Source: Candidatus Nanopelagicales bacterium
GTDB taxonomy: Bacteria > Actinomycetota > Actinomycetes > S36-B12
Assembly: GCA_030827125.1 (NCBI GenBank)
Contig: JAURFD010000008.1
Coordinates: forward strand, 1-64,000
Length of the DNA stretch: 64,000 nucleotides
Reading direction: 5' to 3'
Each line of letters opens with the position of its first letter. The stretch's first letter is position 1. Positions 1-64,000 of the stretch are shown here, one piece after another. The notes under the pieces were generated by a model, which saw only the letters and a list, made by a program, of their open reading frames with translations, made no database searches and was not told the origin of the DNA. Position numbers and translations under genes: made by a program.

Positions 1-187
1 TGCAGGACTTGACGCTCCGACCGTTGAGCAGCACCGTGCAGGCGCCGCAGTTTGAGGTGTCGCAGCCGACGACGGTCCCGACGCGGCCGACGTCCTCGCG
101 AAGGAAGTTCACGAGGAGAAGGCGAGGTTCTACTTCCGCGTCGTACACCGTGCCGTCGACGGTGACGCTAATAGGCACATGAGTCAT
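1..187 (-). CDS. CoxS-like (2Fe-2S) small subunit of a molybdenum hydroxylase (5' part only)
   Basis: Reading leftward from ATG at 187, the first 62 codons are present and the gene runs off the window edge. The visible residues carry the plant-type ferredoxin cluster motif: Cys42, Cys47, Cys50 and Cys62 in GCDTSNCGACTVLLNG, which is the form typical of small subunits of aerobic CO dehydrogenase/xanthine-dehydrogenase family enzymes. In this family the small subunit passes electrons from the Mo cofactor subunit to FAD or another acceptor. The second cluster domain and any large or medium subunit would lie outside the window, so substrate cannot be judged. It is distinct from the molybdenum hydroxylase at 32-34.7 kb. 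Confidence 0.85.
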   Translation of the reverse strand, partial: MTHVPISVTVDGTVYDAEVEPRLLLVNFLREDVGRVGTVVGCDTSNCGACTVLLNGRSVKSC

Positions 188-447
188 GGCACTCCCGGGA
201 TTAGTTCACAGCGCACGAAGCGCACCCACCCGTCGGTGGGTTCTGCCGACGGTAGGGGAGTCGGGGCATTTCCGCCTCCGTTTTGCGAGGTTCCTACAAG
301 GTTGCGACCGCCGGTCAGATTCCGTGCGCCCGGATTGCCGATGGGTCGCTCGGGTGTGGTGGTCGCCTGGGGGTGTTGCTGGGCGGCTGCCCCACCTGCT
401 TGCCGCCAGACTGGTCCGCTCTGCGATGGGGATTGTCGTGAGGCTGA

Positions 448-509
448 AAGTGCATGTTGTGGGGCCTATTCGGGCCCTTTTGGGCGAATAGACCCCACAA
501 CATGTACTT
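448..509. repeat. Long near-perfect inverted repeat (25-bp arms, 12-nt loop)
   Basis: Arm 448-472 is complementary to arm 485-509 with only one mismatch (465/492) and one G-T wobble (452/505). The 12-nt centre can itself fold as CCC-TTTT-GGG. The core of the arms reads CATGTTGTGGGG / CCCCACAACATG. It lies between two divergent genes, so a transcription terminator is unlikely on position. An operator, a cruciform, or a small repetitive palindrome are alternatives. Confidence 0.85.
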
Positions 510-545
510 CTTGGGAGCGCCGCGCGGTCAGGAGCGGGTCCGCCG

Positions 546-551
546 TACTGT
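546..551 (+). promoter_or_regulatory. -10 box TACTGT of a leaderless promoter
   Basis: TACTGT ends 6 nt before GTG 558 and there is no Shine-Dalgarno. This matches the -10/start spacing seen at many genes in this window. Confidence 0.55.
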
Positions 552-557
552 TGCGGG

Positions 558-1055
558 GTGGCGAGTGAGGAGACACCCGAGCAGGGCCCAGCGGACAACG
601 AATCGGCGTTGATGTCCGATTCGACCGAAGAGGCGGCTGAGCAGCCTGAGCCTGAAGGGAGCCAATCTGCCGCGGAAGATTCCACGACAGTGCTCCCGGC
701 CGTCGAGACGGCAGAAGTGACGACGGTCATCGACCCGGTCACAGCGCCGGCAGCGGCAGCTGAGGTCACCGACACCCCCGCCGAGATTGCCGACACCCCC
801 GCCAAGTTGAGGCGGTCCTGGCTCGGCCTGTGGTCGGTCGCCTTGTCTGTGCTGGGGCTGGGGGTGCTGCCGATCTTCGGCAGCGTGCTCGGCATCGTGC
901 TCGCGCGGCTGGCTCTGCGGCGGGGTCCCGGCTATCGCGTGATCGGTGGCCGACCGCTCGCCATGGTGGGCTTCTGGCTCGGGACCGCGACCCTGGCGGT
1001 CTTCGCCATCGCGGTGGCGACCTACGCCCTCGTCACCGCATTCGCGGCCGTCTGA
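558..1055 (+). CDS. Membrane protein with disordered acidic N-terminus (DUF4190-like)
   Basis: The product is 165 residues. The first ~85 are rich in Glu, Ala, Pro, Thr and Ser and are probably disordered and cytoplasmic. The C-terminal ~75 hold two hydrophobic segments around [20 protein letters not shown] and [19 protein letters not shown]. The first segment followed by a basic stretch ([12 protein letters not shown]) and a second segment is the layout of DUF4190-type small membrane proteins of actinobacteria. GTG 558 is chosen because a TACTGT -10 box lies 6 nt upstream. guaA starts 13 nt after the stop but has its own -10 box inside the gap. Function is unknown. Confidence 0.65.
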
Positions 1056-1056
1056 C

Positions 1057-1062
1057 TACGCT
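1057..1062 (+). promoter_or_regulatory. -10 box TACGCT of a leaderless guaA promoter
   Basis: TACGCT overlaps the end of the preceding gene's stop region and ends 6 nt before ATG 1069; no Shine-Dalgarno is visible in the 13-nt gap. Confidence 0.55.
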
Positions 1063-1068
1063 CCCCAC

Positions 1069-2646
1069 ATGACCGACCTCGTGGGGGATCGTCCCGTCCT
1101 CGTCGTGGACTTCGGCGCGCAGTACGCGCAACTCATCGCTCGGCGCGTTCGCGAAGCTCACGCGTACTCCGAGATCGTCCCCCACGACATGCCTGTGGCG
1201 CAGATGCTGGAGAAGGATCCGCTCGCCATTGTGCTCTCGGGTGGTCCTTCCAGCGTGTACGCCGAAGGGGCGCCGCGCGTGGACCCCGCACTCTTCGACA
1301 CCGGGGTTCCCGTCTTCGGGATCTGCTACGGCTTCCAGGCCATGGCCCAGGCTTTGGGTGGAGTCGTCGAGCGCACCGGCCTCAGTGAGTTCGGCGGGAC
1401 CGAGCTCGAGGTCACGAGCCCGGAGAGTGCCCTCTTCGCGACCCTCCCGCAGCGACAATCGGTGTGGATGTCCCACGGGGACTCCGTGACCAGCGCCCCG
1501 GAAGGCTTCACCGTGGCGGCCCGCACCGCCGGAGCTCCCGTAGCCGCAATGGAGAATCGCGAGCGGCGGCTCGCCGGCGTTCAGTTCCACCCCGAGGTGT
1601 TGCACAGCGAACACGGTCAACGTGTACTGGAAGCCTTCCTCCACGACGTCGCGGACATCGATCCCACATGGACGATGACCGGCGTGATCGACCACCAGAT
1701 CGACCTGATCCGCGAGCAGGTCGGCGATGGCCTGGTGATCTGTGGGCTCTCCGGGGGAGTGGACTCGGCGGTTGCCGCGGCGCTCGTGCAGCGAGCGGTC
1801 GGCGATCAACTCACCTGTGTCTTTGTCGACCACGGCCTGTTGCGTGCCGGCGAGGCCGAGCAGGTCGAGCGTGATTTCGTTGCCGCCACCGGTGTACGAC
1901 TTGTGGTTGTCGATGCTCGTGACCGCTTCCTGTCCGCGCTCGCCGAGGTTGAGGATCCCGAAGCAAAGCGCAAGATCATCGGTCGCGAATTCATACGCGT
2001 ATTCGAAGATGCCGCCCGCCAGGTTGTGGATGATGCCGGGCGAGATGGGCACACCGTCGAGTTCCTCGTGCAGGGCACCCTCTACCCCGACGTCGTGGAA
2101 TCCGGTGGCGGTAGTGGGACCGCGAACATCAAGAGTCATCACAACGTCGGTGGACTCCCCGATGATCTGCAATTCACTCTCGTCGAGCCATTGCGCACCC
2201 TCTTCAAAGACGAGGTGCGCCAGGTGGGTCTCGAACTCGGCCTGCCGCCCGAGATCGTGTGGCGACACCCCTTCCCCGGTCCCGGACTCGCTATCCGCAT
2301 CATCGGCTCGGTCAACGAGGAGCGGCTGAGCATCTTGCGCGCTGCTGATGCCATCGCCCGTGAGGAACTGACCGCGGCAGGGCTGGACCGCGGTGTCTGG
2401 CAGTTCCCCGTCGTACTTCTCGCCGATGTCCGCTCGGTCGGGGTGCAGGGGGATGGCCGCACCTATGGCCACCCGGTGGTCCTGCGTCCGGTGTCGAGCG
2501 AGGATGCGATGACGGCCGATTGGTCCCGGCTGCCGTACGACGTGATCGCCCGGATCTCGACGCGGATCACCAATGAGGTGCGGGAGATCAACAGGGTGGT
2601 GCTCGACGTGACGAGCAAGCCCCCCGGCACCATCGAGTGGGAGTAA
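1069..2646 (+). CDS. guaA: GMP synthase (glutamine-hydrolysing)
   Basis: GMP synthase makes GMP from XMP, ATP and glutamine in the cytosol. The 525-residue length is normal for GuaA. The N-terminal class I glutamine amidotransferase has nucleophile Cys86 in [11 protein letters not shown] and the His/Glu of [14 protein letters not shown]. The ATP-pyrophosphatase domain has the P-loop [14 protein letters not shown], and the C-terminal dimerisation domain ends [10 protein letters not shown] longer in-frame extension exists upstream, but ATG 1069 is preferred: it gives the family length and sits 6 nt after a TACGCT -10 box. The 3' end of the gene is part of a tandem duplication (2634-2748). Confidence 0.97.
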
Positions 2647-2748
2647 CCCGGGCGAAGCCCGGCTTCCCCCACTCTCGCGACATTCGAGTGGGAGTAACCC
2701 GGGCGAAGCCCGGCTTCCCCCACTCTCGCTACATTCGAGTGGGAGTAA
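2634..2748 (+). repeat. 51-bp tandem repeat spanning the guaA stop codon, each unit with a terminator-like hairpin
   Basis: Two full 51-bp units (2634-2684 and 2685-2735) differ at one base, and a 13-bp third copy (2736-2748) follows. Each begins with CGAGTGGGAGTAA, the last codons and stop of guaA. Unit 1 folds as an inner stem 2648-2653/2657-2662 (CCGGGC-GAA-GCCCGG) inside an outer stem 2635-2641/2668-2674 (GAGTGGG/CCCACTC). There is no U-tract. The position fits tandem intrinsic-like terminators after guaA. Confidence 0.9.
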
Positions 2749-2774
2749 ATCCCAGCCGCGCGAGGCGGTGCCGG

Positions 2775-2780
2775 TAGCCT
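2775..2780 (+). promoter_or_regulatory. -10 box TAGCCT of a leaderless promoter
   Basis: TAGCCT ends 6 nt before GTG 2787, directly downstream of the guaA terminator repeats. Confidence 0.55.
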
Positions 2781-2786
2781 GACGGT

Positions 2787-3140
2787 GTGGAAATCGTCTT
2801 CAACATCATCGTCGTCCTGCACTTCATCGGCCTGGCCAGCCTGCTCGGAGGATTCCTCGTGCAGATGTCCTCCGCGGAGAAGGGCGTCAACCCGGCGATG
2901 CTGCACGGTGCGCTGACCCAGCTTGTCACCGGGATTCTCATGATGGGCATCTTGGAAGCGGGCTTGCTCGAGGACGAGAGCGCGAACGTGACCAAACTGT
3001 CAGTGAAACTCGGTATCACGTTGGTCATCACGATTCTGGCCTTCATCGGTCGCCGCCGACCGCTACCGCAGGTGGGCTTCTGGGGCGCGATCGGTGCACT
3101 CACCCTGGTCAACGTGATCCTCGCGGTCTTCTGGCACTAG
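2787..3140 (+). CDS. Small integral membrane protein, function unknown
   Basis: The 117-residue product starts MEIVFNIIVVLHFIGLASLL and appears to have four hydrophobic segments (about residues 3-25, 42-60, 73-88 and 97-115) separated by short loops, one of them acidic (LEDESANVTK). I do not recognise a characterised family; the length and shape match small conserved membrane proteins found beside guaA in actinobacteria. It has its own leaderless-type -10 box. It is convergent with the PIG-L gene, whose stop is 31 bp away. Confidence 0.75.
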   Translation: MEIVFNIIVVLHFIGLASLLGGFLVQMSSAEKGVNPAMLHGALTQLVTGILMMGILEAGLLEDESANVTKLSVKLGITLVITILAFIGRRRPLPQVGFWGAIGALTLVNVILAVFWH

Positions 3141-3171
3141 GCCGACCGTCCGGCTTGCACGGCCCGCGTGA

Positions 3172-3903
3172 CTACGGCACGTGTGTGACGAGGAACCCCT
3201 CGGCAAGGCGCCCATCGGGCAGGCCCCCGCGCTCAGCCGCCGCGCGCATCCACATCGTGATGCGCTCTTCGAGGTCATCCATGTGAGCGGTTTGGCTGTC
3301 GTGCGCCTTGAGTGCCTCAACTTTGAGGGCAAGGCGATCGGTGATGTCGACGAAGTGATTCGAAGTGGGGCCGCCCATGACCCACACGTCGTGGACTGTC
3401 CAGGCATCAAGGCCCTCGTCGGCGAGCAGTGACGGGTGGGCGAATGGATTCCGGGCATCGGGGTACACCGCGAAGATCGCGGCCTCGCCCGCGGCAAGGT
3501 GATCTGGATGTGACGCCCCGAGACGTTCCCAATTGCGGTCCGGCGACTGGATCAGGATGCGCTCGGGGCGCACCTGTCGAATGACGCGGCTGATGTCACG
3601 GCGAAGATCCTGCGACACCGTGAGCTCGCCGTCGCGGTAGCCGAGGAAGCGGACGTCGTGGACTCCGAGCACGGCCGCCGCCGCGCGCTGCTCGGCCTGC
3701 CGGATCCGCGGGATCTCTGAGCGCGGAACGGCCGGATCGAAGCCGCCCGCGTCTCCATCAGTCACGATGCAGTACGTCACCTCGGTGCCCTCGGCCACCC
3801 AGCTGGCCACGGTCCCCGCGGCTCCGAAGTCGACATCGTCGGGGTGCGCGGTGACCACGAGGGCGCGCGCGACGGGGGCTGGCTGATCCTGGGATGGGGA
3901 CAC
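3172..3903 (-). CDS. PIG-L (LmbE-like) deacetylase
   Basis: This is a zinc-dependent N-deacetylase of the PIG-L fold, the family that includes the mycothiol enzymes MshB and Mca. The signature AHPDDVDFGAAG lies near the N-terminus and supplies zinc ligands (His, Asp); a later His in SHPDHLAAGEA is the likely third ligand. The product is about 243 residues, shorter than MshB, so a generic LmbE-type role on a GlcNAc-type substrate is the safer call. GTG 3903 is preferred to TTG 3921 because GGAG lies 4 nt upstream of it. The gene is divergent from the secreted protein gene at 4000. Confidence 0.85.
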   Translation of the reverse strand: MSPSQDQPAPVARALVVTAHPDDVDFGAAGTVASWVAEGTEVTYCIVTDGDAGGFDPAVPRSEIPRIRQAEQRAAAAVLGVHDVRFLGYRDGELTVSQDLRRDISRVIRQVRPERILIQSPDRNWERLGASHPDHLAAGEAAIFAVYPDARNPFAHPSLLADEGLDAWTVHDVWVMGGPTSNHFVDITDRLALKVEALKAHDSQTAHMDDLEERITMWMRAAAERGGLPDGRLAEGFLVTHVP

Positions 3904-3986
3904 AGATCTCCAATGCGGCAAATCGGACGGGTGGGATTTCCATGGGAAACGCCCGAGTCAGGAGTGGCTCCTGAGGTTCGAGGGGC

Positions 3987-3992
3987 TACCTT
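3987..3992 (+). promoter_or_regulatory. -10 box TACCTT of a leaderless promoter
   Basis: TACCTT ends 7 nt before GTG 4000. This decides the start of the following secreted-protein gene in favour of GTG 4000 over ATG 4051. Confidence 0.5.
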
Positions 3993-3999
3993 GGACGTT

Positions 4000-6060
4000 G
4001 TGCGTGCCCAATTAGCCCCGACCAAGGGTCATCCTACGCGGTCCCGGTGGATGCGTTTTTCGGCGGTCACTCTCGCACTGGTGGCTAGTGCCGCATTCCT
4101 CGCCGGAGCCAATCCGGCCACGGCGGCCCCCCTGGGAGAGGCCGATCACGTCCCGGATGAGTCCGTACTCGTCGACGGTGAGGCAGGCAACAGCGACGAC
4201 AGCGTTCTCGACGACGGTCATGACCACGATCACGCCGTGCCCGACGCTCCCGAAGGCAACGGCACGTCAGACAAAGGAAAGGACAAAGGCAAGGACGGTG
4301 CCAAGAAGCCGGGCAACGCCAAGGAGCCGAACAAGAACAAGAAGGACGACGTTCCGCTGCCTCCTCCGCCCGCCGTAGCGGACGGATTGCCCACTGAGGT
4401 CGACCCGCTTGCCGGATATCAAGGTCAGTTCATCTGCTCGCCGGAGACGAAGGTCGGCGCGGCCAAACTGACCGCGCTTATCCGGGCCACCTACGAAACG
4501 ACGTACGACATCTGGACGCCGCGCGACTGCAATCAGGGTGGGCGCAGCGAGCACAAGGAGGGCCGTGCCCTCGACTGGATGATCAACAGTGCGATTCCGA
4601 GCCAGAACGCGCAGGCCGAGTCCTTCTTGAACTGGCTCCTCGCCACCGATGAGAACGGCAACGAGTTCGCCATGGCGCGTCGACTCGGCATCATGTACAT
4701 CGGCTGGGGCGATGAGATCTGGGAGTCGTACACGCAGCGGTGGACCGAACTCAAGGGCTGCTACAACCTGCAGGACGACGGTTATGACACCTACTGCCAC
4801 CGCGACCACATCCACATTTCGCTGACCTGGGATGGTGCGGCTGCGCAAACGAGTTTCTGGGGTGGAGATCCGTCGCCGGCTCCGTTCTGTTCCGCGAGTC
4901 GTACGCCGTCCAGTACTCCGGCGAATCCCGGAGACGGCTTGGACTTCGTTGCGATCGCGCCCAAGCGTGTCCTTGACACGCAGACGGGCCGGGGCCTCTC
5001 GCAGCAATCATGCCGCCTCGCGGCGCGCTCCAGTGGTGGTGCTGGCGCACCGGTGGTGATCAACGTCGCCCGAGGCCCCGGAGAGAACGCGAAGGCCGTA
5101 GCGGTCCGGGTCACCACCGCACGATCGAATTCACCGGCCACCCTGTCTGCGGTGGCGACCGGAGCCTTCGATGAGATCGTCATGAACGCCAAGCGGGAGT
5201 CGGTGAGCATACTGCCGGTCGCCACGGACGGGACCATCGCGTTCACGACCGACTCTGGTTCGACCCATGTCACCGTTGACGTCCTCGGCTACTTCGTTGA
5301 CCCGGCCAGTGGTGGCCCGGAGGCTGGGCGGTTGCTACCTCAGGCCAACCGGGTGGTCTACGACTCGGCGGAGCTCGGCGCCCCCCTCGCCCCCGGGGAG
5401 AAGCGCGTCGTTGATGTGGGCCTCGCGGCGACCGCCGACGGCCCGCCGGCAGGCGTTCTCATGAACCTCACCGTGACGGGGACGCAGAAGGCGGGTTCAG
5501 TGCTCGTGCGCAAGGTCGGTGAGAAGTCCTCACCGGCGGACGCACGGATTCGCTACCGCGGCAAGGCGTCCGTGACCGAGCCGGTGATCGCTGCCCTGGA
5601 CAATGAGGGTCGCGTCTTGGTCATCAATCGCGGCCGCGCCCCCATTGACGTGACGTTGACCCTGCAAGCCTCGGCCGTGCGCACGCCCGAACTCGGCTCC
5701 CTGCTCGTCCCGGTGGATCCCGTGGATGTGCGCAAGGGGCGAAGTCTGCTCACCGAGCTGGTGAGTGTGCAGCACGCTGCAGGCGAGGACGTCTCGGCCG
5801 ACACAATGACCCAGCTCGCTCGGGTGAGTGCCTCGGGTGCCTCGGCGGCCGTGTTGCGCGTAAATGCCGCTTCAGTCAAGAAGGGCGGCGAGGTGACGTT
5901 CTACTCGCTGGCGCAGCCGGATCATCCGTCACTCATTGTGCCGCGCAAGTCACGCGTCACCGGGCTGATCATCGTTCCGCTCGATAGCCGCGGGACCATT
6001 CGGCGTGATGTCGTCGGCAGCGTCGATGTGAACGCTCAGGTCGTGGCCTACCTGCTCTGA
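4000..6060 (+). CDS. Secreted ARB_07466-type peptidase-like protein with C-terminal beta repeats
   Basis: An n-region with several basic residues and the hydrophobic stretch AVTLALVASAAFLAG form an export signal. A charged low-complexity linker (about 45-130) rich in Asp, Lys, Gly and Asn follows. Residues ~134-290 resemble the ARB_07466-like C-terminal domain: SEHKEGRALDWM (~182) and CHRDHIHISLTWDGA (~265) supply a His/Asp/His set like that of LAS-type cell-wall peptidases. The remaining ~370 residues contain at least two copies of a beta-rich module with the RVLDTQTGRG/RVVYDSAELG theme, common on actinobacterial surface proteins. ATG 4051 is an alternative start, but it would leave a signal peptide with almost no positive charge. 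Peptidoglycan hydrolysis is inferred. Confidence 0.75.
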   Translation: MRAQLAPTKGHPTRSRWMRFSAVTLALVASAAFLAGANPATAAPLGEADHVPDESVLVDGEAGNSDDSVLDDGHDHDHAVPDAPEGNGTSDKGKDKGKDGAKKPGNAKEPNKNKKDDVPLPPPPAVADGLPTEVDPLAGYQGQFICSPETKVGAAKLTALIRATYETTYDIWTPRDCNQGGRSEHKEGRALDWMINSAIPSQNAQAESFLNWLLATDENGNEFAMARRLGIMYIGWGDEIWESYTQRWTELKGCYNLQDDGYDTYCHRDHIHISLTWDGAAAQTSFWGGDPSPAPFCSASRTPSSTPANPGDGLDFVAIAPKRVLDTQTGRGLSQQSCRLAARSSGGAGAPVVINVARGPGENAKAVAVRVTTARSNSPATLSAVATGAFDEIVMNAKRESVSILPVATDGTIAFTTDSGSTHVTVDVLGYFVDPASGGPEAGRLLPQANRVVYDSAELGAPLAPGEKRVVDVGLAATADGPPAGVLMNLTVTGTQKAGSVLVRKVGEKSSPADARIRYRGKASVTEPVIAALDNEGRVLVINRGRAPIDVTLTLQASAVRTPELGSLLVPVDPVDVRKGRSLLTELVSVQHAAGEDVSADTMTQLARVSASGASAAVLRVNAASVKKGGEVTFYSLAQPDHPSLIVPRKSRVTGLIIVPLDSRGTIRRDVVGSVDVNAQVVAYLL

Positions 6061-6107
6061 CGTTCGGCACCCATTGGTGGCGCCGTCGCGGTGTCGTGGC
6101 TACGACG

Positions 6108-6113
6108 TACGAT
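6108..6113 (+). promoter_or_regulatory. -10 box TACGAT of a leaderless pcrA promoter
   Basis: TACGAT ends 6 nt before GTG 6120. Confidence 0.55.
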
Positions 6114-6119
6114 CGCCGG

Positions 6120-8312
6120 GTGTCTGATCTGAATTCTGCCCAGGACGAGGCCGTTCACCATCGAGGTGGCCCCCTCCTCATCGTGGCGGGAGCGGGATCG
6201 GGCAAGACGCGGGTGTTGACCCGCCGTATCGCCCATCTGATCCGGCACGAGCAGGTGCGGCCGTCCGAGATCCTGGCCATCACCTTCACCAATAAGGCCG
6301 CTCGAGAGATGGCCGAGCGCGTCGCGGAATTGGTGGGGCCGGCTTCCCGGACGATGTGGGTGATGACCTTCCACTCCGCCTGCGTGCGGATCCTGCGTCG
6401 GGAGGCTAGCCGACTGGGGATGTCCACCAACTTCTCTATCTACGACGCAGCCGACTCGCAGCGCCTCATGTCGATGGTGATGCGCGATCTTGACCTTGAT
6501 CCGAAGCGCAACCCGCCCCGCTCCTTCTCGGCACGGGTGTCGCAATTGAAGAACGAACTGATCGATGAGGAGAGCTTCGCCAGCCGTGCGCAGACGCCGC
6601 CGGAGAAGGCCTTGGCTCAGGCGTATTTGGAGTACCAGCGTCGGCTGCGTCGGGCAAATGCCTTCGACTTCGACGATCTCATCGGAGCGACCGTTGCGCT
6701 CCTCCAACTCTTCCCCGATGTTGCCGAGCACTATCGACGCCGTTTCAGGCACATCCTGGTCGACGAGTACCAGGACACGAATCACGCTCAGTACACCCTG
6801 ATTCGCGAACTCGTCGGGGATGGGTCGGGGGGCATCCCGCCAGCCGAACTATGCGTGGTTGGTGACGCTGACCAATCGATCTATGCCTTCCGTGGTGCCA
6901 CAATCCGCAACATCGAGGAGTTCGAACGCGACTTTCCGAATGCCCGGACGGTGTTGCTGGAGCAGAACTATCGCTCCACTCAGACGATCCTCGATGCCGC
7001 CAATCGGGTCATTGCGCGCAACACCGGCCGCCGCCCAAAGAAACTGTGGACGGATACGGGCCCTGGGGAGCAGATCGTCCTCTATGTCGCCGACGACGAG
7101 CATGACGAGGCGCGCTTCGTCGCAGACGAGATCGATGACCTCATGGATGAAGGAGAAATTCGGCCTGCCGATGTCGCGGTCTTCTACCGGACCAACGCGC
7201 AGTCCCGCGCGCTGGAGGAGATCTTCATCCGCGTGGGCATGCCCTACACCGTGGTCGGGGGCACACGCTTCTATGAGCGTCGTGAGATTCGTGACGCGAT
7301 CGCCTATCTACGCGCCGTTGCCAATCGTGATGATGATGTGTCTGTACGCCGTATCCTCAATGTGCCCAAGCGCGGGATTGGCGATCGTGCCGAGGAGGTC
7401 ATCGAGGCTTTTGCCCAGCGTGAGCGCATCTCATTCGGGGCCGCCCTGGATCGCATCGACGACGTTGCGGGTCTCGCCACGCGGTCGCACCATCAGGCGG
7501 CGACTTTCGCGCAGCTTCTGAGCGACCTGCGAACCCTTGATGAGTCAGGGGAGGGTCCGGCCGTGATCTTGCAGGCGGTGCTGGAGCAGACCGGCTACCT
7601 CGCTGAGTTGCAGGCCTCCACCGATCCCCAGGATGAGTCCCGGGTGGAAAACCTCGCAGAGCTGGAGTCCGTCGCGGCCGAATATGAGCGGGACAACGAT
7701 GAGCCGACATTGGCTGGCTTCCTCGAGCGCGTGTCGTTGGTCGCCGACGCTGACGAGATCCCTGATGACGACGACGGTGTCGTGACCTTGATGACTTTGC
7801 ACACCGCCAAGGGTTTGGAGTTCCCCGTGGTGTTTCTCACCGGCATGGAAGACGGAGTCTTCCCGCACATTCGGTCCCTCGGATCGGAGTCGGAGTTGGA
7901 GGAGGAGCGTCGGCTCGCCTATGTGGGCATCACGCGCGCACGCCAGCGGCTGTATCTCACTCGCGCGGTAACGCGATCCGCGTGGGGCACGCCCTCCCAC
8001 AATCCGGCGTCACGATTCCTCGATGAGGTTCCGGCTGAGCTCGTCGATTCACGCCGCGAAGCGCCTGAGCCGACATGGACCCCCACTCCGCCGTCCACGC
8101 GTCCCACGGGATTCGGTCGACCACAGCCGACTTCGGGAACTGCGCCCGTGGTCTCCCTTGCGGTGGGGGAGCGGGTGACGCACAAGACTTTTGGTCTTGG
8201 CACCGTCGTGGAGACCAGTGGCGTGGGTGAGCGAGCCGAGGCCACCATCGACTTTGGCAGCGCCGGAACCAAGAGGTTGCTGCTGCGCTACGCGCCCGTC
8301 GAAAAGCTCTAG
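6120..8312 (+). CDS. pcrA: ATP-dependent DNA helicase PcrA/UvrD (superfamily 1)
   Basis: The 730-residue product has the SF1 helicase motifs in order: LNSAQDEAV (Q motif), Walker A AGAGSGKTR (~23-31), TFTNKAAREM (Ia), VDEYQDTN (II), VVGDADQSIYAFRGA (III), LEQNYRST (IV), LMTLHTAKGLEFPVVF (V) and EEERRLAYVGITRARQRL (VI). A proline-rich linker leads to a C-terminal module (VGERVTHKTFGLGTV) typical of PcrA's RNA-polymerase-interacting tail. The role is 3'-5' unwinding in nucleotide excision and recombination repair. GTG 6120 is used, not the longest frame, because of the -10 box 6 nt upstream. Its stop is only 5 bp from that of the convergent M23 gene. Confidence 0.96.
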   Translation: MSDLNSAQDEAVHHRGGPLLIVAGAGSGKTRVLTRRIAHLIRHEQVRPSEILAITFTNKAAREMAERVAELVGPASRTMWVMTFHSACVRILRREASRLGMSTNFSIYDAADSQRLMSMVMRDLDLDPKRNPPRSFSARVSQLKNELIDEESFASRAQTPPEKALAQAYLEYQRRLRRANAFDFDDLIGATVALLQLFPDVAEHYRRRFRHILVDEYQDTNHAQYTLIRELVGDGSGGIPPAELCVVGDADQSIYAFRGATIRNIEEFERDFPNARTVLLEQNYRSTQTILDAANRVIARNTGRRPKKLWTDTGPGEQIVLYVADDEHDEARFVADEIDDLMDEGEIRPADVAVFYRTNAQSRALEEIFIRVGMPYTVVGGTRFYERREIRDAIAYLRAVANRDDDVSVRRILNVPKRGIGDRAEEVIEAFAQRERISFGAALDRIDDVAGLATRSHHQAATFAQLLSDLRTLDESGEGPAVILQAVLEQTGYLAELQASTDPQDESRVENLAELESVAAEYERDNDEPTLAGFLERVSLVADADEIPDDDDGVVTLMTLHTAKGLEFPVVFLTGMEDGVFPHIRSLGSESELEEERRLAYVGITRARQRLYLTRAVTRSAWGTPSHNPASRFLDEVPAELVDSRREAPEPTWTPTPPSTRPTGFGRPQPTSGTAPVVSLAVGERVTHKTFGLGTVVETSGVGERAEATIDFGSAGTKRLLLRYAPVEKL

Positions 8313-8317
8313 GGCGA

Positions 8318-9046
8318 TCAGCACCCGAAGTTTTGGCAGGCCCAGCGCGGCGGCTTGGCCGGGATGCCGGGTTTGCTTCCCGTCCACAGGCCCGCGGGAT
8401 TTGACGGCGTCAGCGCTGTGCCCACGCGAACTTCGAAGTGCAGGTGCGCACCGTACGCCGCACCGGTCGCGCCAATCCTGCCAATGAGATCTCCGGCTCG
8501 CACGCGCTGGCCCTGCTTCACCTTGATCTTTGACAGGTGGGCGTAGCGCGTCTGGGTTCCGTCCTTGCGCATGATCATCACGAGGTTGCCGTATCCCGCG
8601 CTGTTATACGTCGCGTAGGTGACCTTGCCATCGGTTGCGGCAAATACCGGGTCGCCCTGATCGCCGTTGAAGTCAACGCCCGCATGGCCGCGTGGCCAAT
8701 TCGAACTCACTTCGCCGAATTGCCCGCTGATCGGCGTACCCCACGTGACGGGATAGCTGTAGGGCTCGCCGGCGGGAGTTTCCGCATCGTCCTGCCCCTT
8801 CGACGAGCTTGCCCGCACCGACGTGATGGAAGCGACGTGCGCAATTCCTGCCGATCCGTCAAGACGAAGATCGCTATTGGCTGCCGGAGTCTCCTGCGGA
8901 GGCGCTCCAGAACCTCCGGCTCCGGCGACCGGACCGGCAGCTTGCGCCGACAGCGACGACATCCAGGGCACCGCGGTGAGGACGATGGCCGCCTGACCGA
9001 TGACAAGCAACCCCAGACAGGTGATGGGGACGAGGTGGCGGCGCAC
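8318..9046 (-). CDS. M23 family (LytM-type) peptidase, exported
   Basis: The 242-residue product has an N-terminal hydrophobic anchor or signal (PITCLGLLVIGQAAIVLTAV), an Ala/Gly/Pro/Ser-rich linker, and a C-terminal peptidase_M23 domain. Zinc ligands are visible as HAGVDFNG (HxxxD) and HLHFEV (HxH), with RYAHLSKI between them supplying the usual catalytic His. Such enzymes cut peptidoglycan cross-bridges, or, when degenerate, activate amidases; here the ligands are intact. The start is GTG at 9046. It ends CQNFGC, with two cysteines that could form a disulfide outside the cell. Confidence 0.9.
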   Translation of the reverse strand: MRRHLVPITCLGLLVIGQAAIVLTAVPWMSSLSAQAAGPVAGAGGSGAPPQETPAANSDLRLDGSAGIAHVASITSVRASSSKGQDDAETPAGEPYSYPVTWGTPISGQFGEVSSNWPRGHAGVDFNGDQGDPVFAATDGKVTYATYNSAGYGNLVMIMRKDGTQTRYAHLSKIKVKQGQRVRAGDLIGRIGATGAAYGAHLHFEVRVGTALTPSNPAGLWTGSKPGIPAKPPRWACQNFGC

Positions 9047-9148
9047 GAGGTGGGTCTATCAGGTTTTGCCGTATTTGGGCAAACCAGAGGGGCAGGTGGT
9101 GCACATGTGACGAATGAGTCGATGGGGCGGTGGGGACCCTGATGACGG

Positions 9149-9544
9149 CTAGGAGCCGACGTTGCTACCGACCCAGTCGACGATGTGTTCCATCGAGGTG
9201 CCGGGCCCGAAGATTTCCGCCACCCCGAGCGCCTTGAGTTCAGGCACGTCGTCCTGGGGGATGATGCCGCCGCCGAACACGACGATGTCGGTGGCCTCGC
9301 GGCGGCGCAATTCGTCCATGAGCTCGCTGAACTGGACGAGGTGGGCGCCGGAGAGGATAGAGACGCCGATCGCGTCGACGTCCTCTTGGATGGCCGCATC
9401 AACGATGTGCTCGGGAGTTTGATGAAGGCCGGTGTAGATGACCTCGTAGCCGGCATCACGGAGGGCCCTGGCCACAACTTTGGCGCCTCGATCGTGACCA
9501 TCGAGACCCGGTTTGGCCACCAGGATGCGCGCTGTGCCGGACAT
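9149..9544 (-). CDS. Free-standing B12-binding subunit of an acyl-CoA mutase (IcmB/McmA2-like)
   Basis: The 131-residue product is a lone cobalamin-binding domain. It has the DxHxxG motif in [18 protein letters not shown], where His is the lower axial cobalt ligand, followed by SxL (VSILSGAH) and GG (FGGGIIP) motifs. This is the size of the small subunit of isobutyryl-CoA or two-part methylmalonyl-CoA mutases, which pairs with a separately encoded large subunit. No large subunit is in the window. Propionyl-CoA carboxylase-type genes at 49-53.5 kb would feed the same methylmalonyl-CoA route. AGAGGGG lies about 8 nt before the ATG and an inverted repeat overlaps the promoter. Confidence 0.9.
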
Positions 9545-9568
9545 CGCTTCCCCTCTTTCGTCGGCTCC

Positions 9569-9588
9569 ACCTTAGGGCCACCTAAGGT
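9569..9588. promoter_or_regulatory. Inverted repeat ACCTTAGG-GCCA-CCTAAGGT, candidate operator
   Basis: Perfect 8-bp arms with a 4-bp spacer lie 24-44 bp upstream of the B12-domain gene. On the minus strand the arm at 9574-9569 reads TAAGGT and could be its -10 box, so a bound protein would block transcription. The regulator is unknown. The arms share TTAGG/CCTAA with DtxR/IdeR boxes, but the spacing differs. Confidence 0.5.
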
Positions 9589-9642
9589 CACAAAACTATC
9601 GACCCCGGCTTCGGACGCAGGACATACCGCCCATGGCCGCGC

Positions 9643-9648
9643 TACGGT
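9643..9648 (+). promoter_or_regulatory. -10 box TACGGT of a leaderless promoter
   Basis: TACGGT ends 6 nt before GTG 9655. Confidence 0.55.
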
Positions 9649-9654
9649 CGTGGC

Positions 9655-10536
9655 GTGGTTGCGGAACCGGTTCCCGTGCCGCCGTACGAGCAGGCCGAGG
9701 GCCTTGGGCGCCGTGCGGTCACCGGCCTACGCGACGGCGTTGCCTGGATGGGACGCAGTTTGCTGACGCCGAGTGCCGTCAAGGGGGTGGCGGTCGAGAC
9801 CGCATGGGTGGCCACACATCTGGCGATGTATCCCATGGGACTCGTCGAAGAACAGTTCCGACTTCAGGCCGAAAGACACTCCCTCGAAGGTCTGCCGCCT
9901 GCCCAACGTGGATTGCTCGTCGGCGACGTCGTTGCTGCGGGCACTCCGATCGTGCTCGTCCACGGGGTTATGGACAACCGCTCGATCTTCACGGTCCTGC
10001 GTCGCGGTCTGCACCGTCGCGGTTTCGGGTCGACGTACGCCTTGAACTACTCACCCCTCACCGACGACATCCGGTCGGTAGCCGTACGACTCGGAGATCT
10101 CGTGGAGGAGGTTTGCGAGGAGACCGGCCACGACCAGGTCCATGTCATCGGCCACTCCATGGGCGGGCTCATTGGCCGCTACCTCGTCCAGCGCCTCGGC
10201 GGAGACCAGCGCGTGCACACCCTCGTCACCCTGGGTACGCCGCATCAGGGGACCCTGCCGGCGCACCTGGTGCCGCTCACGGTGGCCCGGCAGATGCGCA
10301 TTGGTGGCGACCTCATCACCGAACTCGATGAGCCTGCGCCCGGGTGCCGCACGCGCATCCTCGCGGTGTGGTCCGACATCGACCAATTGGTGATTCCACA
10401 GCCAAATGCCCAGGTCCTGCATCCGGATCTCAATGCACGCAACATGCTCGTACGAGGCGTGGGGCACCTGTCGCTCCCGGTCGACGGCCGTGTCGTTCGC
10501 GAAATCGGATCGATGTTGTCGCTTCTGGACAACTGA
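9655..10536 (+). CDS. Alpha/beta hydrolase, triacylglycerol-lipase/esterase-like
   Basis: The 293-residue product has a lipase-type alpha/beta hydrolase domain after ~90 N-terminal residues. VLVHGVMDN is the oxyanion-hole motif, VIGHSMGGLIGR carries the nucleophile Ser (~168), SDIDQLVIP the likely Asp, and GVGHLSLP the His. LVTLGTPHQGT is typical of bacterial lipases and PGAP1-like esterases. No clear signal peptide is seen, although the N-terminal helical region (AVETAWVATHLAMYPMGL) is partly hydrophobic. It lies alone between the B12-domain gene and sucC. The natural ester substrate is unknown. Confidence 0.85.
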   Translation: MVAEPVPVPPYEQAEGLGRRAVTGLRDGVAWMGRSLLTPSAVKGVAVETAWVATHLAMYPMGLVEEQFRLQAERHSLEGLPPAQRGLLVGDVVAAGTPIVLVHGVMDNRSIFTVLRRGLHRRGFGSTYALNYSPLTDDIRSVAVRLGDLVEEVCEETGHDQVHVIGHSMGGLIGRYLVQRLGGDQRVHTLVTLGTPHQGTLPAHLVPLTVARQMRIGGDLITELDEPAPGCRTRILAVWSDIDQLVIPQPNAQVLHPDLNARNMLVRGVGHLSLPVDGRVVREIGSMLSLLDN

Positions 10537-10607
10537 CCTGGGGGTGTGTCGGGCACTGCGTCCGTGCTCAGTAGGCTGACGACACCGTCCGTCGAAGGGC
10601 CCAACAG

Positions 10608-11801
10608 GTGGATCTGTACGAGTACCAAGCCAAGACACTGTTCGACGCACACGAGGTCCCGGTCACGGCCGGGGAAGTATGTGTCACTCCCGATGCCGCG
10701 CATGAGGTCGCCCGCAAGATCGGCGGCCCGGTGGTCGTCAAGGCCCAGGTGAAGACCGGCGGACGTGGCAAAGCCGGTGGCGTCAAACTCGCAGACACCC
10801 CTGAGGATGCGCAAGCGCGCGCGACCGACATCCTCGGCATGGACATCAAGGGACATACGGTCCACCGAGTCCTCGTGACCGAAGCCACGGACATTGCCGA
10901 GGAGTATTACGTCTCCTTCCTCCTCGATCGCGCGAACCGCGCGTTCCTGGCAATGGCCAGTGTCGAGGGCGGTGTCGAGATTGAGGAGGTCGCGGCCACG
11001 CGGCCCGAGGCGCTGGCGCTCGTGCGGGTTGACGCGATTGACGGTGTCGACGTAGCCAAGGCTCGCGACATCGTGGACCAGGCAGGTTTCCCTGCGAACA
11101 TTCGTGACGAGGTGACCAACGTTCTGGTTCGGCTGTGGGACGTTCTGGTCAAGGAGGACGCCACCCTCGTCGAGGTCAACCCGCTGGTGCTCACCACGGA
11201 CGGCCGCGTACTCGCGCTGGATGGCAAGGTGACGCTGGACGACAACGCTCACTACCGCCATGCCTCCCATGCGGATCTGGTGGATCGGGAGGGCACCGAC
11301 CCCATCGAACTTCGCGCCAAGGAACTCGAACTCAACTACGTCAAGCTTGACGGGGAGGTCGGCGTTGTCGGCAATGGCGCGGGGCTCGTCATGAGCACGC
11401 TGGATGTCGTCGCCTACGCCGGTGAACCGTTTGGGGGGATACGCCCAGCGAACTTCCTCGACATTGGCGGCGGGGCGAGCGCGGAAATCATGGCCAATGG
11501 CCTGGACATCGTGCTCAACGATCCCGAAGTCTATGCCGTCTTCGTCAACGTGTTCGGTGGCATCACCGCGTGCGACGCGGTCGCGAATGGGATTGTGCAG
11601 GCCGTCGAGATGCTGGCCGCCAAGGGGGAGCCGATCACCAAGCCGATCGTCTGCCGCATCGACGGCAACAACGCCGAGGAGGGCCGCCAGATCCTCACCG
11701 ACTTCGGCCACCCGCTGGTGGAGATGGTCGAGACCATGGATGACGCCGCGCGCCGCGTGGCCGAACTAGCGGCAGCCGGCCGCGACGGGAGCGCATCATG
11801 A
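10608..11801 (+). CDS. sucC: Succinyl-CoA synthetase (ADP-forming) beta subunit
   Basis: The 397-residue product starts [19 protein letters not shown], the canonical SucC N-terminus with the ATP-grasp fold ([20 protein letters not shown]). The C-terminal ligase domain has [17 protein letters not shown]. It forms the TCA-cycle enzyme with SucD, converting succinyl-CoA to succinate with ATP formation. The GTG start has a weak SD (GAAGGG), and a possible -10 TAGGCT lies at 10571-10576, giving a short leader. The stop overlaps the sucD start by 4 nt (ATGA). Confidence 0.96.
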
Positions 11802-12667
11802 CCATCTGGCTGGACGCGGACAGTCGCATCCTTGTGCAGGGGATGACCGGCTCGGAGGGCACGAAGCACACCCGCCGCATGGTGGCCAGTGGCGCGCAGA
11901 TCGTGGCGGGCGTCACGCCGGGCAAGGGTGGCCAAGAGGTTGATGGCATCCCGGTCTTCGGGGATGTCCGCGAAGCGGTCGTCGCCACCGGTGCCAACGT
12001 GTCGGTCGTGTTCGTCCCCCCGCGCTTCGCCCAGGCCGCCGTCGAGGAGGCTGTGGACGCGGAAATTCCGCTCTGTGTGGTGATTACCGAGGGTATCCCG
12101 GTGCACGACACCGCGAAGTTCTTCCAGTACGCGCAGAACGCCGGCACCACGCGCATCATCGGCCCGAACTGCCCCGGCATCATCTCCCCGGGACAGTCCA
12201 ACGCGGGCATCATTCCGGCGGACATCACCGGCCCGGGACCGATCGGGTTGGTCTCGAAATCCGGCACCCTGACCTACCAAATGATGTACGAACTCAACGA
12301 CATCGGCTTTTCGACAGCGGTGGGTATCGGAGGCGATCCCATCATTGGCACCACGCATATCGACTGCCTCGCGGCGTTCGAGGCGGATCCGGCGACCGAA
12401 GCCATCGTCATGATCGGTGAGATCGGTGGTGACGCCGAGGAGCGCGCGGCAGCCTTCATCGCCGAGAACGTCACCAAGCCGGTGGTCGGGTACGTGGCCG
12501 GTTTCACCGCCCCCGAGGGCAAGACCATGGGCCACGCGGGCGCGATCGTCTCCGGGTCGGCTGGCACCGCGGCCGCCAAGAAGGACGCCCTCGAAGCGGT
12601 CGGGGTCAAGGTCGGACAGACCCCCAGTGAGACGGCCCGGCTCATGCGCGCCCTCCTGCGCGGCTAG
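11798..12667 (+). CDS. sucD: Succinyl-CoA synthetase alpha subunit
   Basis: The 289-residue product has the CoA-binding Rossmann domain ([20 protein letters not shown]), the nucleotide loop and a C-terminal domain with the phosphorylated active-site His in [20 protein letters not shown]. It is translationally coupled to sucC by a 4-nt overlap. Downstream, the order perM-RDD-purN-purH matches actinobacterial genomes, including Mycobacterium. Confidence 0.96.
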
Positions 12668-12750
12668 CACCCGCCCCGGTGGGTCCGTGGGGCGAGGATC
12701 TGGGCGCGCCGTTACGCGTGTGACGCCTGTGATGCTGCGAGGCTTGTCTA

Positions 12751-13944
12751 GTGAGTCTCACCGAACGTCGTCCTGCCCCCGGGCGTCGTTCGCGTGAGCG
12801 ACCCGAGGCGACGGCCTCCCCGCCCTTACCCCTGCTGGTTGCCGGTGCTGTTGCGGGGGCCGTCGCGGCCCTGGTGAGTTACGCGCTGCTCGCCGTCATC
12901 GCCCTCGGAGCCTGGATGCTGGACCCGGCCGCGCCCTGGGAGTGGTCCCACATGCTGGAGGCCGCTTCGGCGGGCTGGCTGTCCGGACAAGGTGTCCCGC
13001 TCGTCATCGCGGAGACCCCGATCAGCGTTCCTCCGCTCGGATTCGGATTGGTCTGCCTGCTCGCCTTGGCCGCCGCCACTCGGTGGGCGATCGGCGCGGC
13101 CGCGGTCGCACGTCGCGGCGAGGCGGTCGCGGTGTCCGTGAGCAGTGCTGTCACCTACGGTGCGGGAGCGGCCATCGTGGTCGCGCTGGGTCAACATCTC
13201 GGTGCCGTGCCTTGGCTGGCTGGAGTGGTGTGCGGATCCATTGCCCTGGTCATCAGTGCTGCGACCATGATCGCCCGGGTTCCGTTGATCCGTGCCAACG
13301 ATCTGTCACCTTCGTCCCTCGACGCCGTGTCCGCCGCGGTCGTAGGACTCATGATCCTCGTGATCGCCGCGGGTCTCGCGCTCGCCGCGATGATCGTCAT
13401 CCACGCTGATGAGGTGGGTCGTGTCATGGGGAGCCTGGAGCTTGGTGCCGCCGGCGGCCTGCTCATCGTGGCGCTCACCGTCGGCTACCTCCCGGTCGCG
13501 ATGGTGTGGAGCCTCGCCTACCTGCTGGGGCCCGGCTTTGCGGTGAGCACCACGTCCACAGTCTCGGCATTCGGCGAGGCTGGCTCGGCCGCGCTGCCCG
13601 GGCTACCCATGCTCGCCGCGATCCCGCCCGAGCCCCCGGTGGCCGCCATGACATTGCCCCTGGTCGGCGTGCTCGCCGGTGCCGTCATGGGATTGCTGTT
13701 GCGGCGCCGCGGGTGGTCAGGCCTGACGGGCATCGCTGTCGGAGCCGCGAGCAGCGCAATCGTGGCGTTGACGGTGGGTCTCGTGTCGTGGGCGTCCGGG
13801 GGATCCCTCGGTGCGGCGAGCCTGTCAGCCGTGGGACCGACCCCTTATCTCGTTGGCCTTGCGGCTCTGGGGACCACGTTGTTGGGGACCGCAGCGGTAG
13901 TTGTGTGGCCTTCGACCGACGCTCGTGAGGAAAACCATGGCTAG
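12751..13944 (+). CDS. Polytopic membrane protein, PerM/DUF6350-like
   Basis: The 397-residue product has a basic, Pro-rich N-terminus followed by about eight to ten hydrophobic segments. Its place between sucD and purN is that of mycobacterial PerM (Rv0955) and of DUF6350 proteins in other actinobacteria. PerM supports the divisome during stress in M. tuberculosis; transfer of that role here rests on position and topology only. The GTG start is preceded by a weak -10-like GAGGCT 6 nt upstream. Its last codons overlap the RDD gene start by 8 nt. Confidence 0.7.
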   Translation: MSLTERRPAPGRRSRERPEATASPPLPLLVAGAVAGAVAALVSYALLAVIALGAWMLDPAAPWEWSHMLEAASAGWLSGQGVPLVIAETPISVPPLGFGLVCLLALAAATRWAIGAAAVARRGEAVAVSVSSAVTYGAGAAIVVALGQHLGAVPWLAGVVCGSIALVISAATMIARVPLIRANDLSPSSLDAVSAAVVGLMILVIAAGLALAAMIVIHADEVGRVMGSLELGAAGGLLIVALTVGYLPVAMVWSLAYLLGPGFAVSTTSTVSAFGEAGSAALPGLPMLAAIPPEPPVAAMTLPLVGVLAGAVMGLLLRRRGWSGLTGIAVGAASSAIVALTVGLVSWASGGSLGAASLSAVGPTPYLVGLAALGTTLLGTAAVVVWPSTDAREENHG

Positions 13945-14530
13945 CGCGACGCGACCGGCGCCCGCCCGCCGGCGCAATAACGCTCCCGGCAGCACTCCGG
14001 AGTCGCCGCGTGGCTCCCACTCGCTCGCACCGATGAGCCTGCGCGTGGCCGGTGCCGCGATCGACATGGCGCTCGTCTTGGTTGTCGCCGGTCTGGTCAC
14101 GGCATGGCTAGCCCAGCGGGAACTCGGTGTCGTTCAGGTCCGCATCGACGGTGCTGGGGCAACGTCCGTGATCACGCCAGCCGCTTTGCCCCCATGGACC
14201 GCCATCGCGATCTGGGTGCTGGTGTCTGCCGCGTACACCGTGCCGCTCATGGCCATCTGGGGCCGCACCGTCGGCGGGTGGTGCGTGGGCATTCGCGCGC
14301 TGCTCATCAATTCGGGCGGCCCGCTCGGCTGGAGCGCCGCGGCGCGCCGCTGGCTGCTCATGTACGGCGTTGCTGGTCTCGTGAGTTTGCTTCCCGTGGT
14401 CGGTGCTGTTGCCTGGCTCCTCATCTTGGTCGTCGGTCTGTCCCCGCTGTGGGATGCCACGCGCCGCCTGCGCGGGTTCGCCGACCACTGGTCCGGCGAC
14501 GTCGTTGTACGGGCTCCGTGGCACCGCTGA
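13937..14530 (+). CDS. RDD family membrane protein
   Basis: The 197-residue product has a basic, Pro-rich N-terminus followed by an RDD domain: Arg and Asp in LRVAGAAIDMALVLVVAGLV (TM1), a second TM (WTAIAIWVLVSAAYTVPLMA), the conserved GRTVGGWCVGIRAL loop and a final hydrophobic hairpin. RDD proteins are small membrane proteins, some implicated in ion transport. ATG 13937 is chosen because GTGAGGAA is just upstream and the gene then overlaps its neighbour by 8 nt. It was probably cotranscribed with the PerM-like gene. Confidence 0.8.
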   Translation: MASATRPAPARRRNNAPGSTPESPRGSHSLAPMSLRVAGAAIDMALVLVVAGLVTAWLAQRELGVVQVRIDGAGATSVITPAALPPWTAIAIWVLVSAAYTVPLMAIWGRTVGGWCVGIRALLINSGGPLGWSAAARRWLLMYGVAGLVSLLPVVGAVAWLLILVVGLSPLWDATRRLRGFADHWSGDVVVRAPWHR

Positions 14531-14544
14531 TCTGCGGGCACCAC

Positions 14545-14550
14545 TAGGCT
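14545..14550 (+). promoter_or_regulatory. -10 box TAGGCT of a leaderless purN promoter
   Basis: TAGGCT ends 6 nt before GTG 14557, giving purN-purH their own promoter. Confidence 0.55.
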
Positions 14551-14556
14551 CACAGG

Positions 14557-15153
14557 GTGGCTGCGCGCATCGTCGTCCTCGTGTCGGGAGGCGGGACCAC
14601 ACTGCAGGCCCTCCTTGATGCGACCGACGCTCACTATCGCGTGATGGCTGTGATCAGCGATGACGGGTCAGCCGCCGCTCTGGATCGAGCCGCGCGGCAC
14701 GGTGTGGCCACCGAGATCGTTGCGCCGCGTTCGTACGCCGACCGCGCCGAGTGGGATCGCGGTCTCGCGGAAGCGATCCGAGCCTTTGAGCCTGATTGGG
14801 TCGTGTGCGCGGGGTTCATGCGCATCCTCGGTCCGGCGGTCCTGGAGTGTTTCCCACAGCGCATCGTCAACACGCACCCGGCCCTGTTGCCATCCTTCCC
14901 CGGCGCGCACGGAGTGAGGGACGCTCTCGCGTACGGCGTCAAGGTGACGGGTTGCACGGTGCATATCGTCGATGCCGGCGTTGATACTGGCCCGATCATC
15001 GCTCAGGCGGCGGTTCCCGTGCATGCCGGGGATGACGAGGATCTCCTCCACGAGCGCATCAAGCAGGTGGAGCGAGGCCTGCTCGTGACCACGGTCAACT
15101 CGCTGGCCCAGCACGGTTGCACCATCGAAGGCAGGAAGGTGACCACTCCATGA
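14557..15153 (+). CDS. purN: Phosphoribosylglycinamide formyltransferase (GART)
   Basis: This enzyme makes the third step of purine synthesis, transferring formyl from 10-formyl-THF to GAR. The 198-residue length is standard. [16 protein letters not shown] binds phosphate; the catalytic Asn and His are in [11 protein letters not shown]; the catalytic Asp is in [15 protein letters not shown]. The gene overlaps purH by 4 nt (ATGA). folD, which makes the formyl donor pool, would normally be close by but is 30 kb away here because of the intervening island. Confidence 0.97.
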
Positions 15154-16727
15154 CGAACGACGAGGCGGATCGTCGGCCCATTCGTCGCGCCCTGATCTCG
15201 GTCTATGACAAGACGGGACTGGCCGATGTGGCGCAGGCTCTGGCGGGAGCCGGCGTGGAGATCGTGTCGACCGGGTCCACGGCTCGCTTGATCGAGGAGG
15301 CGGGGGTTCCCGTCACGCCGGTGTCGGACCTCACTGGTTTCCCCGAGTGCCTCGATGGCCGGGTCAAGACACTGCACCCGCGTGTTCATGCCGGCCTGCT
15401 TGCCGACGTTCGGTCCGACGATCACCGGCGGCAATTGGTGGATCTCGATATTCCTCCCTTCGAGCTCGTGATCGTCAACCTCTATCCCTTCGTCCGGACG
15501 GTGGCGGCGGGGGGTTCACCCGAGGAGTGCATCGAGCAGATCGACATCGGCGGGCCCGCTATGGTCCGAGCATCGGCCAAGAACCACGCCAATGTCGCGG
15601 TTGTCGTCTCACCGGATCGCTACGACGCTGTTGTGGCGTCCCTTGCCGACGGTGGATTCACACTCGCCGAGCGGCAGCGCTTGGCGGCGGAGGCATTTGC
15701 CCACACTGCCTCGTACGACGTCGCCGTCGCGACCTGGATGGGCAGTGTGGTGGCCCCCGACCCCTCGGGCGACGGTTTCCCCTCATGGCTCGGGCAGGCG
15801 TGGGAGCGCCAAGATGTGCTGCGCTATGGCGAAAACCCGCATCAGCGGGCGGCGCTCTACGCTGCGGACTTCTCTCGACCCGGCCTTGCGCGAGCGGAGC
15901 AGTTGCATGGCAAGGAGATGTCATACAACAACTACGTCGACGCCGATGCCGCTCGGCGCGCCGCCTACGACCACACGGAGCCCGCCGTCGCGATCATCAA
16001 GCATGCAAATCCCTGTGGCATCGCGATCGGGCGCAACGTCGCGGAGGCCTATGAGAAGGCCTTCGCCACTGACCCGGTATCTGCCTTTGGCGGTGTCGTC
16101 GCCGCAAATGGTCCGGTGACCGAAGCCATGGCGCGGGAAATGGTGGACGTCTTCACCGAGGTCGTCGTCGCGCCCGACTATGAGGCCGGCGCACTCGAGT
16201 TGCTGACCGAGCGGAAGGGGCTGCGCATCCTGCGCGCCGAGGCGCGGGCCGCCACCGATTGGGTTGAGGTGCGCGCGATCGCCGGTGGTGTCTTGCTGCA
16301 GGCTGCGGATGACATCGGGGCCGACGGTGATGATCCCGGCACGTGGCGACTCGCCTGCGGGTCGCCGGTCGACGCCGACACGATGCGCGATCTTGCCTTT
16401 GCGTGGCGCGCGGTTCGCGCACCCAAGTCCAACGCGATTCTGCTGGCCCGCGATGGTGCCGCGGTGGGGATCGGGATGGGGCAGGTCAATCGTGTTGACG
16501 CAGCCCGACTCGCCGTGACCCGCGCCGGCGAGGATCGAGCCCGTGGATCGGTGGCCGCCTCCGATGCCTTCTTCCCGTTCCCGGATGGTTTGGAGGTCCT
16601 ATTGGAGGCGGGGGTGCGTGCCGTCGTGCAACCCGGCGGCTCCGTGCGCGATGACGAAGTGATCGCGGCAGCGGAGGCAGTCGGCGCGACGATGTACCTC
16701 ACCGGTACCCGGCACTTCTTCCACTGA
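15150..16727 (+). CDS. purH: Bifunctional AICAR transformylase/IMP cyclohydrolase
   Basis: The 525-residue product performs the last two steps of IMP synthesis. The N-terminal MGS-like cyclohydrolase domain has [26 protein letters not shown] and [15 protein letters not shown]. The AICARFT domain has [38 protein letters not shown] and the C-terminal [16 protein letters not shown] and [13 protein letters not shown] 15150 is used, overlapping the purN stop. The stop overlaps the next gene's start (TGATG), so the DMT transporter is joined to this operon. Confidence 0.97.
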
Positions 16728-17707
16728 TGGCAAGCGACAGTCGACAGACCAGCGTCCTGCTGGTCATGTCCGCGAGCGGGCTCGCGGTGGGTGGACTCAG
16801 CGCCGTACAGGCGCGGGCCAACGGCACCCTCGCGGCAAGCGTCGGCAGCGGAATCGAAGCGGCGGCCTTCTCCTTTGCCATTGGACTCACGCTGCTCACC
16901 ATCATCGGATTGGCCGTGCCCAGGATCAGGCGAGGGCTCGGGGCCCTGGCGGGGGCCGTCCGCGCAAGAACACAGCCGGTGTGGATTGTTCTCGGCGGTG
17001 TCTCGGGAGCTCTATTCATCACCACGCAGAGTCTGAGCGTCCCCGTCATCGGGGTGGCGCTGTTCTCGGTCTCGCTCGTCGGTGGCCAGATCGCGGCGTC
17101 GTTGCTGGTCGACAGTCGTGGATGGGGTCCCCGAGGCCGGCAGCCCATCTCCCTTTCGCGCGTTACGGCCGCGGTACTCGGACTCGGCGCGGTCGCAGCG
17201 TCGGCAAGCGGCCGGTGGGACGAAGGTGCGACGGCCGCCGCATGGGCTGCGCTCTGCGTAGTGACGGGTGCTGCTGTCGCCTGGCAACAGGCCGCCAACG
17301 GTCGAGTGACGGCGGTGACCCGGGAGCCATTCGTGGCGGCCTGGATCAACTTCATGCTGGGCTTCGTCCTTGTGCTCATCGTCCTTGTGATCTCGATGGT
17401 CCTAGGCCCCCTGGAACCGCAGGCCCCGCCGAGTGGTCCGCCCTGGATCTATCTCGGGGGCGTCATTGGAGCACTGTTCCTCGCCGCAACAGCCTGGATC
17501 GTGGGGCGTATTGGTGTGCTCGCCGTGACCCTGCTGGTCACAGCCGGTCAGTTGGCGGGCGCACTCCTACTTGATCTCCTCCTACTCGACGTAGTCGACG
17601 GACATCTTGTGGTGGGGGTCCTCGTCGCGTTCGTCGCCGTCGTGACGGGCGGGCTCGGTGATCGCCGTGCGGCGGCGCGGGCGGCTACGAGTCGATCGAC
17701 TTCATGA
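16727..17707 (+). CDS. DMT-superfamily transporter, fused DUF606 (YdcZ-like) type
   Basis: The 326-residue product has about ten hydrophobic segments arranged as two similar halves, each resembling a YdcZ/DUF606 domain: [21 protein letters not shown] in the first and [20 protein letters not shown] in the second. Small-molecule export is inferred; substrate is unknown. It is directly coupled to purH by a 1-nt overlap and marks the left border of the catabolic island. A divergent paralogue at 45814-46794 marks the right border beside folD. Its 3' end overlaps the convergent aldo/keto reductase gene by 23 bp. Confidence 0.8.
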
Positions 17708-18677
17708 GCGCATCGGGATAGCGCTGACCTGCTGTTGCGCCGATGGGGGCGGCGGCTTCGAGTTCTGCCGCGATGCTGTCGTCCCAGGGCACGTCGAGTG
17801 CGCCGACGTTGTCGAGCAGATGGGGAACCTTGCGCGACCCGGGGATCGGCACGACGTCGTTCCCCTGGTGCAATAGCCACGCCAATGCGACCTGGGCTGG
17901 TGTGCAGTCCAGTCGGTGTGCCACGTCGGTCACCGTATCGGCGATGGCCCGATTGGCATCGAGGTTGTCGGAGGTGAACCGTGGCCAGCTCCGCCGACCG
18001 TCGTCCTCGGCGAGGTCCTCAGGCCGCCGGATGGTGCCGGTGAGATAACCCCGGCCAAGCGGTGAGTAGGGAACGAACCCGATCCCGAGTTCGCGAACCG
18101 TGTCGAGAATCCCGTTGGCTTCCACGTCTCGCGTCCACAGTGACCACTCCGTTTGCAGCGCGGTGACCGGATGCACCTGATGAATTCGACGTAGCGTGGC
18201 CGCACTCGCTTCGGAGATGCCCAGGAAGCGGACTTTGCCCGCGTCGACGAGTTCTGCCATGGCGCCCCAGGTCTCCTCGACGGGTGTGGCCGGGTCGACG
18301 CGGTGCAGGTAGTACAGGTCAATGTGATCGACGCCGAGCCGCTGCAGGCTTGCGTCGCAGGCTGCGCGCGCGTACTCGGGACGGCCGTTCAATCGCCGCC
18401 CCCCGTCGGCAAGGAACTCTTGCCCGAACTTGGTGGCCACAACAGGTCGGTGCGATCGTCCGGCAAGCCAGGAACCGATGAGGTCCTCATTGGCGAACGG
18501 TCCGTAGGAGTCGGAGGTGTCGAAGAAGTCGATGCCGGCTTCCGCCGCGGCGTCCAGCGTGCGCAAGGACTCAGCATCGTCAGCCTTGCCGTAGGCAAAA
18601 CTCATGCCCATGCAGCCGAGTCCGAGGGCCGTGACATCGAGTCCGGTCATGCCGGTGCCGAGGGTGCGAGTCTCCAT
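17685..18677 (-). CDS. Aldo/keto reductase
   Basis: The 330-residue TIM-barrel oxidoreductase has the AKR tetrad: Asp and Tyr in [18 protein letters not shown], Lys in [10 protein letters not shown] and His in [10 protein letters not shown]. The C-terminal NADPH site is in [16 protein letters not shown]. The sequence is close to the AKR13/YakC-type enzymes that reduce assorted aldehydes and ketones. It is the last gene of a four-gene leftward operon (NMT1-like protein, MFS, LacI, AKR), starting 11 nt after the LacI stop. A place in the island's pathway is inferred from position. Confidence 0.9.
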
Positions 18678-18688
18678 GCGGGCTCCGT

Positions 18689-19696
18689 TCAGCGCAGCGG
18701 CGCGGTCGATCCGCGCACGATGAGTTCAGGGGTGAGGCGTACGTGCTTGACCGGGCTCGGGGCTTCGTCCCGCAGCAGGCTCAGCAGCAGTCGGGCCGCT
18801 TCCGCGCCGATATCGCTGACCGGCACGCGGACGGTGGTCAAGGGTGGGTCGACCAGATTCATGAACGGCATGTCGTTGTAGCCGATGACGCTGATATCCC
18901 GGGGACAGCGCAGTCCCGCGTGACGTGCCGCCTCGATCGTGCCGAGGGCCAGTTGGTCGTTGGCCGCCACGACCGCGGTCACGCTTCCTGCTCGCAGCAT
19001 CTTCAGGGCTGCCTCACGTGCCGCCTCGACACTCCAGGCGGTCACCGGGAAAGGTTTCTTGGCAGGTGTGAGGCCCTGGCCGCGGATGGCCCGCTGGAAG
19101 GCTTGGGCCCGCTCATGGCCGGTGCTCGACCAGGTGGGACCTGCGAGATGGGCGATCTCCGAATGGCCCAGTCCAACAAGATGATCGACCGCGAGTCGAA
19201 TGCCGTGCTGCTCATCGGTAGTCACCGAGGGCAATGCCGTGCTCTCGGTAACGCGATTGACCAAGACCACGGGAAGCGCGTCGCCGAGTTCAGCGAGCAG
19301 AGGGTGTTCGCGTCGAGCGGTGGCGACGATCAATCCGTCGACTCGTCGAGCCCGAAGGGACCCGACCACCGTCGCCTCGGTATCGGGATGGTTGTCGGTG
19401 TTGACCAGAAGGGGTGTGTATCCCGCACGCGTGAGCGTGTCCTGAATGCCGCGCACCATGCTGGGAAAGAGTGGGTTGGTCAGGTCGGGAATCACTACCC
19501 CGACCGTATGTGAGCGCGCCGTTCGGAGCCCGGAGGCCATGGGATTGGGCACATAGTCGAGGGCCTCGGCCGCCTTGCGCACCTTGGCAACGGTCTCGGG
19601 GCTCACCAAGTGCGACGTTCGCGGGTTGAGAGCACGAGACACGGTCGCCGGATGAATGCCGACGACACGGGCGACGTCCTTCAGGGTGGCGGCCAC
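18689..19696 (-). CDS. LacI-family transcriptional regulator
   Basis: The 335-residue product has an N-terminal helix-turn-helix [20 protein letters not shown] and a hinge helix region ([12 protein letters not shown]), followed by a periplasmic-binding-like ligand core ([19 protein letters not shown] to [17 protein letters not shown]). LacI proteins bind palindromes with a central CG, and the palindrome GCAATCGATTGC at four promoters in this island is of exactly that kind, so this protein is the best local candidate for binding it. It starts 4 nt after the MFS gene stop, so it is cotranscribed with transport genes. The ligand is presumably the island's substrate or an intermediate. Confidence 0.93.
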
Positions 19697-19700
19697 GGCT

Positions 19701-20864
19701 TCAGACTAGGCGATGTTCGAAGCGGCGGCGGGCGGTCGCGGCGACGATGGTGAGGGCGAGGGCGATGAGGGTGAGCGTAAAGAACAGGGTGCGCGAACCG
19801 GCATCCTGGAGGGCGATACCGGCGACAAGCGTGCCAACCGCATTGCCGAGGAACATGAAACCGGCAAACAGGGACACGGCCGTCGCGCGAGCTTCCGCGG
19901 TGAGCGAGGTGGCCCAGGCCTGCAGAGTGGAATGCATGAAGACCCAAGCCACACCGAGGAGTGCCACCCCCGCCACCACGAAGACGGGAGCGATGTCGAT
20001 GGCGAGCAGGGCGTAGCACACCACGGCGCCCGAGCCCCCGATGACGAGGAGGATGGCCGCGGACCAATGTGCGCTGGCCTTGCGGGCGAGGGCACTCATC
20101 ACCAGGACGGACACCCCGTAGCCCGCAGTGAGGAGACCAGCGACTGCCGGGGTCTCGCCAGCCAGTTCCACCGATGCCGGGATCATCGCGAATCCGCCGA
20201 GGAGAACGCCGGCCTCAATGAACACCAGGGCGTAGAGCAGCCAGGACCAACCGGACGACAATACGAGGGAGAAGGCGCGACCGACCGGAAGGGGCTCAGG
20301 ACGATCGGGTTCGGGAACCCGGGAGACGTACCAGGCGATGAGCGCCGACAGCACGGCTGTCAGGACATAGAACGCCCGCCAACCGATCGTCTCGACCCCC
20401 AGTCCGGCTGCGAGAGTGCCCAGGGTGATTCCTATCGCAACTCCGGACATCAGGAAGGCAATGCGGGGTTGCCGTTCACGTGGATCGTGGATGGCGTCAC
20501 CGATGTAGATGAGCGCCGCGGGGAATACTCCGGCCATGCAGGCCCCGGAGAGTGCGCGGATGACGATGAAGAGCCCGACCGGCATGGGAATTGCACTGAT
20601 GGCGTCGAAGAACGCGGATAGGAGTAGCGCCGTACGCATGACGGCAACGCGGCCGATGCGATCGGAGATGATGCCCCAGACCGGCTGGGCGAGTCCGTAC
20701 GTGAAGAAGTAGGCGCTCGCCGCGAGAGAGATGACCGCGAGCGTGACACCGAAGTCGCCTGCCATCGCCAAAAGCATCGGTGGCATGAGGAAGCGAGCGA
20801 AGGTGGAAATGAACACCCCGGCGAGAAGGGCGTTGAGCACCCGCCGGGAGATGGGGGCGGTCAC
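19701..20864 (-). CDS. MFS transporter
   Basis: The 387-residue product has about 12 hydrophobic segments. The MFS loop 2-3 motif appears as GIISDRIGRVAVM, and FFTYGLAQPVWG precedes it. Family resemblance is to drug:H+ antiporter-like sugar or aromatic exporters/importers; direction and substrate are unknown. Its GTG start overlaps the stop of the upstream NMT1-like gene (GTGA). LacI follows 4 nt downstream. Confidence 0.9.
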   Translation of the reverse strand: MTAPISRRVLNALLAGVFISTFARFLMPPMLLAMAGDFGVTLAVISLAASAYFFTYGLAQPVWGIISDRIGRVAVMRTALLLSAFFDAISAIPMPVGLFIVIRALSGACMAGVFPAALIYIGDAIHDPRERQPRIAFLMSGVAIGITLGTLAAGLGVETIGWRAFYVLTAVLSALIAWYVSRVPEPDRPEPLPVGRAFSLVLSSGWSWLLYALVFIEAGVLLGGFAMIPASVELAGETPAVAGLLTAGYGVSVLVMSALARKASAHWSAAILLVIGGSGAVVCYALLAIDIAPVFVVAGVALLGVAWVFMHSTLQAWATSLTAEARATAVSLFAGFMFLGNAVGTLVAGIALQDAGSRTLFFTLTLIALALTIVAATARRRFEHRLV

Positions 20865-21724
20865 TCGGTGGCCAGCGCGCTGATCTCGTCGTCATCCGGC
20901 GCCCATGCGCCTGAAGCCCGGCGTAGGTCTGCAAGCACACGCAGTTGATCAGCGGTGACCGCGCGATTGCGCTGAAGTCCCACATCGGGGTCACGCAGCA
21001 GCGTCAGATACTCGCGATTGCCCAGCCCGGCGGTGTGGGATTCGAGCACCGTGCTCACATCGTCGATATCCGCATCCAGCAGCCACTCGGTGGTGCGATC
21101 CCACAGATCGAGAAGGCGCGTCACGTCGGGCCCATCCGCCAGCGTCGCGAGCACCGTGCCCGGATAGATCGAAGAGACGTCCTGGGACGTCGCCCAGACG
21201 CGCATGCCCTGGCTCGTGGCCCGAACCCGAGACTCAGCGTTGAGGATCGTGCACCCGATGGCGCCGTCGAGAAGGCGCTCGGCCCGGCGCGGTGTGGCGC
21301 CCTCCTCGACGAAGGTGAGGTCGTCGATCTGTAGCCCCTGCTGACGCAGGAGTTCCTTGAGCAGGATCGCGAAGCCAGACGGCAGGACATCAACGGCCAC
21401 GGGCGCACCGGCCAGCTCGCTGGGGGTCGTGAGATCGGGGCGGGCGACGAGGGCGAGGCCCAGACCACCGTCGATGGCGCGATGGATGCGCAGGCGTAGC
21501 CGCTCGCCGAGGGGATTCTTTGCGGTACCCGCATAGAGGAGCACATTGTCGGGACTGGTAAGGGCCACGTCGATGGTGCCGCTGCGCAGCGCTTCGAACT
21601 GCGCGGGGGACGACGGGACCGGCCCGACCTCGAGGTGGAGGTCCATGTCGCTGTCCCAGTTCAGGGCTCGTGCTGCGGCCAGGACCGGCGAGCGGCTGAA
21701 CTGACCGATGCGGAGAGTATTCAT
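20861..21724 (-). CDS. NMT1/SsuA-like solute-binding-fold protein without signal peptide
   Basis: The 287-residue product begins MNTLRIGQFSRSPVLAAARA, which is the mature start of NMT1/THI5-like or SsuA-like binding proteins, and contains LRSGTIDVALTSPDNVLLYAG and GLALVARPDLTTPSELAGAPV. There is no signal peptide or lipobox and no ABC permease or ATPase in its operon, which instead has an MFS transporter. It may therefore be a cytosolic binding protein or sensor, or an enzyme related to THI5-type proteins. AGGAAGG lies about 4 nt before ATG 21724, so the start is well supported. First gene of the operon to AKR. Confidence 0.75.
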   Translation of the reverse strand: MNTLRIGQFSRSPVLAAARALNWDSDMDLHLEVGPVPSSPAQFEALRSGTIDVALTSPDNVLLYAGTAKNPLGERLRLRIHRAIDGGLGLALVARPDLTTPSELAGAPVAVDVLPSGFAILLKELLRQQGLQIDDLTFVEEGATPRRAERLLDGAIGCTILNAESRVRATSQGMRVWATSQDVSSIYPGTVLATLADGPDVTRLLDLWDRTTEWLLDADIDDVSTVLESHTAGLGNREYLTLLRDPDVGLQRNRAVTADQLRVLADLRRASGAWAPDDDEISALATE

Positions 21725-21878
21725 GGGCCTTCCTGCAATCGTGAGCCATCGTGGGCAGCGTCACTGTAGCGCGACTGCCAGCGTGCAAATGCCCTCGCAT
21801 CGTCACGAATTGGACACGGAGCCCATCTTTCTTCGGGGAATGCTTGACAGATCGGACAGACGGGGGGAGGCTCCACGT

Positions 21879-21896
21879 GCAATCGATTGTTATCGT
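21879..21896 (+). promoter_or_regulatory. LacI-type operator plus -10 box of the ABC importer operon (site 1)
   Basis: GCAATCGATTGT (21879-21890) abuts TATCGT (21891-21896), a plausible -10 box 25 nt before ATG 21922. The operator differs from the perfect palindrome at one outer base. It matches sites at 31.97, 34.70 and 42.94 kb. A half-site GCAATC also lies at 21735-21740 upstream of the divergent operon. Confidence 0.7.
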
Positions 21897-21921
21897 TTGC
21901 CAGTCCTGGAGGGAATCGTTT

Positions 21922-23244
21922 ATGCGAACTTCGACAGTTCGGCTCACCGGTCGCCGTCGCGCGGGGGCAATCCTCGCCGCCGCTGCTGGCTTGAGCCTCG
22001 TGGTAACCGCCTGTGGCGGATCAAGTAGCTCGGGTGAGAGCTCGAGCGCATCCGGTAGCGACAGTTCGAGTGAGAGCTCGAGCAGTTCCAGCGGAGCAGA
22101 TGTCATGGATACCTGTGGCGACACGATCCGGATCGGCATCTCGCTGCCGCTCACCGGTGACTTCTCCCAGCCTGGTGGGGAAGCCAAGAAGGGCTACGAG
22201 GTCTGGCAGACGCTCATCAACGGCAATGGCGGCCTCCTCGGCCGACAGGTCGAGCTGGTCATCCTGGACGACGCCAGCAGCCAGGAGCAGGTCGTCACCG
22301 ACTACAACAACCTGATTAGCCAGGAGCAGGTCCCGCTGCTGCTCGGCACCTTCTCCTCGTTGCTGAACTTCCCTGCGTCGACGGTGGCCGAGAACAACCA
22401 GATGGTGCTTATCGCTCCCGCCGGTGGATCTCCGAAGATCTTCGAGCCCGAGCCCAAGTTCTACTTCTTCGCCCAGCAGGCTACGGGCCCGAACCAGGCG
22501 AACCCCTTCGTGCAGATGGTGACCAGCCTGCCTGAGGATCAGCGCCCGAAGACGGCCGCGTACGTCACGATGGACGATCCGTTCGCGGCACCGGTCATCG
22601 AGTCGATGCAGGCGCAGCTTGAGGAAGCCGGCATCGAGACGGTGTACTCCGAGATCTACCCCGAAGGCACCACGAACCTGCAGCCCTTCGCGGCGAAGAT
22701 TGCCAGTGCTGCCCCGGACCTGATCGCGCAAGGAGCAGTCTTCGAGGATGGCGTCAGCCTCACCAAGAGCCTGGTGCAGATCGGGTACAACCCGAGCCTG
22801 CTGTTCCAGACCTCGGCTCCCAGCAATGGTGCTCAGTACGTCGAGGGTGTCGGCGCCGGCAATGAGAACGGCATCTTCTACGCCGTCTCTTGGAGCGAGA
22901 AGTCGCCGACGCCGGGCAATGCCGAGTTCGTCGCCGAGTACCAGGCGCAGAACGGCGAGGGTCTCGTCCCGGCCGAGGATGCCGCGGATGCCTACGCAGC
23001 GGCCGAGGTTCTCGCTGCGGCGGTCGAAGCAACCGGTGGCTGTGACAACGTGGCCATGGCTGACTGGCTGCACAGCAACCCGGTGTCGACGATCCTGGGC
23101 GACCTGTCCTGGGATGAGATCGGCCGCCCCCAGGGTGAGTTCCTGCTCGCTCAGTGGCAGAACGGATCGGTGGAGATTGTGGCGCCGCCGGCTGCCAGCA
23201 CTAACGGCGGGGCCGTGATCGTGCCCAAGCCGGCCTGGCAGTAG
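21922..23244 (+). CDS. Branched-chain-amino-acid-type ABC transporter substrate-binding lipoprotein
   Basis: The 440-residue product has a basic n-region, hydrophobic core and lipobox VTAC with Cys31, then a Ser/Gly-rich linker (~32-60). The mature domain IRIGISLPLTGDFSQPGGEA is the start of a type I periplasmic-binding fold of the LivK class. It would deliver a solute to the LivHMGF-type membrane parts encoded downstream. ATG 21922 has GGAGGG 8-9 nt upstream and an operator/-10 just before. Branched-chain-type binding proteins in actinobacteria take many substrates, including aromatics and amides, so the solute is not identified. Confidence 0.92.
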   Translation: MRTSTVRLTGRRRAGAILAAAAGLSLVVTACGGSSSSGESSSASGSDSSSESSSSSSGADVMDTCGDTIRIGISLPLTGDFSQPGGEAKKGYEVWQTLINGNGGLLGRQVELVILDDASSQEQVVTDYNNLISQEQVPLLLGTFSSLLNFPASTVAENNQMVLIAPAGGSPKIFEPEPKFYFFAQQATGPNQANPFVQMVTSLPEDQRPKTAAYVTMDDPFAAPVIESMQAQLEEAGIETVYSEIYPEGTTNLQPFAAKIASAAPDLIAQGAVFEDGVSLTKSLVQIGYNPSLLFQTSAPSNGAQYVEGVGAGNENGIFYAVSWSEKSPTPGNAEFVAEYQAQNGEGLVPAEDAADAYAAAEVLAAAVEATGGCDNVAMADWLHSNPVSTILGDLSWDEIGRPQGEFLLAQWQNGSVEIVAPPAASTNGGAVIVPKPAWQ

Positions 23245-23270
23245 TTCGCAAGTTCGCTCGTTAAGTAGTT

Positions 23271-23308
23271 GGTTCCGTGCGGGGTGCCCCCCCACCCCGC
23301 ACGGAACC
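23271..23308 (+). terminator. 16-bp perfect hairpin between binding-protein and permease genes
   Basis: Arms 23271-23286 (GGTTCCGTGCGGGGTG) and 23293-23308 are perfectly complementary around a C6 loop. No U-tract follows. In the gap between a binding-protein gene and its permease this is usually a partial terminator or 3' stabiliser that gives more binding protein than permease. Confidence 0.8.
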
Positions 23309-23354
23309 GGCTCACCTTCGCGTCCACCACGTCGTCGTCATCGGGAGCGAATCT

Positions 23355-24230
23355 GTGGAAATCGTCCAAATCCTCGCCTTCGGGATACTCATGGGCGGGG
23401 TCTACGCACTGCTGTCGTCAGGCGTCACCCTCATCTTCGGTGTCCTCGATGTCGTCAATGTCGCCCAGGGGTCCTTCCTGGTCTTCAGCGCCTTGCTCAC
23501 CTGGCAGATCTGGGACCTGACGGGGATCGAACCACTCCTCCTCATCCCCGTCATGGGTGCCCTGATGGCATTCTTCGGGTGGATCATCTACCGCGGATTG
23601 GTCAAGCGGGTGGTCCCCCAAGGACCCGGCATGACGGTCCTGCTGATGTTCGGCGTCGCCATCGCCATGGAAGGCATCCTCAACATCGCTTTCGGCAACA
23701 AGTTCAAGTCCGTGACACCGCCGTACTTCACCCAGTCGCTCCAGATCGGTGAACTCGTCCTGCCGTACCCACAGTTGATCTCCGGGGTCATGGCCGCCAT
23801 CGTGCTCGTGGGCCTGTTCTTCTATCTCAAGCTCTCCTGGGCCGGGCGCGCGCTGCGGGCCTCCGCCCAAAACAAGGACGGGGCCGCCCTGGTTGGCATC
23901 TCGTCCATCAAGGCCTCGTCGCTTGCCTTCGCGATTGGCGCGATGACCGCCGGCGTCGGCGGCGTCCTCCTCATCATCATGTACCCCATCTACCCGGCCA
24001 CCCAATACGACTGGATCGCCAAACTCCTCGGCATCATCGTGCTCGGCGGGATGGGCAGTATTCCGGGGGCCGTGATCGCGTCGATGATCCTCGGCATCTC
24101 GGAGGCGTTCGCCCAGGCCTACATCCCGCAATGGAGCGCAGCGATCTTCTTCGGCGTCATCCTCGTGGTGCTCCTCTTCCGGCCTGAGGGCCTGCTCGGG
24201 GAGAAGACCCGTGAGGACGTCACGACATGA
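23355..24230 (+). CDS. Branched-chain-type ABC transporter permease (LivH-like)
   Basis: The 291-residue product begins MEIVQILAFGILMGGVYALL, typical of LivH, and has eight or so hydrophobic segments with GVTLIFGVLDVVNVAQGSF and the cytoplasmic loop RALRASAQNKDGAALVGIS (EAA-like, contacting the ATPase). GTG 23355 is preferred to the longer frame because GGGAG is 7 nt upstream. It overlaps the next gene by 4 nt (ATGA). Confidence 0.92.
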   Translation: MEIVQILAFGILMGGVYALLSSGVTLIFGVLDVVNVAQGSFLVFSALLTWQIWDLTGIEPLLLIPVMGALMAFFGWIIYRGLVKRVVPQGPGMTVLLMFGVAIAMEGILNIAFGNKFKSVTPPYFTQSLQIGELVLPYPQLISGVMAAIVLVGLFFYLKLSWAGRALRASAQNKDGAALVGISSIKASSLAFAIGAMTAGVGGVLLIIMYPIYPATQYDWIAKLLGIIVLGGMGSIPGAVIASMILGISEAFAQAYIPQWSAAIFFGVILVVLLFRPEGLLGEKTREDVTT

Positions 24231-26041
24231 CTGCTCTGAAGAAGCCGGCCAACATTGTCGGCGCCCTCCTCATCGCCCTGCTCTTCCTCTACCCCCTCGT
24301 GGGCGGCGGCTCTCGGTACTTCGAGTCGGTGCTCATCGTCTGCATGCTCTACGCGATCATGGCGTCCGGCTGGAACATCATCAGTGGCCTTGCCGGCTAC
24401 GTCTCCCTCGGGCACAGCGTGTATCTCTACATCGGCATGTACACCGGGGCGATTCTCGGCAAGATGTGGGGCGTCCCGCCGATGTATCTCATGGTGCTCG
24501 GCGGCGTCGTTGCCGCTGCCATCGCAATCGTCGTCGGTTTCATCACCCTGAGGACACGAAGCCACTCCTTCGTCATCATTACGATCGCCGTCTTGCTGCT
24601 GTTCATGACGATCGCGCAGAACTGGAAGGGCCTGACCGGTGGCACCGATGGATTCATCGTCAAGCAGCCGGAGTGGAACAAGGACAACCCGACCACCCCG
24701 TACTACTACGTCTTCCTTGCGCTGCTGGTGCTGACGGTTGCGCTTGTCGCATTCATCATGCGTTCACGGCTGGGCGCCGGCCTGGTTGCGATTCGCAATG
24801 ACGAAGGCAAGGCAGCCTCGATTGGCATCAACACCACGCTCTACAAGGTGACGGCTTACGCCCTGAGCGCCGTGCCCTTCGGCTTTGCCGGTGCCGTCTA
24901 CGCGCAGTACCTCGGCTTCGTCACACCCACGACCGCACTCGCCATCCTGATGAGTGTCTTCCTTGTGCTCGCCGCCCTTGTCGGCGGTCGCGGAACTCTG
25001 TGGGGTCCGGTGATCGGTGGCTTCCTGGTGTGGGGTGCCAACGAGGCTTCCACGGTTCTTGCTGGCGAGCTCAGCGCGCGCCTGCTCATCATGGGCGTGA
25101 TCCTCATCCTCACCGTCATGTTCATGCCGGCCGGTCTGCTGCCGACGATTAGTCGGTTCGTGCATCGGCGCAAGAGTCAGGGATCAGCGGTTGCCTTCAT
25201 TGACCAGGCATCAATCGCCCAGACACGCGACGTGGCGATCGATAGCATCGTCGCGCGTACCGGACAATCAACTGACCCCGCCGTACCGGAGCTAGAGGTC
25301 AAGGGAATCGTCAAGCGTTTCGGCGGTGTGACTGCGGTCGACGGCGTGAGCATGACGGTCGAGCGGGGCAGCATCACCGGCCTTATCGGTCCGAATGGTT
25401 CCGGCAAGACCACCCTCTTCAACTGCATGACGGGGACGTTCCAACCCGATGAGGGTGCCGTCATCCTCAATGGCGAGGACATCACACGTCAGAAGGTGTG
25501 GACGCGCGCCCACGAAGGGCTCGGCCGCACCTTCCAGATCACTCGACTGTTCAAGTCGATGACCGTTCTCGACAACCTTGTGGCGCCGCTGGAGAAGACG
25601 AGCGTGCGCGAACTGGTGGCGGGACGCTATTCGGGTGAAGAGGTCGATCGTGCTCGCGAGGTCTTGGATTTCATGGGCCTGGCCCAGTTCGAGGGACAGG
25701 AAGCGGCTGCACTGAGCTTCGGTCAGCAAAAGCTCGTCGAATTGGCGCAGGTGCTCATGCTGCGGCCCAGCATCATCTTGCTCGACGAACCCGCCAGCGG
25801 CATCAACCCGACCCTGATCGAGAAGCTCGCCAGTGTCATCCGTCGGCTCAACGATGCGGGGACAACAGTGCTCATCGTCGAGCACAACATCCCTCTGGTG
25901 CTGAGCTTGTGTGACAGGGTGCACGTCCTTGCGGACGGTCAGGTGCTCATTTCCGGTACGCCGGATGAGATCCGCAATGACCCGCAGGTCATCGAGGCAT
26001 ACCTCGGCCCGGACCACATGCTGGAGGTCAACGATGTCTGA
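24227..26041 (+). CDS. Fused branched-chain-type ABC permease and ATPase (LivM-LivG)
   Basis: The 604-residue product joins a LivM permease (residues ~1-310, including MASGWNIISGLAGYVSLGHS and AIRNDEGKAASIGINTTLYK) to a LivG ATPase. The ATPase has Walker A GLIGPNGSGKTT (~389), signature LSFGQQKLVELAQ (~495) and Walker B IILLDEPASG (~515-524). A linker of ~40 residues separates the two. Fusions of this type are known in actinobacteria. Both joins with neighbours are overlaps (4 nt with LivH-like, 8 nt with LivF-like). Confidence 0.93.
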   Translation: MTALKKPANIVGALLIALLFLYPLVGGGSRYFESVLIVCMLYAIMASGWNIISGLAGYVSLGHSVYLYIGMYTGAILGKMWGVPPMYLMVLGGVVAAAIAIVVGFITLRTRSHSFVIITIAVLLLFMTIAQNWKGLTGGTDGFIVKQPEWNKDNPTTPYYYVFLALLVLTVALVAFIMRSRLGAGLVAIRNDEGKAASIGINTTLYKVTAYALSAVPFGFAGAVYAQYLGFVTPTTALAILMSVFLVLAALVGGRGTLWGPVIGGFLVWGANEASTVLAGELSARLLIMGVILILTVMFMPAGLLPTISRFVHRRKSQGSAVAFIDQASIAQTRDVAIDSIVARTGQSTDPAVPELEVKGIVKRFGGVTAVDGVSMTVERGSITGLIGPNGSGKTTLFNCMTGTFQPDEGAVILNGEDITRQKVWTRAHEGLGRTFQITRLFKSMTVLDNLVAPLEKTSVRELVAGRYSGEEVDRAREVLDFMGLAQFEGQEAAALSFGQQKLVELAQVLMLRPSIILLDEPASGINPTLIEKLASVIRRLNDAGTTVLIVEHNIPLVLSLCDRVHVLADGQVLISGTPDEIRNDPQVIEAYLGPDHMLEVNDV

Positions 26042-26765
26042 GGCAGTTCTCGCCATGGTCGACGTACAGGCCGGCTATGGCGGTGGCCTGGTGCTGCAGG
26101 GACTCGACCTGCAGATCGACAAGGGCACCATCACCTGCATCGTCGGCCCCAACGGTGCTGGCAAGAGCACTGTCTTCCGAGTCATCAGCGGATTGATCAA
26201 GCCCAAGAGCGGGACGGTGACCTTCCTCGGCAAGGACATCACCGGGCAATCTCCGAGCGCGGTCCTGCGAGCCGGCGTTGCTCAGGTCCCGCAGAATCGA
26301 GCGCTCTTCCCTGAGATGACCGTGCACGAAAATGTCTTGCTGGGCGGCTATGCCATTCGGCGGGATCGTGCGCTGCTCAAGCAGCGCATGGCGATGGTGG
26401 AGGAGATGGTGCCCCTGGTCCGGGAGCGAGCCAAGGAGCATGCCGGCAACCTGTCCGGCGGCCAGCGACGCATGGTCGAGATCGGGCGTGCCCTGATGCT
26501 GAATCCAAGCCTTGTTCTCATGGATGAACCTTCCTTGGGTCTCGATCCGAAGTCGGTGGCCAAAGTGGCGTTGCTCATCCGCGAGATGGCCGCGTCCGGT
26601 CGAACGGTCCTCATGGTCGAACAGAACGTCCGACTGGGGATGAACCTCGCCACGCACGGTGTCGTCATGGAACAAGGCAAGGTTCGACTGACCGGGGACG
26701 CCGCGGGAATCGCGGACAACCCGGAGGTGGCAACCATGTACCTCGGTAAGGCCCGCGAGGACTGA
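26034..26765 (+). CDS. Branched-chain-type ABC transporter ATPase (LivF-like)
   Basis: The 243-residue ATPase has Walker A VGPNGAGKST (~36-45), Q-loop VPQNRALFPEMTVHENV, signature LSGGQRRMVEIGRALM (~140) and Walker B LVLMDEPSLGLDP. ATG 26034 lies inside the 3' end of the LivMG gene. It completes a five-component importer; together with the binding protein this set is expected to take up the island's substrate. The next gene follows after 1 nt. Confidence 0.93.
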   Translation: MSEAVLAMVDVQAGYGGGLVLQGLDLQIDKGTITCIVGPNGAGKSTVFRVISGLIKPKSGTVTFLGKDITGQSPSAVLRAGVAQVPQNRALFPEMTVHENVLLGGYAIRRDRALLKQRMAMVEEMVPLVRERAKEHAGNLSGGQRRMVEIGRALMLNPSLVLMDEPSLGLDPKSVAKVALLIREMAASGRTVLMVEQNVRLGMNLATHGVVMEQGKVRLTGDAAGIADNPEVATMYLGKARED

Positions 26766-26766
26766 C

Positions 26767-27888
26767 ATGGAGATTCTGCGCCACTCCTTCAGTGACGAGG
26801 AATACCAGCGCCGTCGTCGCGAGACGCTGCGCCTCGCGCACGCGGTGGGTGCGTCCGCCGTGCTGGCCTTCGGTGAGAACCGCGCCGGCTTGCACGTGAC
26901 CTACCTGTCCGGCTGGGCCCCCACCCGGCAGGCATGGTTGCGCATGGACGACAGTGACGTGGACCTATATGTGTCCTTCCACAACCACGTACCAGCAGCG
27001 CGACGCATGGCCAACGCCGACCACGTGGGTGATGTCGCCGACGCGAAGCCGCAACGCCTTCTAGGCCGGGACCGCGTCATCGCGACGCTTGGTCAGGTCC
27101 CGCTGCACGTACGCCAGGCAGCGGAGGACGCTGGGTCCACCCTGGTTTCTCTCGATAGGGCACACGCCGACCTCCGAGCAGCCAAGTCGGAGGAGGAGGT
27201 CGAAGCCCTTCGACTGGGAGCGCGGGCCAGCGATATTGGGGCCCGGGCGCTCATTGACGCGTGTCGACCCGGTGCGACGGACTGGGACCTTCTCGCTGAG
27301 GCCCGCGCCGCATACACGCGAGCCGGTGCCCGTGATCACATCTGCTATATCGGTGTGACGAACATGGATTCACCCACGCGTGACGTCCCCAGTCAGGTTC
27401 CTGAAGGGCATGTGCTCACGAATCGCTCGGTGGTGACCTTCGAACTCAGTGCTGCTGTCGCCCCAGAGTACCCGGGGCAGATCTTGCGCACCGTTTTTCT
27501 CGGGGAGCCGACCGACGAGTACCTCACCCTTCACGAGGTTGCCAGTCGTGCGCATACGCAGATGCGTTCGCGAGTCAAGGCGGGTGTTGCCGCGCAGGAA
27601 CTCGTGGATGCGGCCGCGTGCGTTGAGGAGTCAGGATTGGCGACGACCGATGATCTCTTCCATGGGCTGGGCATGGGCTACCTCGATCCGGTGGGGGTGA
27701 GTCCTTCGCGGACGCCGTATACCGAGCCGCGCGGTGACCTTCGGGACGGGATGTCGATCGTCATCCAGCCGAATGTGACCACCACCGATCACCGAGCTGG
27801 CGTGCAGACCGGTCAGATGATCATCGTTCGCCCGTCGGGATTCGAGGATCTGCACCACCTTCAGGAGGGACCGGTGATGGCCGCATGA
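26767..27888 (+). CDS. M24-fold (creatinase-like) hydrolase lacking the metal ligands
   Basis: The 373-residue product has the two-domain creatinase/aminopeptidase P layout. The usual M24 metal ligands (Asp, Asp, His, Glu, Glu) are mostly gone: Glu226 in VTFELSAA replaces the first Asp, the region PEYPGQILRT has no second Asp, Gln334 in VIQPNV replaces Glu, and the last Glu is absent in GVQTGQMIIV. Only His299 in FHGLGMG remains. Creatinase itself is a metal-free member that hydrolyses C-N bonds, so an amidino-, ureido- or amide hydrolase is possible. It starts 1 nt after the LivF-like gene and overlaps the next by 4 nt. Confidence 0.75.
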   Translation: MEILRHSFSDEEYQRRRRETLRLAHAVGASAVLAFGENRAGLHVTYLSGWAPTRQAWLRMDDSDVDLYVSFHNHVPAARRMANADHVGDVADAKPQRLLGRDRVIATLGQVPLHVRQAAEDAGSTLVSLDRAHADLRAAKSEEEVEALRLGARASDIGARALIDACRPGATDWDLLAEARAAYTRAGARDHICYIGVTNMDSPTRDVPSQVPEGHVLTNRSVVTFELSAAVAPEYPGQILRTVFLGEPTDEYLTLHEVASRAHTQMRSRVKAGVAAQELVDAAACVEESGLATTDDLFHGLGMGYLDPVGVSPSRTPYTEPRGDLRDGMSIVIQPNVTTTDHRAGVQTGQMIIVRPSGFEDLHHLQEGPVMAA

Positions 27889-28979
27889 CGACCGAACAGA
27901 CCACGGAACAAGATGTGCTGGTTCGCGAGGCCATCTCGCATTGGGCACCTCGATTCACCACCAACGGGGTGGCGGTAGCGGACTTCAACCGGGTGACGTC
28001 GTCGGTCATGCGGTGGGAGGACTGGGCAGACGCGTGGGCAGCCGCTGGCGACGTGCACGCCGAACTCGGCCGGGAGGCCATGGCCGAGGGCCGCATGAGA
28101 TCGGCGGGGACGCACCTTTCCACGGCCGCGGTCTACTACCACTTTGGCAAGTTTGTCTTCGTTGACTACCCCGACACGATGAAGCGTGTTCATCAGCTGG
28201 CGGTTGCAGCACTGACAGAGGCGTTGCCGTACCTCGATCCCGCGGGTGAACGCGTGCTCATCCCCTTCGAAGGGGGTCACCTCACCGCGATTCTTCGGCT
28301 ACCCCACGGCGTCCAGAACCCGCCCGTAGTGATCATGGCGCCCGGCCTCGACTCGACGAAAGAGGAGCTGCGCAGCACCGAGGCGCTGTTCCTCGAGCGC
28401 GGCATGGCGACCTTGGCCCTGGACGGCCCCGGCCAGGGCGAGTCGGAGTACGACCTGCCTATCCGGGGTGATTGGGAGGCTGTCGGCACCGCGGTCGTTG
28501 ATTGGATCGAGTCGCGCCAAGACCTCGACGCGAATCGCATCGGTGTCTGGGGCGTCTCCCTGGGCGGCTACTACGCACCGCGTATGGTGAGTGGCGAGCA
28601 CCGCATCAAGGCCTGCGCCGCTCTCGCGGGACCCTATGACTGGTTCGAGGTGTGGGATGGCCTGCCAGAGCTCACCCGTCGCACCTTCACCTTCCGATCC
28701 CATCTGGACAGCCAGGATGAGGCCAAGGAGTACGGACGGCAGTTGAGCCTGGCTGGGCGCACGGCAGACATTCAATGCCCGCTGCTCGTGGTGTTTGGGG
28801 CGTTGGATCGGCTCATCCCGCCAGATGGTGCCCAGCGCCTCGCCGATGAAACGGGCGCCACGCTCCTCATGCTTCCCGACGGCAATCACGGCTGCATGAA
28901 CGTGGCTGCCAAGCACCGCTACAAGACCGCCGATTGGCTCGCGCATCATCTTTCCGCAGTTCCGGACACCAACTCATAG
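27885..28979 (+). CDS. Alpha/beta hydrolase resembling 2,6-dihydroxypseudooxynicotine hydrolase (C-C hydrolase)
   Basis: The 364-residue product has ~120 N-terminal helical residues and then an alpha/beta hydrolase core. The triad is visible: Ser225 in GVWGVSLGGYY, Asp308 in VFGALDRLIPP and His335 in PDGNHGCMN. Glu255 (YDWFEVWDG), 30 residues after the Ser, falls where the nicotine-pathway enzyme of Arthrobacter has an essential Glu; length and motif spacing also agree with that family. Such enzymes cut a C-C bond in a diketone-like substrate. The actual substrate here is unknown. It belongs to the importer operon and is 11 nt from the next gene. Confidence 0.8.
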   Translation: MTTEQTTEQDVLVREAISHWAPRFTTNGVAVADFNRVTSSVMRWEDWADAWAAAGDVHAELGREAMAEGRMRSAGTHLSTAAVYYHFGKFVFVDYPDTMKRVHQLAVAALTEALPYLDPAGERVLIPFEGGHLTAILRLPHGVQNPPVVIMAPGLDSTKEELRSTEALFLERGMATLALDGPGQGESEYDLPIRGDWEAVGTAVVDWIESRQDLDANRIGVWGVSLGGYYAPRMVSGEHRIKACAALAGPYDWFEVWDGLPELTRRTFTFRSHLDSQDEAKEYGRQLSLAGRTADIQCPLLVVFGALDRLIPPDGAQRLADETGATLLMLPDGNHGCMNVAAKHRYKTADWLAHHLSAVPDTNS

Positions 28980-28990
28980 GGGACGAAACG

Positions 28991-29926
28991 ATGTCATCGC
29001 AGCGAATGACGGCCGGCTGGATCGGCTTGGGGAACATGGGGGCACCCTTGGCGACTCGGCTGGTCAAAGCCGGGTACGACGTCAAGGTGTGGAATCGCAC
29101 GGCAGCCAAGGCTGCTCCACTCGAGGAGGCCGGAGCTTCCGTCGGAGCGACAATCCGAGATCTCGCGGACCGCGATGTTGTCTTCAGCATGGTGAGCACG
29201 TCCGCAGACCTGGAGCAGGTCATGCTCAATCCCGACACGGGACTGCTCACCGGCGCGGACGTGCCCAAGGTCGTTGTCGACTCCTCCACCGTAAGTGTCG
29301 AGATCAGTCAGAAGGTCCGCGATGCTGCAGAGGCACGAGGGGTGCGATTCTTCGCTGCACCCGTGTCGGGCAATGGCAAGGTCGTGGCCGCAGGCAAGTT
29401 GTCCATCGTCTGCAGTGGCGACGAGGAGACCTTCGAACTTGTGCGTCCGATGATCGAATCCCTCTGCCGCTCGGTGACCTACGTCGGCGAGGGAGAGGCG
29501 GCACGACTGGTCAAGATCTTCCACAACCTCCTCCTGGGCATCTACACCCAGTCACTCGCCGAGATTCTTGTCCTTGCTGAGCGCGGCGGCGTCAAGCGGG
29601 AAGCGGTCATGGAGTTCATCAACAACTCTGTGATGGGCTGCATCTTCAGCCAGTACAAGACCCCGGCCCTGGTCAACCTTGACTTCCATCCCACCTTCAC
29701 CCCGGTGCTGCTCCGTAAGGACTTTGACCTCGGGCTCGCTGAGGCTCGCAAGCATCAGGTGCCCATGCCGATCACCGGTCTCACCCGGGACATCGTGGAG
29801 TCCAGCATCGGCCGCGGCTTCGCCAAGGACGACTTCGCCACCTTGCTGCTCGTGGCCGCGGGGAACGCGGGCGTTGACTTGAAGAGCGAAGACGCCGACG
29901 TTACGGACGGGTTGGACCCCGAATGA
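28991..29926 (+). CDS. NAD(P)-dependent 3-hydroxyisobutyrate dehydrogenase-like enzyme
   Basis: The 311-residue product is a beta-hydroxyacid dehydrogenase. The Rossmann motif is WIGLGNMGAPLATRLVKAGYD; the substrate loop is VVDSSTVSVEISQKV and AAPVSGNGKVVAAGKL; the catalytic Lys is expected in ARLVKIFHNLLLGIYTQSLAE. ATG 28991 is used because it follows GGGGACGAA and closes the gap to the previous stop to 11 nt. It may oxidise or reduce a short hydroxy- or semialdehyde-acid. A second member of the family is at 43829-44713. Confidence 0.88.
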   Translation: MSSQRMTAGWIGLGNMGAPLATRLVKAGYDVKVWNRTAAKAAPLEEAGASVGATIRDLADRDVVFSMVSTSADLEQVMLNPDTGLLTGADVPKVVVDSSTVSVEISQKVRDAAEARGVRFFAAPVSGNGKVVAAGKLSIVCSGDEETFELVRPMIESLCRSVTYVGEGEAARLVKIFHNLLLGIYTQSLAEILVLAERGGVKREAVMEFINNSVMGCIFSQYKTPALVNLDFHPTFTPVLLRKDFDLGLAEARKHQVPMPITGLTRDIVESSIGRGFAKDDFATLLLVAAGNAGVDLKSEDADVTDGLDPE

Positions 29927-30405
29927 CCTTCGTAGAGCCTGAGGGCGAGTTCATCCGTCGACGCCAGGTATCCGGGACGACTCACGCCACCATGCGGACG
30001 GTCCTCGACTACGCCGAGGCCGGCGTCCAAGTGACGGACGAGCCCGCGGTCGCCGGCGGCGGCGGTTCCGGACCGACGCCGCTCCAATCTGTGCTCGGCG
30101 CGCTGTGCGGATGCGAAGCCGTCACCTTCCGGCGTACGGCGACTGAATTCGAGTTCGACTATGAGCGCATTGACTTTGAGGCCGCCTGCACCATCGACAT
30201 TCGCGGGCGCAGTGGAGATCGCAGCGTGCGTCCGCACTTCCAGACCGTTCGCCTCTCCGCACGGGTGGTGACTTCCTGCACCCAGGAACAACTCGATGAG
30301 TTGGTCGAGGAAGTCGAGGCTCGCTGCCCGGTGCTGAATCTGATGCGTGATGCGGGTGTGACCCTGGACATCCGCTGGCGAGTGGTCCCACCCACTGCCG
30401 CCTAG
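29923..30405 (+). CDS. OsmC family protein
   Basis: The 160-residue product has the OsmC/Ohr fold with the two reactive cysteines in SVLGALCGCEAVTF and EARCPVLNLM. OsmC proteins reduce organic hydroperoxides through this Cys pair. In a catabolic operon it could protect against oxidants produced by the flavin or molybdenum enzymes, or act on a pathway thiol ester; both are inference. It overlaps the preceding gene by 4 nt and converges with the flavoprotein gene, overlapping it by 4 nt. Confidence 0.85.
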   Translation: MTFVEPEGEFIRRRQVSGTTHATMRTVLDYAEAGVQVTDEPAVAGGGGSGPTPLQSVLGALCGCEAVTFRRTATEFEFDYERIDFEAACTIDIRGRSGDRSVRPHFQTVRLSARVVTSCTQEQLDELVEEVEARCPVLNLMRDAGVTLDIRWRVVPPTAA

Positions 30406-31973
30406 CCGGGGAAGTCGAGCCCAAGGTCCTTCATCATCACCATGGCCGCATTGCGTCCGGGTGATCCGGTGATGGAACCGCCCGGGTGCGTCGTACCGCC
30501 GGTTTGATAGAGCCCCGGGATTGGCATGGTGTGGCTGGCCCAGCCAGCGGCCGGGCGCAGTGGGCCGCTGAACGGCACCCCCTTGTCGCCGCCATGCGCA
30601 CAGCCGTTGATCATGTGCGGGTTCCAGCGCTCGATGTCCAGCGGGCTCTTCACAATGCGTGCCTCGATGTGGGCCGCGCTCACGTTGGGAATCTGTGTAG
30701 CGACGTATTCAAGCATCCGGTCAGCATGATGCTCCTTCGCGTCATCCCAGGAGTCGTATCCATACGGCGCGACGTGGCTGCACGGCACGAGCATCTTGAC
30801 GGTGTGTTTGCCCTCCGGCGCGCGGGATGGATCGACGATGCTCGGTGTCGCGATGAGCGTCCACGCTGAACCCTCAACCGGGCGACGATCACGGATGGCG
30901 CGCACCTGATCGACCACTTCGTGCGGCCAAAGGGCAAGTCCGCTGCTCACTGCGGTGTCTGCAGCGGTCTTGCCATGGAAGGTTGGTACCTCATCCATCA
31001 CCAGGAATGCGGCGAACAGCGGGATCCCTATGTCGTAGGTCTCGACCCCGTAGGTGAACGCATCTCCCCACGCCTCCGCGGGAGCCATGTCGATGAGGTG
31101 CTTGACGTGGATGGTGGACAGGACCGCCTCGGTGCCCAGGAATTGGCGACCATCGGTGGCCTCCACCCCGACGCAGCGGTTCCCGTCGAGCAATAGTCGC
31201 TCGACCTTGGTGTCACCGAAGAACTGACCGCCATGCTGCTCGATGACCGACATCAGTGCATCGGTGAGTTTGCCGGATCCCCCAAGAGGAATCGTCCAAC
31301 TCCGCTTCTGCCGACCGCCCATGATCGAGTAGGGCAGCACACCTGACCCGGGCAGGTCGACTGATCCGAAGGTCTGACAGGCCTCCCAGAGCAGGAAGGC
31401 CTGAATGTGCTCCTCGGTGAACTCGTGAGTAATGACATCAACGGCGCTCAGCGCGCGACGGCGTCTCCACACGCCACCGTTGGGCAGTTCGTCAAGCAAC
31501 TGATCCAAAGGCGGACCCCAGCCGATGGGGGTGTTGTTGGCCTTTCCAAAGGCGACCTTGGCGCGCTCCCAATCAGCGAGGAAGTCCATGTAGTAGTCAG
31601 CGTCACGTTCGCTGAAGCGCGCGAACTCCGCGTGGGTGCGCTCGGGGTCGAGGTACATCCCGATCTGTTCACCATCGGGCATGGCGACGCGAGCGACCGG
31701 GTCGGGATCGACGTAGGTCAAGCCGTAGTCCGACACCAGCCCGAGGGTGTCGTCCCGGATCACCGGGTTGGCCTGGATGATCGTGTGTCCGGTGGAGCAG
31801 GAGTCCATGAAGAATCCGGGGAGGTATTCCTCGGTCGCCACGCCACCTCCGGGGATGCGACGGGCGTCGACGATGGCGACGGACTTTCCCGCGCGGGCCA
31901 GGTAGGCGGCGGCGATGAGGGCGTTGTGGCCGGCCCCGGCCACCACGATGTCGGCAGTGATCACCTCGGTCAT
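30402..31973 (-). CDS. FAD-dependent oxidoreductase, phytoene desaturase/CrtI-like
   Basis: The 523-residue product has an N-terminal FAD-binding motif DIVVAGAGHNALIAAAYLAR with downstream VAIVDARRIPGGGVATEEY, and the C-terminal family motif TGGTTHPGGSITGSPGRNAA. The fold is that of CrtI-type desaturases and amine oxidases. No carotenoid genes are near, so a catabolic dehydrogenase or amine oxidase is more likely than phytoene desaturation. A -10 box TACAAT ends 7 nt before the ATG, so the transcript is leaderless, and the LacI-type operator overlaps that -10 box and the presumed start site. Confidence 0.85.
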   Translation of the reverse strand: MTEVITADIVVAGAGHNALIAAAYLARAGKSVAIVDARRIPGGGVATEEYLPGFFMDSCSTGHTIIQANPVIRDDTLGLVSDYGLTYVDPDPVARVAMPDGEQIGMYLDPERTHAEFARFSERDADYYMDFLADWERAKVAFGKANNTPIGWGPPLDQLLDELPNGGVWRRRRALSAVDVITHEFTEEHIQAFLLWEACQTFGSVDLPGSGVLPYSIMGGRQKRSWTIPLGGSGKLTDALMSVIEQHGGQFFGDTKVERLLLDGNRCVGVEATDGRQFLGTEAVLSTIHVKHLIDMAPAEAWGDAFTYGVETYDIGIPLFAAFLVMDEVPTFHGKTAADTAVSSGLALWPHEVVDQVRAIRDRRPVEGSAWTLIATPSIVDPSRAPEGKHTVKMLVPCSHVAPYGYDSWDDAKEHHADRMLEYVATQIPNVSAAHIEARIVKSPLDIERWNPHMINGCAHGGDKGVPFSGPLRPAAGWASHTMPIPGLYQTGGTTHPGGSITGSPGRNAAMVMMKDLGLDFPG

Positions 31974-31987
31974 GCAATCGATTGTAT
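31973..31987 (-). promoter_or_regulatory. LacI-type operator overlapping a leaderless -10 box (site 2)
   Basis: On the + strand TGCAATCGATTGTA (31973-31986) is a near-perfect palindrome. On the coding strand its left part supplies TACAAT (31986-31981), followed by CGATTGC and the ATG at 31973. A repressor bound here would cover the -10 box and transcription start. Confidence 0.7.
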
Positions 31988-32108
31988 TGATCTTGCCATC
32001 CCAAGTCCGGGAAATGGCCGCTCAGACGTTCGTGGTGGAACGACCCGATCGTTCCGTCGCGCGATGACCCGATCGCCCCGCCGATCGTGAATCCCCCACC
32101 CCTCCCGC

Positions 32109-32164
32109 TTTCCGACCGTTGTGGTGACTTCCGAGCGCGGAAAACCAGCCACAACGGTCGGAAA
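32109..32164. terminator. Long inverted repeat (16-bp perfect arms) downstream of the Mo-hydroxylase large subunit
   Basis: TTTCCGACCGTTGTGG (32109-32124) pairs perfectly with 32149-32164, and a nested stem TTCCG-AGCG-CGGAA (32129-32142) fills the loop. Outer bases pair further with small gaps. It lies 18 bp after the stop of the leftward large-subunit gene and ahead of the flavoprotein promoter. It could terminate transcription, though no U-tract is present. Confidence 0.75.
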
Positions 32165-32182
32165 CGGAGGGGATGCGGTGGG

Positions 32183-34222
32183 CTACTCCGCCATGGCGAC
32201 GACGATGCGCTCGGCGGTCAGCGGCAGATCCCGCACCCGTACGCCGAGTGCCGCGCGCACGGCGTTTCCCAGAGCGGCCGCCGTGGGGCCGGACGATGCC
32301 TCCCCGGACCCCAACCACGGCTCGTCGTCGGCGGAGACGATCGTCGTCGCGACAGGTGGCACGTCCGGGAAGCGCAGAATGGGATACGTCTCCCAGTCCG
32401 ATGAGGTGACCACTCCGTCGGCGAAGCGCACCTGCTCCATGAGTGTCCAACTCGCGGCCTGGATCGCGCCGCCCTCGATCTGGTTGATCACTCCATCGGG
32501 GTTCACGACGCGCCCACAGTCCACCGCGATCCACAGGTGCTTCACCACGATGTGGTCGATGGCCTCGATGTCCGCGATGACCGCGCACCAAGCGCCGGAG
32601 TTCTTGTAGCGAGCGAAGCCGATACCGCGACCTGAGTTGTCACCGACGGCAACGCCCCAGTCGGCAAGCTCGGCGACCGACTCAATGACACGTCGGGCCC
32701 GCGGATCGGTCAGGTGGCGGAGCCGATAGTCGATCGGATCAATGCCGTGGGCGTGGGCCATGTCGTCCATGTGCGATTCGATGGCGAAGACATTCGTGTA
32801 GGCCCCGAGCGAGCGCATCGCTGATGCTCGCATCGGCATGGTGGTGAGCCGATGGGCGACGGCGTGCACATGCGGGATGTCGTACGCCGGAAGCGCATTG
32901 CGGCCCGTCCCTTGTCCTGCGGCCAGAGGGGGGTCCTGGGAGGGTGGGATCGGCTGGCCATCGGCCTGACTGGCGTAGGCCAACAGGCTTGGCGTCGGGA
33001 GGGTAGAGGGTCGCGATGAGTGACCATTGCCGTATCCGTCCCACCGCCATGACGTGATCGTGCCCGCAGAGTCGGTTGTGGCGCTGATGGTCACGCACAT
33101 GGCGGGCCCGAAGGGCGACCAGCCAAGTTCATCCTCGCGCGACCAGGTGACCTGGATCGGTACGTCGGGTAGGTGACGGGCGACGAGCGCCGCATCGTAG
33201 GCGACATCATCGGCAGGGTTGTGGCCGTAGCAACCGGAACCCTCGACGTGCTGGACGTGGACACGCTCGATGTCGACGCCCAGTGCCCGGGCGATGTCCT
33301 TGCGCAGCGGATAGACCCCCTGGGTGTGGCTCCACACGTCGAGTCGGTCGGTGGTCCATTGCGCGATCGCGCAGGCGGTGCCGATCGAGGCGTGCGCCAC
33401 GAACGGGCGCGAGTACTGGGCGGAGAAGGTCAGCGCGTCAGCAGATCCGGGCGCCTCGAGGATCTCGCTCTCGACTAACACGGTGTCCTCGGTCGGAGCG
33501 CTTAGGAGGAATGCGGTGAGATGTGCGTCTTCGAGTTCGGGCGCCTCGCCCTCCCACCGACAGCGTTCGACGAGCATGGCGTGGGCAGCGATGGCGTGGC
33601 GCTCCAGCGACGCGACGACGGCGAGGAAGCTTCCATCGCGGATCACGGTGGAGTCGCCCGGCAGTCCTGTGGCGTCTGGCACTTCGACAAGGTGCGCGCC
33701 GCGGTACGGCGGTCGAATGACACGGCAGAACTTCATCCCGGGCAGGCGCATGTCATGGATGAAGGCGGGCTCACCGAGGACCTTTGCGTCGAGGTCACGT
33801 CGTGGCACCGAGCGACCGATGTCGCGGCTCGGTAGCGTCGTGTCTGCCGCGACGGTCACGGATGCGACAGGGACATCGAGGTTGACCTCGCCGATGGTCT
33901 CCAGAGGATCGACACCGCGACCACGTGCCGCCTCCTCGAGAAGATGCCGCGCGGCACGCGCGGCCGACTGCAAGGCCGTCCCGGAATGCTGGATCGACAA
34001 GCTGCCCGCGGTGAAGCCCTCATTGGGTGAGCGGTCGGTTGAGGGCGCCTGCATACGCACGCGATCGAGGGGAATGCCGAGTTCGTCGGCCACAATCTGC
34101 GCGAGGGCGGTCGCGACGCCCTGGCCGAGTTCAGACTTGCCGGTCAACGCCGTAACCGTGCCATCGGTGTGGAACTCCAGCCATTGGGAGAGGAGCGGGT
34201 TGTCCTGCAGCGAGGGCGTCAT
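32183..34222 (-). CDS. Molybdopterin-binding large subunit of a two-component Mo hydroxylase (IorB/NicB-like)
   Basis: The 679-residue product is a xanthine-dehydrogenase-family Mo subunit. Near the N-terminus GKSELGQGVATALAQIVADE is typical of isoquinoline 1-oxidoreductase and nicotinate dehydrogenase large subunits. The C-terminal GSGEASSGPTAAALGNAVRA carries the catalytic Glu beside the Mo. It overlaps the 2Fe-2S subunit gene by 4 nt, and no FAD subunit is encoded nearby, so electrons probably go to a cytochrome or another carrier. No TAT signal is seen, so it is probably cytosolic. Hydroxylation of an N-heterocycle or oxidation of an aldehyde is inferred. It is somewhat shorter than typical IorB (~750-780). 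Confidence 0.88.
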   Translation of the reverse strand: MTPSLQDNPLLSQWLEFHTDGTVTALTGKSELGQGVATALAQIVADELGIPLDRVRMQAPSTDRSPNEGFTAGSLSIQHSGTALQSAARAARHLLEEAARGRGVDPLETIGEVNLDVPVASVTVAADTTLPSRDIGRSVPRRDLDAKVLGEPAFIHDMRLPGMKFCRVIRPPYRGAHLVEVPDATGLPGDSTVIRDGSFLAVVASLERHAIAAHAMLVERCRWEGEAPELEDAHLTAFLLSAPTEDTVLVESEILEAPGSADALTFSAQYSRPFVAHASIGTACAIAQWTTDRLDVWSHTQGVYPLRKDIARALGVDIERVHVQHVEGSGCYGHNPADDVAYDAALVARHLPDVPIQVTWSREDELGWSPFGPAMCVTISATTDSAGTITSWRWDGYGNGHSSRPSTLPTPSLLAYASQADGQPIPPSQDPPLAAGQGTGRNALPAYDIPHVHAVAHRLTTMPMRASAMRSLGAYTNVFAIESHMDDMAHAHGIDPIDYRLRHLTDPRARRVIESVAELADWGVAVGDNSGRGIGFARYKNSGAWCAVIADIEAIDHIVVKHLWIAVDCGRVVNPDGVINQIEGGAIQAASWTLMEQVRFADGVVTSSDWETYPILRFPDVPPVATTIVSADDEPWLGSGEASSGPTAAALGNAVRAALGVRVRDLPLTAERIVVAMAE

Positions 34223-34683
34223 GACTGCTCACTCGCTGCCTGGAGAATGGCGGCGATCATGCGGGGATGTGCGCCGCACCGGCACAGGTGCCCTTCCAAT
34301 GCCTCGCGGACCTGCTCTTCCTGCAGTGAGGATCCGTACTCATCCACCAACGCGGCCGCACGCATGACGATGCCGGAGAGGCAGTAGCCGCATTGCCCGG
34401 CCTGGTGGTCAATGAGGGCACGTTGCACCGGGTGGGGACCGGACTCGGCAAGTCCCTGAACCGTGGTGATGGTGCGTCCCGTCGCGGACCAGGCGGGTGT
34501 GTCACAAGAATGGGTGGGCACTCCGTCCATCCACACCGTGCAGGCTCCGCACAGGCCGGCGCCACAGCCGTAGCGCGTGCCGGTCCGGCCGTGTTCGCGT
34601 AGCAACCACAGCAGGGCGGTGTCCGGCTCAGCGTTCCCCGCGATGGTGCTGCCGTCGACCTCGAGGGAGTAGGGCTCTTCCAT
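34219..34683 (-). CDS. (2Fe-2S) small subunit of the Mo hydroxylase (IorA/CoxS-like)
   Basis: The 154-residue product has both iron-sulfur clusters of the family: the plant-type cluster at Cys40, Cys45, Cys48 and Cys60 (YGCGAGLCGACTVW) and the alpha-helical one at Cys98, Cys101, Cys134 and Cys136 (QCGYC, LCRCG). It relays electrons from the Mo centre of the large subunit. ATG 34683 is used; a longer upstream frame would cross the operator at 34700. It is divergent from the AhpD-like gene and shares that operator region. Confidence 0.92.
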   Translation of the reverse strand: MEEPYSLEVDGSTIAGNAEPDTALLWLLREHGRTGTRYGCGAGLCGACTVWMDGVPTHSCDTPAWSATGRTITTVQGLAESGPHPVQRALIDHQAGQCGYCLSGIVMRAAALVDEYGSSLQEEQVREALEGHLCRCGAHPRMIAAILQAASEQS

Positions 34684-34699
34684 AGGACCTCGCACGATA

Positions 34700-34719
34700 G
34701 CAATCGATTGCACTATCGT
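34700..34719. promoter_or_regulatory. LacI-type operator in a divergent promoter (site 3)
   Basis: GCAATCGATTGC (34700-34711) is a perfect 12-bp palindrome between the Mo-hydroxylase operon and the AhpD-like gene. TATCGT (34714-34719) just right of it is the likely -10 box of the rightward gene, the same operator/-10 order as at site 1. On the other strand TATCGT also occurs just left of the operator. Confidence 0.72.
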
Positions 34720-34747
34720 AGGGGATAACGACCGACCGGAGGACGCC

Positions 34748-35380
34748 ATGCCCCAGCGCATCTCATATGTCCCGTACGACACCCTCAATGAGCCGATGCA
34801 GGCCGAACTACGCCGCTGCGCTGAGCACGGCACCCCCCGCCCTGAGTCGTCGGCGGTGCGGGCCCACTCCGAGCGATCCTTCTGGTTCTTCGCGGAGTCT
34901 TGGCAGCGCATCTTCCGCGAGGGCGTGGTGGACCATGCTCTGAAGGAGTTGTGCCGGGTCTACATCTCGCGGACGGTGACCTGCGAATTCTGCGGCAATC
35001 AGCGGTCCGAGCAGGCGGTGACCACCGGTGGACTGCAGGACATGCAGTACGACGACCTCCTCAACTTCGAGGCGTCGTCGGCCTACACCCCGGAGCAGAA
35101 GGCCGCCCTACGGTACGCCCAGGCCATCGCCTGGGGTCCCTCCAGCGTCGATGAGGACCTCATGTGGCAGGACATGGAGCGCTACTTCACCGAGGAGCAG
35201 ATGGTCGAACTCGGCTGCTTCATCGGTCTCACCTTCGGCCAGCAGAGTTGGATTCGCCTGCTAGGCATCGATCACCACCAATACCTGGCCGGGTCAAGTG
35301 GCGGCATGGCCCCCAAGTTCGAGGATGCGCAGTCGCTCGCTGAGTCGAAGTCCTCGTCGGAGTACTGGGCCGCTCGCTAA
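34748..35380 (+). CDS. Carboxymuconolactone decarboxylase/AhpD-like protein
   Basis: The 210-residue product has the all-helical CMD/AhpD fold, with the redox-type CxxC motif in TCEFCGNQRSEQA and a second repeat-like helix set (EEQMVELGCFIGLTFGQQ). AhpD-like proteins act as disulfide reductases, while true CMDs act in the protocatechuate pathway; the CxxC favours an AhpD-like redox role. GGAGG lies about 5 nt before the ATG. It is driven from the operator-containing divergent promoter. Its stop is 5 bp from the convergent E2 gene. Confidence 0.8.
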   Translation: MPQRISYVPYDTLNEPMQAELRRCAEHGTPRPESSAVRAHSERSFWFFAESWQRIFREGVVDHALKELCRVYISRTVTCEFCGNQRSEQAVTTGGLQDMQYDDLLNFEASSAYTPEQKAALRYAQAIAWGPSSVDEDLMWQDMERYFTEEQMVELGCFIGLTFGQQSWIRLLGIDHHQYLAGSSGGMAPKFEDAQSLAESKSSSEYWAAR

Positions 35381-35385
35381 CGAAC

Positions 35386-36645
35386 TCACGCGAGGAGTTT
35401 GGCCGGCCGTTCCAGCAGTGCGACAAAGGCCGCCATCCACTCTGCCGCGGTAGCACCATCAATCGGCCGATGGTCTACCGAGAGTGAGAAGCGCATCACC
35501 GTGCCTACGGTGACAGCTCCATCCTCGACCACTGGCGTCTCGCGGGCGGCCCCCACGGCGAGGATGGACGACTGGGGCGGATTGATGATGGCGTCGAAGT
35601 CCTCGGTGCCGAACATCCCCAGGTTCGTCAGGCTGGTGACGCCACCTTCGAGTTCATGCTGCCGCAGGCTCCCGCCTCGCGCGCGTGCCGCAAGGTCCTG
35701 TGTCACGCGCGCGATATCGCGGACCGTCAGCGTGTCGAGTCCACGGACTACCGGTGTCACTAGGCCGGTGTCGGTCGCGACCGCAAGGCCCACGTCCACA
35801 GCGCTGTGCCGCTCGATGGCCTCATCGGTCCAGATGACGTTCGCATTCGGCACCCGCACCATGGCGGCCGCCATGGCTTTGAGCAGGAGGTCCGTGACGG
35901 AGACGCGCAACTCCTCGCCGTCATTGATCTCGCGACGCAACTCCAGCAGTCGGTCAACGCGCGCCGATCCGCGCAGGTAGAAGTGCGGAGCCTGCGTCTT
36001 GCTCTGCGTCAGCCGTGTGGCGATGGCCCGTCGCAGACGCGTGTGGGGAATGAGTTCGACGACGTCTTCAGCAACGCGGACCGTCGATGGCGTATTCGTT
36101 GACGGGGCTGCTTGCAACGGTGATGGGACAGCAGCCGGTTGGGCCAGGACGGCTTCGATATCGATGCGACGAATGCGGCCCTGGGGCCCGGTGCCGACGA
36201 CCGTGGCAAGGTTGATGCCGGCATCCCGCGCCATTCGCCGCGCGAGTGGACTGGCGAAAATACGATCGACGGGGGCACCGGTCTCATCGGCAGGGGCCTC
36301 ATCGGCAGTGGTCTCAACCGCAGCGGCCGGTGAGGCCATCGACGGGGTGGGTGCGTCTCCACCGAGGAGGGCGATCACTGTCGCCTCGAGGTCAGCGATC
36401 TGCTCATCAGGACTGGCGACCACGGCAATGGGGTCACCGATGGCGACCTCGGTGCCCTCGGTGACCAGCGGCCGCATGATGACCCCCGGGCTCTCGGCCT
36501 CGAAGTCCACGACAGCCTTGTCGGTCTCGATGATCGCGATGACCTCACCGGCGGCGTACGGCGTGCCGGTCTGGATGGGCCATGCCGAGAGCAACGCGCT
36601 CTCCGCGCCCGCCGCCACCTCGGGCATTCGCAGGAGTTCAGCCAC
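35386..36645 (-). CDS. 2-oxoacid dehydrogenase complex E2 (dihydrolipoyl acyltransferase)
   Basis: The 419-residue product has an N-terminal lipoyl domain with lipoylated Lys43 in AIIETDKAVVDFEAE, an Ala/Pro linker, a peripheral subunit-binding domain (ASPLARRMARDAGINLATV) and a catalytic acyltransferase domain ending in the His-Asp motif DHRPIDGATAAEWM. It transfers the acyl group from E1 to CoA. GTG 36645 is used: it overlaps the E1 stop and has GGAGG about 6 nt upstream, inside the E1 gene. No E3 gene is in the window; the housekeeping lipoamide dehydrogenase presumably serves. Confidence 0.92.
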   Translation of the reverse strand: MAELLRMPEVAAGAESALLSAWPIQTGTPYAAGEVIAIIETDKAVVDFEAESPGVIMRPLVTEGTEVAIGDPIAVVASPDEQIADLEATVIALLGGDAPTPSMASPAAAVETTADEAPADETGAPVDRIFASPLARRMARDAGINLATVVGTGPQGRIRRIDIEAVLAQPAAVPSPLQAAPSTNTPSTVRVAEDVVELIPHTRLRRAIATRLTQSKTQAPHFYLRGSARVDRLLELRREINDGEELRVSVTDLLLKAMAAAMVRVPNANVIWTDEAIERHSAVDVGLAVATDTGLVTPVVRGLDTLTVRDIARVTQDLAARARGGSLRQHELEGGVTSLTNLGMFGTEDFDAIINPPQSSILAVGAARETPVVEDGAVTVGTVMRFSLSVDHRPIDGATAAEWMAAFVALLERPAKLLA

Positions 36646-38827
36646 GGGGCACCTCCATGACCTCGCGGAGTTTGGCCGCGACCTCTTCCGAGCGAGCGAT
36701 TGCCGCGCGCTCGAGCACCTTGCTGATACTGGGGGAGGCCTCCCCGCCGGTGACCCGCTGCACCGGCTGATCCAGCCAATCGAAGTACCGCCGCTGGATT
36801 TCATCGGCGAGCCAGCCCCCGTAGGACGTGCCGAGTGCGCCCTGTTCGGCGATGAGCACGTTGTTGGTCTTGCGGATGCTCGCCCCGATGGTCTCCCAGT
36901 CGAGGCTGGCTCGATCGAGCCAGCGCAGATCGATCACTTCGGCGTCGACCGAGTCAACTTCACGCACCGCGTCGAGCACGTGATGCGTCATCCCCAGGTA
37001 GCTGAGGATCGTCACATCCTTGCCCTCGCGTCGGATAGCCGCGCTCCCCACGGGGATCTGGAAGTCGAAATCCTCCGCGGGGAGGGGACCGGTCATGGTG
37101 TAGAGATCGACATGTTCGAGGACCAAGACGGGGTCATCGCACGCCAGTGCGGTGTTCATGAGGCCTACATAGTCGAACGGGGTCGATGGGGCCACGATGC
37201 GCCATCCGGGATTGGTCACGAAGACACCGGCCGGATCCATAGAGTGCTGTGAGCCGTATCCCGTGCCCTGGGCGACTTTGCTGCGCAGAACGACGGGCAC
37301 GGCGCCGTCGCCACCGAACATGTGACGAGCCTTGCCGATCTGATTGAACAACTGGTCCGCGGCCACCCACATGAAGTCCGCATACATGAACTCGATCACC
37401 GGTCGGTAGCGCCCGTCGAGGGCCATGCCACCAGCGAGGCCGGTGAAGGCGTTCTCGCTGATGGGCGTCCCCAGGATGCGGTCGGGGAAGCGATCCTTGA
37501 GCCCGCGCGTGGCACCGTTCGTGCCACCGTTCAGTCGATGGATGTCCTCGCCGAGGATGACCACGCGATCATCGGTCTCCATGCGGCGCCCCAGAACACC
37601 GGCGACGGCATCGATGAACTTGCCCTCGACGATCCCTCCGGGCACGTCGTCCGGGGTTGCGGTGCGCGCACCGGCAAGTTCGGAGAGGTCACCACGCACG
37701 CCCACGTCGACGAATGCCGGGTCGGGCCACTCCGACGGCTTGATCCGACGTTCATCCGGCTTGCCCCCGGGCAGAGGCTCGGTCAACTCAGCGCTGACCT
37801 CGGCCATGATCGCCGTCGCAGAATCGAGGAATGCCTGGACCTGGTCGTCGGTGAGGATCTCGCGACGCACAATGTGGGAACGCAATTGAGTCAGTGGGTC
37901 GCGCGCGCGCCACTCCGCTTCCTCCTCCTTCGACCGGTAACGGAAGGCGCTTCCGGGGAAGGGGCCGTTTTGGTGGAAGAACCGGTAGACGTCGGCCTCA
38001 ATGACGGCAGGCCCGCGACCGGAGCGCATGTGCTCGCCGGCCTCGGTCATCGCGAGGTAGACCGCCAGCGGGTCCATGCCATCGACCTTCCAACTCGCGA
38101 TGCCAAATCCCGGACCGCGCGCGGACAGTCGGGGTTCCTTCGTCGCCTCGGAGACGTGGGTGGAAACGGCATACAGGTTGTTCTCGATGAAGAAGCAAAG
38201 GGGAAGGTCCCAGGCGGCGGCGAGATTGAAGGTCTCCAGTGTCGATCCGATGTTCGAGGCGCCGTCGCCGAAGTAGGTCACCGCGACATTGTTCGTCCGT
38301 GCGTGTCGATGCGCCCATGCGGAGCCGGCGGCAAGTGGGACACCGCCACCGACGATGGCGTTGGTGCCGATGGCACCCGCCTCCTCCCACTGCAGATGCA
38401 TGGAGCCGCCGCGTCCGTGGCTGAAGCCTCGATCGAGCCCGCAGATCTCGGCGAGAGTGCTGAGGAGGAGTGCGCGGACCTCGTCGCCAAGTGGCTGCAC
38501 CGGATCGATGCCCTTGGGAGCGATGTGAGCAAGGCCTTTTGCCAGGAACTGGTGGTGACCGCGGTGCGTGCCGTTGACGGTGTCGCCGGGAATCAGCGCG
38601 AGCACTGAGCCGGCAGCGCCGCCCTCCTGGCCGATGCTGGAGTGTGCGGGGCCATGCACCAGGCCTGCCGCAGCAAGGGCGAGCACCTCCTCCTCGAAGG
38701 CGCGGATGAGGGCCACCTGCGCGAGGAGTGCGGTGAGCAGGGCGGGGTCTGCGTCGTCCCAGTCGGCCGCGGTGGTGCTGACCTGGATCCATGGCGCATC
38801 GGGGTACAGGGGAGTGTGCTCAGCCAT
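36638..38827 (-). CDS. 2-oxoacid dehydrogenase E1, fused alpha and beta subunits
   Basis: The 729-residue product joins an E1-alpha (~1-330; TPP motif YFGDGASNIGSTLETFNLAA ending in ENN) to an E1-beta (~390-729; VVILGEDI, GTPISENAFTGLAGGMALDG and VAQGTGYGSQHS). In the family E1 decarboxylates a 2-oxoacid (pyruvate, acetoin-derived or branched-chain) and reductively acylates E2 lipoyl. The substrate here could be the 2-oxoacid produced at the end of the island's pathway. Its promoter region carries the ATTGGATCCAAT palindrome 17 bp upstream of the ATG. Confidence 0.92.
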   Translation of the reverse strand: MAEHTPLYPDAPWIQVSTTAADWDDADPALLTALLAQVALIRAFEEEVLALAAAGLVHGPAHSSIGQEGGAAGSVLALIPGDTVNGTHRGHHQFLAKGLAHIAPKGIDPVQPLGDEVRALLLSTLAEICGLDRGFSHGRGGSMHLQWEEAGAIGTNAIVGGGVPLAAGSAWAHRHARTNNVAVTYFGDGASNIGSTLETFNLAAAWDLPLCFFIENNLYAVSTHVSEATKEPRLSARGPGFGIASWKVDGMDPLAVYLAMTEAGEHMRSGRGPAVIEADVYRFFHQNGPFPGSAFRYRSKEEEAEWRARDPLTQLRSHIVRREILTDDQVQAFLDSATAIMAEVSAELTEPLPGGKPDERRIKPSEWPDPAFVDVGVRGDLSELAGARTATPDDVPGGIVEGKFIDAVAGVLGRRMETDDRVVILGEDIHRLNGGTNGATRGLKDRFPDRILGTPISENAFTGLAGGMALDGRYRPVIEFMYADFMWVAADQLFNQIGKARHMFGGDGAVPVVLRSKVAQGTGYGSQHSMDPAGVFVTNPGWRIVAPSTPFDYVGLMNTALACDDPVLVLEHVDLYTMTGPLPAEDFDFQIPVGSAAIRREGKDVTILSYLGMTHHVLDAVREVDSVDAEVIDLRWLDRASLDWETIGASIRKTNNVLIAEQGALGTSYGGWLADEIQRRYFDWLDQPVQRVTGGEASPSISKVLERAAIARSEEVAAKLREVMEVPRG

Positions 38828-38844
38828 GGGGGAAGACTAGCCAG

Positions 38845-38856
38845 ATTGGATCCAAT
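38845..38856. promoter_or_regulatory. Perfect palindrome ATTGGATCCAAT, candidate GntR operator A
   Basis: This 12-bp palindrome lies between the divergent E1 and VOC genes, next to the E1 start. GntR/FadR-type regulators bind short AT-flanked palindromes of this size, and such a regulator is encoded two genes away. A second copy lies exactly 63 bp to the right. Confidence 0.7.
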
Positions 38857-38907
38857 ATGACAAGACTTTTCCGTCAAAATCGAGGAAATGGCCAATATTG
38901 ACGCTAA

Positions 38908-38919
38908 ATTGGATCCATC
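38908..38919. promoter_or_regulatory. Partial palindrome ATTGGATCCATC, candidate GntR operator B
   Basis: It shares TTGGATCCA with operator A (8-bp perfect core TGGATCCA) and sits about 20 bp upstream of the VOC gene's start ATG 38939. Centre-to-centre distance from A is 63 bp, about six helical turns. Confidence 0.6.
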
Positions 38920-38938
38920 TAACGAACAGGGAGCGATC

Positions 38939-39445
38939 ATGTCAGCACTGCCGGGGGTACGCCGCCTAGACCACATCGGCTTTACGGTGCCCGACCTTGC
39001 CCAGGCGCACGACTTCCTCGTCGATGTGCTCGGGTGTGAGTACATGTACAAGCTCGGACCCTTCGAACATCCCGAGACCGACTGGATGACCGAGCACCTC
39101 AACGTGCACCCCCGGGCTGTGATGCGTGAACTGCACTTCTTCCGTCTCGGTGGCCAGGCGGTGTTTGAGGTATTCCAATACGAGTCGCCCGATCAGGTGA
39201 CGACTATCCCGCGCAATAGCGACATTGGTGGTCACCACGTGGCGTTGTACGTCGATGACCTCGATATCGCCGTCGACTACCTGCGCGATCGTGGCGTCAC
39301 GATTCTGGGTGACCCCACCGCGAGCCGAAGCGCGAGTGAGGGTCAGCGCTGGGTCTACTTCCTGGCCCCGTGGGGTATGCAGTTCGAGCTTGTGTCGTAC
39401 CCCCAGGGCAAGGCGTTCGATCACCATCCGGAACTGTTCGACTGA
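38939..39445 (+). CDS. VOC (glyoxalase/extradiol dioxygenase) superfamily protein
   Basis: The 168-residue product has the paired beta-alpha-beta-beta-beta modules of the VOC fold: VRRLDHIGFTVPDLAQAHDF and GGHHVALYVDDLDIAVDYL, with possible metal ligands His and Glu (LDHIGF, VFEVFQY, GHHVAL, MQFELV). It may be an isomerase, lyase or dioxygenase acting on a pathway intermediate. ATG 38939 is preferred to ATG 38888 because GGGAG is ~6 nt upstream and operator B would otherwise be inside the gene. GntR follows 13 nt later. Confidence 0.85.
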   Translation: MSALPGVRRLDHIGFTVPDLAQAHDFLVDVLGCEYMYKLGPFEHPETDWMTEHLNVHPRAVMRELHFFRLGGQAVFEVFQYESPDQVTTIPRNSDIGGHHVALYVDDLDIAVDYLRDRGVTILGDPTASRSASEGQRWVYFLAPWGMQFELVSYPQGKAFDHHPELFD

Positions 39446-39458
39446 GAGCATCGGTGTC

Positions 39459-40115
39459 GTGACGGAACCAACAGCGGGGGCCGCAAGCGCGCGCATCGCC
39501 GATGCGCTCCGTGTGGACATCCTGGAGGGTGTGCTTGCCCCGGGGGAGCGGATTCGGCAAGAGGAAGTCGCCGAACGGCTGGGCGGGAGCAGGTTGCCGG
39601 TCCGTGAAGCCCTCCGGGTTCTTGCGGCCGAAGGTCTCGTCGAACTCGAACCGCACAAGGGTGCTCGCGTGCCGCACCTGGATCGAGACGAGGTCGAGGT
39701 TCTCTACCGCATGCGTGAACGACTCGAGCCCCTCGCCCTGCAGTTGAGTCGGCCCAACCTCAGTGACCTCGATCTTGCGGAGATCAATCGGATCCAGCAG
39801 CGCATTGAAGAGGGCGTCAGTGTGCCGGAGTTCCTTCACCTCGACCGGGAGTTCCACATGGCGACGTACTCCGGGTGTCGGACCGATCACCTCATGAGCA
39901 CGATCGATCGCATGTGGAATGCGACGCAGCACTATCGTCGCGCCTTCATGGAACTCGCAGGCGCGGGGAGGCAGTGGATCGTCAATGCCGAGCACCGACT
40001 GTTGCTCGACGCCATCCAGCGTGCCGACGATGATGACGCCGAGCGCTATCTCTCCGGACACATCCGGCGCACGCGCAAGGAACTCATCACGCACCCGGAG
40101 ATTTTTGGCGCGTAG
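39459..40115 (+). CDS. GntR-family (FadR/FCD type) transcriptional regulator
   Basis: The 218-residue product has an N-terminal winged helix (RVDILEGVLAPGERIRQEEVAERLG and RLPVREALRVLAAEGLVEL) and a C-terminal all-helical FCD ligand domain with metal-site-like residues (HLDREFHMATY, NAEHRLLLDAI). GTG 39459 is chosen to leave 13 nt after the VOC gene. It is the natural candidate to bind the ATTGGATCCAAT sites and control E1-E2 and VOC-GntR; typical effectors are organic acids or acyl-CoAs. Confidence 0.93.
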   Translation: MTEPTAGAASARIADALRVDILEGVLAPGERIRQEEVAERLGGSRLPVREALRVLAAEGLVELEPHKGARVPHLDRDEVEVLYRMRERLEPLALQLSRPNLSDLDLAEINRIQQRIEEGVSVPEFLHLDREFHMATYSGCRTDHLMSTIDRMWNATQHYRRAFMELAGAGRQWIVNAEHRLLLDAIQRADDDDAERYLSGHIRRTRKELITHPEIFGA

Positions 40116-40131
40116 CCGCCCCTGACCCCGA

Positions 40132-41586
40132 CTACCAGTCGACCGCGATGTACTTCGCCTCAAGGAACTCCAGCAGGCCCTCGTGTCCGCCCTCGCGACC
40201 AAGCCCGCTCTGCTTGACGCCACCGAAGGGTGCAGCGGGGTCGGAGATGAAGCCGCGGTTCACGCCCACCATTCCGGCATCGATGCGCTCGCTCACCCGT
40301 AGCGCGCGGGCCAGGTCAGAGGTGTAGACGTAGGCGGCCAGACCAAAGGGCGTGGCGTTGGCGAGAGCCACGCCCTCGTCCTCGGTGGAGAAGGCGACCA
40401 CGGGAGCGACGGGACCGAAGATTTCGATGTCCAGGATCGGATCGTCGGCAGACAGCCCGGCCAGGACGGTGGGGGGATAGAACGCCCCGGGACCCTCTGG
40501 TCGCGCGCCGCCGACGAGCACCTCGGCACCCGCGGCAATGCTGGACTGCACCATGGCGTCGATGTCTTCCGCAGCACGCTCGTTGATCATCGGGCCGACC
40601 TGCGTGGTCGGGTCCTGGCCCGGACCCACGCGCAGTTCGCCCATCGCGGCGGCCAAGCGCCGGGAGAACTCGTCGGCCACGGATTCTTCGACGATGAAGC
40701 GATTCGCCGCGATGCAGGACTCACCGCCGTTGCGCATCTTGGCGACCATGGCGCCCTCGACGGCCGCATCGAGATCAGCGTCAGCGAAGACGACGAAGGG
40801 AGCGTTGCCACCGAGTTCCATCGAGCAGCTCACAACGTTGCGGGCGGCAAGTTCGAGGAGGGTGCGCCCGACCTCTGTCGAACCGGTGAAGGAGAGCTTG
40901 CGGGTCCTCGAATCGTCCAGCATTGCCTCGGCGACAGCACCCGAACGACGAGAGGGCAGGACATTGACGACCCCCGCGGGAACACCAGCCCGCTCCATCA
41001 CCACGGCGAGGGCGAGGGCCGTGAGCGGCGTATCCGAGGCGGGCTTCAACACCACCGGACATCCAGCGGCAAGTGCGGGGCCCATCTTGCGGGTGGCCAT
41101 CGCGGCCGGGAAGTTCCACGGCGTGATGAGCACGGAAACGCCGATGGGCTGATAGACCGTGAGGATGCGCTTGTCCCCATTGGGAGCAGTCTGGACGTGG
41201 CCGACCGCGCGGACCGCCTCCTCGGCGAACCAGCGGAAGAATTCGGCGGCGTAGGTCACCTCGCCTTGGGCGTCGCCTCGGGACTTGCCACTCTCGAGGA
41301 CGATGAGATCGGCGATCTCGTCGCGGTTCTCGATCATGATCTCGAAGGCCTTGCGCAGGATCTCCGCGCGCTGCCGCGGCGCGGTGGCAGCCCACGCATC
41401 CCAGGATCGCGCGGCGGCGTCGACGGCACGCTGGGCATCCTCAGCGGATCCGCTCGCGACCGAGGCGATCACCTCACCCGTCGCGGGGTCGGCAACGTCA
41501 AAGCGCGCGCCGTCCGAGGCTTCGACCCAGGCCCCATCGATGTAGAGATTGGTCAGCCGGGGGTCGTCGAGGGGGTAAAGAGACAC
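40132..41586 (-). CDS. gabD: NAD(P)-dependent succinate-semialdehyde dehydrogenase-type aldehyde dehydrogenase
   Basis: The 484-residue product is an ALDH with catalytic Cys291 (NGGESCIAANRF) and general base Glu257 (MELGGNAPFVVFADAD). TPWNFPAAMATRKMGPALAAGC and FTGSTEVGR are typical of the SSADH/GabD class. In nicotine- and GABA-type catabolism this enzyme converts succinate semialdehyde to succinate; another short semialdehyde is possible here. The GTG start has GGAG 5 nt upstream, and the gene follows the M24 gene in the same leftward operon. Confidence 0.9.
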   Translation of the reverse strand: MSLYPLDDPRLTNLYIDGAWVEASDGARFDVADPATGEVIASVASGSAEDAQRAVDAAARSWDAWAATAPRQRAEILRKAFEIMIENRDEIADLIVLESGKSRGDAQGEVTYAAEFFRWFAEEAVRAVGHVQTAPNGDKRILTVYQPIGVSVLITPWNFPAAMATRKMGPALAAGCPVVLKPASDTPLTALALAVVMERAGVPAGVVNVLPSRRSGAVAEAMLDDSRTRKLSFTGSTEVGRTLLELAARNVVSCSMELGGNAPFVVFADADLDAAVEGAMVAKMRNGGESCIAANRFIVEESVADEFSRRLAAAMGELRVGPGQDPTTQVGPMINERAAEDIDAMVQSSIAAGAEVLVGGARPEGPGAFYPPTVLAGLSADDPILDIEIFGPVAPVVAFSTEDEGVALANATPFGLAAYVYTSDLARALRVSERIDAGMVGVNRGFISDPAAPFGGVKQSGLGREGGHEGLLEFLEAKYIAVDW

Positions 41587-41613
41587 CGGTGCTCCTTCGG
41601 TTGGGCAGTCGAA

Positions 41614-42879
41614 TCAGTACGCGTTGGTGACGACGAGCTCTTCAGCGGGGAAGAGCGTGAGAAGTTCGGCGCCGTCTTTCGTGACGACGAGTTCCTCCTC
41701 GATGCGGGCCGCGGAATGCCCGTCATCCGCCGGCCAGTATGTCTCCAGGGCAAACACCATGCCCTCCTGGACCTCGACCGGGCTGGTGAGGGAGTTCAGT
41801 CGGCTGATGACCGGACGTTCGTGCAGGCCGAGACCAAGCCCGTGCCCAAACTGAAGCCCGAAAGCCTCCATCTCCGAACTGAATCCGAACTCCTCAGCCT
41901 TCGGCCACAACTTGGCGATATCGGCCGTGCTGACGCCCGGCTTCACCATGGCGATCGCCGAATCGATGAGTTCCCGTGCCTTCTTGTAGGCATCGCGATG
42001 GGCCTGCGTGGCGCGGCCGACGGCGAAGGTCCGGTAGTAGCAGGTTCGGTAACCGTTGAAGGCGTGGATGATGTCGAAGTAGGCCTGGTCACCGGGGCGG
42101 ATGTAGCGATCGGAGAACACGTGCGGGTGCGGGCTGCAGCGCTCCCCCGCGATGGAGTTGATGGCCTCCACCTGCTCCGACCCCATCTCGAGCAGGCGCT
42201 TGGTGGCGAGGGCCACCACGTCGTTCTCCCGGACTCCGGGCTTCAAGAATTCGTAGATGTCGTGGTAGACCCCATCGACCATGGCCGCGGCTTGGCTGAG
42301 GAGCAAGATCTCGTCACGGTTCTTGATCTGCCGCGCGTCAAGCATCACCTGCTGACCGTCCTGCACAGTGATTCCGGCAGCTTCGAGTTCGCGGAGGATG
42401 GGCATCTCGATGACGTCGACGCCGAGTGGCATGTTGGCGACGCCCTCTTCACGCAGGATGGCGGCGATCTCCTGCGCCGTGCCGTGCGGCAGACCCGATT
42501 GCGGAGCGATGGCGCCCTGGAGTCCGTTGTTCCCGCCGCGCGACTGATCGGGCACCAGCCAGGGGGAGTACAGGCGATGGTTCTTGGCGGCCGAACCAAA
42601 ATCCCAGATCCACGGTTCGCCGGTCCGGGTGAGCAGCGCCCACCGCTCGGTCTTGTTATAACCCCAGGTGCCGATGTGTGTTGCCGTCAGGTAGCGGATG
42701 TTCGACCCCTCGAACACGAGAAGCGCGCCGAGGTCGCTGGCCTCCAGTGCTTGCCGCGCGCGAGCGAGCCGGTAGTCACGCAGCCGGTTGAAGTCGACGC
42801 GCTCCTCCCAGTCCACGCCGATGATGCCGGGGGCGGCGATGCTGGTCTGGGCGAACTCGGATGCGGGGCGGGCGGACAT
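41614..42879 (-). CDS. M24-fold metallohydrolase (DddP/aminopeptidase P-like) with an Asp-to-Cys metal-site change
   Basis: The 421-residue product has the creatinase N-domain (LGALLVFEGSNIRYLTAT) and M24 C-domain. Metal-ligand positions are Asp269 (YFDIIHAF), Cys280 (GYRTCYYRTF) where the second bridging Asp is expected 11 residues later, His346 (FGHGLGLGLHERP), Glu379 (FALETYWP) and Glu394 (RIEEELVVT). Family members include Xaa-Pro peptidases, ectoine hydrolase and the DMSP lyase DddP, so C-N or C-S cleavage of a small molecule is possible. ATG 42879 (GAGGT 4 nt upstream) is preferred to TTG 42921. Confidence 0.82.
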   Translation of the reverse strand: MSARPASEFAQTSIAAPGIIGVDWEERVDFNRLRDYRLARARQALEASDLGALLVFEGSNIRYLTATHIGTWGYNKTERWALLTRTGEPWIWDFGSAAKNHRLYSPWLVPDQSRGGNNGLQGAIAPQSGLPHGTAQEIAAILREEGVANMPLGVDVIEMPILRELEAAGITVQDGQQVMLDARQIKNRDEILLLSQAAAMVDGVYHDIYEFLKPGVRENDVVALATKRLLEMGSEQVEAINSIAGERCSPHPHVFSDRYIRPGDQAYFDIIHAFNGYRTCYYRTFAVGRATQAHRDAYKKARELIDSAIAMVKPGVSTADIAKLWPKAEEFGFSSEMEAFGLQFGHGLGLGLHERPVISRLNSLTSPVEVQEGMVFALETYWPADDGHSAARIEEELVVTKDGAELLTLFPAEELVVTNAY

Positions 42880-42916
42880 GGTGACCTCGCTCTCTGGGGT
42901 GTCGGGTCCCGGGGGA

Positions 42917-42954
42917 CGCAATCGAGTGTAGGGGTAATCGACGCAATCGATTGC
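42917..42954. promoter_or_regulatory. Perfect LacI-type operator plus a degenerate second copy (site 4)
   Basis: GCAATCGATTGC (42943-42954) is a perfect palindrome between the divergent M24 and bicupin genes. A weaker copy GCAATCGAGTGT (42918-42929) lies 25 bp to the left. On the minus strand the weaker copy forms TACACT-CGATTGC, the same -10/operator overlap as at site 2, and is a good candidate for the M24 promoter. Confidence 0.72.
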
Positions 42955-43019
42955 ACTGATCCCGGCAATTGGCCTAGCCTCCCGCTATCGGATCACCCGA
43001 CCGCCGTCTGGAGACTGCC

Positions 43020-43820
43020 GTGCCCTTCGTCGTTCGACCCGCCGACCGCCTCCCCGGCACCGCCTCCGACGGCATGCCCGTCGAGTGGGTGATTGCCCCT
43101 GATCGGCTGCCTGATCGCCGCTTGTCAGTCGCCGTCCTTCGCCTTGATCCGGGCGCGACGTACGACCTGCAAAGTCCGGAGGCGGGGCTGTGCTGGTTCC
43201 AACTGTTGTCGGGAAGCCTTGAGGTTGACGGTCAACAGACGACCGTCGATCACATCGTCATGGTGGCCCACGGGCGAGACTGCGCCATCGTGGCACTGGA
43301 GCCTTCGGTGCTGCTGCTCACCCAGGTGCCCCGGGCGCAGGACGGTTCGGGGGCGGCGGATCTGCGGCGGATTGACTGGTCCACGGAGCCGGTGCTGCTC
43401 AGCGAGCATGACTCGCGCCGCCGCATCTACCTCGCCAGCACGGGACTCTGGGGGACGGAAGCCGTCAAAGGCGAGATGATCATCTATCCGCCGGGCGCGA
43501 TCGGGGCTGCCCATCACCACGAGGGTGCGGAGCACTTCCAGTTCATCGTGTCCGGCGGGGGCACCGCCGTTCTCGGTGATGATCGGGTGGAACTGGGCGA
43601 GGGAGACCTGCTGTACAACCTCGAGAACGAGGTCCACTCCTTTGAGAATTTGCGCGATGAGGACATGGTGTTCGTCGAATTCTTCGTGCCGGGGCGCAAT
43701 CGAACGGTGTGGGTTCCCGGTGCGAGCGCCTGTGCGTGGAATCCCTTGGACACCGACGTCTTAGGCCGCCCCGCAGCGCGACGACTTCAGGCACACGTGC
43801 ACGGTGAGGGAGAGGTCTAG
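43020..43820 (+). CDS. Bicupin protein, ureidoglycine-aminohydrolase-like
   Basis: The 266-residue product is two cupin modules in tandem. The N-terminal one (~30-110) lacks an obvious metal-binding His set; the C-terminal one (~155-240) has HHHEGAEHFQFIVSGGG and the second motif YNLENEVHSFENL with the conserved His. The bicupin layout and length resemble (S)-ureidoglycine aminohydrolase of purine degradation, but gentisate-type or regulatory cupins cannot be excluded. The GTG start has GGAG about 7 nt upstream. It is the first gene of a five-gene rightward operon under operator site 4. Confidence 0.75.
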   Translation: MPFVVRPADRLPGTASDGMPVEWVIAPDRLPDRRLSVAVLRLDPGATYDLQSPEAGLCWFQLLSGSLEVDGQQTTVDHIVMVAHGRDCAIVALEPSVLLLTQVPRAQDGSGAADLRRIDWSTEPVLLSEHDSRRRIYLASTGLWGTEAVKGEMIIYPPGAIGAAHHHEGAEHFQFIVSGGGTAVLGDDRVELGEGDLLYNLENEVHSFENLRDEDMVFVEFFVPGRNRTVWVPGASACAWNPLDTDVLGRPAARRLQAHVHGEGEV

Positions 43821-43828
43821 GAGGGACC

Positions 43829-44713
43829 ATGGCGCGTATTGGATTTATCGGCCTGGGGGACATGGGTCAGGTCATTGTGCCGCGACTCCTGGCGGCCGGC
43901 CACGAGGTTGCGGGGTGGAATCGCTCACCTGGCAAGACCGCGGCGTTGGTCGCGCTAGGCATGATCGAGGCGCAGACTCCCCGAGCCGCGAGTGAGAATG
44001 CCGACCTCGTCTTGTCCATCGTGACCGATGCGGCGGCGGTTCGCGCGGTCGCGCTGGGCGGCGACGGAGTTCTCGCGGGCCTGTCCGAGTCGGGGGTCTA
44101 CCTCGACATGAGCACGATCTCTCCAGAGGCGAGCCGCGAGATCAGCGCGGCCTTCACCGATGCTGATCGCGTCATGCTCGATGCGCCTTTGTCCGGAAGC
44201 CCGGTGACGGTCGAGGCGGGCAAAGCTTCGGTGATGGTGGGTGGTGATCGCGACGCGTACGAGCGCGTTCGACCGGTGTTGCTGGATATCGGGCCCACGG
44301 TGTCGTACATCGGGCCAAGCGGTACGGCGGTGCAGGCCAAGCTTTCGGTCAATCTGCTGCTCATGGTGGAGGTCATCGCCTTTGGGGAAGCCGTCGCCCT
44401 CGCCGAAAAGGGTGGCGTCGAGCGCGAGGCCATTGTCGACGCGATCTTGAACAGTGTTGCCGCGTCCCCGGTCCTGGGCTATCGCGGCCCCTTTGTCCTC
44501 GAGGGCAAGATGCCAGCGAAGCCGCTCGCGGATGTCACGCTCCAGCAGAAGGACATGACCCTTGTTCTGGAGCAGGGGAGACTTCTCGGGCTGCCGCTGC
44601 CGCTCGCATCGTCAGCCAACGACATGATGAATGCTTGTCGCGGCATGGGGATCGATCGCAATGACTTCGTGGTGGCGCATCGCGCCTACCGCAAAATGGG
44701 AGGTTTGTCGTGA
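43829..44713 (+). CDS. NAD(P)-dependent 3-hydroxyisobutyrate/tartronate-semialdehyde reductase-like enzyme
   Basis: The 294-residue product has the Rossmann motif ARIGFIGLGDMGQVIVPRLL, the loop YLDMSTISPEASREI and DAPLSGSPVTVEAGKASVMVGG, and catalytic Lys in VQAKLSVNLLLMVEV. GGAGGG is 4 nt before the ATG. It is a paralogue of the enzyme at 28991-29926. Having two such enzymes under the same operator suggests two hydroxyacid/semialdehyde steps, or one step with isomeric substrates. Confidence 0.88.
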   Translation: MARIGFIGLGDMGQVIVPRLLAAGHEVAGWNRSPGKTAALVALGMIEAQTPRAASENADLVLSIVTDAAAVRAVALGGDGVLAGLSESGVYLDMSTISPEASREISAAFTDADRVMLDAPLSGSPVTVEAGKASVMVGGDRDAYERVRPVLLDIGPTVSYIGPSGTAVQAKLSVNLLLMVEVIAFGEAVALAEKGGVEREAIVDAILNSVAASPVLGYRGPFVLEGKMPAKPLADVTLQQKDMTLVLEQGRLLGLPLPLASSANDMMNACRGMGIDRNDFVVAHRAYRKMGGLS

Positions 44714-45126
44714 AGCCTGAGGACGCGGTATTCCACACCAACCTCGCCGACATACCCTTGGTACCCGGTCTGCGCCGCGATGAGGGCTGGGTGGACATGC
44801 AGGTGCAGTTCCTGCTCGACAAGCACAATCTCGGAACCGATGACTTCCTCCTCGGCTGGACTGTCCTGCCTCCTGGTGCCATGCACGACCGACATCGTCA
44901 TGCGCACTGCGATGAGTTCTGGATCGTCATCTCCGGCGAGGGAGTGATGTACTCCGGCGACGACGGGGTCACTGCCGCGCGAGCCGGCGACATCGTGTGG
45001 ACACCACGCGGTCACTGGCATGGGTTCCGCAATGACGGTTCGGAGGATGCTGTGCTGGTGTGGGGGTGGCGTGGCGCCGGATCCCTCGAGGACTCCGGAT
45101 ATGAGGTGCACCCGGACCATGGCTGA
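44710..45126 (+). CDS. Single-domain cupin protein
   Basis: The 138-residue product has cupin motif 1 in HDRHRHAHCDEFWIVISGEG (His, His, Glu) and motif 2 in GDIVWTPRGHWHGFRN (His), so a metal site is intact. Small cupins of this type act as dioxygenases, isomerases or lyases. The GTG start overlaps the preceding stop (GTGA) and has GGGAGG 6 nt upstream. The gene overlaps the next by 8 nt. Confidence 0.82.
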   Translation: MKPEDAVFHTNLADIPLVPGLRRDEGWVDMQVQFLLDKHNLGTDDFLLGWTVLPPGAMHDRHRHAHCDEFWIVISGEGVMYSGDDGVTAARAGDIVWTPRGHWHGFRNDGSEDAVLVWGWRGAGSLEDSGYEVHPDHG

Positions 45127-45817
45127 ACAGACATCGGGCGATGAGCGGGTCGATGCCGGCCTCGCCGCCCTCGCCCTGATGCGCCGCGACGCCGAGGATC
45201 AAGGACTCCCGCCGGTCGGGTGGAAGGTTGGCTTCGGGTCGCCCTCGGGGTTGGCTTTGTTCAGCCTCGATGCGCCCATCATCGGATTTCTCACCGAGGC
45301 CGGCGCGGTGCCCGCCACGGAGGAGGTCGACATTGCCGACTGGGTCGCTCCCGTCGTGGAGTGCGAGATCGCCGCCTTCGTGGCGCGAGACATTCCGCCG
45401 GGGACCTCAGCGTCGGAAGCGGTGGCGTGCGTCGTCTCGTGGGCTCCTGCCTTTGAGTTCGCCGACATCGACGCTCCTCCGACGAATGTCGCCGACGTCC
45501 TGGCTGGCAACATCTTCCACCGGGGCTATCGCATCGGTGAGCGCTTTGACGGGACTGCAGACGCGGTGAGCGTGCTCAGCGCCGAGGTCGTCCTGAATGG
45601 TGAGCGCAGTGTTGTCACCGACGTCACCGCCCTCACCGGTGACCTTGGTTCGGTGATTGCTCGGACTGCCGAATTAGCACCCATGATCGGGCGCGGTGTA
45701 CAGGCCGGCGATGTCATCCTCACCGGATCCATCATCCCTCCGGCCCCGGTACGACCGGGCTCGGTCATCACCTACCGCCTGTCTGACTCACCGACGATGG
45801 CGGCAACCTTCACGTGA
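45119..45817 (+). CDS. 2-keto-4-pentenoate hydratase/fumarylacetoacetate hydrolase-fold protein
   Basis: The 232-residue product resembles MhpD-type hydratases: PVGWKVGFGSPSGLALFSL near the N-terminus, VVECEIAAFVARDI with the metal-binding Glu pair, and VQAGDVILTGSIIPPAPVRPGS near the end. These enzymes hydrate 2-oxopent-4-enoate or hydrolyse related diketoacids in the last steps of ring-derived catabolism. ATG 45119 is used because it overlaps the upstream cupin by 8 nt; a longer frame has no better signal. Overlaps the DMT gene by 4 nt. Confidence 0.85.
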   Translation: MAEQTSGDERVDAGLAALALMRRDAEDQGLPPVGWKVGFGSPSGLALFSLDAPIIGFLTEAGAVPATEEVDIADWVAPVVECEIAAFVARDIPPGTSASEAVACVVSWAPAFEFADIDAPPTNVADVLAGNIFHRGYRIGERFDGTADAVSVLSAEVVLNGERSVVTDVTALTGDLGSVIARTAELAPMIGRGVQAGDVILTGSIIPPAPVRPGSVITYRLSDSPTMAATFT

Positions 45818-46794
45818 CCGCATTAGGACAGTCTTCGCGCGCCGTTCCCATCGCGATCCTCACGACGTTCGCCACCTTCATGTTGGTGAGTCTGCAGATC
45901 CGCGGAGTCGGCGAACTCGTCTCTCGCGGTGCCTCGCCCATCGCGGTGGCCGGGAGCACCCAACTTCTGCAAGGCCTCGTCACGCTGGGCTTGATCTTCG
46001 CCCTTCGTCCGCTCCGCGAGGGGGTCCGTCGGACCTTCGTGGGAGTCCGATCGGGGGAGATTCCCCTGTGGACGTTGGCGGGTGGTTTGGCAGGGGCACT
46101 ACAGATTGCCGTCATGGGTCTGGTGTCGCCGATCATCGGCATCGCCGCACTCACCGTCCTGCTCGTCTCGGGGCAAACCGTCAACGGACTGCTGGTGGAC
46201 CGAGTAGGGCTGACCCCCGGAGGTCGTCGCGCGGTCACCCCGACGCGCATCTTCGGTGCCCTTCTGGCGGTGCTCGCTGTTTCGCTGGTGTGGGTCGGCA
46301 ACAGCACGAAGGCCGAGTACTCGGCTGAATGGTGGGCTGTCGTACTCGCGATTCTGGCCGGCGCGGGGGCCGCCATTCAGGCTGCGCTGAATGGCCGAGT
46401 CGCCAGCCTGTCGGGCCAGCCTGTGGTGGCGGCCGAGGTGAACTTCCTCGGGGGCGCCGTCGTCATGTGGCTGCTCGTCGGGGTGCTCGTGCTTGCGGGG
46501 TCCCGTCAATCACCGGTGCCCGATGCGGGATCGGCCTGGCTCTACGCCAGCACCATCTTCGGCCTGCTGCTCATCGTCAACATTTCCTGGGCCGTCAAGC
46601 ACCTCGGGGTGCTCGTGCTCAGCCTGGTGGGCGTTGTCGGTCAAATCTCCGGGGCCATCATGGTGGACTTTGTGCTTCCCCTGCCCGGATCTCATTTCGC
46701 CTGGACCCTGTTGCTGAGCCTCGGGGTGTCCGTCATTGCGGTGGCGGTAGCGACCCTGGGACGACGTGCCGCGCTCGCCCGCGAAGCTCAATAG
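45814..46794 (+). CDS. DMT-superfamily transporter, fused DUF606 type (second copy)
   Basis: The 326-residue product has ten or so hydrophobic segments in two halves, with LNGRVASLSGQPVVAAEVNF in the second half matching the equivalent segment of the paralogue at 16727-17707. Both are 326 residues, though sequence identity by eye is modest. It is the last gene of the bicupin operon (GTGA overlap), so may export an intermediate or import a substrate. It lies 20 bp before folD and marks the right border of the island. Confidence 0.78.
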   Translation: MTALGQSSRAVPIAILTTFATFMLVSLQIRGVGELVSRGASPIAVAGSTQLLQGLVTLGLIFALRPLREGVRRTFVGVRSGEIPLWTLAGGLAGALQIAVMGLVSPIIGIAALTVLLVSGQTVNGLLVDRVGLTPGGRRAVTPTRIFGALLAVLAVSLVWVGNSTKAEYSAEWWAVVLAILAGAGAAIQAALNGRVASLSGQPVVAAEVNFLGGAVVMWLLVGVLVLAGSRQSPVPDAGSAWLYASTIFGLLLIVNISWAVKHLGVLVLSLVGVVGQISGAIMVDFVLPLPGSHFAWTLLLSLGVSVIAVAVATLGRRAALAREAQ

Positions 46795-46802
46795 GCCCTC
46801 GC

Positions 46803-46808
46803 TAGGGT
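46803..46808 (+). promoter_or_regulatory. -10 box TAGGGT of a leaderless folD promoter
   Basis: TAGGGT ends 6 nt before ATG 46815 in a 20-bp gap, so folD is insulated from the catabolic operon upstream. Confidence 0.55.
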
Positions 46809-46814
46809 GAGGGC

Positions 46815-47666
46815 ATGACGGCGACCATCCTCGACGGCAAGGCCACGGCCAAGGCTGTTAAGCAGGTACTCACTGATCGCGTTGCGGTCCTCAAAGCCCG
46901 TGGCATCACGCCCGGACTCGCGACGGTTCTCGTGGGTGATGATCCGGGGAGTCACGCCTATGTCGGTGGCAAGCACCGTGACTGCGCCGAGGTAGGGATC
47001 GCGTCCATCCGTGTGGACATGCCTGGTGACTCCACTCAGGCTGACGTCGAGGACGCCGTACGAGCCTTGAACGATGACCCGGCCGTCACCGGATTCATTG
47101 TCCAGCTACCCCTGCCCAAGGGATTGGACAGCAATCACGTTCTTGAACTGATGGATCCGCTGAAGGACGCGGATGGGCTCCACCCGATGAACCTCGGTCG
47201 GCTGGTCCTAGGAATCGAGGCACCGCTTCCGTGCACTCCGCGCGGCATCGTGGAATTGCTCCGAACCTATGACGTACCGATCAATGGTGCCGAGGTGTGC
47301 GTTGTCGGTCGAGGAGTGACGGTGGGTCGCCCCCTCGGTCTACTGCTCACCCGTCGTCAGGAGAACGCCACCGTCACCTTGTGTCATACGGGAACGCGTG
47401 ACATGTCCGCGCACATCGCGCGAGCCGACATCGTCGTCGCCGCTGCCGGTGTCCCGCACTTCATCACCCCGGACATGATCAAGCCGGGTGCGGCACTCGT
47501 CGATGTCGGCATCACGCGGACCGATGCCGGTCTGCTCGGCGACATCGATCCGGCATGCGCGGAGGTCGCGGGTTGGCTGGCACCGATGCCTGGTGGGTCG
47601 GGCCCCATGACGCGGGCCATGCTGCTCGCCAACGTTGTTGAGGCTGCCGAGCGGTCCTCGGGTTGA
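46815..47666 (+). CDS. folD: Methylene-THF dehydrogenase/methenyl-THF cyclohydrolase
   Basis: The 283-residue product makes 10-formyl-THF for purine synthesis. The catalytic Tyr and Lys are in [25 protein letters not shown] and [15 protein letters not shown] are FolD signatures; [17 protein letters not shown] binds NADP. In many actinobacteria folD directly follows purH, and the two are separated here by the ~30-kb island. Confidence 0.97.
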
Positions 47667-47670
47667 TCAG

Positions 47671-47979
47671 ATGACGGGTATGGCTTCAGTTCATCCGCTG
47701 CGTCCTCGGCCGAAGCGTTGGTGGCGGCAGTGGCCGATTGGTGTCGTGCTCATCGGGGTCGTCGCATCTCTCGTGGTGGTCGCGCTGGACCACTTCCGCA
47801 TCGGATCACTCATGCTGGCCGGCAGCCTCGTGCTCGCATTCGTCCTACGACTCGTCCTGCCGTCCTCACAGATCGGCATGCTCGCGGTCCGATCGCGCAC
47901 AGTGGATCTCGTCGTTCTGGGGACTCTCGCACTCGTCCTGGCGGTCTTTGCGCTCTGGGTGCCACCGCCGCCGGCCTAG
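47671..47979 (+). CDS. DUF3017 membrane protein
   Basis: The 102-residue product has a basic N-terminus (RPRPKRWWRQWP) and three hydrophobic segments: IGVVLIGVVASLVVVAL, SLMLAGSLVLAFVLRLVL and TVDLVVLGTLALVLAVFAL. Size, topology and the place directly after folD match actinobacterial DUF3017 proteins, whose function is unknown. ATG 47671 is 4 nt after the folD stop. Convergent with the TPM-domain gene, 11 bp away. Confidence 0.85.
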   Translation: MTGMASVHPLRPRPKRWWRQWPIGVVLIGVVASLVVVALDHFRIGSLMLAGSLVLAFVLRLVLPSSQIGMLAVRSRTVDLVVLGTLALVLAVFALWVPPPPA

Positions 47980-47990
47980 TGAGTGGATGG

Positions 47991-49307
47991 CTAGAAGTCT
48001 CCACCCCCGAAGCTACCGCCGCCCCCGAAGTCTCCACCCCCGAAGCCACCGCCACGACCGAAGTCGCCGCCGCCGAACGTGGTGCCGTCAGGGCCTGGCT
48101 GTCCCATCGGCGGTGCGGCCTGGGCGGCCGGGGCGGCAAACGTGCTCGCCAACATCGTGCCGATGAACAGTGCCGGCATGATGTCGCTCCAACTGCGGTA
48201 GTAGCCACGCGCGTAGGGAGCGTAGGCCGGGCCGCCCTGCCAATAGGGCACTCGCTGACCTCCCGCGTCGACCTCCCGCGGTGTCGGGCGTCCTCCCGAG
48301 TTAATCGTGTTCTCGCAGGCGGCACAGACCGGCACCGGGTGTGCCGCTCCGCCCTGGGGTGCCCAATCGATGTCGTCGACGCTCGGTCCGTGGCGGGGAT
48401 CGACGAAGCACGGGGCCCGATGCGCCGGCTCCGGTCGGCCATCCATCCGCGCTTCGACACAGGCCAATGCGTATCGACCCTTTTCAAGTTCGCCGGTCGC
48501 CGCGGTGATATCTGCGTCACTGGAGGCCGTGGCTGTGGAGTCGCTCGCCGCCGAGTAGGCGTCCAACGCCTTCTGCAGATCCGCCCGCCCAGCCTCGTCA
48601 AGTCGGCTGTCGGTGAGGTCGAAGGAGCCGAGGCGTTCGCCGAGTTCGGTGACGTCCTCGTTGAGGACCGCGCGTACGGTATCGAGTCGCTGGGCCTGCT
48701 GCTTCTTCCCACGGCGGCGTAGGAAGACAAAGCCGATTCCGCCAAGCACTACAAGGACGACCAGCGGAATGAGGATGGGAATGCCACTCCCGGACGATGT
48801 GGGGGATGACTGTGCCCCGCTACCGGAACTGTTGTTCGCGGCGGCACTGTCGTTGAACTGCGCATCGACACCGGCGACAAAGGCTTGGAGGACGGCGTAC
48901 ACGCCGTTGGCACTGTTCTGCGCGAAGGCGGTGTCCGCGATCTGCCGAACCGAACCGGAGGTGGAACCGGCCCGGAAGGAATTGCCGGCCACCATGGCGT
49001 AGACACCGTCGCGTCCGACCGACGCCTGGATTTCGCTCAGGAGGGCGTCCGCGGAGCCGTAGGCCGTGACGTCCTCCTCGGGCAGGACCGCGATGAAGAT
49101 CGGTAGTCCCGTGTCGGTGATCTGCTGCTGCAGCGCGGTCACCTGACCGGTGGTGAGGCTGAGTTCGGCCACCGGGTCGTTGTAGACAGCCTCGGCGCGC
49201 AGGATGTCGGCGATGGCGTCGATGGTCGCATCCGCGCGGGCTAGGGAGGAGCTACTGAGGATGGCGACGAGTGACAGGAGGGCGAGGACGAAGAGACGGC
49301 GCACCAT
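47991..49307 (-). CDS. TPM-domain membrane protein with Gly-rich C-terminal tail
   Basis: The 438-residue product has a signal peptide (about 1-25, ending SLARA), an extracytoplasmic TPM-like domain (~35-160, with FIAVLPEEDVTAYGSADALL), one TM near the middle (IPILIPLVVLVVLGGIGFVFL), a cytoplasmic helical region with repeated Ala/Glu/Asp that may coil, a Cys pair in PVCAACENTI, and a tail of FGGGDF-type repeats. YgcG/TPM proteins are linked to photosystem repair in plants and are uncharacterised in most bacteria. The Gly-rich tail is encoded by imperfect 12-21-bp tandem repeats at 47996-48080. Confidence 0.78.
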   Translation of the reverse strand: MVRRLFVLALLSLVAILSSSSLARADATIDAIADILRAEAVYNDPVAELSLTTGQVTALQQQITDTGLPIFIAVLPEEDVTAYGSADALLSEIQASVGRDGVYAMVAGNSFRAGSTSGSVRQIADTAFAQNSANGVYAVLQAFVAGVDAQFNDSAAANNSSGSGAQSSPTSSGSGIPILIPLVVLVVLGGIGFVFLRRRGKKQQAQRLDTVRAVLNEDVTELGERLGSFDLTDSRLDEAGRADLQKALDAYSAASDSTATASSDADITAATGELEKGRYALACVEARMDGRPEPAHRAPCFVDPRHGPSVDDIDWAPQGGAAHPVPVCAACENTINSGGRPTPREVDAGGQRVPYWQGGPAYAPYARGYYRSWSDIMPALFIGTMLASTFAAPAAQAAPPMGQPGPDGTTFGGGDFGRGGGFGGGDFGGGGSFGGGDF

Positions 49308-49339
49308 GGATCGACACTACCCCCGATTGACGCGGTCGA

Positions 49340-51094
49340 TCAGTCCTTGATCTCGCAGAGCACCGTGCCCGTGGGGACGGTGGCGCCCACAGCGGCGTCA
49401 AGCCCGGTCACGATCCCCGCCTTGTGGGCCGTAAGGGGCTGCTCCATCTTCATGGCCTCAAGCACCACGATGAGATCGCCTGGTGCGACCTGCTGCCCCT
49501 CTTCGACGGCCACCTTGACCACGGTCCCCTGCATGGGTGCGGCCACCGCATCGCCGGAGGCCGCCGATCCGGAGGATCGATCGCGCTTGCGGCTGGCCTT
49601 CGCCGGCCCGGACTTGTTTGTCGACGCGCCACCGAGGCCGGCGGGCAGCGTGACGGCAAGCCTGCGGCCGTCGACCTCGACCGTCACGGTTTCGCGTCCG
49701 GCAGATACCTCGGGTGCGTCGGCGGTTCCGGTGTAGGGCGGGATCGTGTTGTTGAAGCCGCCCTCGATCCAGCGGGTGTGCACGGTGAAGGGTGCGTCGC
49801 CCTCAGGAGCGAATGCGGGGTCGTCGACGACGGCGCGGTGGAAGGGGATGGCGGTGGCGATGCCTTCGACGACGAACTCCCGCAGCGCGCGTCGGGACCG
49901 CTCTAGTGCCTCCTGCCGGTCGCGTCCGGTGACGATGAGCTTGGCGAGAAGGGAGTCGAAGTTGCCGCCAATGATGTCGCCCTGACCGAAGCCGGCATCG
50001 ACGCGGACCCCGGGACCGGCCGGCTCGACCCACTCGGTGAGGACGCCGGGCGCGGGGAGGAAGCCGCGGCCCGGATCCTCACCGTTGATACGGAACTCGA
50101 TGCTGTGTCCGCGCAGCACCGGGTCGTCATAGTCGATGACCCCACCGTCGGCGATGCGGAACTGCTCTCGGACCAGGTCGATGCCAGCGACCTCCTCGGA
50201 GACCGGATGCTCCACCTGCAGTCGGGTGTTGACCTCGAGGAACGAGATGGTGCCGTCTTCACCGACGAGGAATTCGCACGTGCCAGCGTTGTAATAGCCG
50301 GCTTCCTTGATGATGGCCTTCGAGGCCGAGTACAGGGCGTCGACCTGTTCATCGGAAAGGAAAGGCGCCGGAGCTTCCTCGACCAATTTTTGGTGCCGAC
50401 GCTGCAATGAACAGTCACGCGTCGAGACCACCACGACATTGCCGTGCTGATCGGCCAAGACCTGTGTCTCGACATGGCGTGGGTTGTCCAGGTAGCGCTC
50501 GACGAAGCACTCGCCACGACCAAACGCGGCCACGGCCTCGCGCACGGCAGAGTCGTAGAGCTCGGGGATCTCTTCCAGGGTGCGGGCGACCTTGAGGCCG
50601 CGCCCGCCGCCACCAAAGGCCGCCTTGATCGCCACCGGTAAACCGTGCTCCTGGGCGAAGGCGACGACCTCGTCGGCTCCGGTTACCGGATCGGGCGTAC
50701 CGGGGACCTGTGGGGCTCCCGCGCGCGCCGCGATGTGTCGGGCGGAGACCTTGTCACCGAGTGATCGGATCGCTTCCGGTGGCGGTCCGATCCAGGTCAG
50801 CCCGGCGTCGATGACCGCCTGGGCGAAGTCGGCGTTTTCGGAGAGGAACCCGTAGCCGGGGTGCACGGCGTCGGCTCCGGCCCGGCGAGCCGCGTCGAGC
50901 AACTTGGCAATGTCAAGGTAGGTCTCCGCCGCGGTGGCGCCACCAAGCGCGTACGCCTCGTCAGCCATGCGGACGTGCAGGGCCTCGCGGTCGGGGTCGG
51001 CGTACACCGCCACGGAGGTCAGGCCGGCATCTCGGCAGGCGCGGGCAACACGTACGGCGATCTCGCCTCGATTGGCGATGAGGACCTTCTGCAC
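49340..51094 (-). CDS. Acyl-CoA carboxylase alpha subunit (biotin carboxylase plus biotin carrier)
   Basis: The 584-residue product begins [20 protein letters not shown]. The biotin carboxylase domain (~1-450) has the ATP-grasp glycine loop [12 protein letters not shown] and [16 protein letters not shown]. The C-terminal biotinyl domain carries the biotinylated Lys in [12 protein letters not shown] (~547). It matches the actinobacterial AccA3/PccA type, which serves both acetyl- and propionyl-CoA carboxylases. GTG 51094 is chosen over a much longer upstream frame because TAGACT ends 7 nt before it. It works with the epsilon and beta subunits at 51.8-53.6 kb; maf lies between. Confidence 0.95.
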
Positions 51095-51101
51095 GCGCTG
51101 C

Positions 51102-51107
51102 AGTCTA
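51102..51107 (-). promoter_or_regulatory. -10 box TAGACT of a leaderless promoter for the carboxylase alpha subunit
   Basis: On the minus strand TAGACT ends 7 nt before GTG 51094. Confidence 0.55.
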
Positions 51108-51134
51108 GGGACCCCCCTCTGGCAAGGTGTGGGC

Positions 51135-51752
51135 ATGTCGCAACTGCCCCTGATCCTCGCCTCGGCCTCGCCGTCCCGGCGACGACTGCTCGAGCAGGCT
51201 GGGCTTGCCCCCCGCGTCTTGGTCAGCGGCGTGGATGAGGAGTCCATCGAGGAGCGGATGCGGCAGCAGCCGGTGCCGGAGGTGGCCCTTGCGCTCGCCC
51301 GGGCCAAGGCGGAAGCCGTCGTGACTACGGACCCGCTGCCGGAGGGCGCGCTTGTGCTCGGCTGCGACTCCATCTTCGAGGTCGACGGCGTACGGCTGGG
51401 CAAACCACCGACACCGGAGGAGGCCATGAGGCGCTGGCAGCGCATGCGTGGGCGACCCGGATTCCTGCACACGGGTCACTGGCTGATGGACACTGCGTCC
51501 GGTCGCGCTGTCGGCGAAGCGGTCACGACCGTGGTGCATATGGTGGACGCACCGGACGATGAGATCCGCGCCTACATCGCTACCGGCGAGCCGCTCAAGG
51601 TTGCCGGGGGATTCACCCTGGATGACCTCGGAGCTCCGTTTGTCGCCGGTATTGAGGGTGACCCCGGCAATGTCATCGGAGTTTCCCTGCCCGCCGTTCG
51701 CCGACTCGCGGGCGAACTCGGTCACCCGTGGCCGAAGGTCGTCGGCTGGTAA
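51135..51752 (+). CDS. maf: Maf-like nucleotide pyrophosphatase
   Basis: The 205-residue product begins with the Maf signature [18 protein letters not shown] and has the catalytic region [15 protein letters not shown] and [18 protein letters not shown]. Maf proteins hydrolyse modified or canonical nucleoside triphosphates (dTTP/UTP type). ATG 51135 is 40 bp from the divergent carboxylase gene; CAAGGT ending 6 nt before it may be a weak leaderless -10 box. Conserved beside acyl-CoA carboxylase genes in actinobacteria. Confidence 0.95.
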
Positions 51753-51771
51753 CTGAGCGGGGGCGGGCCGC

Positions 51772-51981
51772 TCAGCGGGGCAATGACGAGGCGCGCCAGG
51801 CGCCCGGGCCGGAGCCGAGCCGCGGTCGCGTCTGGCGGGCCGGCAGCGCCCATAGGCTTCGGGGCTTGCGTGCCGGTGGGTCGATCGCGGCACGCAGGCT
51901 TGCCACGGCCGCGACGACCGCAGCAACTTCGGCCGGTGTCGCGGGTCCGTGATTGACGATCGGCTCGTCGGCGTCGCTCAT
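51772..51981 (-). CDS. Acyl-CoA carboxylase epsilon subunit (AccE-like)
   Basis: This 69-residue product starts [21 protein letters not shown] conserved helix ([15 protein letters not shown]) and a basic, Trp-containing C-terminus ([24 protein letters not shown]) are typical of actinobacterial AccE, which stabilises the alpha-beta carboxylase complex. It overlaps the beta-subunit stop by 4 nt (ATGA), so it is translationally coupled. Its stop is 19 bp from the convergent maf stop. Confidence 0.88.
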
Positions 51982-53561
51982 AGCGGGATATTGCCGTGCT
52001 TCTTGGGCGGGCGGCTGGCGCGCTTGGTGCGCAGCGCCCGCAGGGCTCGCACGATCATCGGTCGCGTTTCCTCGGGGAGGATGACGCGGTCGATGTAGCC
52101 CCGCTCGGCGGCGACGTAGGGATTGGCCAGGGTTGCCTCGTACTCCTCGATGAGCCGAGCACGCTCGGCCTCGGGATCCGCGGCGTTGGCGAGTTCTTGG
52201 CGATAAAGGATGTTGACGGCACCCTGCGCGCCCATGACCGCGATCTGCGCGGTGGGCCACGCGAGGTTGATGTCAGCACCGAGGTGCTTGGAGCCCATGA
52301 CGTCGTAGGCGCCGCCGTAGGCCTTGCGCGTGATGACGGTGACGAGCGGGACCGTGGCCTCGGCGTAGGCGTAGATGAGCTTGGCGCCGCGTCGGATGAT
52401 GCCGTCCCATTCCTGGTCGGTGCCGGGGAGGAAGCCGGGGACGTCCACGAAGGTGAGGACGGGGACGTTGAAGGCATCGCACGTGCGGACGAAGCGAGCG
52501 GCCTTCTCCGAGGCTTCGATATCGAGCGTGCCGGCGAACTGCATCGGCTGATTGGCCACGACGCCGACGGGGCGACCCTCGACACGACCGAATCCGCAGA
52601 TGATGTTGGGCGCGAAGAGCGGCTGCACCTCGAGGAACTCGTCGTCATCGAGGACGTGCTCAATGACCCGGTGCATGTCGTAGGGCTGGTTGGGTGAATC
52701 TGGGATCAGCGTGTTGAGTTCGCGGTCGTGCTCGCTGATGTCCAGGTCCGCCTCCACGTCGTACGTCGGCGGCTCGTCGAGGTTGTTGCTCGGCAGGTAG
52801 GACAGGAGCGCGCGCACGTAGTCGAACGCGTCGGACTCATCGTCGGCCATGTAGTGGGCGACACCGGATTTGGTGTTGTGGGTCCGGGCGCCGCCGAGCT
52901 CTTCGAAGGGGACGTCTTCGCCGGTGACCGTCTTGATGACATCCGGGCCGGTGATGAACATGTGCGAGGTCTTGTCCACCATGACGATGAAGTCGGTGAT
53001 GGCAGGGGAGTAGACGGCCCCACCCGCGCACGGACCCATGATCAGCGAGATTTGCGGGATGACGCCGGAGGCCTGCACGTTGCGATTGAAGATCTCGCCG
53101 TAGAGGCCGAGTGACACGACCCCCTCTTGGATGCGTGCACCACCGGAGTCGTTGAGCCCGATGATGGGGCAGCCGGTCTTGAGCGCGAGATCCATGACCT
53201 TGACGATCTTCTCGCCGAACACTTCACCGAGGGACCCACCGAACACGGTGAAGTCCTGGGCGAAGACGCAGACCGGTCGACCGTCGACGGTGCCGTAGCC
53301 GGTGATGACGCCGTCGCCGTACGGCCGACTCTTGTCGAGGCCGAAGTTGTGTGAGCGGTGACGGGCGAGACCGTCGAGTTGTTGGAACGAGCCCGGATCG
53401 AGGAAGGCCTCGATGCGTTCCATCGCGGTGAGCTTGCCCTTCGCGTGCTGCTTATCGATCGCCGCCTGGCGCCGCCCGGCCGCTTCCGCGCGACGCTGAA
53501 GGAGTTCATCGGCCTTCTCGGCGGTGGTGTGTGGCGCATTCGCCGCGGGAGTCGAGGTCAC
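51978..53561 (-). CDS. pccB: Acyl-CoA (propionyl-CoA type) carboxylase beta subunit
   Basis: The 527-residue carboxyltransferase has both crotonase-like halves: [18 protein letters not shown] and [20 protein letters not shown] in the first, and [19 protein letters not shown] with [19 protein letters not shown] in the second. It resembles AccD5/PccB, which make methylmalonyl-CoA from propionyl-CoA; acetyl-CoA use cannot be excluded. Starts with a leaderless GTG from the bidirectional promoter shared with birA. Confidence 0.95.
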
Positions 53562-53578
53562 CGTCGTACCTTAGCCGG
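53562..53578. promoter_or_regulatory. Bidirectional leaderless promoter (pccB/birA) with overlapping -10 boxes
   Basis: Only 17 bp separate two divergent GTG starts. TACCTT (53567-53572) ends 6 nt before birA GTG 53579; on the other strand TAAGGT (53573-53568) ends 6 nt before the carboxylase GTG at 53561. The boxes share five base pairs (union TACCTTA), so only one direction can be open at a time. Confidence 0.7.
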
Positions 53579-54391
53579 GTGAGCGAGGACTTCGGCGCGG
53601 CCCGGGAACGTCGGCCGCTGAGCGAACTGCCGCCCCTGCTCGGTTGGGAGCCGTGGCCCCCGCCGAGAATCGTGGCGACGACCGGCTCCACGATGATCGA
53701 CGTCGAGCGGTTGGCCGGGCAGGGGGCCCCGGAGGGCTCGGTGGTGGTCGCGGAGGAGCAGACCGCGGGCAGGGGCCGTCGGGGCCGGCACTGGGAGTCG
53801 CCGCAGTACGCCGGCCTCTGGATGAGCCTGTTGCTGCGACCGGAGCGCTCTATCGATCGCGTCGGTTGGCTGCCGCTGGTGGTCGGTGTGGGGGTCGTCC
53901 GAGCCCTGCGTGCGGTCGCCGGCGTCGATGTTCGACTGAAGTGGCCCAATGACGTGGTTGTCGTGCGCGACGGTGAGGTCGGGAAGGTGGCCGGACTGCT
54001 CGCCGAGCGGCTCGCGGACGGGGCGGTCATCATCGGACTGGGCGTCAATGTCTCCCAAGAGGTGGACGAACTCCCGCTCGGCGGGACGTCGTTACAGCGT
54101 GAGGGGGCGCGGGCGTCTCGTGAGGATGTCCTTGCGGGGGTACTCGCCGAAGTAGCCAGTGCCTACCGATCCTGGCGCGATGGGGTGGATTTCGCACCCC
54201 TCTATGCCGAATTCTCGGCGACGATCGGTCGGCGAGTCCGAGTGCAAAGACCCGGTGGTGACGTCGTCGGCGTTGCTGCGGCCCTGGGTCACGGTGGGGA
54301 GCTCGTGGTGGTGGATGACGAAGGGGGCGAATACGCAATCACGGCGGGTGATGTGGTGCATCTGCGTCCCGCCAACGAGGCATTCGGCTGA
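53579..54391 (+). CDS. birA: Biotin-[acetyl-CoA-carboxylase] ligase (class I, no DNA-binding domain)
   Basis: The 270-residue product attaches biotin to the carboxylase alpha subunit encoded 2.5 kb away. It has the ligase motifs TAGRGRRGRHWES and VDVRLKWPNDVVV, KVAGLLAERL and GLGVNVSQ, with a small C-terminal SH3-like domain. There is no N-terminal helix-turn-helix, so it is a monofunctional ligase. GTG 53579 is set by the -10 box TACCTT 6 nt upstream. Confidence 0.95.
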   Translation: MSEDFGAARERRPLSELPPLLGWEPWPPPRIVATTGSTMIDVERLAGQGAPEGSVVVAEEQTAGRGRRGRHWESPQYAGLWMSLLLRPERSIDRVGWLPLVVGVGVVRALRAVAGVDVRLKWPNDVVVVRDGEVGKVAGLLAERLADGAVIIGLGVNVSQEVDELPLGGTSLQREGARASREDVLAGVLAEVASAYRSWRDGVDFAPLYAEFSATIGRRVRVQRPGGDVVGVAAALGHGGELVVVDDEGGEYAITAGDVVHLRPANEAFG

Positions 54392-54422
54392 TCTCCTCGG
54401 AGCCATGTGTCACGATTCAACC

Positions 54423-54989
54423 ATGGGTTATCCGACACGGTTGCTGGGCGATGGCGAGATCATCGAGTTTGAGATGAAGCCGCACTGGCGAGGACTCATC
54501 CTCCCCGTCATTGAGCTCATCCTCACGATCTTCATCGGCACCTGGCTCTATGTCTCGCTCGGCAATTGGTCGTGGAGCGCGGGCGGCTTCGTGGAGACCG
54601 TGGGGCGTCCCATCATCATCGGTGTCGGCGCGATCATCCTCATCGTCTGGGTGATCCGACCGTTCATGATCTGGCTCACAACGCAATACGTCTTCACCAA
54701 CCGGAGAATCATCACGAGGGCAGGCGTCATCGCCAAGAAGGGCCGGGACATGCCCCTGGCCAAGATCAACAATGTGTCCTTTGACGTCGGGGTCATGGGT
54801 CGCATCCTCAACTACGGCCGACTGGAAATTACCTCCGCGAGTGACGAGGACCTCATCATCGACGACGTCCCCAACGTTGAGGTCATCCAGCGGGACGTCT
54901 ACCGGCTCCACGAGGAAGACGACGAGCGGCGCCGCCGACGGAGCATTGACCAGGGCGGCGACCCGGTTCCCCCCAACGATGGCACCTGA
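54423..54989 (+). CDS. PH-domain (bPH2/DUF304) membrane protein
   Basis: The 188-residue product has two TM segments (GLILPVIELILTIFIGTWLY and VGAIILIVWVIRPFMIWL) and then a bacterial PH domain starting with YVFTNRRIITRAGVIAKKGR and ending GRLEITSASDEDLIIDDVPN. The tail is acidic then basic (HEEDDERRRRRS). Function is unknown. CACGAT 6 nt before ATG 54423 may be a weak leaderless -10 box. It overlaps the cyclase gene by 11 nt. Confidence 0.85.
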   Translation: MGYPTRLLGDGEIIEFEMKPHWRGLILPVIELILTIFIGTWLYVSLGNWSWSAGGFVETVGRPIIIGVGAIILIVWVIRPFMIWLTTQYVFTNRRIITRAGVIAKKGRDMPLAKINNVSFDVGVMGRILNYGRLEITSASDEDLIIDDVPNVEVIQRDVYRLHEEDDERRRRRSIDQGGDPVPPNDGT

Positions 54990-55983
54990 CCCAACGTCGG
55001 CACTCGACCGAATCATCCTCGGCGGTGAGCCGATCTACACGCGTGCAGATCTGTTGGAGCGTTCACGCGTCCCCGACCAACTCGCCCGCACACTGTGGCG
55101 CGCCCTGGGCTTCCCCGACACCGGGGGTGCGCGGGCGTTCACCGACATGGACCTCCGTGCGCTGCAGACAGTGGGGCGGCTCATTGACGAGCAATTGCTT
55201 GATGAAGAGACGGTGGTCGTCATCGCTCGAAGTCTCGGTCAGTCCACGGCGCGCTTGGCAGACTGGCAAACCGAGGCGGTGGGGCGTCTCCTGGCCGATC
55301 ACGGTGAACTACCCGACATCGACGATGGCCTCGATCCGGAGTCCATGGATGCCATCGCCGCACGTGCCGGTGAGCTGATCGGACCGCTGGGGCAACTCTT
55401 GGACTACGCCTGGCGGCGGCAGTTGGTCGCTGTGCTGGATCGGCGGCTCGCACGCGCCGAGGTGGCGGCCGAGGAGGCTGTCGCCACCGTGGGGTTCGCC
55501 GATCTGGTGGGCTTCACCCGCCTCAGCCGGCAACTCGTCGATGCCGATCTCGCAGCGCTCGTGGAGTCCTTCGAGGCGGCGAGCGCCGACGTCGTGGCCG
55601 CGACAGGCGCCCAGTTGGTGAAGACCGTGGGCGATGAAATCTTCTTCGTCGCTCAGAGCGCCGAGATCGCGGTGGACACGGCACGGCAGTTGCACGATGT
55701 GCACCGTCTACTGCCGGAGGTGCCGCAGGTGCGCATTGGTCTGGCAACCGGACATGTCCTACGCAGGATGGGCGACGTCTTCGGCGCCACGGTCAACCTC
55801 GCCAGTCGGCTGACGGCGTTCGCCCGCCCAGGTATGACCCTGGTGGATGCGGCTACGGCCGCCGAGGCTCAGGAGTTGCCCGGCGTACGTCTGCGCCAGC
55901 AGGCACCGCGGCGGGTGCGTGGTGTCGGAATTGTGCGGGCGTTCGAGTTGGTTGAGGTGAGCAGCGAGCACGGACGCCGATAG
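54979..55983 (+). CDS. Class III adenylyl cyclase with N-terminal regulatory domain (Rv1264-like)
   Basis: The 334-residue product has an all-helical N-terminal domain (~10-160) resembling the pH-sensing regulatory domain of mycobacterial Rv1264, and a C-terminal cyclase domain. Catalytic residues are complete: metal-binding Asp175 (GFADLVGFT) and Asp219 (VKTVGDEIFF), adenine-selecting Lys215 and Asp266 (RRMGDVFGATVN), and transition-state Asn273 and Arg277 (VNLASRL). It should make cAMP in the cytosol. It overlaps the PH-domain gene by 11 nt, suggesting joint expression. Adjacent birA, GtrA and purK are common neighbours in actinobacteria. Confidence 0.88.
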   Translation: MAPDPTSALDRIILGGEPIYTRADLLERSRVPDQLARTLWRALGFPDTGGARAFTDMDLRALQTVGRLIDEQLLDEETVVVIARSLGQSTARLADWQTEAVGRLLADHGELPDIDDGLDPESMDAIAARAGELIGPLGQLLDYAWRRQLVAVLDRRLARAEVAAEEAVATVGFADLVGFTRLSRQLVDADLAALVESFEAASADVVAATGAQLVKTVGDEIFFVAQSAEIAVDTARQLHDVHRLLPEVPQVRIGLATGHVLRRMGDVFGATVNLASRLTAFARPGMTLVDAATAAEAQELPGVRLRQQAPRRVRGVGIVRAFELVEVSSEHGRR

Positions 55984-55996
55984 CGGCGCAGCCCGG

Positions 55997-56536
55997 CTAG
56001 ATCGGTGTGACGGCGTCCCGCTCGGCGAGTTCGCGATCGGCGTCATCGTCGGGGATCGCGGGGAAGACCCACTTGCGGTAGGACCAGAAGCGGAAGAGTG
56101 TGCCGAGGGCGAGCCCCACGACGTTCGCGCTGATGTTGTCGGCGAGGACACTGTCGAGGCCGAGTGCATAGTGGCTGAACCACAGGCAGGACAGCGCGAT
56201 GATCATCGCGATTCCGTTCAAGCCGAAGAACAGCAGGTACTCCCGCCCCATGTGGGTGCGTCCACGGTGCCGGAAGGTCCAGAAGCGGTTGCCGAAATAT
56301 GCGAAGGTGGTGGCCGCGATGACGCTGATGGCCTTGGCGGTCAGCGGCTTGTCATTGAGGGGTCCATCGCCTCCGGCAAACATCAAGATGTTGAACAGAC
56401 CGACATCGATGACGAACGCCGACAGTCCCACGACCCCGAACTTGGCAATCTCCCGGGCAAGGACGCTCAGCGAGGAGCGCACCCGATCGAGCCACGACGT
56501 GGGCACGACGGAGTTGTTGAGACCTTGCTGGGACAC
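55997..56536 (-). CDS. GtrA family membrane protein
   Basis: The 179-residue product has four TM segments with GtrA features: KFGVVGLSAFVIDVGLFNIL, AISVIAATTFAYFGNRFWTF, YLLFFGLNGIAMIIALSCLW and NVVGLALGTLFRFWSYRKWVF. GtrA proteins are thought to flip undecaprenyl-linked sugars for glycan decoration. GTG 56536 is chosen because TACGAT ends 7 nt before it; the longest frame would run into purK. Convergent with the cyclase, 13 bp apart. Confidence 0.88.
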   Translation of the reverse strand: MSQQGLNNSVVPTSWLDRVRSSLSVLAREIAKFGVVGLSAFVIDVGLFNILMFAGGDGPLNDKPLTAKAISVIAATTFAYFGNRFWTFRHRGRTHMGREYLLFFGLNGIAMIIALSCLWFSHYALGLDSVLADNISANVVGLALGTLFRFWSYRKWVFPAIPDDDADRELAERDAVTPI

Positions 56537-56543
56537 AGCGTGA

Positions 56544-56549
56544 ATCGTA
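56544..56549 (-). promoter_or_regulatory. -10 box TACGAT of a leaderless GtrA promoter
   Basis: On the minus strand TACGAT ends 7 nt before GTG 56536. Confidence 0.55.
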
Positions 56550-56593
56550 GCCGCCCGGGGTGGGAGGTTGCTCCACCACAAGGGGGGCACGAG

Positions 56594-56599
56594 TAGGGT
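56594..56599 (+). promoter_or_regulatory. -10 box TAGGGT of a leaderless purK promoter
   Basis: TAGGGT ends 6 nt before GTG 56606. Confidence 0.55.
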
Positions 56600-56605
56600 C
56601 GCGCT

Positions 56606-57778
56606 GTGAATCCGGTCACGGGTGCTCCGCGCGTTGGTCTCGTCGGAGGTGGACAACTCGCCCGAATGACCGCGGCTCCGGCGGCCGCCCTCGGTGTGGA
56701 CCTGCGTCTCCTCGCGACGGATCGCGGGGAGTCCGCCGCCCAGGTCATTCCCGACGTCGTCTTCGGTAGCCATACCGACCTCGCGGCCCTCACCGCCTTG
56801 GCGGAGGGGTGCTCGGTCATCACCTTCGACCACGAGCACGTGCCCCCGGCCCATCTGCGGGCCCTGGAAACAGCGGGGATCGGCGTACAGCCGAGTAGCG
56901 CCGCACTTGTGCACGCGCAGGACAAGATCACCATGCGTGAGGCCATCGAAGCGGCCGGACTGCCAACGCCTGCGTGGCGGCACGACTTCACTGTCGATGA
57001 TCTCCGCGGTGTGGGTGATGCGCTGGGCTGGCCGCTCGTGCTCAAGGTGTCGCGCGGGGGGTACGACGGTCGCGGCGTGTGGGTGGTCGAGGACGAGGCG
57101 CGGGCGCGCACGGTCATGGAGTCGACCGAACTGGTCCATGGGGCGGCGTGGCTGGCGGAGGAACTTGTGCCCTTCACGCGCGAACTCGCGGCTCAGGTCG
57201 CACGGTCACCGTCCGGTCAAGCAGTCGCCTACCCGGTAGTGCGCACCGTGCAGGTCGACGGGATGTGTTCCGAGGTCGTCGCGCCGTGTCCGGACCTACC
57301 CGAGGCGAAAGCCCTCGAGGCACAGCAGATCGCCTTGCGCGTTGCCGAAGCCCTAGGCGTCACCGGGATGCTCGCGGTGGAGCTCTTCGATGCGCCGCAG
57401 GGCCTGCTGATCAATGAACTGGCGATGCGGCCCCACAATTCCGGGCATTGGACGATCGACGGTGCCGTCACAAGCCAGTTCGAGAACCACCTGCGCGCGG
57501 TCCTTGATCTCCCCCTGGGCGACCCGCGATCGACGGCGCAGTGGTCGGTGATGGTCAACGTCGTCGGCCCACGCGATATCGAAGGACTACCTCCGCTGAC
57601 CGATGCCTTCCGTCACGTGATGGCGCGTGACCCCGGTGTGCATGTACATCTGTACGGCAAGTCCCTGCGCCCCGGACGCAAACTTGGCCACGTCACAGTG
57701 GTCTCGGACGACCTTGCTGACGCCCTCACCCGGGCACATCATGCGGCCGACTACCTCATGGGAGTGATCAATGAGTAA
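56606..57778 (+). CDS. purK: 5-(carboxyamino)imidazole ribonucleotide synthase
   Basis: The 390-residue ATP-grasp enzyme carboxylates AIR to N5-CAIR in purine synthesis. It has [55 protein letters not shown] and [17 protein letters not shown], all PurK motifs. It overlaps purE by 8 nt. Confidence 0.96.
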
Positions 57779-58268
57779 CTCACCGACCGTCGGGATCATC
57801 ATGGGCAGCGACTCAGACTGGCCCACGATGGAAGCGGCCGCTCAGGCGCTGCAGGAATTCGGCGTGCTGTATGAGGCTGACGTCGTCTCGGCCCATCGAA
57901 TGCCCCGCGAGATGCTGACGTACGCCGAGTCGGCGGTGGAGCGCGGACTCAAGGTCATCATCGCCGGAGCCGGTGGAGCGGCTCACCTCCCCGGGATGGT
58001 GGCGTCGCTGACGCCCCTGCCGGTGATTGGCGTCCCCATTCCCCTGACCCATCTCGATGGCATGGACTCGCTGCTGTCGATCGTGCAGATGCCCGCCGGG
58101 GTCCCGGTGGCCACGGTAGCGGTGGGCAATGCCCGCAATGCCGGGCTCCTCGCGGTGCGCATCCTGGCGGCGAACGACGAGGAGTTGCGTGAGGCGATGG
58201 TCGAGTTCCAGGAAGGCCTCAACCGCACCGCGCAGGAGAAGGGTGCGAAGGTTCGCGCCCATGACTAG
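57771..58268 (+). CDS. purE: N5-carboxyaminoimidazole ribonucleotide mutase
   Basis: The 165-residue class I PurE has the phosphate-binding [19 protein letters not shown], the catalytic His region [12 protein letters not shown], and [20 protein letters not shown]. It converts N5-CAIR from PurK to CAIR. Overlaps both neighbours by 8 nt. Confidence 0.96.
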
Positions 58269-58686
58269 CCACGATTCGCGCGTGTACGGCGAGCCCGAGA
58301 CGGTCCGTCACGTTCTCGATGACTCGCACCTATGGTTCGTTGTTGGTCTGGGCAACAATCCCGAGCGGGACGCGTACGGCATCGCACGGCTCCTGCAGTC
58401 CCGCGGCAAGCGCATCGTCCCGATCTATCCGCGCGCCGAGGTCGTACACGGTGAACAGGGGTATGCGACCATCGCGGAGGCGGCCGCAGCCGTGGGCGCT
58501 CCGGACGTCGTCGACATGTTTGTACGCGCCGATCGCGTGGGGCCGTTCGTCGATGAGGCCATTGCTGTCGGCGCCAAGGCCGTGTGGCTACAGCTCGGCG
58601 TGATTGACGAGGAGGCTGCGCGGCGCGCGCTCGATGCAGGACTCGATGTCGTCATGGACAACTGCCCGGCGATCGCCTGGCGCTAG
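58261..58686 (+). CDS. CoA-binding (YccU-like) protein
   Basis: The 141-residue product has a Rossmann-like CoA_binding_2 fold: [59 protein letters not shown] and [10 protein letters not shown] with the conserved Cys. It is conserved but poorly understood in bacteria. ATG 58261 overlaps the purE 3' end by 8 nt, so it is in the purK-purE operon. Confidence 0.88.
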
Positions 58687-58726
58687 TCGCGTCTCTGGCG
58701 GAAGTGTGCCGCGAGGGGGACTCGGG

Positions 58727-60028
58727 CTAGGCGGACGGGCGGCCGAGGCCGCGGTAGGTCCAGCCGGCGGCGCGCCATCGGACCGGGTCAAGTGCGTTGC
58801 GGGCGTCAATGACGTGGCGCTCGGTCACGACCTCGGCCACTGCGGCCGGGTCGATATCGACGTAGTCGCGCCACTCGGTGAGCAGCAGAAGCACGTCGGC
58901 ATCCCGTGCGGCATCCAGGGCGGTGTCGGCGTAGACCAGGTGGGAGAAGAGTTCGCGCGCGTTGTCCATCGCCCGTGGGTCGTGCACGATGACGTCCGCG
59001 CCCTCCGTGTGCAGGGCGGCCGCGACATGCAGGGCGGGGGAGTCGCGGACGTCGTCACTATCGGGCTTGAACGCTGCACCCCACACCGCGACGCGCTTGT
59101 CCCGTAGGCGCCCACCGACGGCCTCACGGGCCATGTCGACGGTGCGGCTGCGACGCCGCTGATTGATCTCATCGACCTCGCGCAGGAAGGTCAGTGCCTG
59201 GTCGACCCCGAGTTCGCCGGCCCGCGCCATGAAGGCGCGGATGTCCTTGGGCAGGCAGCCACCGCCGAAGCCTAGGCCAGCGCGCAGGAATGACGACCCG
59301 ATGCGCGGGTCCATCCCGATCGCCTCGGCGAGCAGCGTGACGTCGGCACCGGTGGCCTCGCACACCTCCGACATCGCATTAATGAAAGAGATCTTCGTCG
59401 CGAGGAATGCGTTGGCCGACACCTTCACCAACTCCGCCGTAGCGAAGTCCGCGACCAGCATCGGCACGCCATCATCGAGAAGCGCACGGTAGACCGTGCG
59501 CAGCGTCTGCTCGTCCTCGGCCGACTCCACACCGATCACGAGGCGATCAGGATGCAACGTGTCCTGCACCGCGTGGCCCTCGCGCAAGAACTCTGGATTC
59601 CACGCGACATGCGCACCGGACTGGGCGAAGCGATCGCGCATCTGTGCGGCCGTGCCGACCGGCACTGTCGACTTGCCCACGACGAGCGAACCAGCGGCGG
59701 CGTGTGGGACGAGGGCCTCCACGGCGGACCACACCTGGCCCATGTCCGCGGCGTAGGAGCTCGCCCGCTGCGGAGTGCCCACGCAGATGAAATGCACCTC
59801 AGCACCAGCCGCGGCCGACACGTCCGTGGTGAAACTCAACCGACCCGACGCCAGCGCCTGTTGCAGCACCTCGGGCAGACCCGGCTCAAAGAACGGCACC
59901 TGCCCAGCCGCCAGCGCGGCGACCTTGGCCGGATCGGCATCAATTCCGACGACCTCGTGACCGAGTTGCGCCATACAGGCCGCATGGGTCGCCCCAAGGT
60001 AGCCGGTGCCGATCACGCTCAACCGCAT
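58727..60028 (-). CDS. ugd: UDP-glucose 6-dehydrogenase
   Basis: The 433-residue product oxidises UDP-glucose to UDP-glucuronate for surface glycans. The NAD motif is VIGTGYLGATHAACMAQLGH; the central domain includes FATAELVKVSANAFLATKISF, with the catalytic Lys; the nucleophile Cys is in GLGFGGGCLPKDIRAF. The C-terminal UDP-binding domain has VAVWGAAFKPDSDDVRDSP. A TAGGCT -10 box ends 6 nt before ATG 60028. The GT2 glycosyltransferase and GtrA protein nearby fit a glycan context. Confidence 0.95.
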   Translation of the reverse strand: MRLSVIGTGYLGATHAACMAQLGHEVVGIDADPAKVAALAAGQVPFFEPGLPEVLQQALASGRLSFTTDVSAAAGAEVHFICVGTPQRASSYAADMGQVWSAVEALVPHAAAGSLVVGKSTVPVGTAAQMRDRFAQSGAHVAWNPEFLREGHAVQDTLHPDRLVIGVESAEDEQTLRTVYRALLDDGVPMLVADFATAELVKVSANAFLATKISFINAMSEVCEATGADVTLLAEAIGMDPRIGSSFLRAGLGFGGGCLPKDIRAFMARAGELGVDQALTFLREVDEINQRRRSRTVDMAREAVGGRLRDKRVAVWGAAFKPDSDDVRDSPALHVAAALHTEGADVIVHDPRAMDNARELFSHLVYADTALDAARDADVLLLLTEWRDYVDIDPAAVAEVVTERHVIDARNALDPVRWRAAGWTYRGLGRPSA

Positions 60029-60034
60029 GCGTGG

Positions 60035-60040
60035 AGCCTA
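60035..60040 (-). promoter_or_regulatory. -10 box TAGGCT of a leaderless ugd promoter
   Basis: On the minus strand TAGGCT ends 6 nt before the ATG at 60028. Confidence 0.55.
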
Positions 60041-60130
60041 AGGGAGGGGTGGGCGTAGGCTCAGATGCGCTCCCGCTTCGGCGGGTGATGGTGGCGTCCC
60101 GCTGTTGCGGGCCAAGGAATGGGAGGATCC

Positions 60131-61300
60131 GTGGCACTGGTCGCAAACCCCGACTTCTCGGTCTATGAGTTGCCCGAGGAGCACCGTGAACTGCGTGCCG
60201 CTGTGCGTGCGCTCTCAGAGAACAAGATTGCGCCCCGAGCCGCGGAGATCGACGAGACCGGTGAGTTTCCCCGCGACGTCTACGACGCCCTCGTGGCGGC
60301 TGACTTCCACGCCATTCACATCCCAGAGGAGTACGGCGGCCAGGGCGGAGACGCGCTCGCCGCATGCCTCGTCATCGAGGAAGTTGCCCGCTCTTGCGCC
60401 TCAAGTTCGCTGATCCCCGCGGTGAACAAATTGGGCACCATGCCACTGATGGTCGCCGGCGATGACGACCTGCTGCGGCGCTACTTGCCGAGCGTCGCTT
60501 CGGGCGAGGCGATGTTCTCCTACTGCCTGTCCGAGCGCGAGTCCGGGAGCGACTCCGCGGCGATGCGAACGAGCGCGAAGGCTGATGGCGACGGCTGGAT
60601 CATCAACGGGCAGAAGAGCTGGATCACCAACGCGGGTGTGTCGGACTACTACACCGTCCTCGCCGTCACCGATCCCGATGCCGGAGCAAAGGGAATCTCC
60701 GCCTTCGTCGTCCATGCCGACGACGAGGGGGTGTCGTTCGGGGCGCCGGAGCGCAAGCTCGGTGTTCACGGGTCACCGACCCGCGAGGTCCTCTTTGATC
60801 ACGTCCGAATTCCCGGTGATCGCATCGTCGGTGATCCGGGTACCGGCTTCCGCACGGCCATGACCACCCTGGATCACACGCGCATCACCATCGGTGCCCA
60901 AGCCCTCGGGATCGCCCAGGGGGCTCTCGACGCCGCCGTCGCCTATGCGAAGGAGCGCGAGCAATTCGGCAAGCCGATCGCGTCCTTCCAGGGCATTCAG
61001 TTCATGGTCGCCGACATGGCGATGAAACTTGAAGCTGCGCGTGCGCTGGTCTACAAGGCGGCCGCGATGAGCGAGCGTTGCGATGGTGACCTGTCCTTTT
61101 ATGGCGCAGCGGCCAAGTGTTACGCCTCCGATGTGGCCATGCAGGTCACCACGGATGCGGTGCAGATCTTCGGTGGCAACGGCTACACCCGAGACTTCCC
61201 CGTGGAGCGCTACATGCGCGATGCCAAGATCACGCAGATCTATGAGGGAACCAACGAGATCCAGCGCCTGGTCATGGCCCGAGCCCTTCTGCGCGGCTGA
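60131..61300 (+). CDS. Acyl-CoA dehydrogenase
   Basis: The 389-residue FAD enzyme has [20 protein letters not shown] and [19 protein letters not shown] (FAD/substrate), a core helical domain ([20 protein letters not shown]) and the catalytic Glu in [16 protein letters not shown]. It introduces a trans-2 double bond into an acyl-CoA; chain length cannot be told. GTG 60131 is preferred to ATG 60119 because GGGAGGA lies just upstream of it. The thioesterase gene follows after 1 nt. Confidence 0.94.
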
Positions 61301-61301
61301 G

Positions 61302-61832
61302 GTGGCTCTCGATCCGGTGCCGGACAAGCCCTCACTCGACCCGGTCCCTTCCAGTCGCTCCCGGGCCACTCTCGCTCGCGTGATGGGCGTGATGGACGCC
61401 AATAACTACGGCAACGTGCATGGCGGGGTCATCCTCCGAGCCGTGGATGAAGCCGGTGCTGTCTCGGCGGTGAAGCACTCCGACGGCCCGTCGGTCACGG
61501 CACTCATCGATCAGATGGCGTTCCGTGAACCGGTCAAACTCGGGGATCTGCTCACGACTCGCGCGCAGGTGAATTGGACCGGCACCACCAGCATGGAGGT
61601 CGGCGTTCGTATCACGGTGGAGCGCACGGGAGTCGAAGGGGAAATTCACGTCGGCACGGCGTACCTCGTCTATGTCGCCATTGATGCCGAGGGTGAGCCC
61701 CGCAAGGTCCCCCCGCTGCAGCCTGACGACGATGAAGACCGCCGACGGTTCGCCGAGGCGGAGATCCGCCGGGCCTCGCGGCTCGGTCGACGTCAGGCGA
61801 TCGAGGAACTGCGCCGCCACGGCGCCGAATAG
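61302..61832 (+). CDS. Acyl-CoA thioesterase, hotdog fold (YciA/BFIT-like)
   Basis: The 176-residue product has one hotdog domain with the family active-site pattern in MDANNYGNVHGGVILRAVDE (Asn, HGG, Asp) and FREPVKLGDLLTTRAQVNWT. The C-terminal ~35 residues are charged and helical. The GTG start is 1 nt after the acyl-CoA dehydrogenase stop, so they are coupled, and the thioesterase may release free acid or CoA from that enzyme's products. Confidence 0.88.
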   Translation: MALDPVPDKPSLDPVPSSRSRATLARVMGVMDANNYGNVHGGVILRAVDEAGAVSAVKHSDGPSVTALIDQMAFREPVKLGDLLTTRAQVNWTGTTSMEVGVRITVERTGVEGEIHVGTAYLVYVAIDAEGEPRKVPPLQPDDDEDRRRFAEAEIRRASRLGRRQAIEELRRHGAE

Positions 61833-61860
61833 TGAGTGCCGAGTAGTCAGCTGCAAGCGG

Positions 61861-62871
61861 CTAGCGGTTCGATCGGGGAGCGCCGAGCAAGAAGCCAGCG
61901 CCCCAGGCGAAGTGCATGGTGGGGAAGACGACGGGCAGCCATCGTGCTGCTGATCCACGGAGTCCGCGGGCAGCGGATGAGGATGCGACGGCATCGGCCA
62001 TGAGGTAGATAGCCGGCTGACTCGCCCCCAACGCTGCAAGGCGCGGTTGACGAGCGAGTACGCCTCCGGTCGCCAGCAGCACACCCACGCCGACCGCCAG
62101 CAGTGTCACCGGCGGTGCTAGGTATCGCAGCGACACTGTTTCGGGATGACGACGCGCCACCTCACGCCGCCACCGGCCGTACTCGAAGTATTGCCGGGCC
62201 AGGGTCTTGACCGAATTCCGCGGCCGATAAGTCACCCGCATGCGCGGCGTGAACCAGACCTGCCCCCCGGTCTGTCGGATGCGGTGGTTGAGCTCCCAGT
62301 CCTGAGCTCGCACCATCGACTCGTCGAAGCCACCGACGCGCTCCAGTGCCGATTTGCGGAAGCAGCCGAGGTAGACGGTCAGCGCCGGTCCCTCCTCGCC
62401 TCCGATATGGAACGCCGCACCGCCGACGCCAAACCACGAGGTCATGGCAGCGGCAACCGCCTGCTCGAAGTCGGTCACGCCCTCCGCGCCCATGATGCCG
62501 CCGACATTGTCCGCACCGGTCGCCTCGAGGGTCTCCACCGCGACGGCGACGTAGTCGGTCGGAATCACGGCGTGTCCGTCAACGCGAACGATGATGTCGT
62601 GGGCGGCCGCACCGATGGCGATGTTCAGGCCCGCAGCCGTACGACCGCTGGGGTTGCGTGCCAAGGTGACCCGTTCATCATGTGTCGCGAGATCTGCTGC
62701 GACGTCGTCGGTGCGGTCGTGTGACGGACCGAGAGCGAGGACGACCTCCAGCGGGCCGGCGTACTCCGAAGCGAGGATGGCCGTGACCGCCTCCGCGAGG
62801 TGCCGCTCCTCGTTGAGGACGGGCATGATGACGGACACGCCCGGAAGCGATGCGGGGGTGGAGGGCGACAC
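61861..62871 (-). CDS. GT2 family glycosyltransferase (ExoA-like)
   Basis: The 336-residue product has a GT-A domain (GVSVIMPVLNEERHLAEAV, DIIVRVDGHAVIPTDYVA, GGFDESMVRAQDWELNHRI) and C-terminal TM segments (APPVTLLAVGVGVLLATGG and others). It resembles ExoA of succinoglycan synthesis, which adds sugars to a lipid carrier at the membrane. GTG 62871 is preferred to the TTG at 62892 because TACCCT ends 8 nt before it on this strand and would lie within the coding region of the longer form. Divergent from the methyltransferase gene. Confidence 0.88.
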   Translation of the reverse strand: MSPSTPASLPGVSVIMPVLNEERHLAEAVTAILASEYAGPLEVVLALGPSHDRTDDVAADLATHDERVTLARNPSGRTAAGLNIAIGAAAHDIIVRVDGHAVIPTDYVAVAVETLEATGADNVGGIMGAEGVTDFEQAVAAAMTSWFGVGGAAFHIGGEEGPALTVYLGCFRKSALERVGGFDESMVRAQDWELNHRIRQTGGQVWFTPRMRVTYRPRNSVKTLARQYFEYGRWRREVARRHPETVSLRYLAPPVTLLAVGVGVLLATGGVLARQPRLAALGASQPAIYLMADAVASSSAARGLRGSAARWLPVVFPTMHFAWGAGFLLGAPRSNR

Positions 62872-62879
62872 AGCGGTCA

Positions 62880-62889
62880 AGGGTAGCCT
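62880..62889. promoter_or_regulatory. Divergent overlapping -10 boxes (glycosyltransferase/methyltransferase)
   Basis: AGGGTAGCCT holds TACCCT on the minus strand (62885-62880, 8 nt before GTG 62871) and TAGCCT on the plus strand (62884-62889), which would give a ~27-nt leader with GGAGGT before GTG 62923. Confidence 0.5.
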
Positions 62890-62922
62890 CAAGCATTCGC
62901 AAGACGGATCCGTGGAGGTGCG

Positions 62923-63948
62923 GTGCGTAGTCGAGCCATGATTGCGATCGCGGCCGTCGTGGCTGCCGGGCTGCTCGCGGCGCTGGGCTGGGCGCTGGCG
63001 TGGCCGACTTCGGCCATCGTCATCGTCGCCGTCGTAGGCCTGGGTGGGGGCGCCGCAGCAATGCAGGCGCTGTTATGGCTGCGCGGCATCGCCAGCCGCA
63101 TGGCCCGTATCGACAACCGACTCGAGGCTATGCGCGCCACGGGGGATCGCCGTCACGAGATCATGCTGCGTTCCTTCCGCGAGCACCGGAAGTACGTCGG
63201 CGAGGCGGCCGCTGCCGCGCGCCGAGCAGACAACCGTGATGACATCGCGAAGGTTGCGGGCGAAGTGAAGAAGCTCCCTCAGGAAATTCGCGAACTGCGA
63301 CACAACCTCACCCAGAAACTCGACGACCAGGTGGTCCTGCTGGAGGACTATCAACAACTCATGCGCCTGGTCCCCATGCCGCTGCCGATGCCGCGACCGG
63401 GTACCTGGGCCGCATCGGAGGACTACCTCCTGTGGCTCGCCGGATTCGTCCTGGAGCACCGACCGGGCCTAGTGGTCGACGTGGGGAGTGGTCAGTCCAG
63501 CGTGTGGATGGCCGGGGCCATGCGCACCGCCGGCTACACCGGCAAAGTGGTCGCCATCGACCATGACCCGGACTTCGCTGACGAGACGCGTGCACTTGCG
63601 CTGCGTCAGGGAGTGGCGGACTGGCTGGAGATCCGCTGCGCGCCCTTGGTGGATCACTCCATCGATGGCCGGGCGTGCACCTGGTACGAAGCCTCCGTCT
63701 TGTCGGGACTTGACGGCATCAACCTGCTGTCTATTGATGGGCCGCCCGGCAAGGGCAACCCGGAAGCACGCTGGCCCGCCTTCCCGCTGTTGCGCGACCA
63801 TCTCGCCCCTGGGGCAGTCGTCGTCCTCGACGACATGATTAGGGCTGATGAGCAGGCCATCGCCGAGGATTGGCACGCGCGCTACCCCGAATTGAGCCGC
63901 GTGGACCTCGCCTTCGAGAAAGGCGCGGCAGTCTTCACTGCCCCCTGA
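62923..63948 (+). CDS. Membrane-anchored class I SAM-dependent methyltransferase
   Basis: The 341-residue product has two N-terminal hydrophobic segments (IAAVVAAGLLAALGWALAWP and AIVIVAVVGLGGGAAAMQAL), a basic helical region that may coil (~70-135), and a C-terminal Methyltransf_24-like domain with LVVDVGSGQSSVWMAGAM, AIDHDPDF and SIDGPPGKGNPEARWPAFPL. Substrate unknown; neighbours suggest a surface glycan. GTG 62923 has GGAGG 4 nt upstream; ATG 62938 is too far from it. The stop lies in a tandem repeat. Confidence 0.82.
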   Translation: MRSRAMIAIAAVVAAGLLAALGWALAWPTSAIVIVAVVGLGGGAAAMQALLWLRGIASRMARIDNRLEAMRATGDRRHEIMLRSFREHRKYVGEAAAAARRADNRDDIAKVAGEVKKLPQEIRELRHNLTQKLDDQVVLLEDYQQLMRLVPMPLPMPRPGTWAASEDYLLWLAGFVLEHRPGLVVDVGSGQSSVWMAGAMRTAGYTGKVVAIDHDPDFADETRALALRQGVADWLEIRCAPLVDHSIDGRACTWYEASVLSGLDGINLLSIDGPPGKGNPEARWPAFPLLRDHLAPGAVVVLDDMIRADEQAIAEDWHARYPELSRVDLAFEKGAAVFTAP

Positions 63949-63976
63949 GGTTTCGCGGCCCCTGAGGTTTCGCGGC
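63943..63976 (+). repeat. 17-bp perfect tandem repeat across the methyltransferase stop codon
   Basis: CCCTGAGGTTTCGCGGC occurs twice head to tail (63943-63959 and 63960-63976). The first copy contains the gene's TGA stop (63946-63948), the second an identical TGA. The rest of the window (to 64000) shows no gene start that can be supported. Confidence 0.9.
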
Positions 63977-64000
63977 GCGGGATCGTGAACTTCGGGAGAA

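Follow-up and report, generated by a model that had tools for sequence, protein, structure and literature searches.

The window analysed here, a stretch of 64,000 nucleotides from a Candidatus Nanopelagicales bacterium, carries a birA gene and the gene for the beta subunit of an acyl-CoA carboxylase in divergent orientation, with 17 bp between their two GTG start codons. The features of this junction, together with the gene for the carboxylase alpha subunit, are listed by position in the window:

49340..51094, reverse strand: alpha subunit of the carboxylase (biotin carboxylase plus biotin carrier domain; PF02786, PF00289, PF02785, PF00364)
51102..51107, reverse strand: distinct predicted −10 box TAGACT of leaderless type for the alpha subunit, with its GTG (51094) 7 nt away; read from the sequence
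51978..53561, reverse strand: carboxyltransferase (beta) subunit of the acyl-CoA carboxylase, GTG start (PF01039 at 37-525, TIGR01117)
53562..53578, no strand: 17-bp intergenic region, the entire spacer separating both start codons, read from the sequence
53567..53572, forward strand: predicted −10 box TACCTT for birA, with predicted transcription start 53579 (TANNNT + 6 nt + GTG)
53567..53573, both strands: putative shared symmetric −10 heptamer TACCTTA / TAAGGTA, from the sequence and its conservation in relatives
53568..53573, reverse strand: predicted −10 box TAAGGT for the carboxylase beta gene, with predicted transcription start 53561 (TANNNT + 6 nt + GTG)
53579..54391, forward strand: birA, biotin-protein ligase without a DNA-binding domain (group I type), GTG start (TIGR00121, PF03099, PF02237)

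The birA product matches TIGR00121 over residues 33-261 (E = 2e-43) and the carboxylase beta product matches PF01039 (E = 7e-204). For the 270-residue BirA, the best bifunctional-BirA model aligns only from profile position 80 onward, and a Pfam search of the protein gave no helix-turn-helix match. A small open reading frame downstream of the carboxylase beta gene is likely its epsilon subunit. The original prediction had tied the two divergent genes together through biotinylation of the carboxylase by BirA. A functional link does exist, although it is less tight than first proposed: the substrate of BirA is the alpha subunit, which holds the biotin carrier domain (49340-51094), and not the beta subunit with the shared promoter, and the genes for the two subunits are set apart by a Maf gene on the opposite strand. 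The alpha subunit (GTG 51094, reverse strand) and Maf (ATG 51135, forward strand) make up a further close divergent pair at 51092-51137 of the window, in which the Maf start has only CAAGGT 6 nt before its ATG, compared with the leaderless-type TAGACT of the alpha subunit.

Read on the forward strand, the spacer (CGTCG TACCTTA GCCGG) is bounded by CAC at 53559-53561, the carboxylase beta start on the reverse strand, and by GTG at 53579-53581, the birA start. Its two boxes, TACCTT and TAAGGT, overlap by five bases (53568-53572), and each is separated from its own GTG by 6 nt. The spacer length, boxes, gaps and shared bases are exactly as originally described, and the choice of start codons is backed by identical spacing in 10 of 10 members of the genus. 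Both sides of the junction have the sequence arrangement of leaderless genes, with TANNNT 6–8 nt before an ATG or GTG and no Shine–Dalgarno sequence in between; if both mRNAs are leaderless, the predicted starts at 53579 and 53561 are 18 bp apart. The opposite-strand −10 elements also overlap with the reciprocal pairing that marks bidirectional promoters: position 53568 is −11A of the forward box opposite −7T of the reverse box, and position 53572 is −7T of the forward box opposite −11A of the reverse box. A −18T is absent from the junction in both directions, and C is found at −18 instead, since the two starts are GTG; were they ATG in such a geometry, the start codon of the neighbour would supply the −18T. 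A scan for sigma-70 −35/−10 promoters found no −35-like hexamer at the junction.

In the known bidirectional promoters built on a symmetric −10 element (Warman, Grainger, Wade and colleagues; PMC12825309, PMC10268837), opposite-strand starts lie 7–25 bp apart, most commonly 18 bp, and −7T and −11A are reciprocally paired; E. coli bioA/bioB, also a biotin locus, is among those tested. The junction resembles them in its single −10 element, which reads in both directions, in the 18 bp between its predicted starts, in the −7T/−11A pairing and in having divergent, functionally linked genes. It differs in that both mRNAs are predicted to be leaderless, in that the whole intergenic region is 17 bp and in that a −35 element and −18T are absent, the latter being frequent and stimulatory but not obligatory at bidirectional promoters of Salmonella and E. 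coli (PMC10268837); at this junction, moreover, conservation was examined across a whole class. Leaderless genes with a TANNNT −10 element are known from Mycobacterium tuberculosis (PMC3898074), the promoters of which have no conserved −35 (PMC3898074), and also from Deinococcus (PMC12340547). With the leaderless genes of Actinobacteria such as M. tuberculosis the junction shares TANNNT, the 6–8-nt distance, a predicted first codon of ATG or GTG and the lack of a −35, and it differs from them in placing two such units head to head on five common bases. A literature search, thin on subscription journals, returned no paper on a divergent birA/carboxylase promoter or on doubly leaderless bidirectional promoters. 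Both the promoter class and leaderless genes are already known, and the junction is an unusually well conserved new example.

The combined pattern CAYN5TANNNTAN5RTG has one match in the window, with 0.00 expected, and the double pattern occurs at two places in the 2.6-Mb genome. Across 11 genomes of the genus, however, a backwards control pattern was as frequent as the real double pattern (0–2 sites per genome each). The lone genome-wide match is therefore not significant by itself, and we dropped a genome-wide excess as evidence. An extra A follows TANNNT in just 11 of the 457 TANNNT-N6-RTG sites of the genome, and four of these 11 belong to the two double sites. As for single boxes, the genome has 2.4 times as many TANNNT-N6-ATG sites as matches to the backwards control, and TANNNT-N6-GTG shows no enrichment over its control. 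Within the window, TANNNT lies exactly 6 nt before an ATG or GTG at 15 places (9.4 expected), for example at 38825-38839, 46803-46817, 49305-49319 and 56594-56608, in line with leaderless genes being common in the source organism. The other double site of the genome, TACGGTA (L032:1501-1523; contig C6:27805-27827), lies between a MarR-like regulator with a leaderless-type GTG and an MMPL-type transporter, both named from their translations; the likely ATG of the transporter is farther from TACGGTA, behind a GGAG site. A different arrangement is found at G000:C22:132957-132990, where the leaderless-type boxes TAGGCT and TAGCCT stand head to head, 4 bp apart, between two GTG codons.

The main evidence comes from the same junction in relatives. 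A junction that is not conserved in close relatives had been named at the outset as one of the outcomes that would refute the idea; this outcome did not occur, and TAnnnTA is present in all 69 divergent birA/carboxylase junctions compared in the family of the source organism, which represent 14 genera. Box positions T1, A2, C3, T6 and A7 are invariant among these 69, and the DNA outside the box and the birA start is close to background conservation. The BirA proteins of the family are only ~33–72% identical to that of the window, yet the box is kept throughout. In the genus itself, both starts lie 6–9 nt from one box in 10 of 10 genomes, and birA is leaderless-type in 64 of the 69 family junctions. 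The exact heptamer TACCTTA occurs in 49 of the 64 leaderless-type junctions of family f1, and GCG and GCC tend to flank it. Judged from these sequences, the retention of the box at the same junction in relative after relative is beyond chance.

For the wider class, Actinomycetes, we used a sample of 144 genomes with birA next to the carboxylase beta gene in divergent orientation. TANNNT lies 5–8 nt before the birA start in 124 of the 144 junctions (9.1 in shuffled junctions), and TANNNTA is found at leaderless spacing to birA in 104 (~1.5 in shuffled junctions). In collapsed counts, TANNNTA is present in 41 of 57 genera with a leaderless-type birA box and in 17 of 26 families; among its carriers are Blastococcus sp. 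CCUG 61487 (L243), where TAGCGTA precedes a GTG at leaderless spacing, and a metagenome-assembled genome of Candidatus Nanopelagicales (L250). The final A of the heptamer serves only the opposite-strand −10 element, so its conservation bears on the carboxylase direction. The middle bases vary across the class (CCT, CTT, CCC, CTG, CGG, GCG, GCC, AGG, CAT and TGT) and the outer TA...TA is constant. One box has leaderless-type genes on both sides in family f26 (8 of 8 genomes) and family f18 (six of eight genomes), where, as in some others, both starts lie 6–9 nt from it; some genomes of f13, f15 and f29 also have this arrangement. About one-quarter of the class junctions are without the shared box and have separate boxes instead (families f8, f17, f20, f21, f27 and a few others). 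Conservation of this kind across the class gives good support to the predicted promoter as originally proposed, bidirectional and leaderless with −10 boxes that overlap. In a phylum-wide sample, the ~1.5-kb flanks of the 30 best BirA matches contained no carboxylase beta gene, and from these sequences the divergent arrangement looks limited to the class.

Could the reverse-strand TAAGGT be the Shine–Dalgarno sequence of the carboxylase gene, leaving TACCTT as the sole promoter of the junction and placing the carboxylase promoter inside birA? In the genus, AAGG stands 7 nt before the GTG, a normal Shine–Dalgarno distance, and it could double there as a weak ribosome site. In most family members outside the genus (13 other genera), however, the carboxylase start is displaced from the box, giving predicted leaders of 11 to 70 nt that mostly have an AGGAGG-type Shine–Dalgarno sequence downstream of the predicted transcription start; in genus g5 the predicted carboxylase mRNA starts exactly with AGGAGG. 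The box is thus retained upstream of a leader that has its own Shine–Dalgarno sequence, which argues for a −10 element and not a ribosome site. The boxes of other families (TAGCGTA, TACGGTA, TAGCCTA and TACCCTA) read TACGCT, TACCGT, TAGGCT and TAGGGT on the carboxylase side, all of good −10 form and without an AAGG-type Shine–Dalgarno sequence; in f18, f26 and others, the reverse-strand TACGCT or TACCGT lies at a similar distance of 6–8 nt. The persistence of the box in relatives with their own Shine–Dalgarno sequence led us to reject this reading as a general explanation, and we consider it highly improbable. It is also very unlikely that the box is conserved as an operator, be it for BirA, a different biotin repressor or some other regulator. 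Such an operator would account for middle bases that are less free in family f1 than TANNNT demands and for the recurrent GCG and GCC flanks. At E. coli bioA/bioB, divergent biotin-related genes with overlapping start regions are repressed from an operator bound by a BirA with a helix-turn-helix. The BirA encoded at the junction, unlike that of E. coli, is without the N-terminal DNA-binding domain, on which ground we reject self-repression; furthermore, the heptamer flanks form no inverted repeat, and across the class it is TA...TA that is constant and not the middle bases. As to a chance TA-rich patch in a short spacer, the frequency of the backwards control is the one observation in its favour; the conservation at the same place in all 69 family junctions, despite the divergence of BirA, and the excess over shuffled class junctions rule it out for practical purposes.

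A remaining question is what the overlap does. The original prediction held that it makes the two polymerases compete and so fixes the ratio of birA to carboxylase mRNA with no regulator, which would explain the conservation of the box. It is established for bidirectional promoters that polymerases facing in opposite directions exclude each other (PMC12825309), and competition is seen at those of E. coli, but only once the activity of one direction is raised strongly. At all five E. coli bidirectional promoters tested, basal activity was too low for competition, and mutations that weakened one direction left the other no stronger. Further evidence from the junctions themselves speaks against a fixed ratio. 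In most family members outside the genus, only the carboxylase has a strong Shine–Dalgarno sequence, which allows the ratio of the two proteins to shift with the box unchanged; a promoter-like box of its own, TAGACT, precedes the gene for the alpha subunit, which accepts the biotin; and the class junctions with separate boxes do without the overlap. We therefore do not uphold this part of the prediction, and regard competition as an unlikely reason for the conservation of the box. A related idea, which we also hold to be unlikely, is that the promoter was retained at this junction through much of the diversification of Actinomycetes since polymerase exclusion reduces noise or keeps BirA and carboxylase expression proportionate; in the doubly leaderless forms, the start codons would each supply, with their first base pair, the −18 position of the opposing promoter.

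TACCTTA is very probably the shared −10 element of a bidirectional promoter of the SigA/sigma-70 type, used by polymerase in two exclusive orientations to make two leaderless mRNAs in amounts that are not set by competition. The gene identities, the geometry, the conservation and the persistence of the box beside a leader with a Shine–Dalgarno sequence are established; we infer where transcription starts, that it runs in both directions, that polymerases exclude each other at TACCTTA and what the arrangement is good for. RNA polymerase would bind the heptamer in either of two mutually exclusive orientations, both melting the same A–T pairs, as −11 of one direction partners −7 of the other. Transcription would begin at the first base of each GTG, 18 bp apart, and the predicted leaderless mRNAs would encode birA to the right and the carboxylase beta subunit with the small downstream open reading frame to the left. 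Such a promoter would probably be of benefit by keeping two housekeeping genes constantly co-expressed from very little DNA, with output levels presumably set by promoter strength in each direction and by translation initiation. That translation signals on one side differ among genera next to a nearly unchanged box points to translation as the tuning step in the family.

To our knowledge, most of what is known about bidirectional promoters comes from mapping start sites in a handful of species. On the question whether selection maintains their symmetry, the birA/carboxylase junctions offer a natural series, in which 69 family members and more than 100 class members hold TA...TA while middle bases, leader and Shine–Dalgarno sequence change. 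This series makes the purpose of promoter symmetry directly testable, and the 17-bp element is small enough for full mutation.

Two further arrangements were seen among the class junctions. In family f32 (L141, L155 and L175), the −10 boxes stand back to back with only a common TA (A NNN TA NNN T), and both genes are leaderless-type. Streptomyces junctions (L185-L254) are longer, at ~220–480 bp, and have a conserved symmetric TAGCGTA, TAGAGTA or TAGGGTA away from birA and a separate TANNNT box for birA itself, in most cases 7 nt before an ATG.
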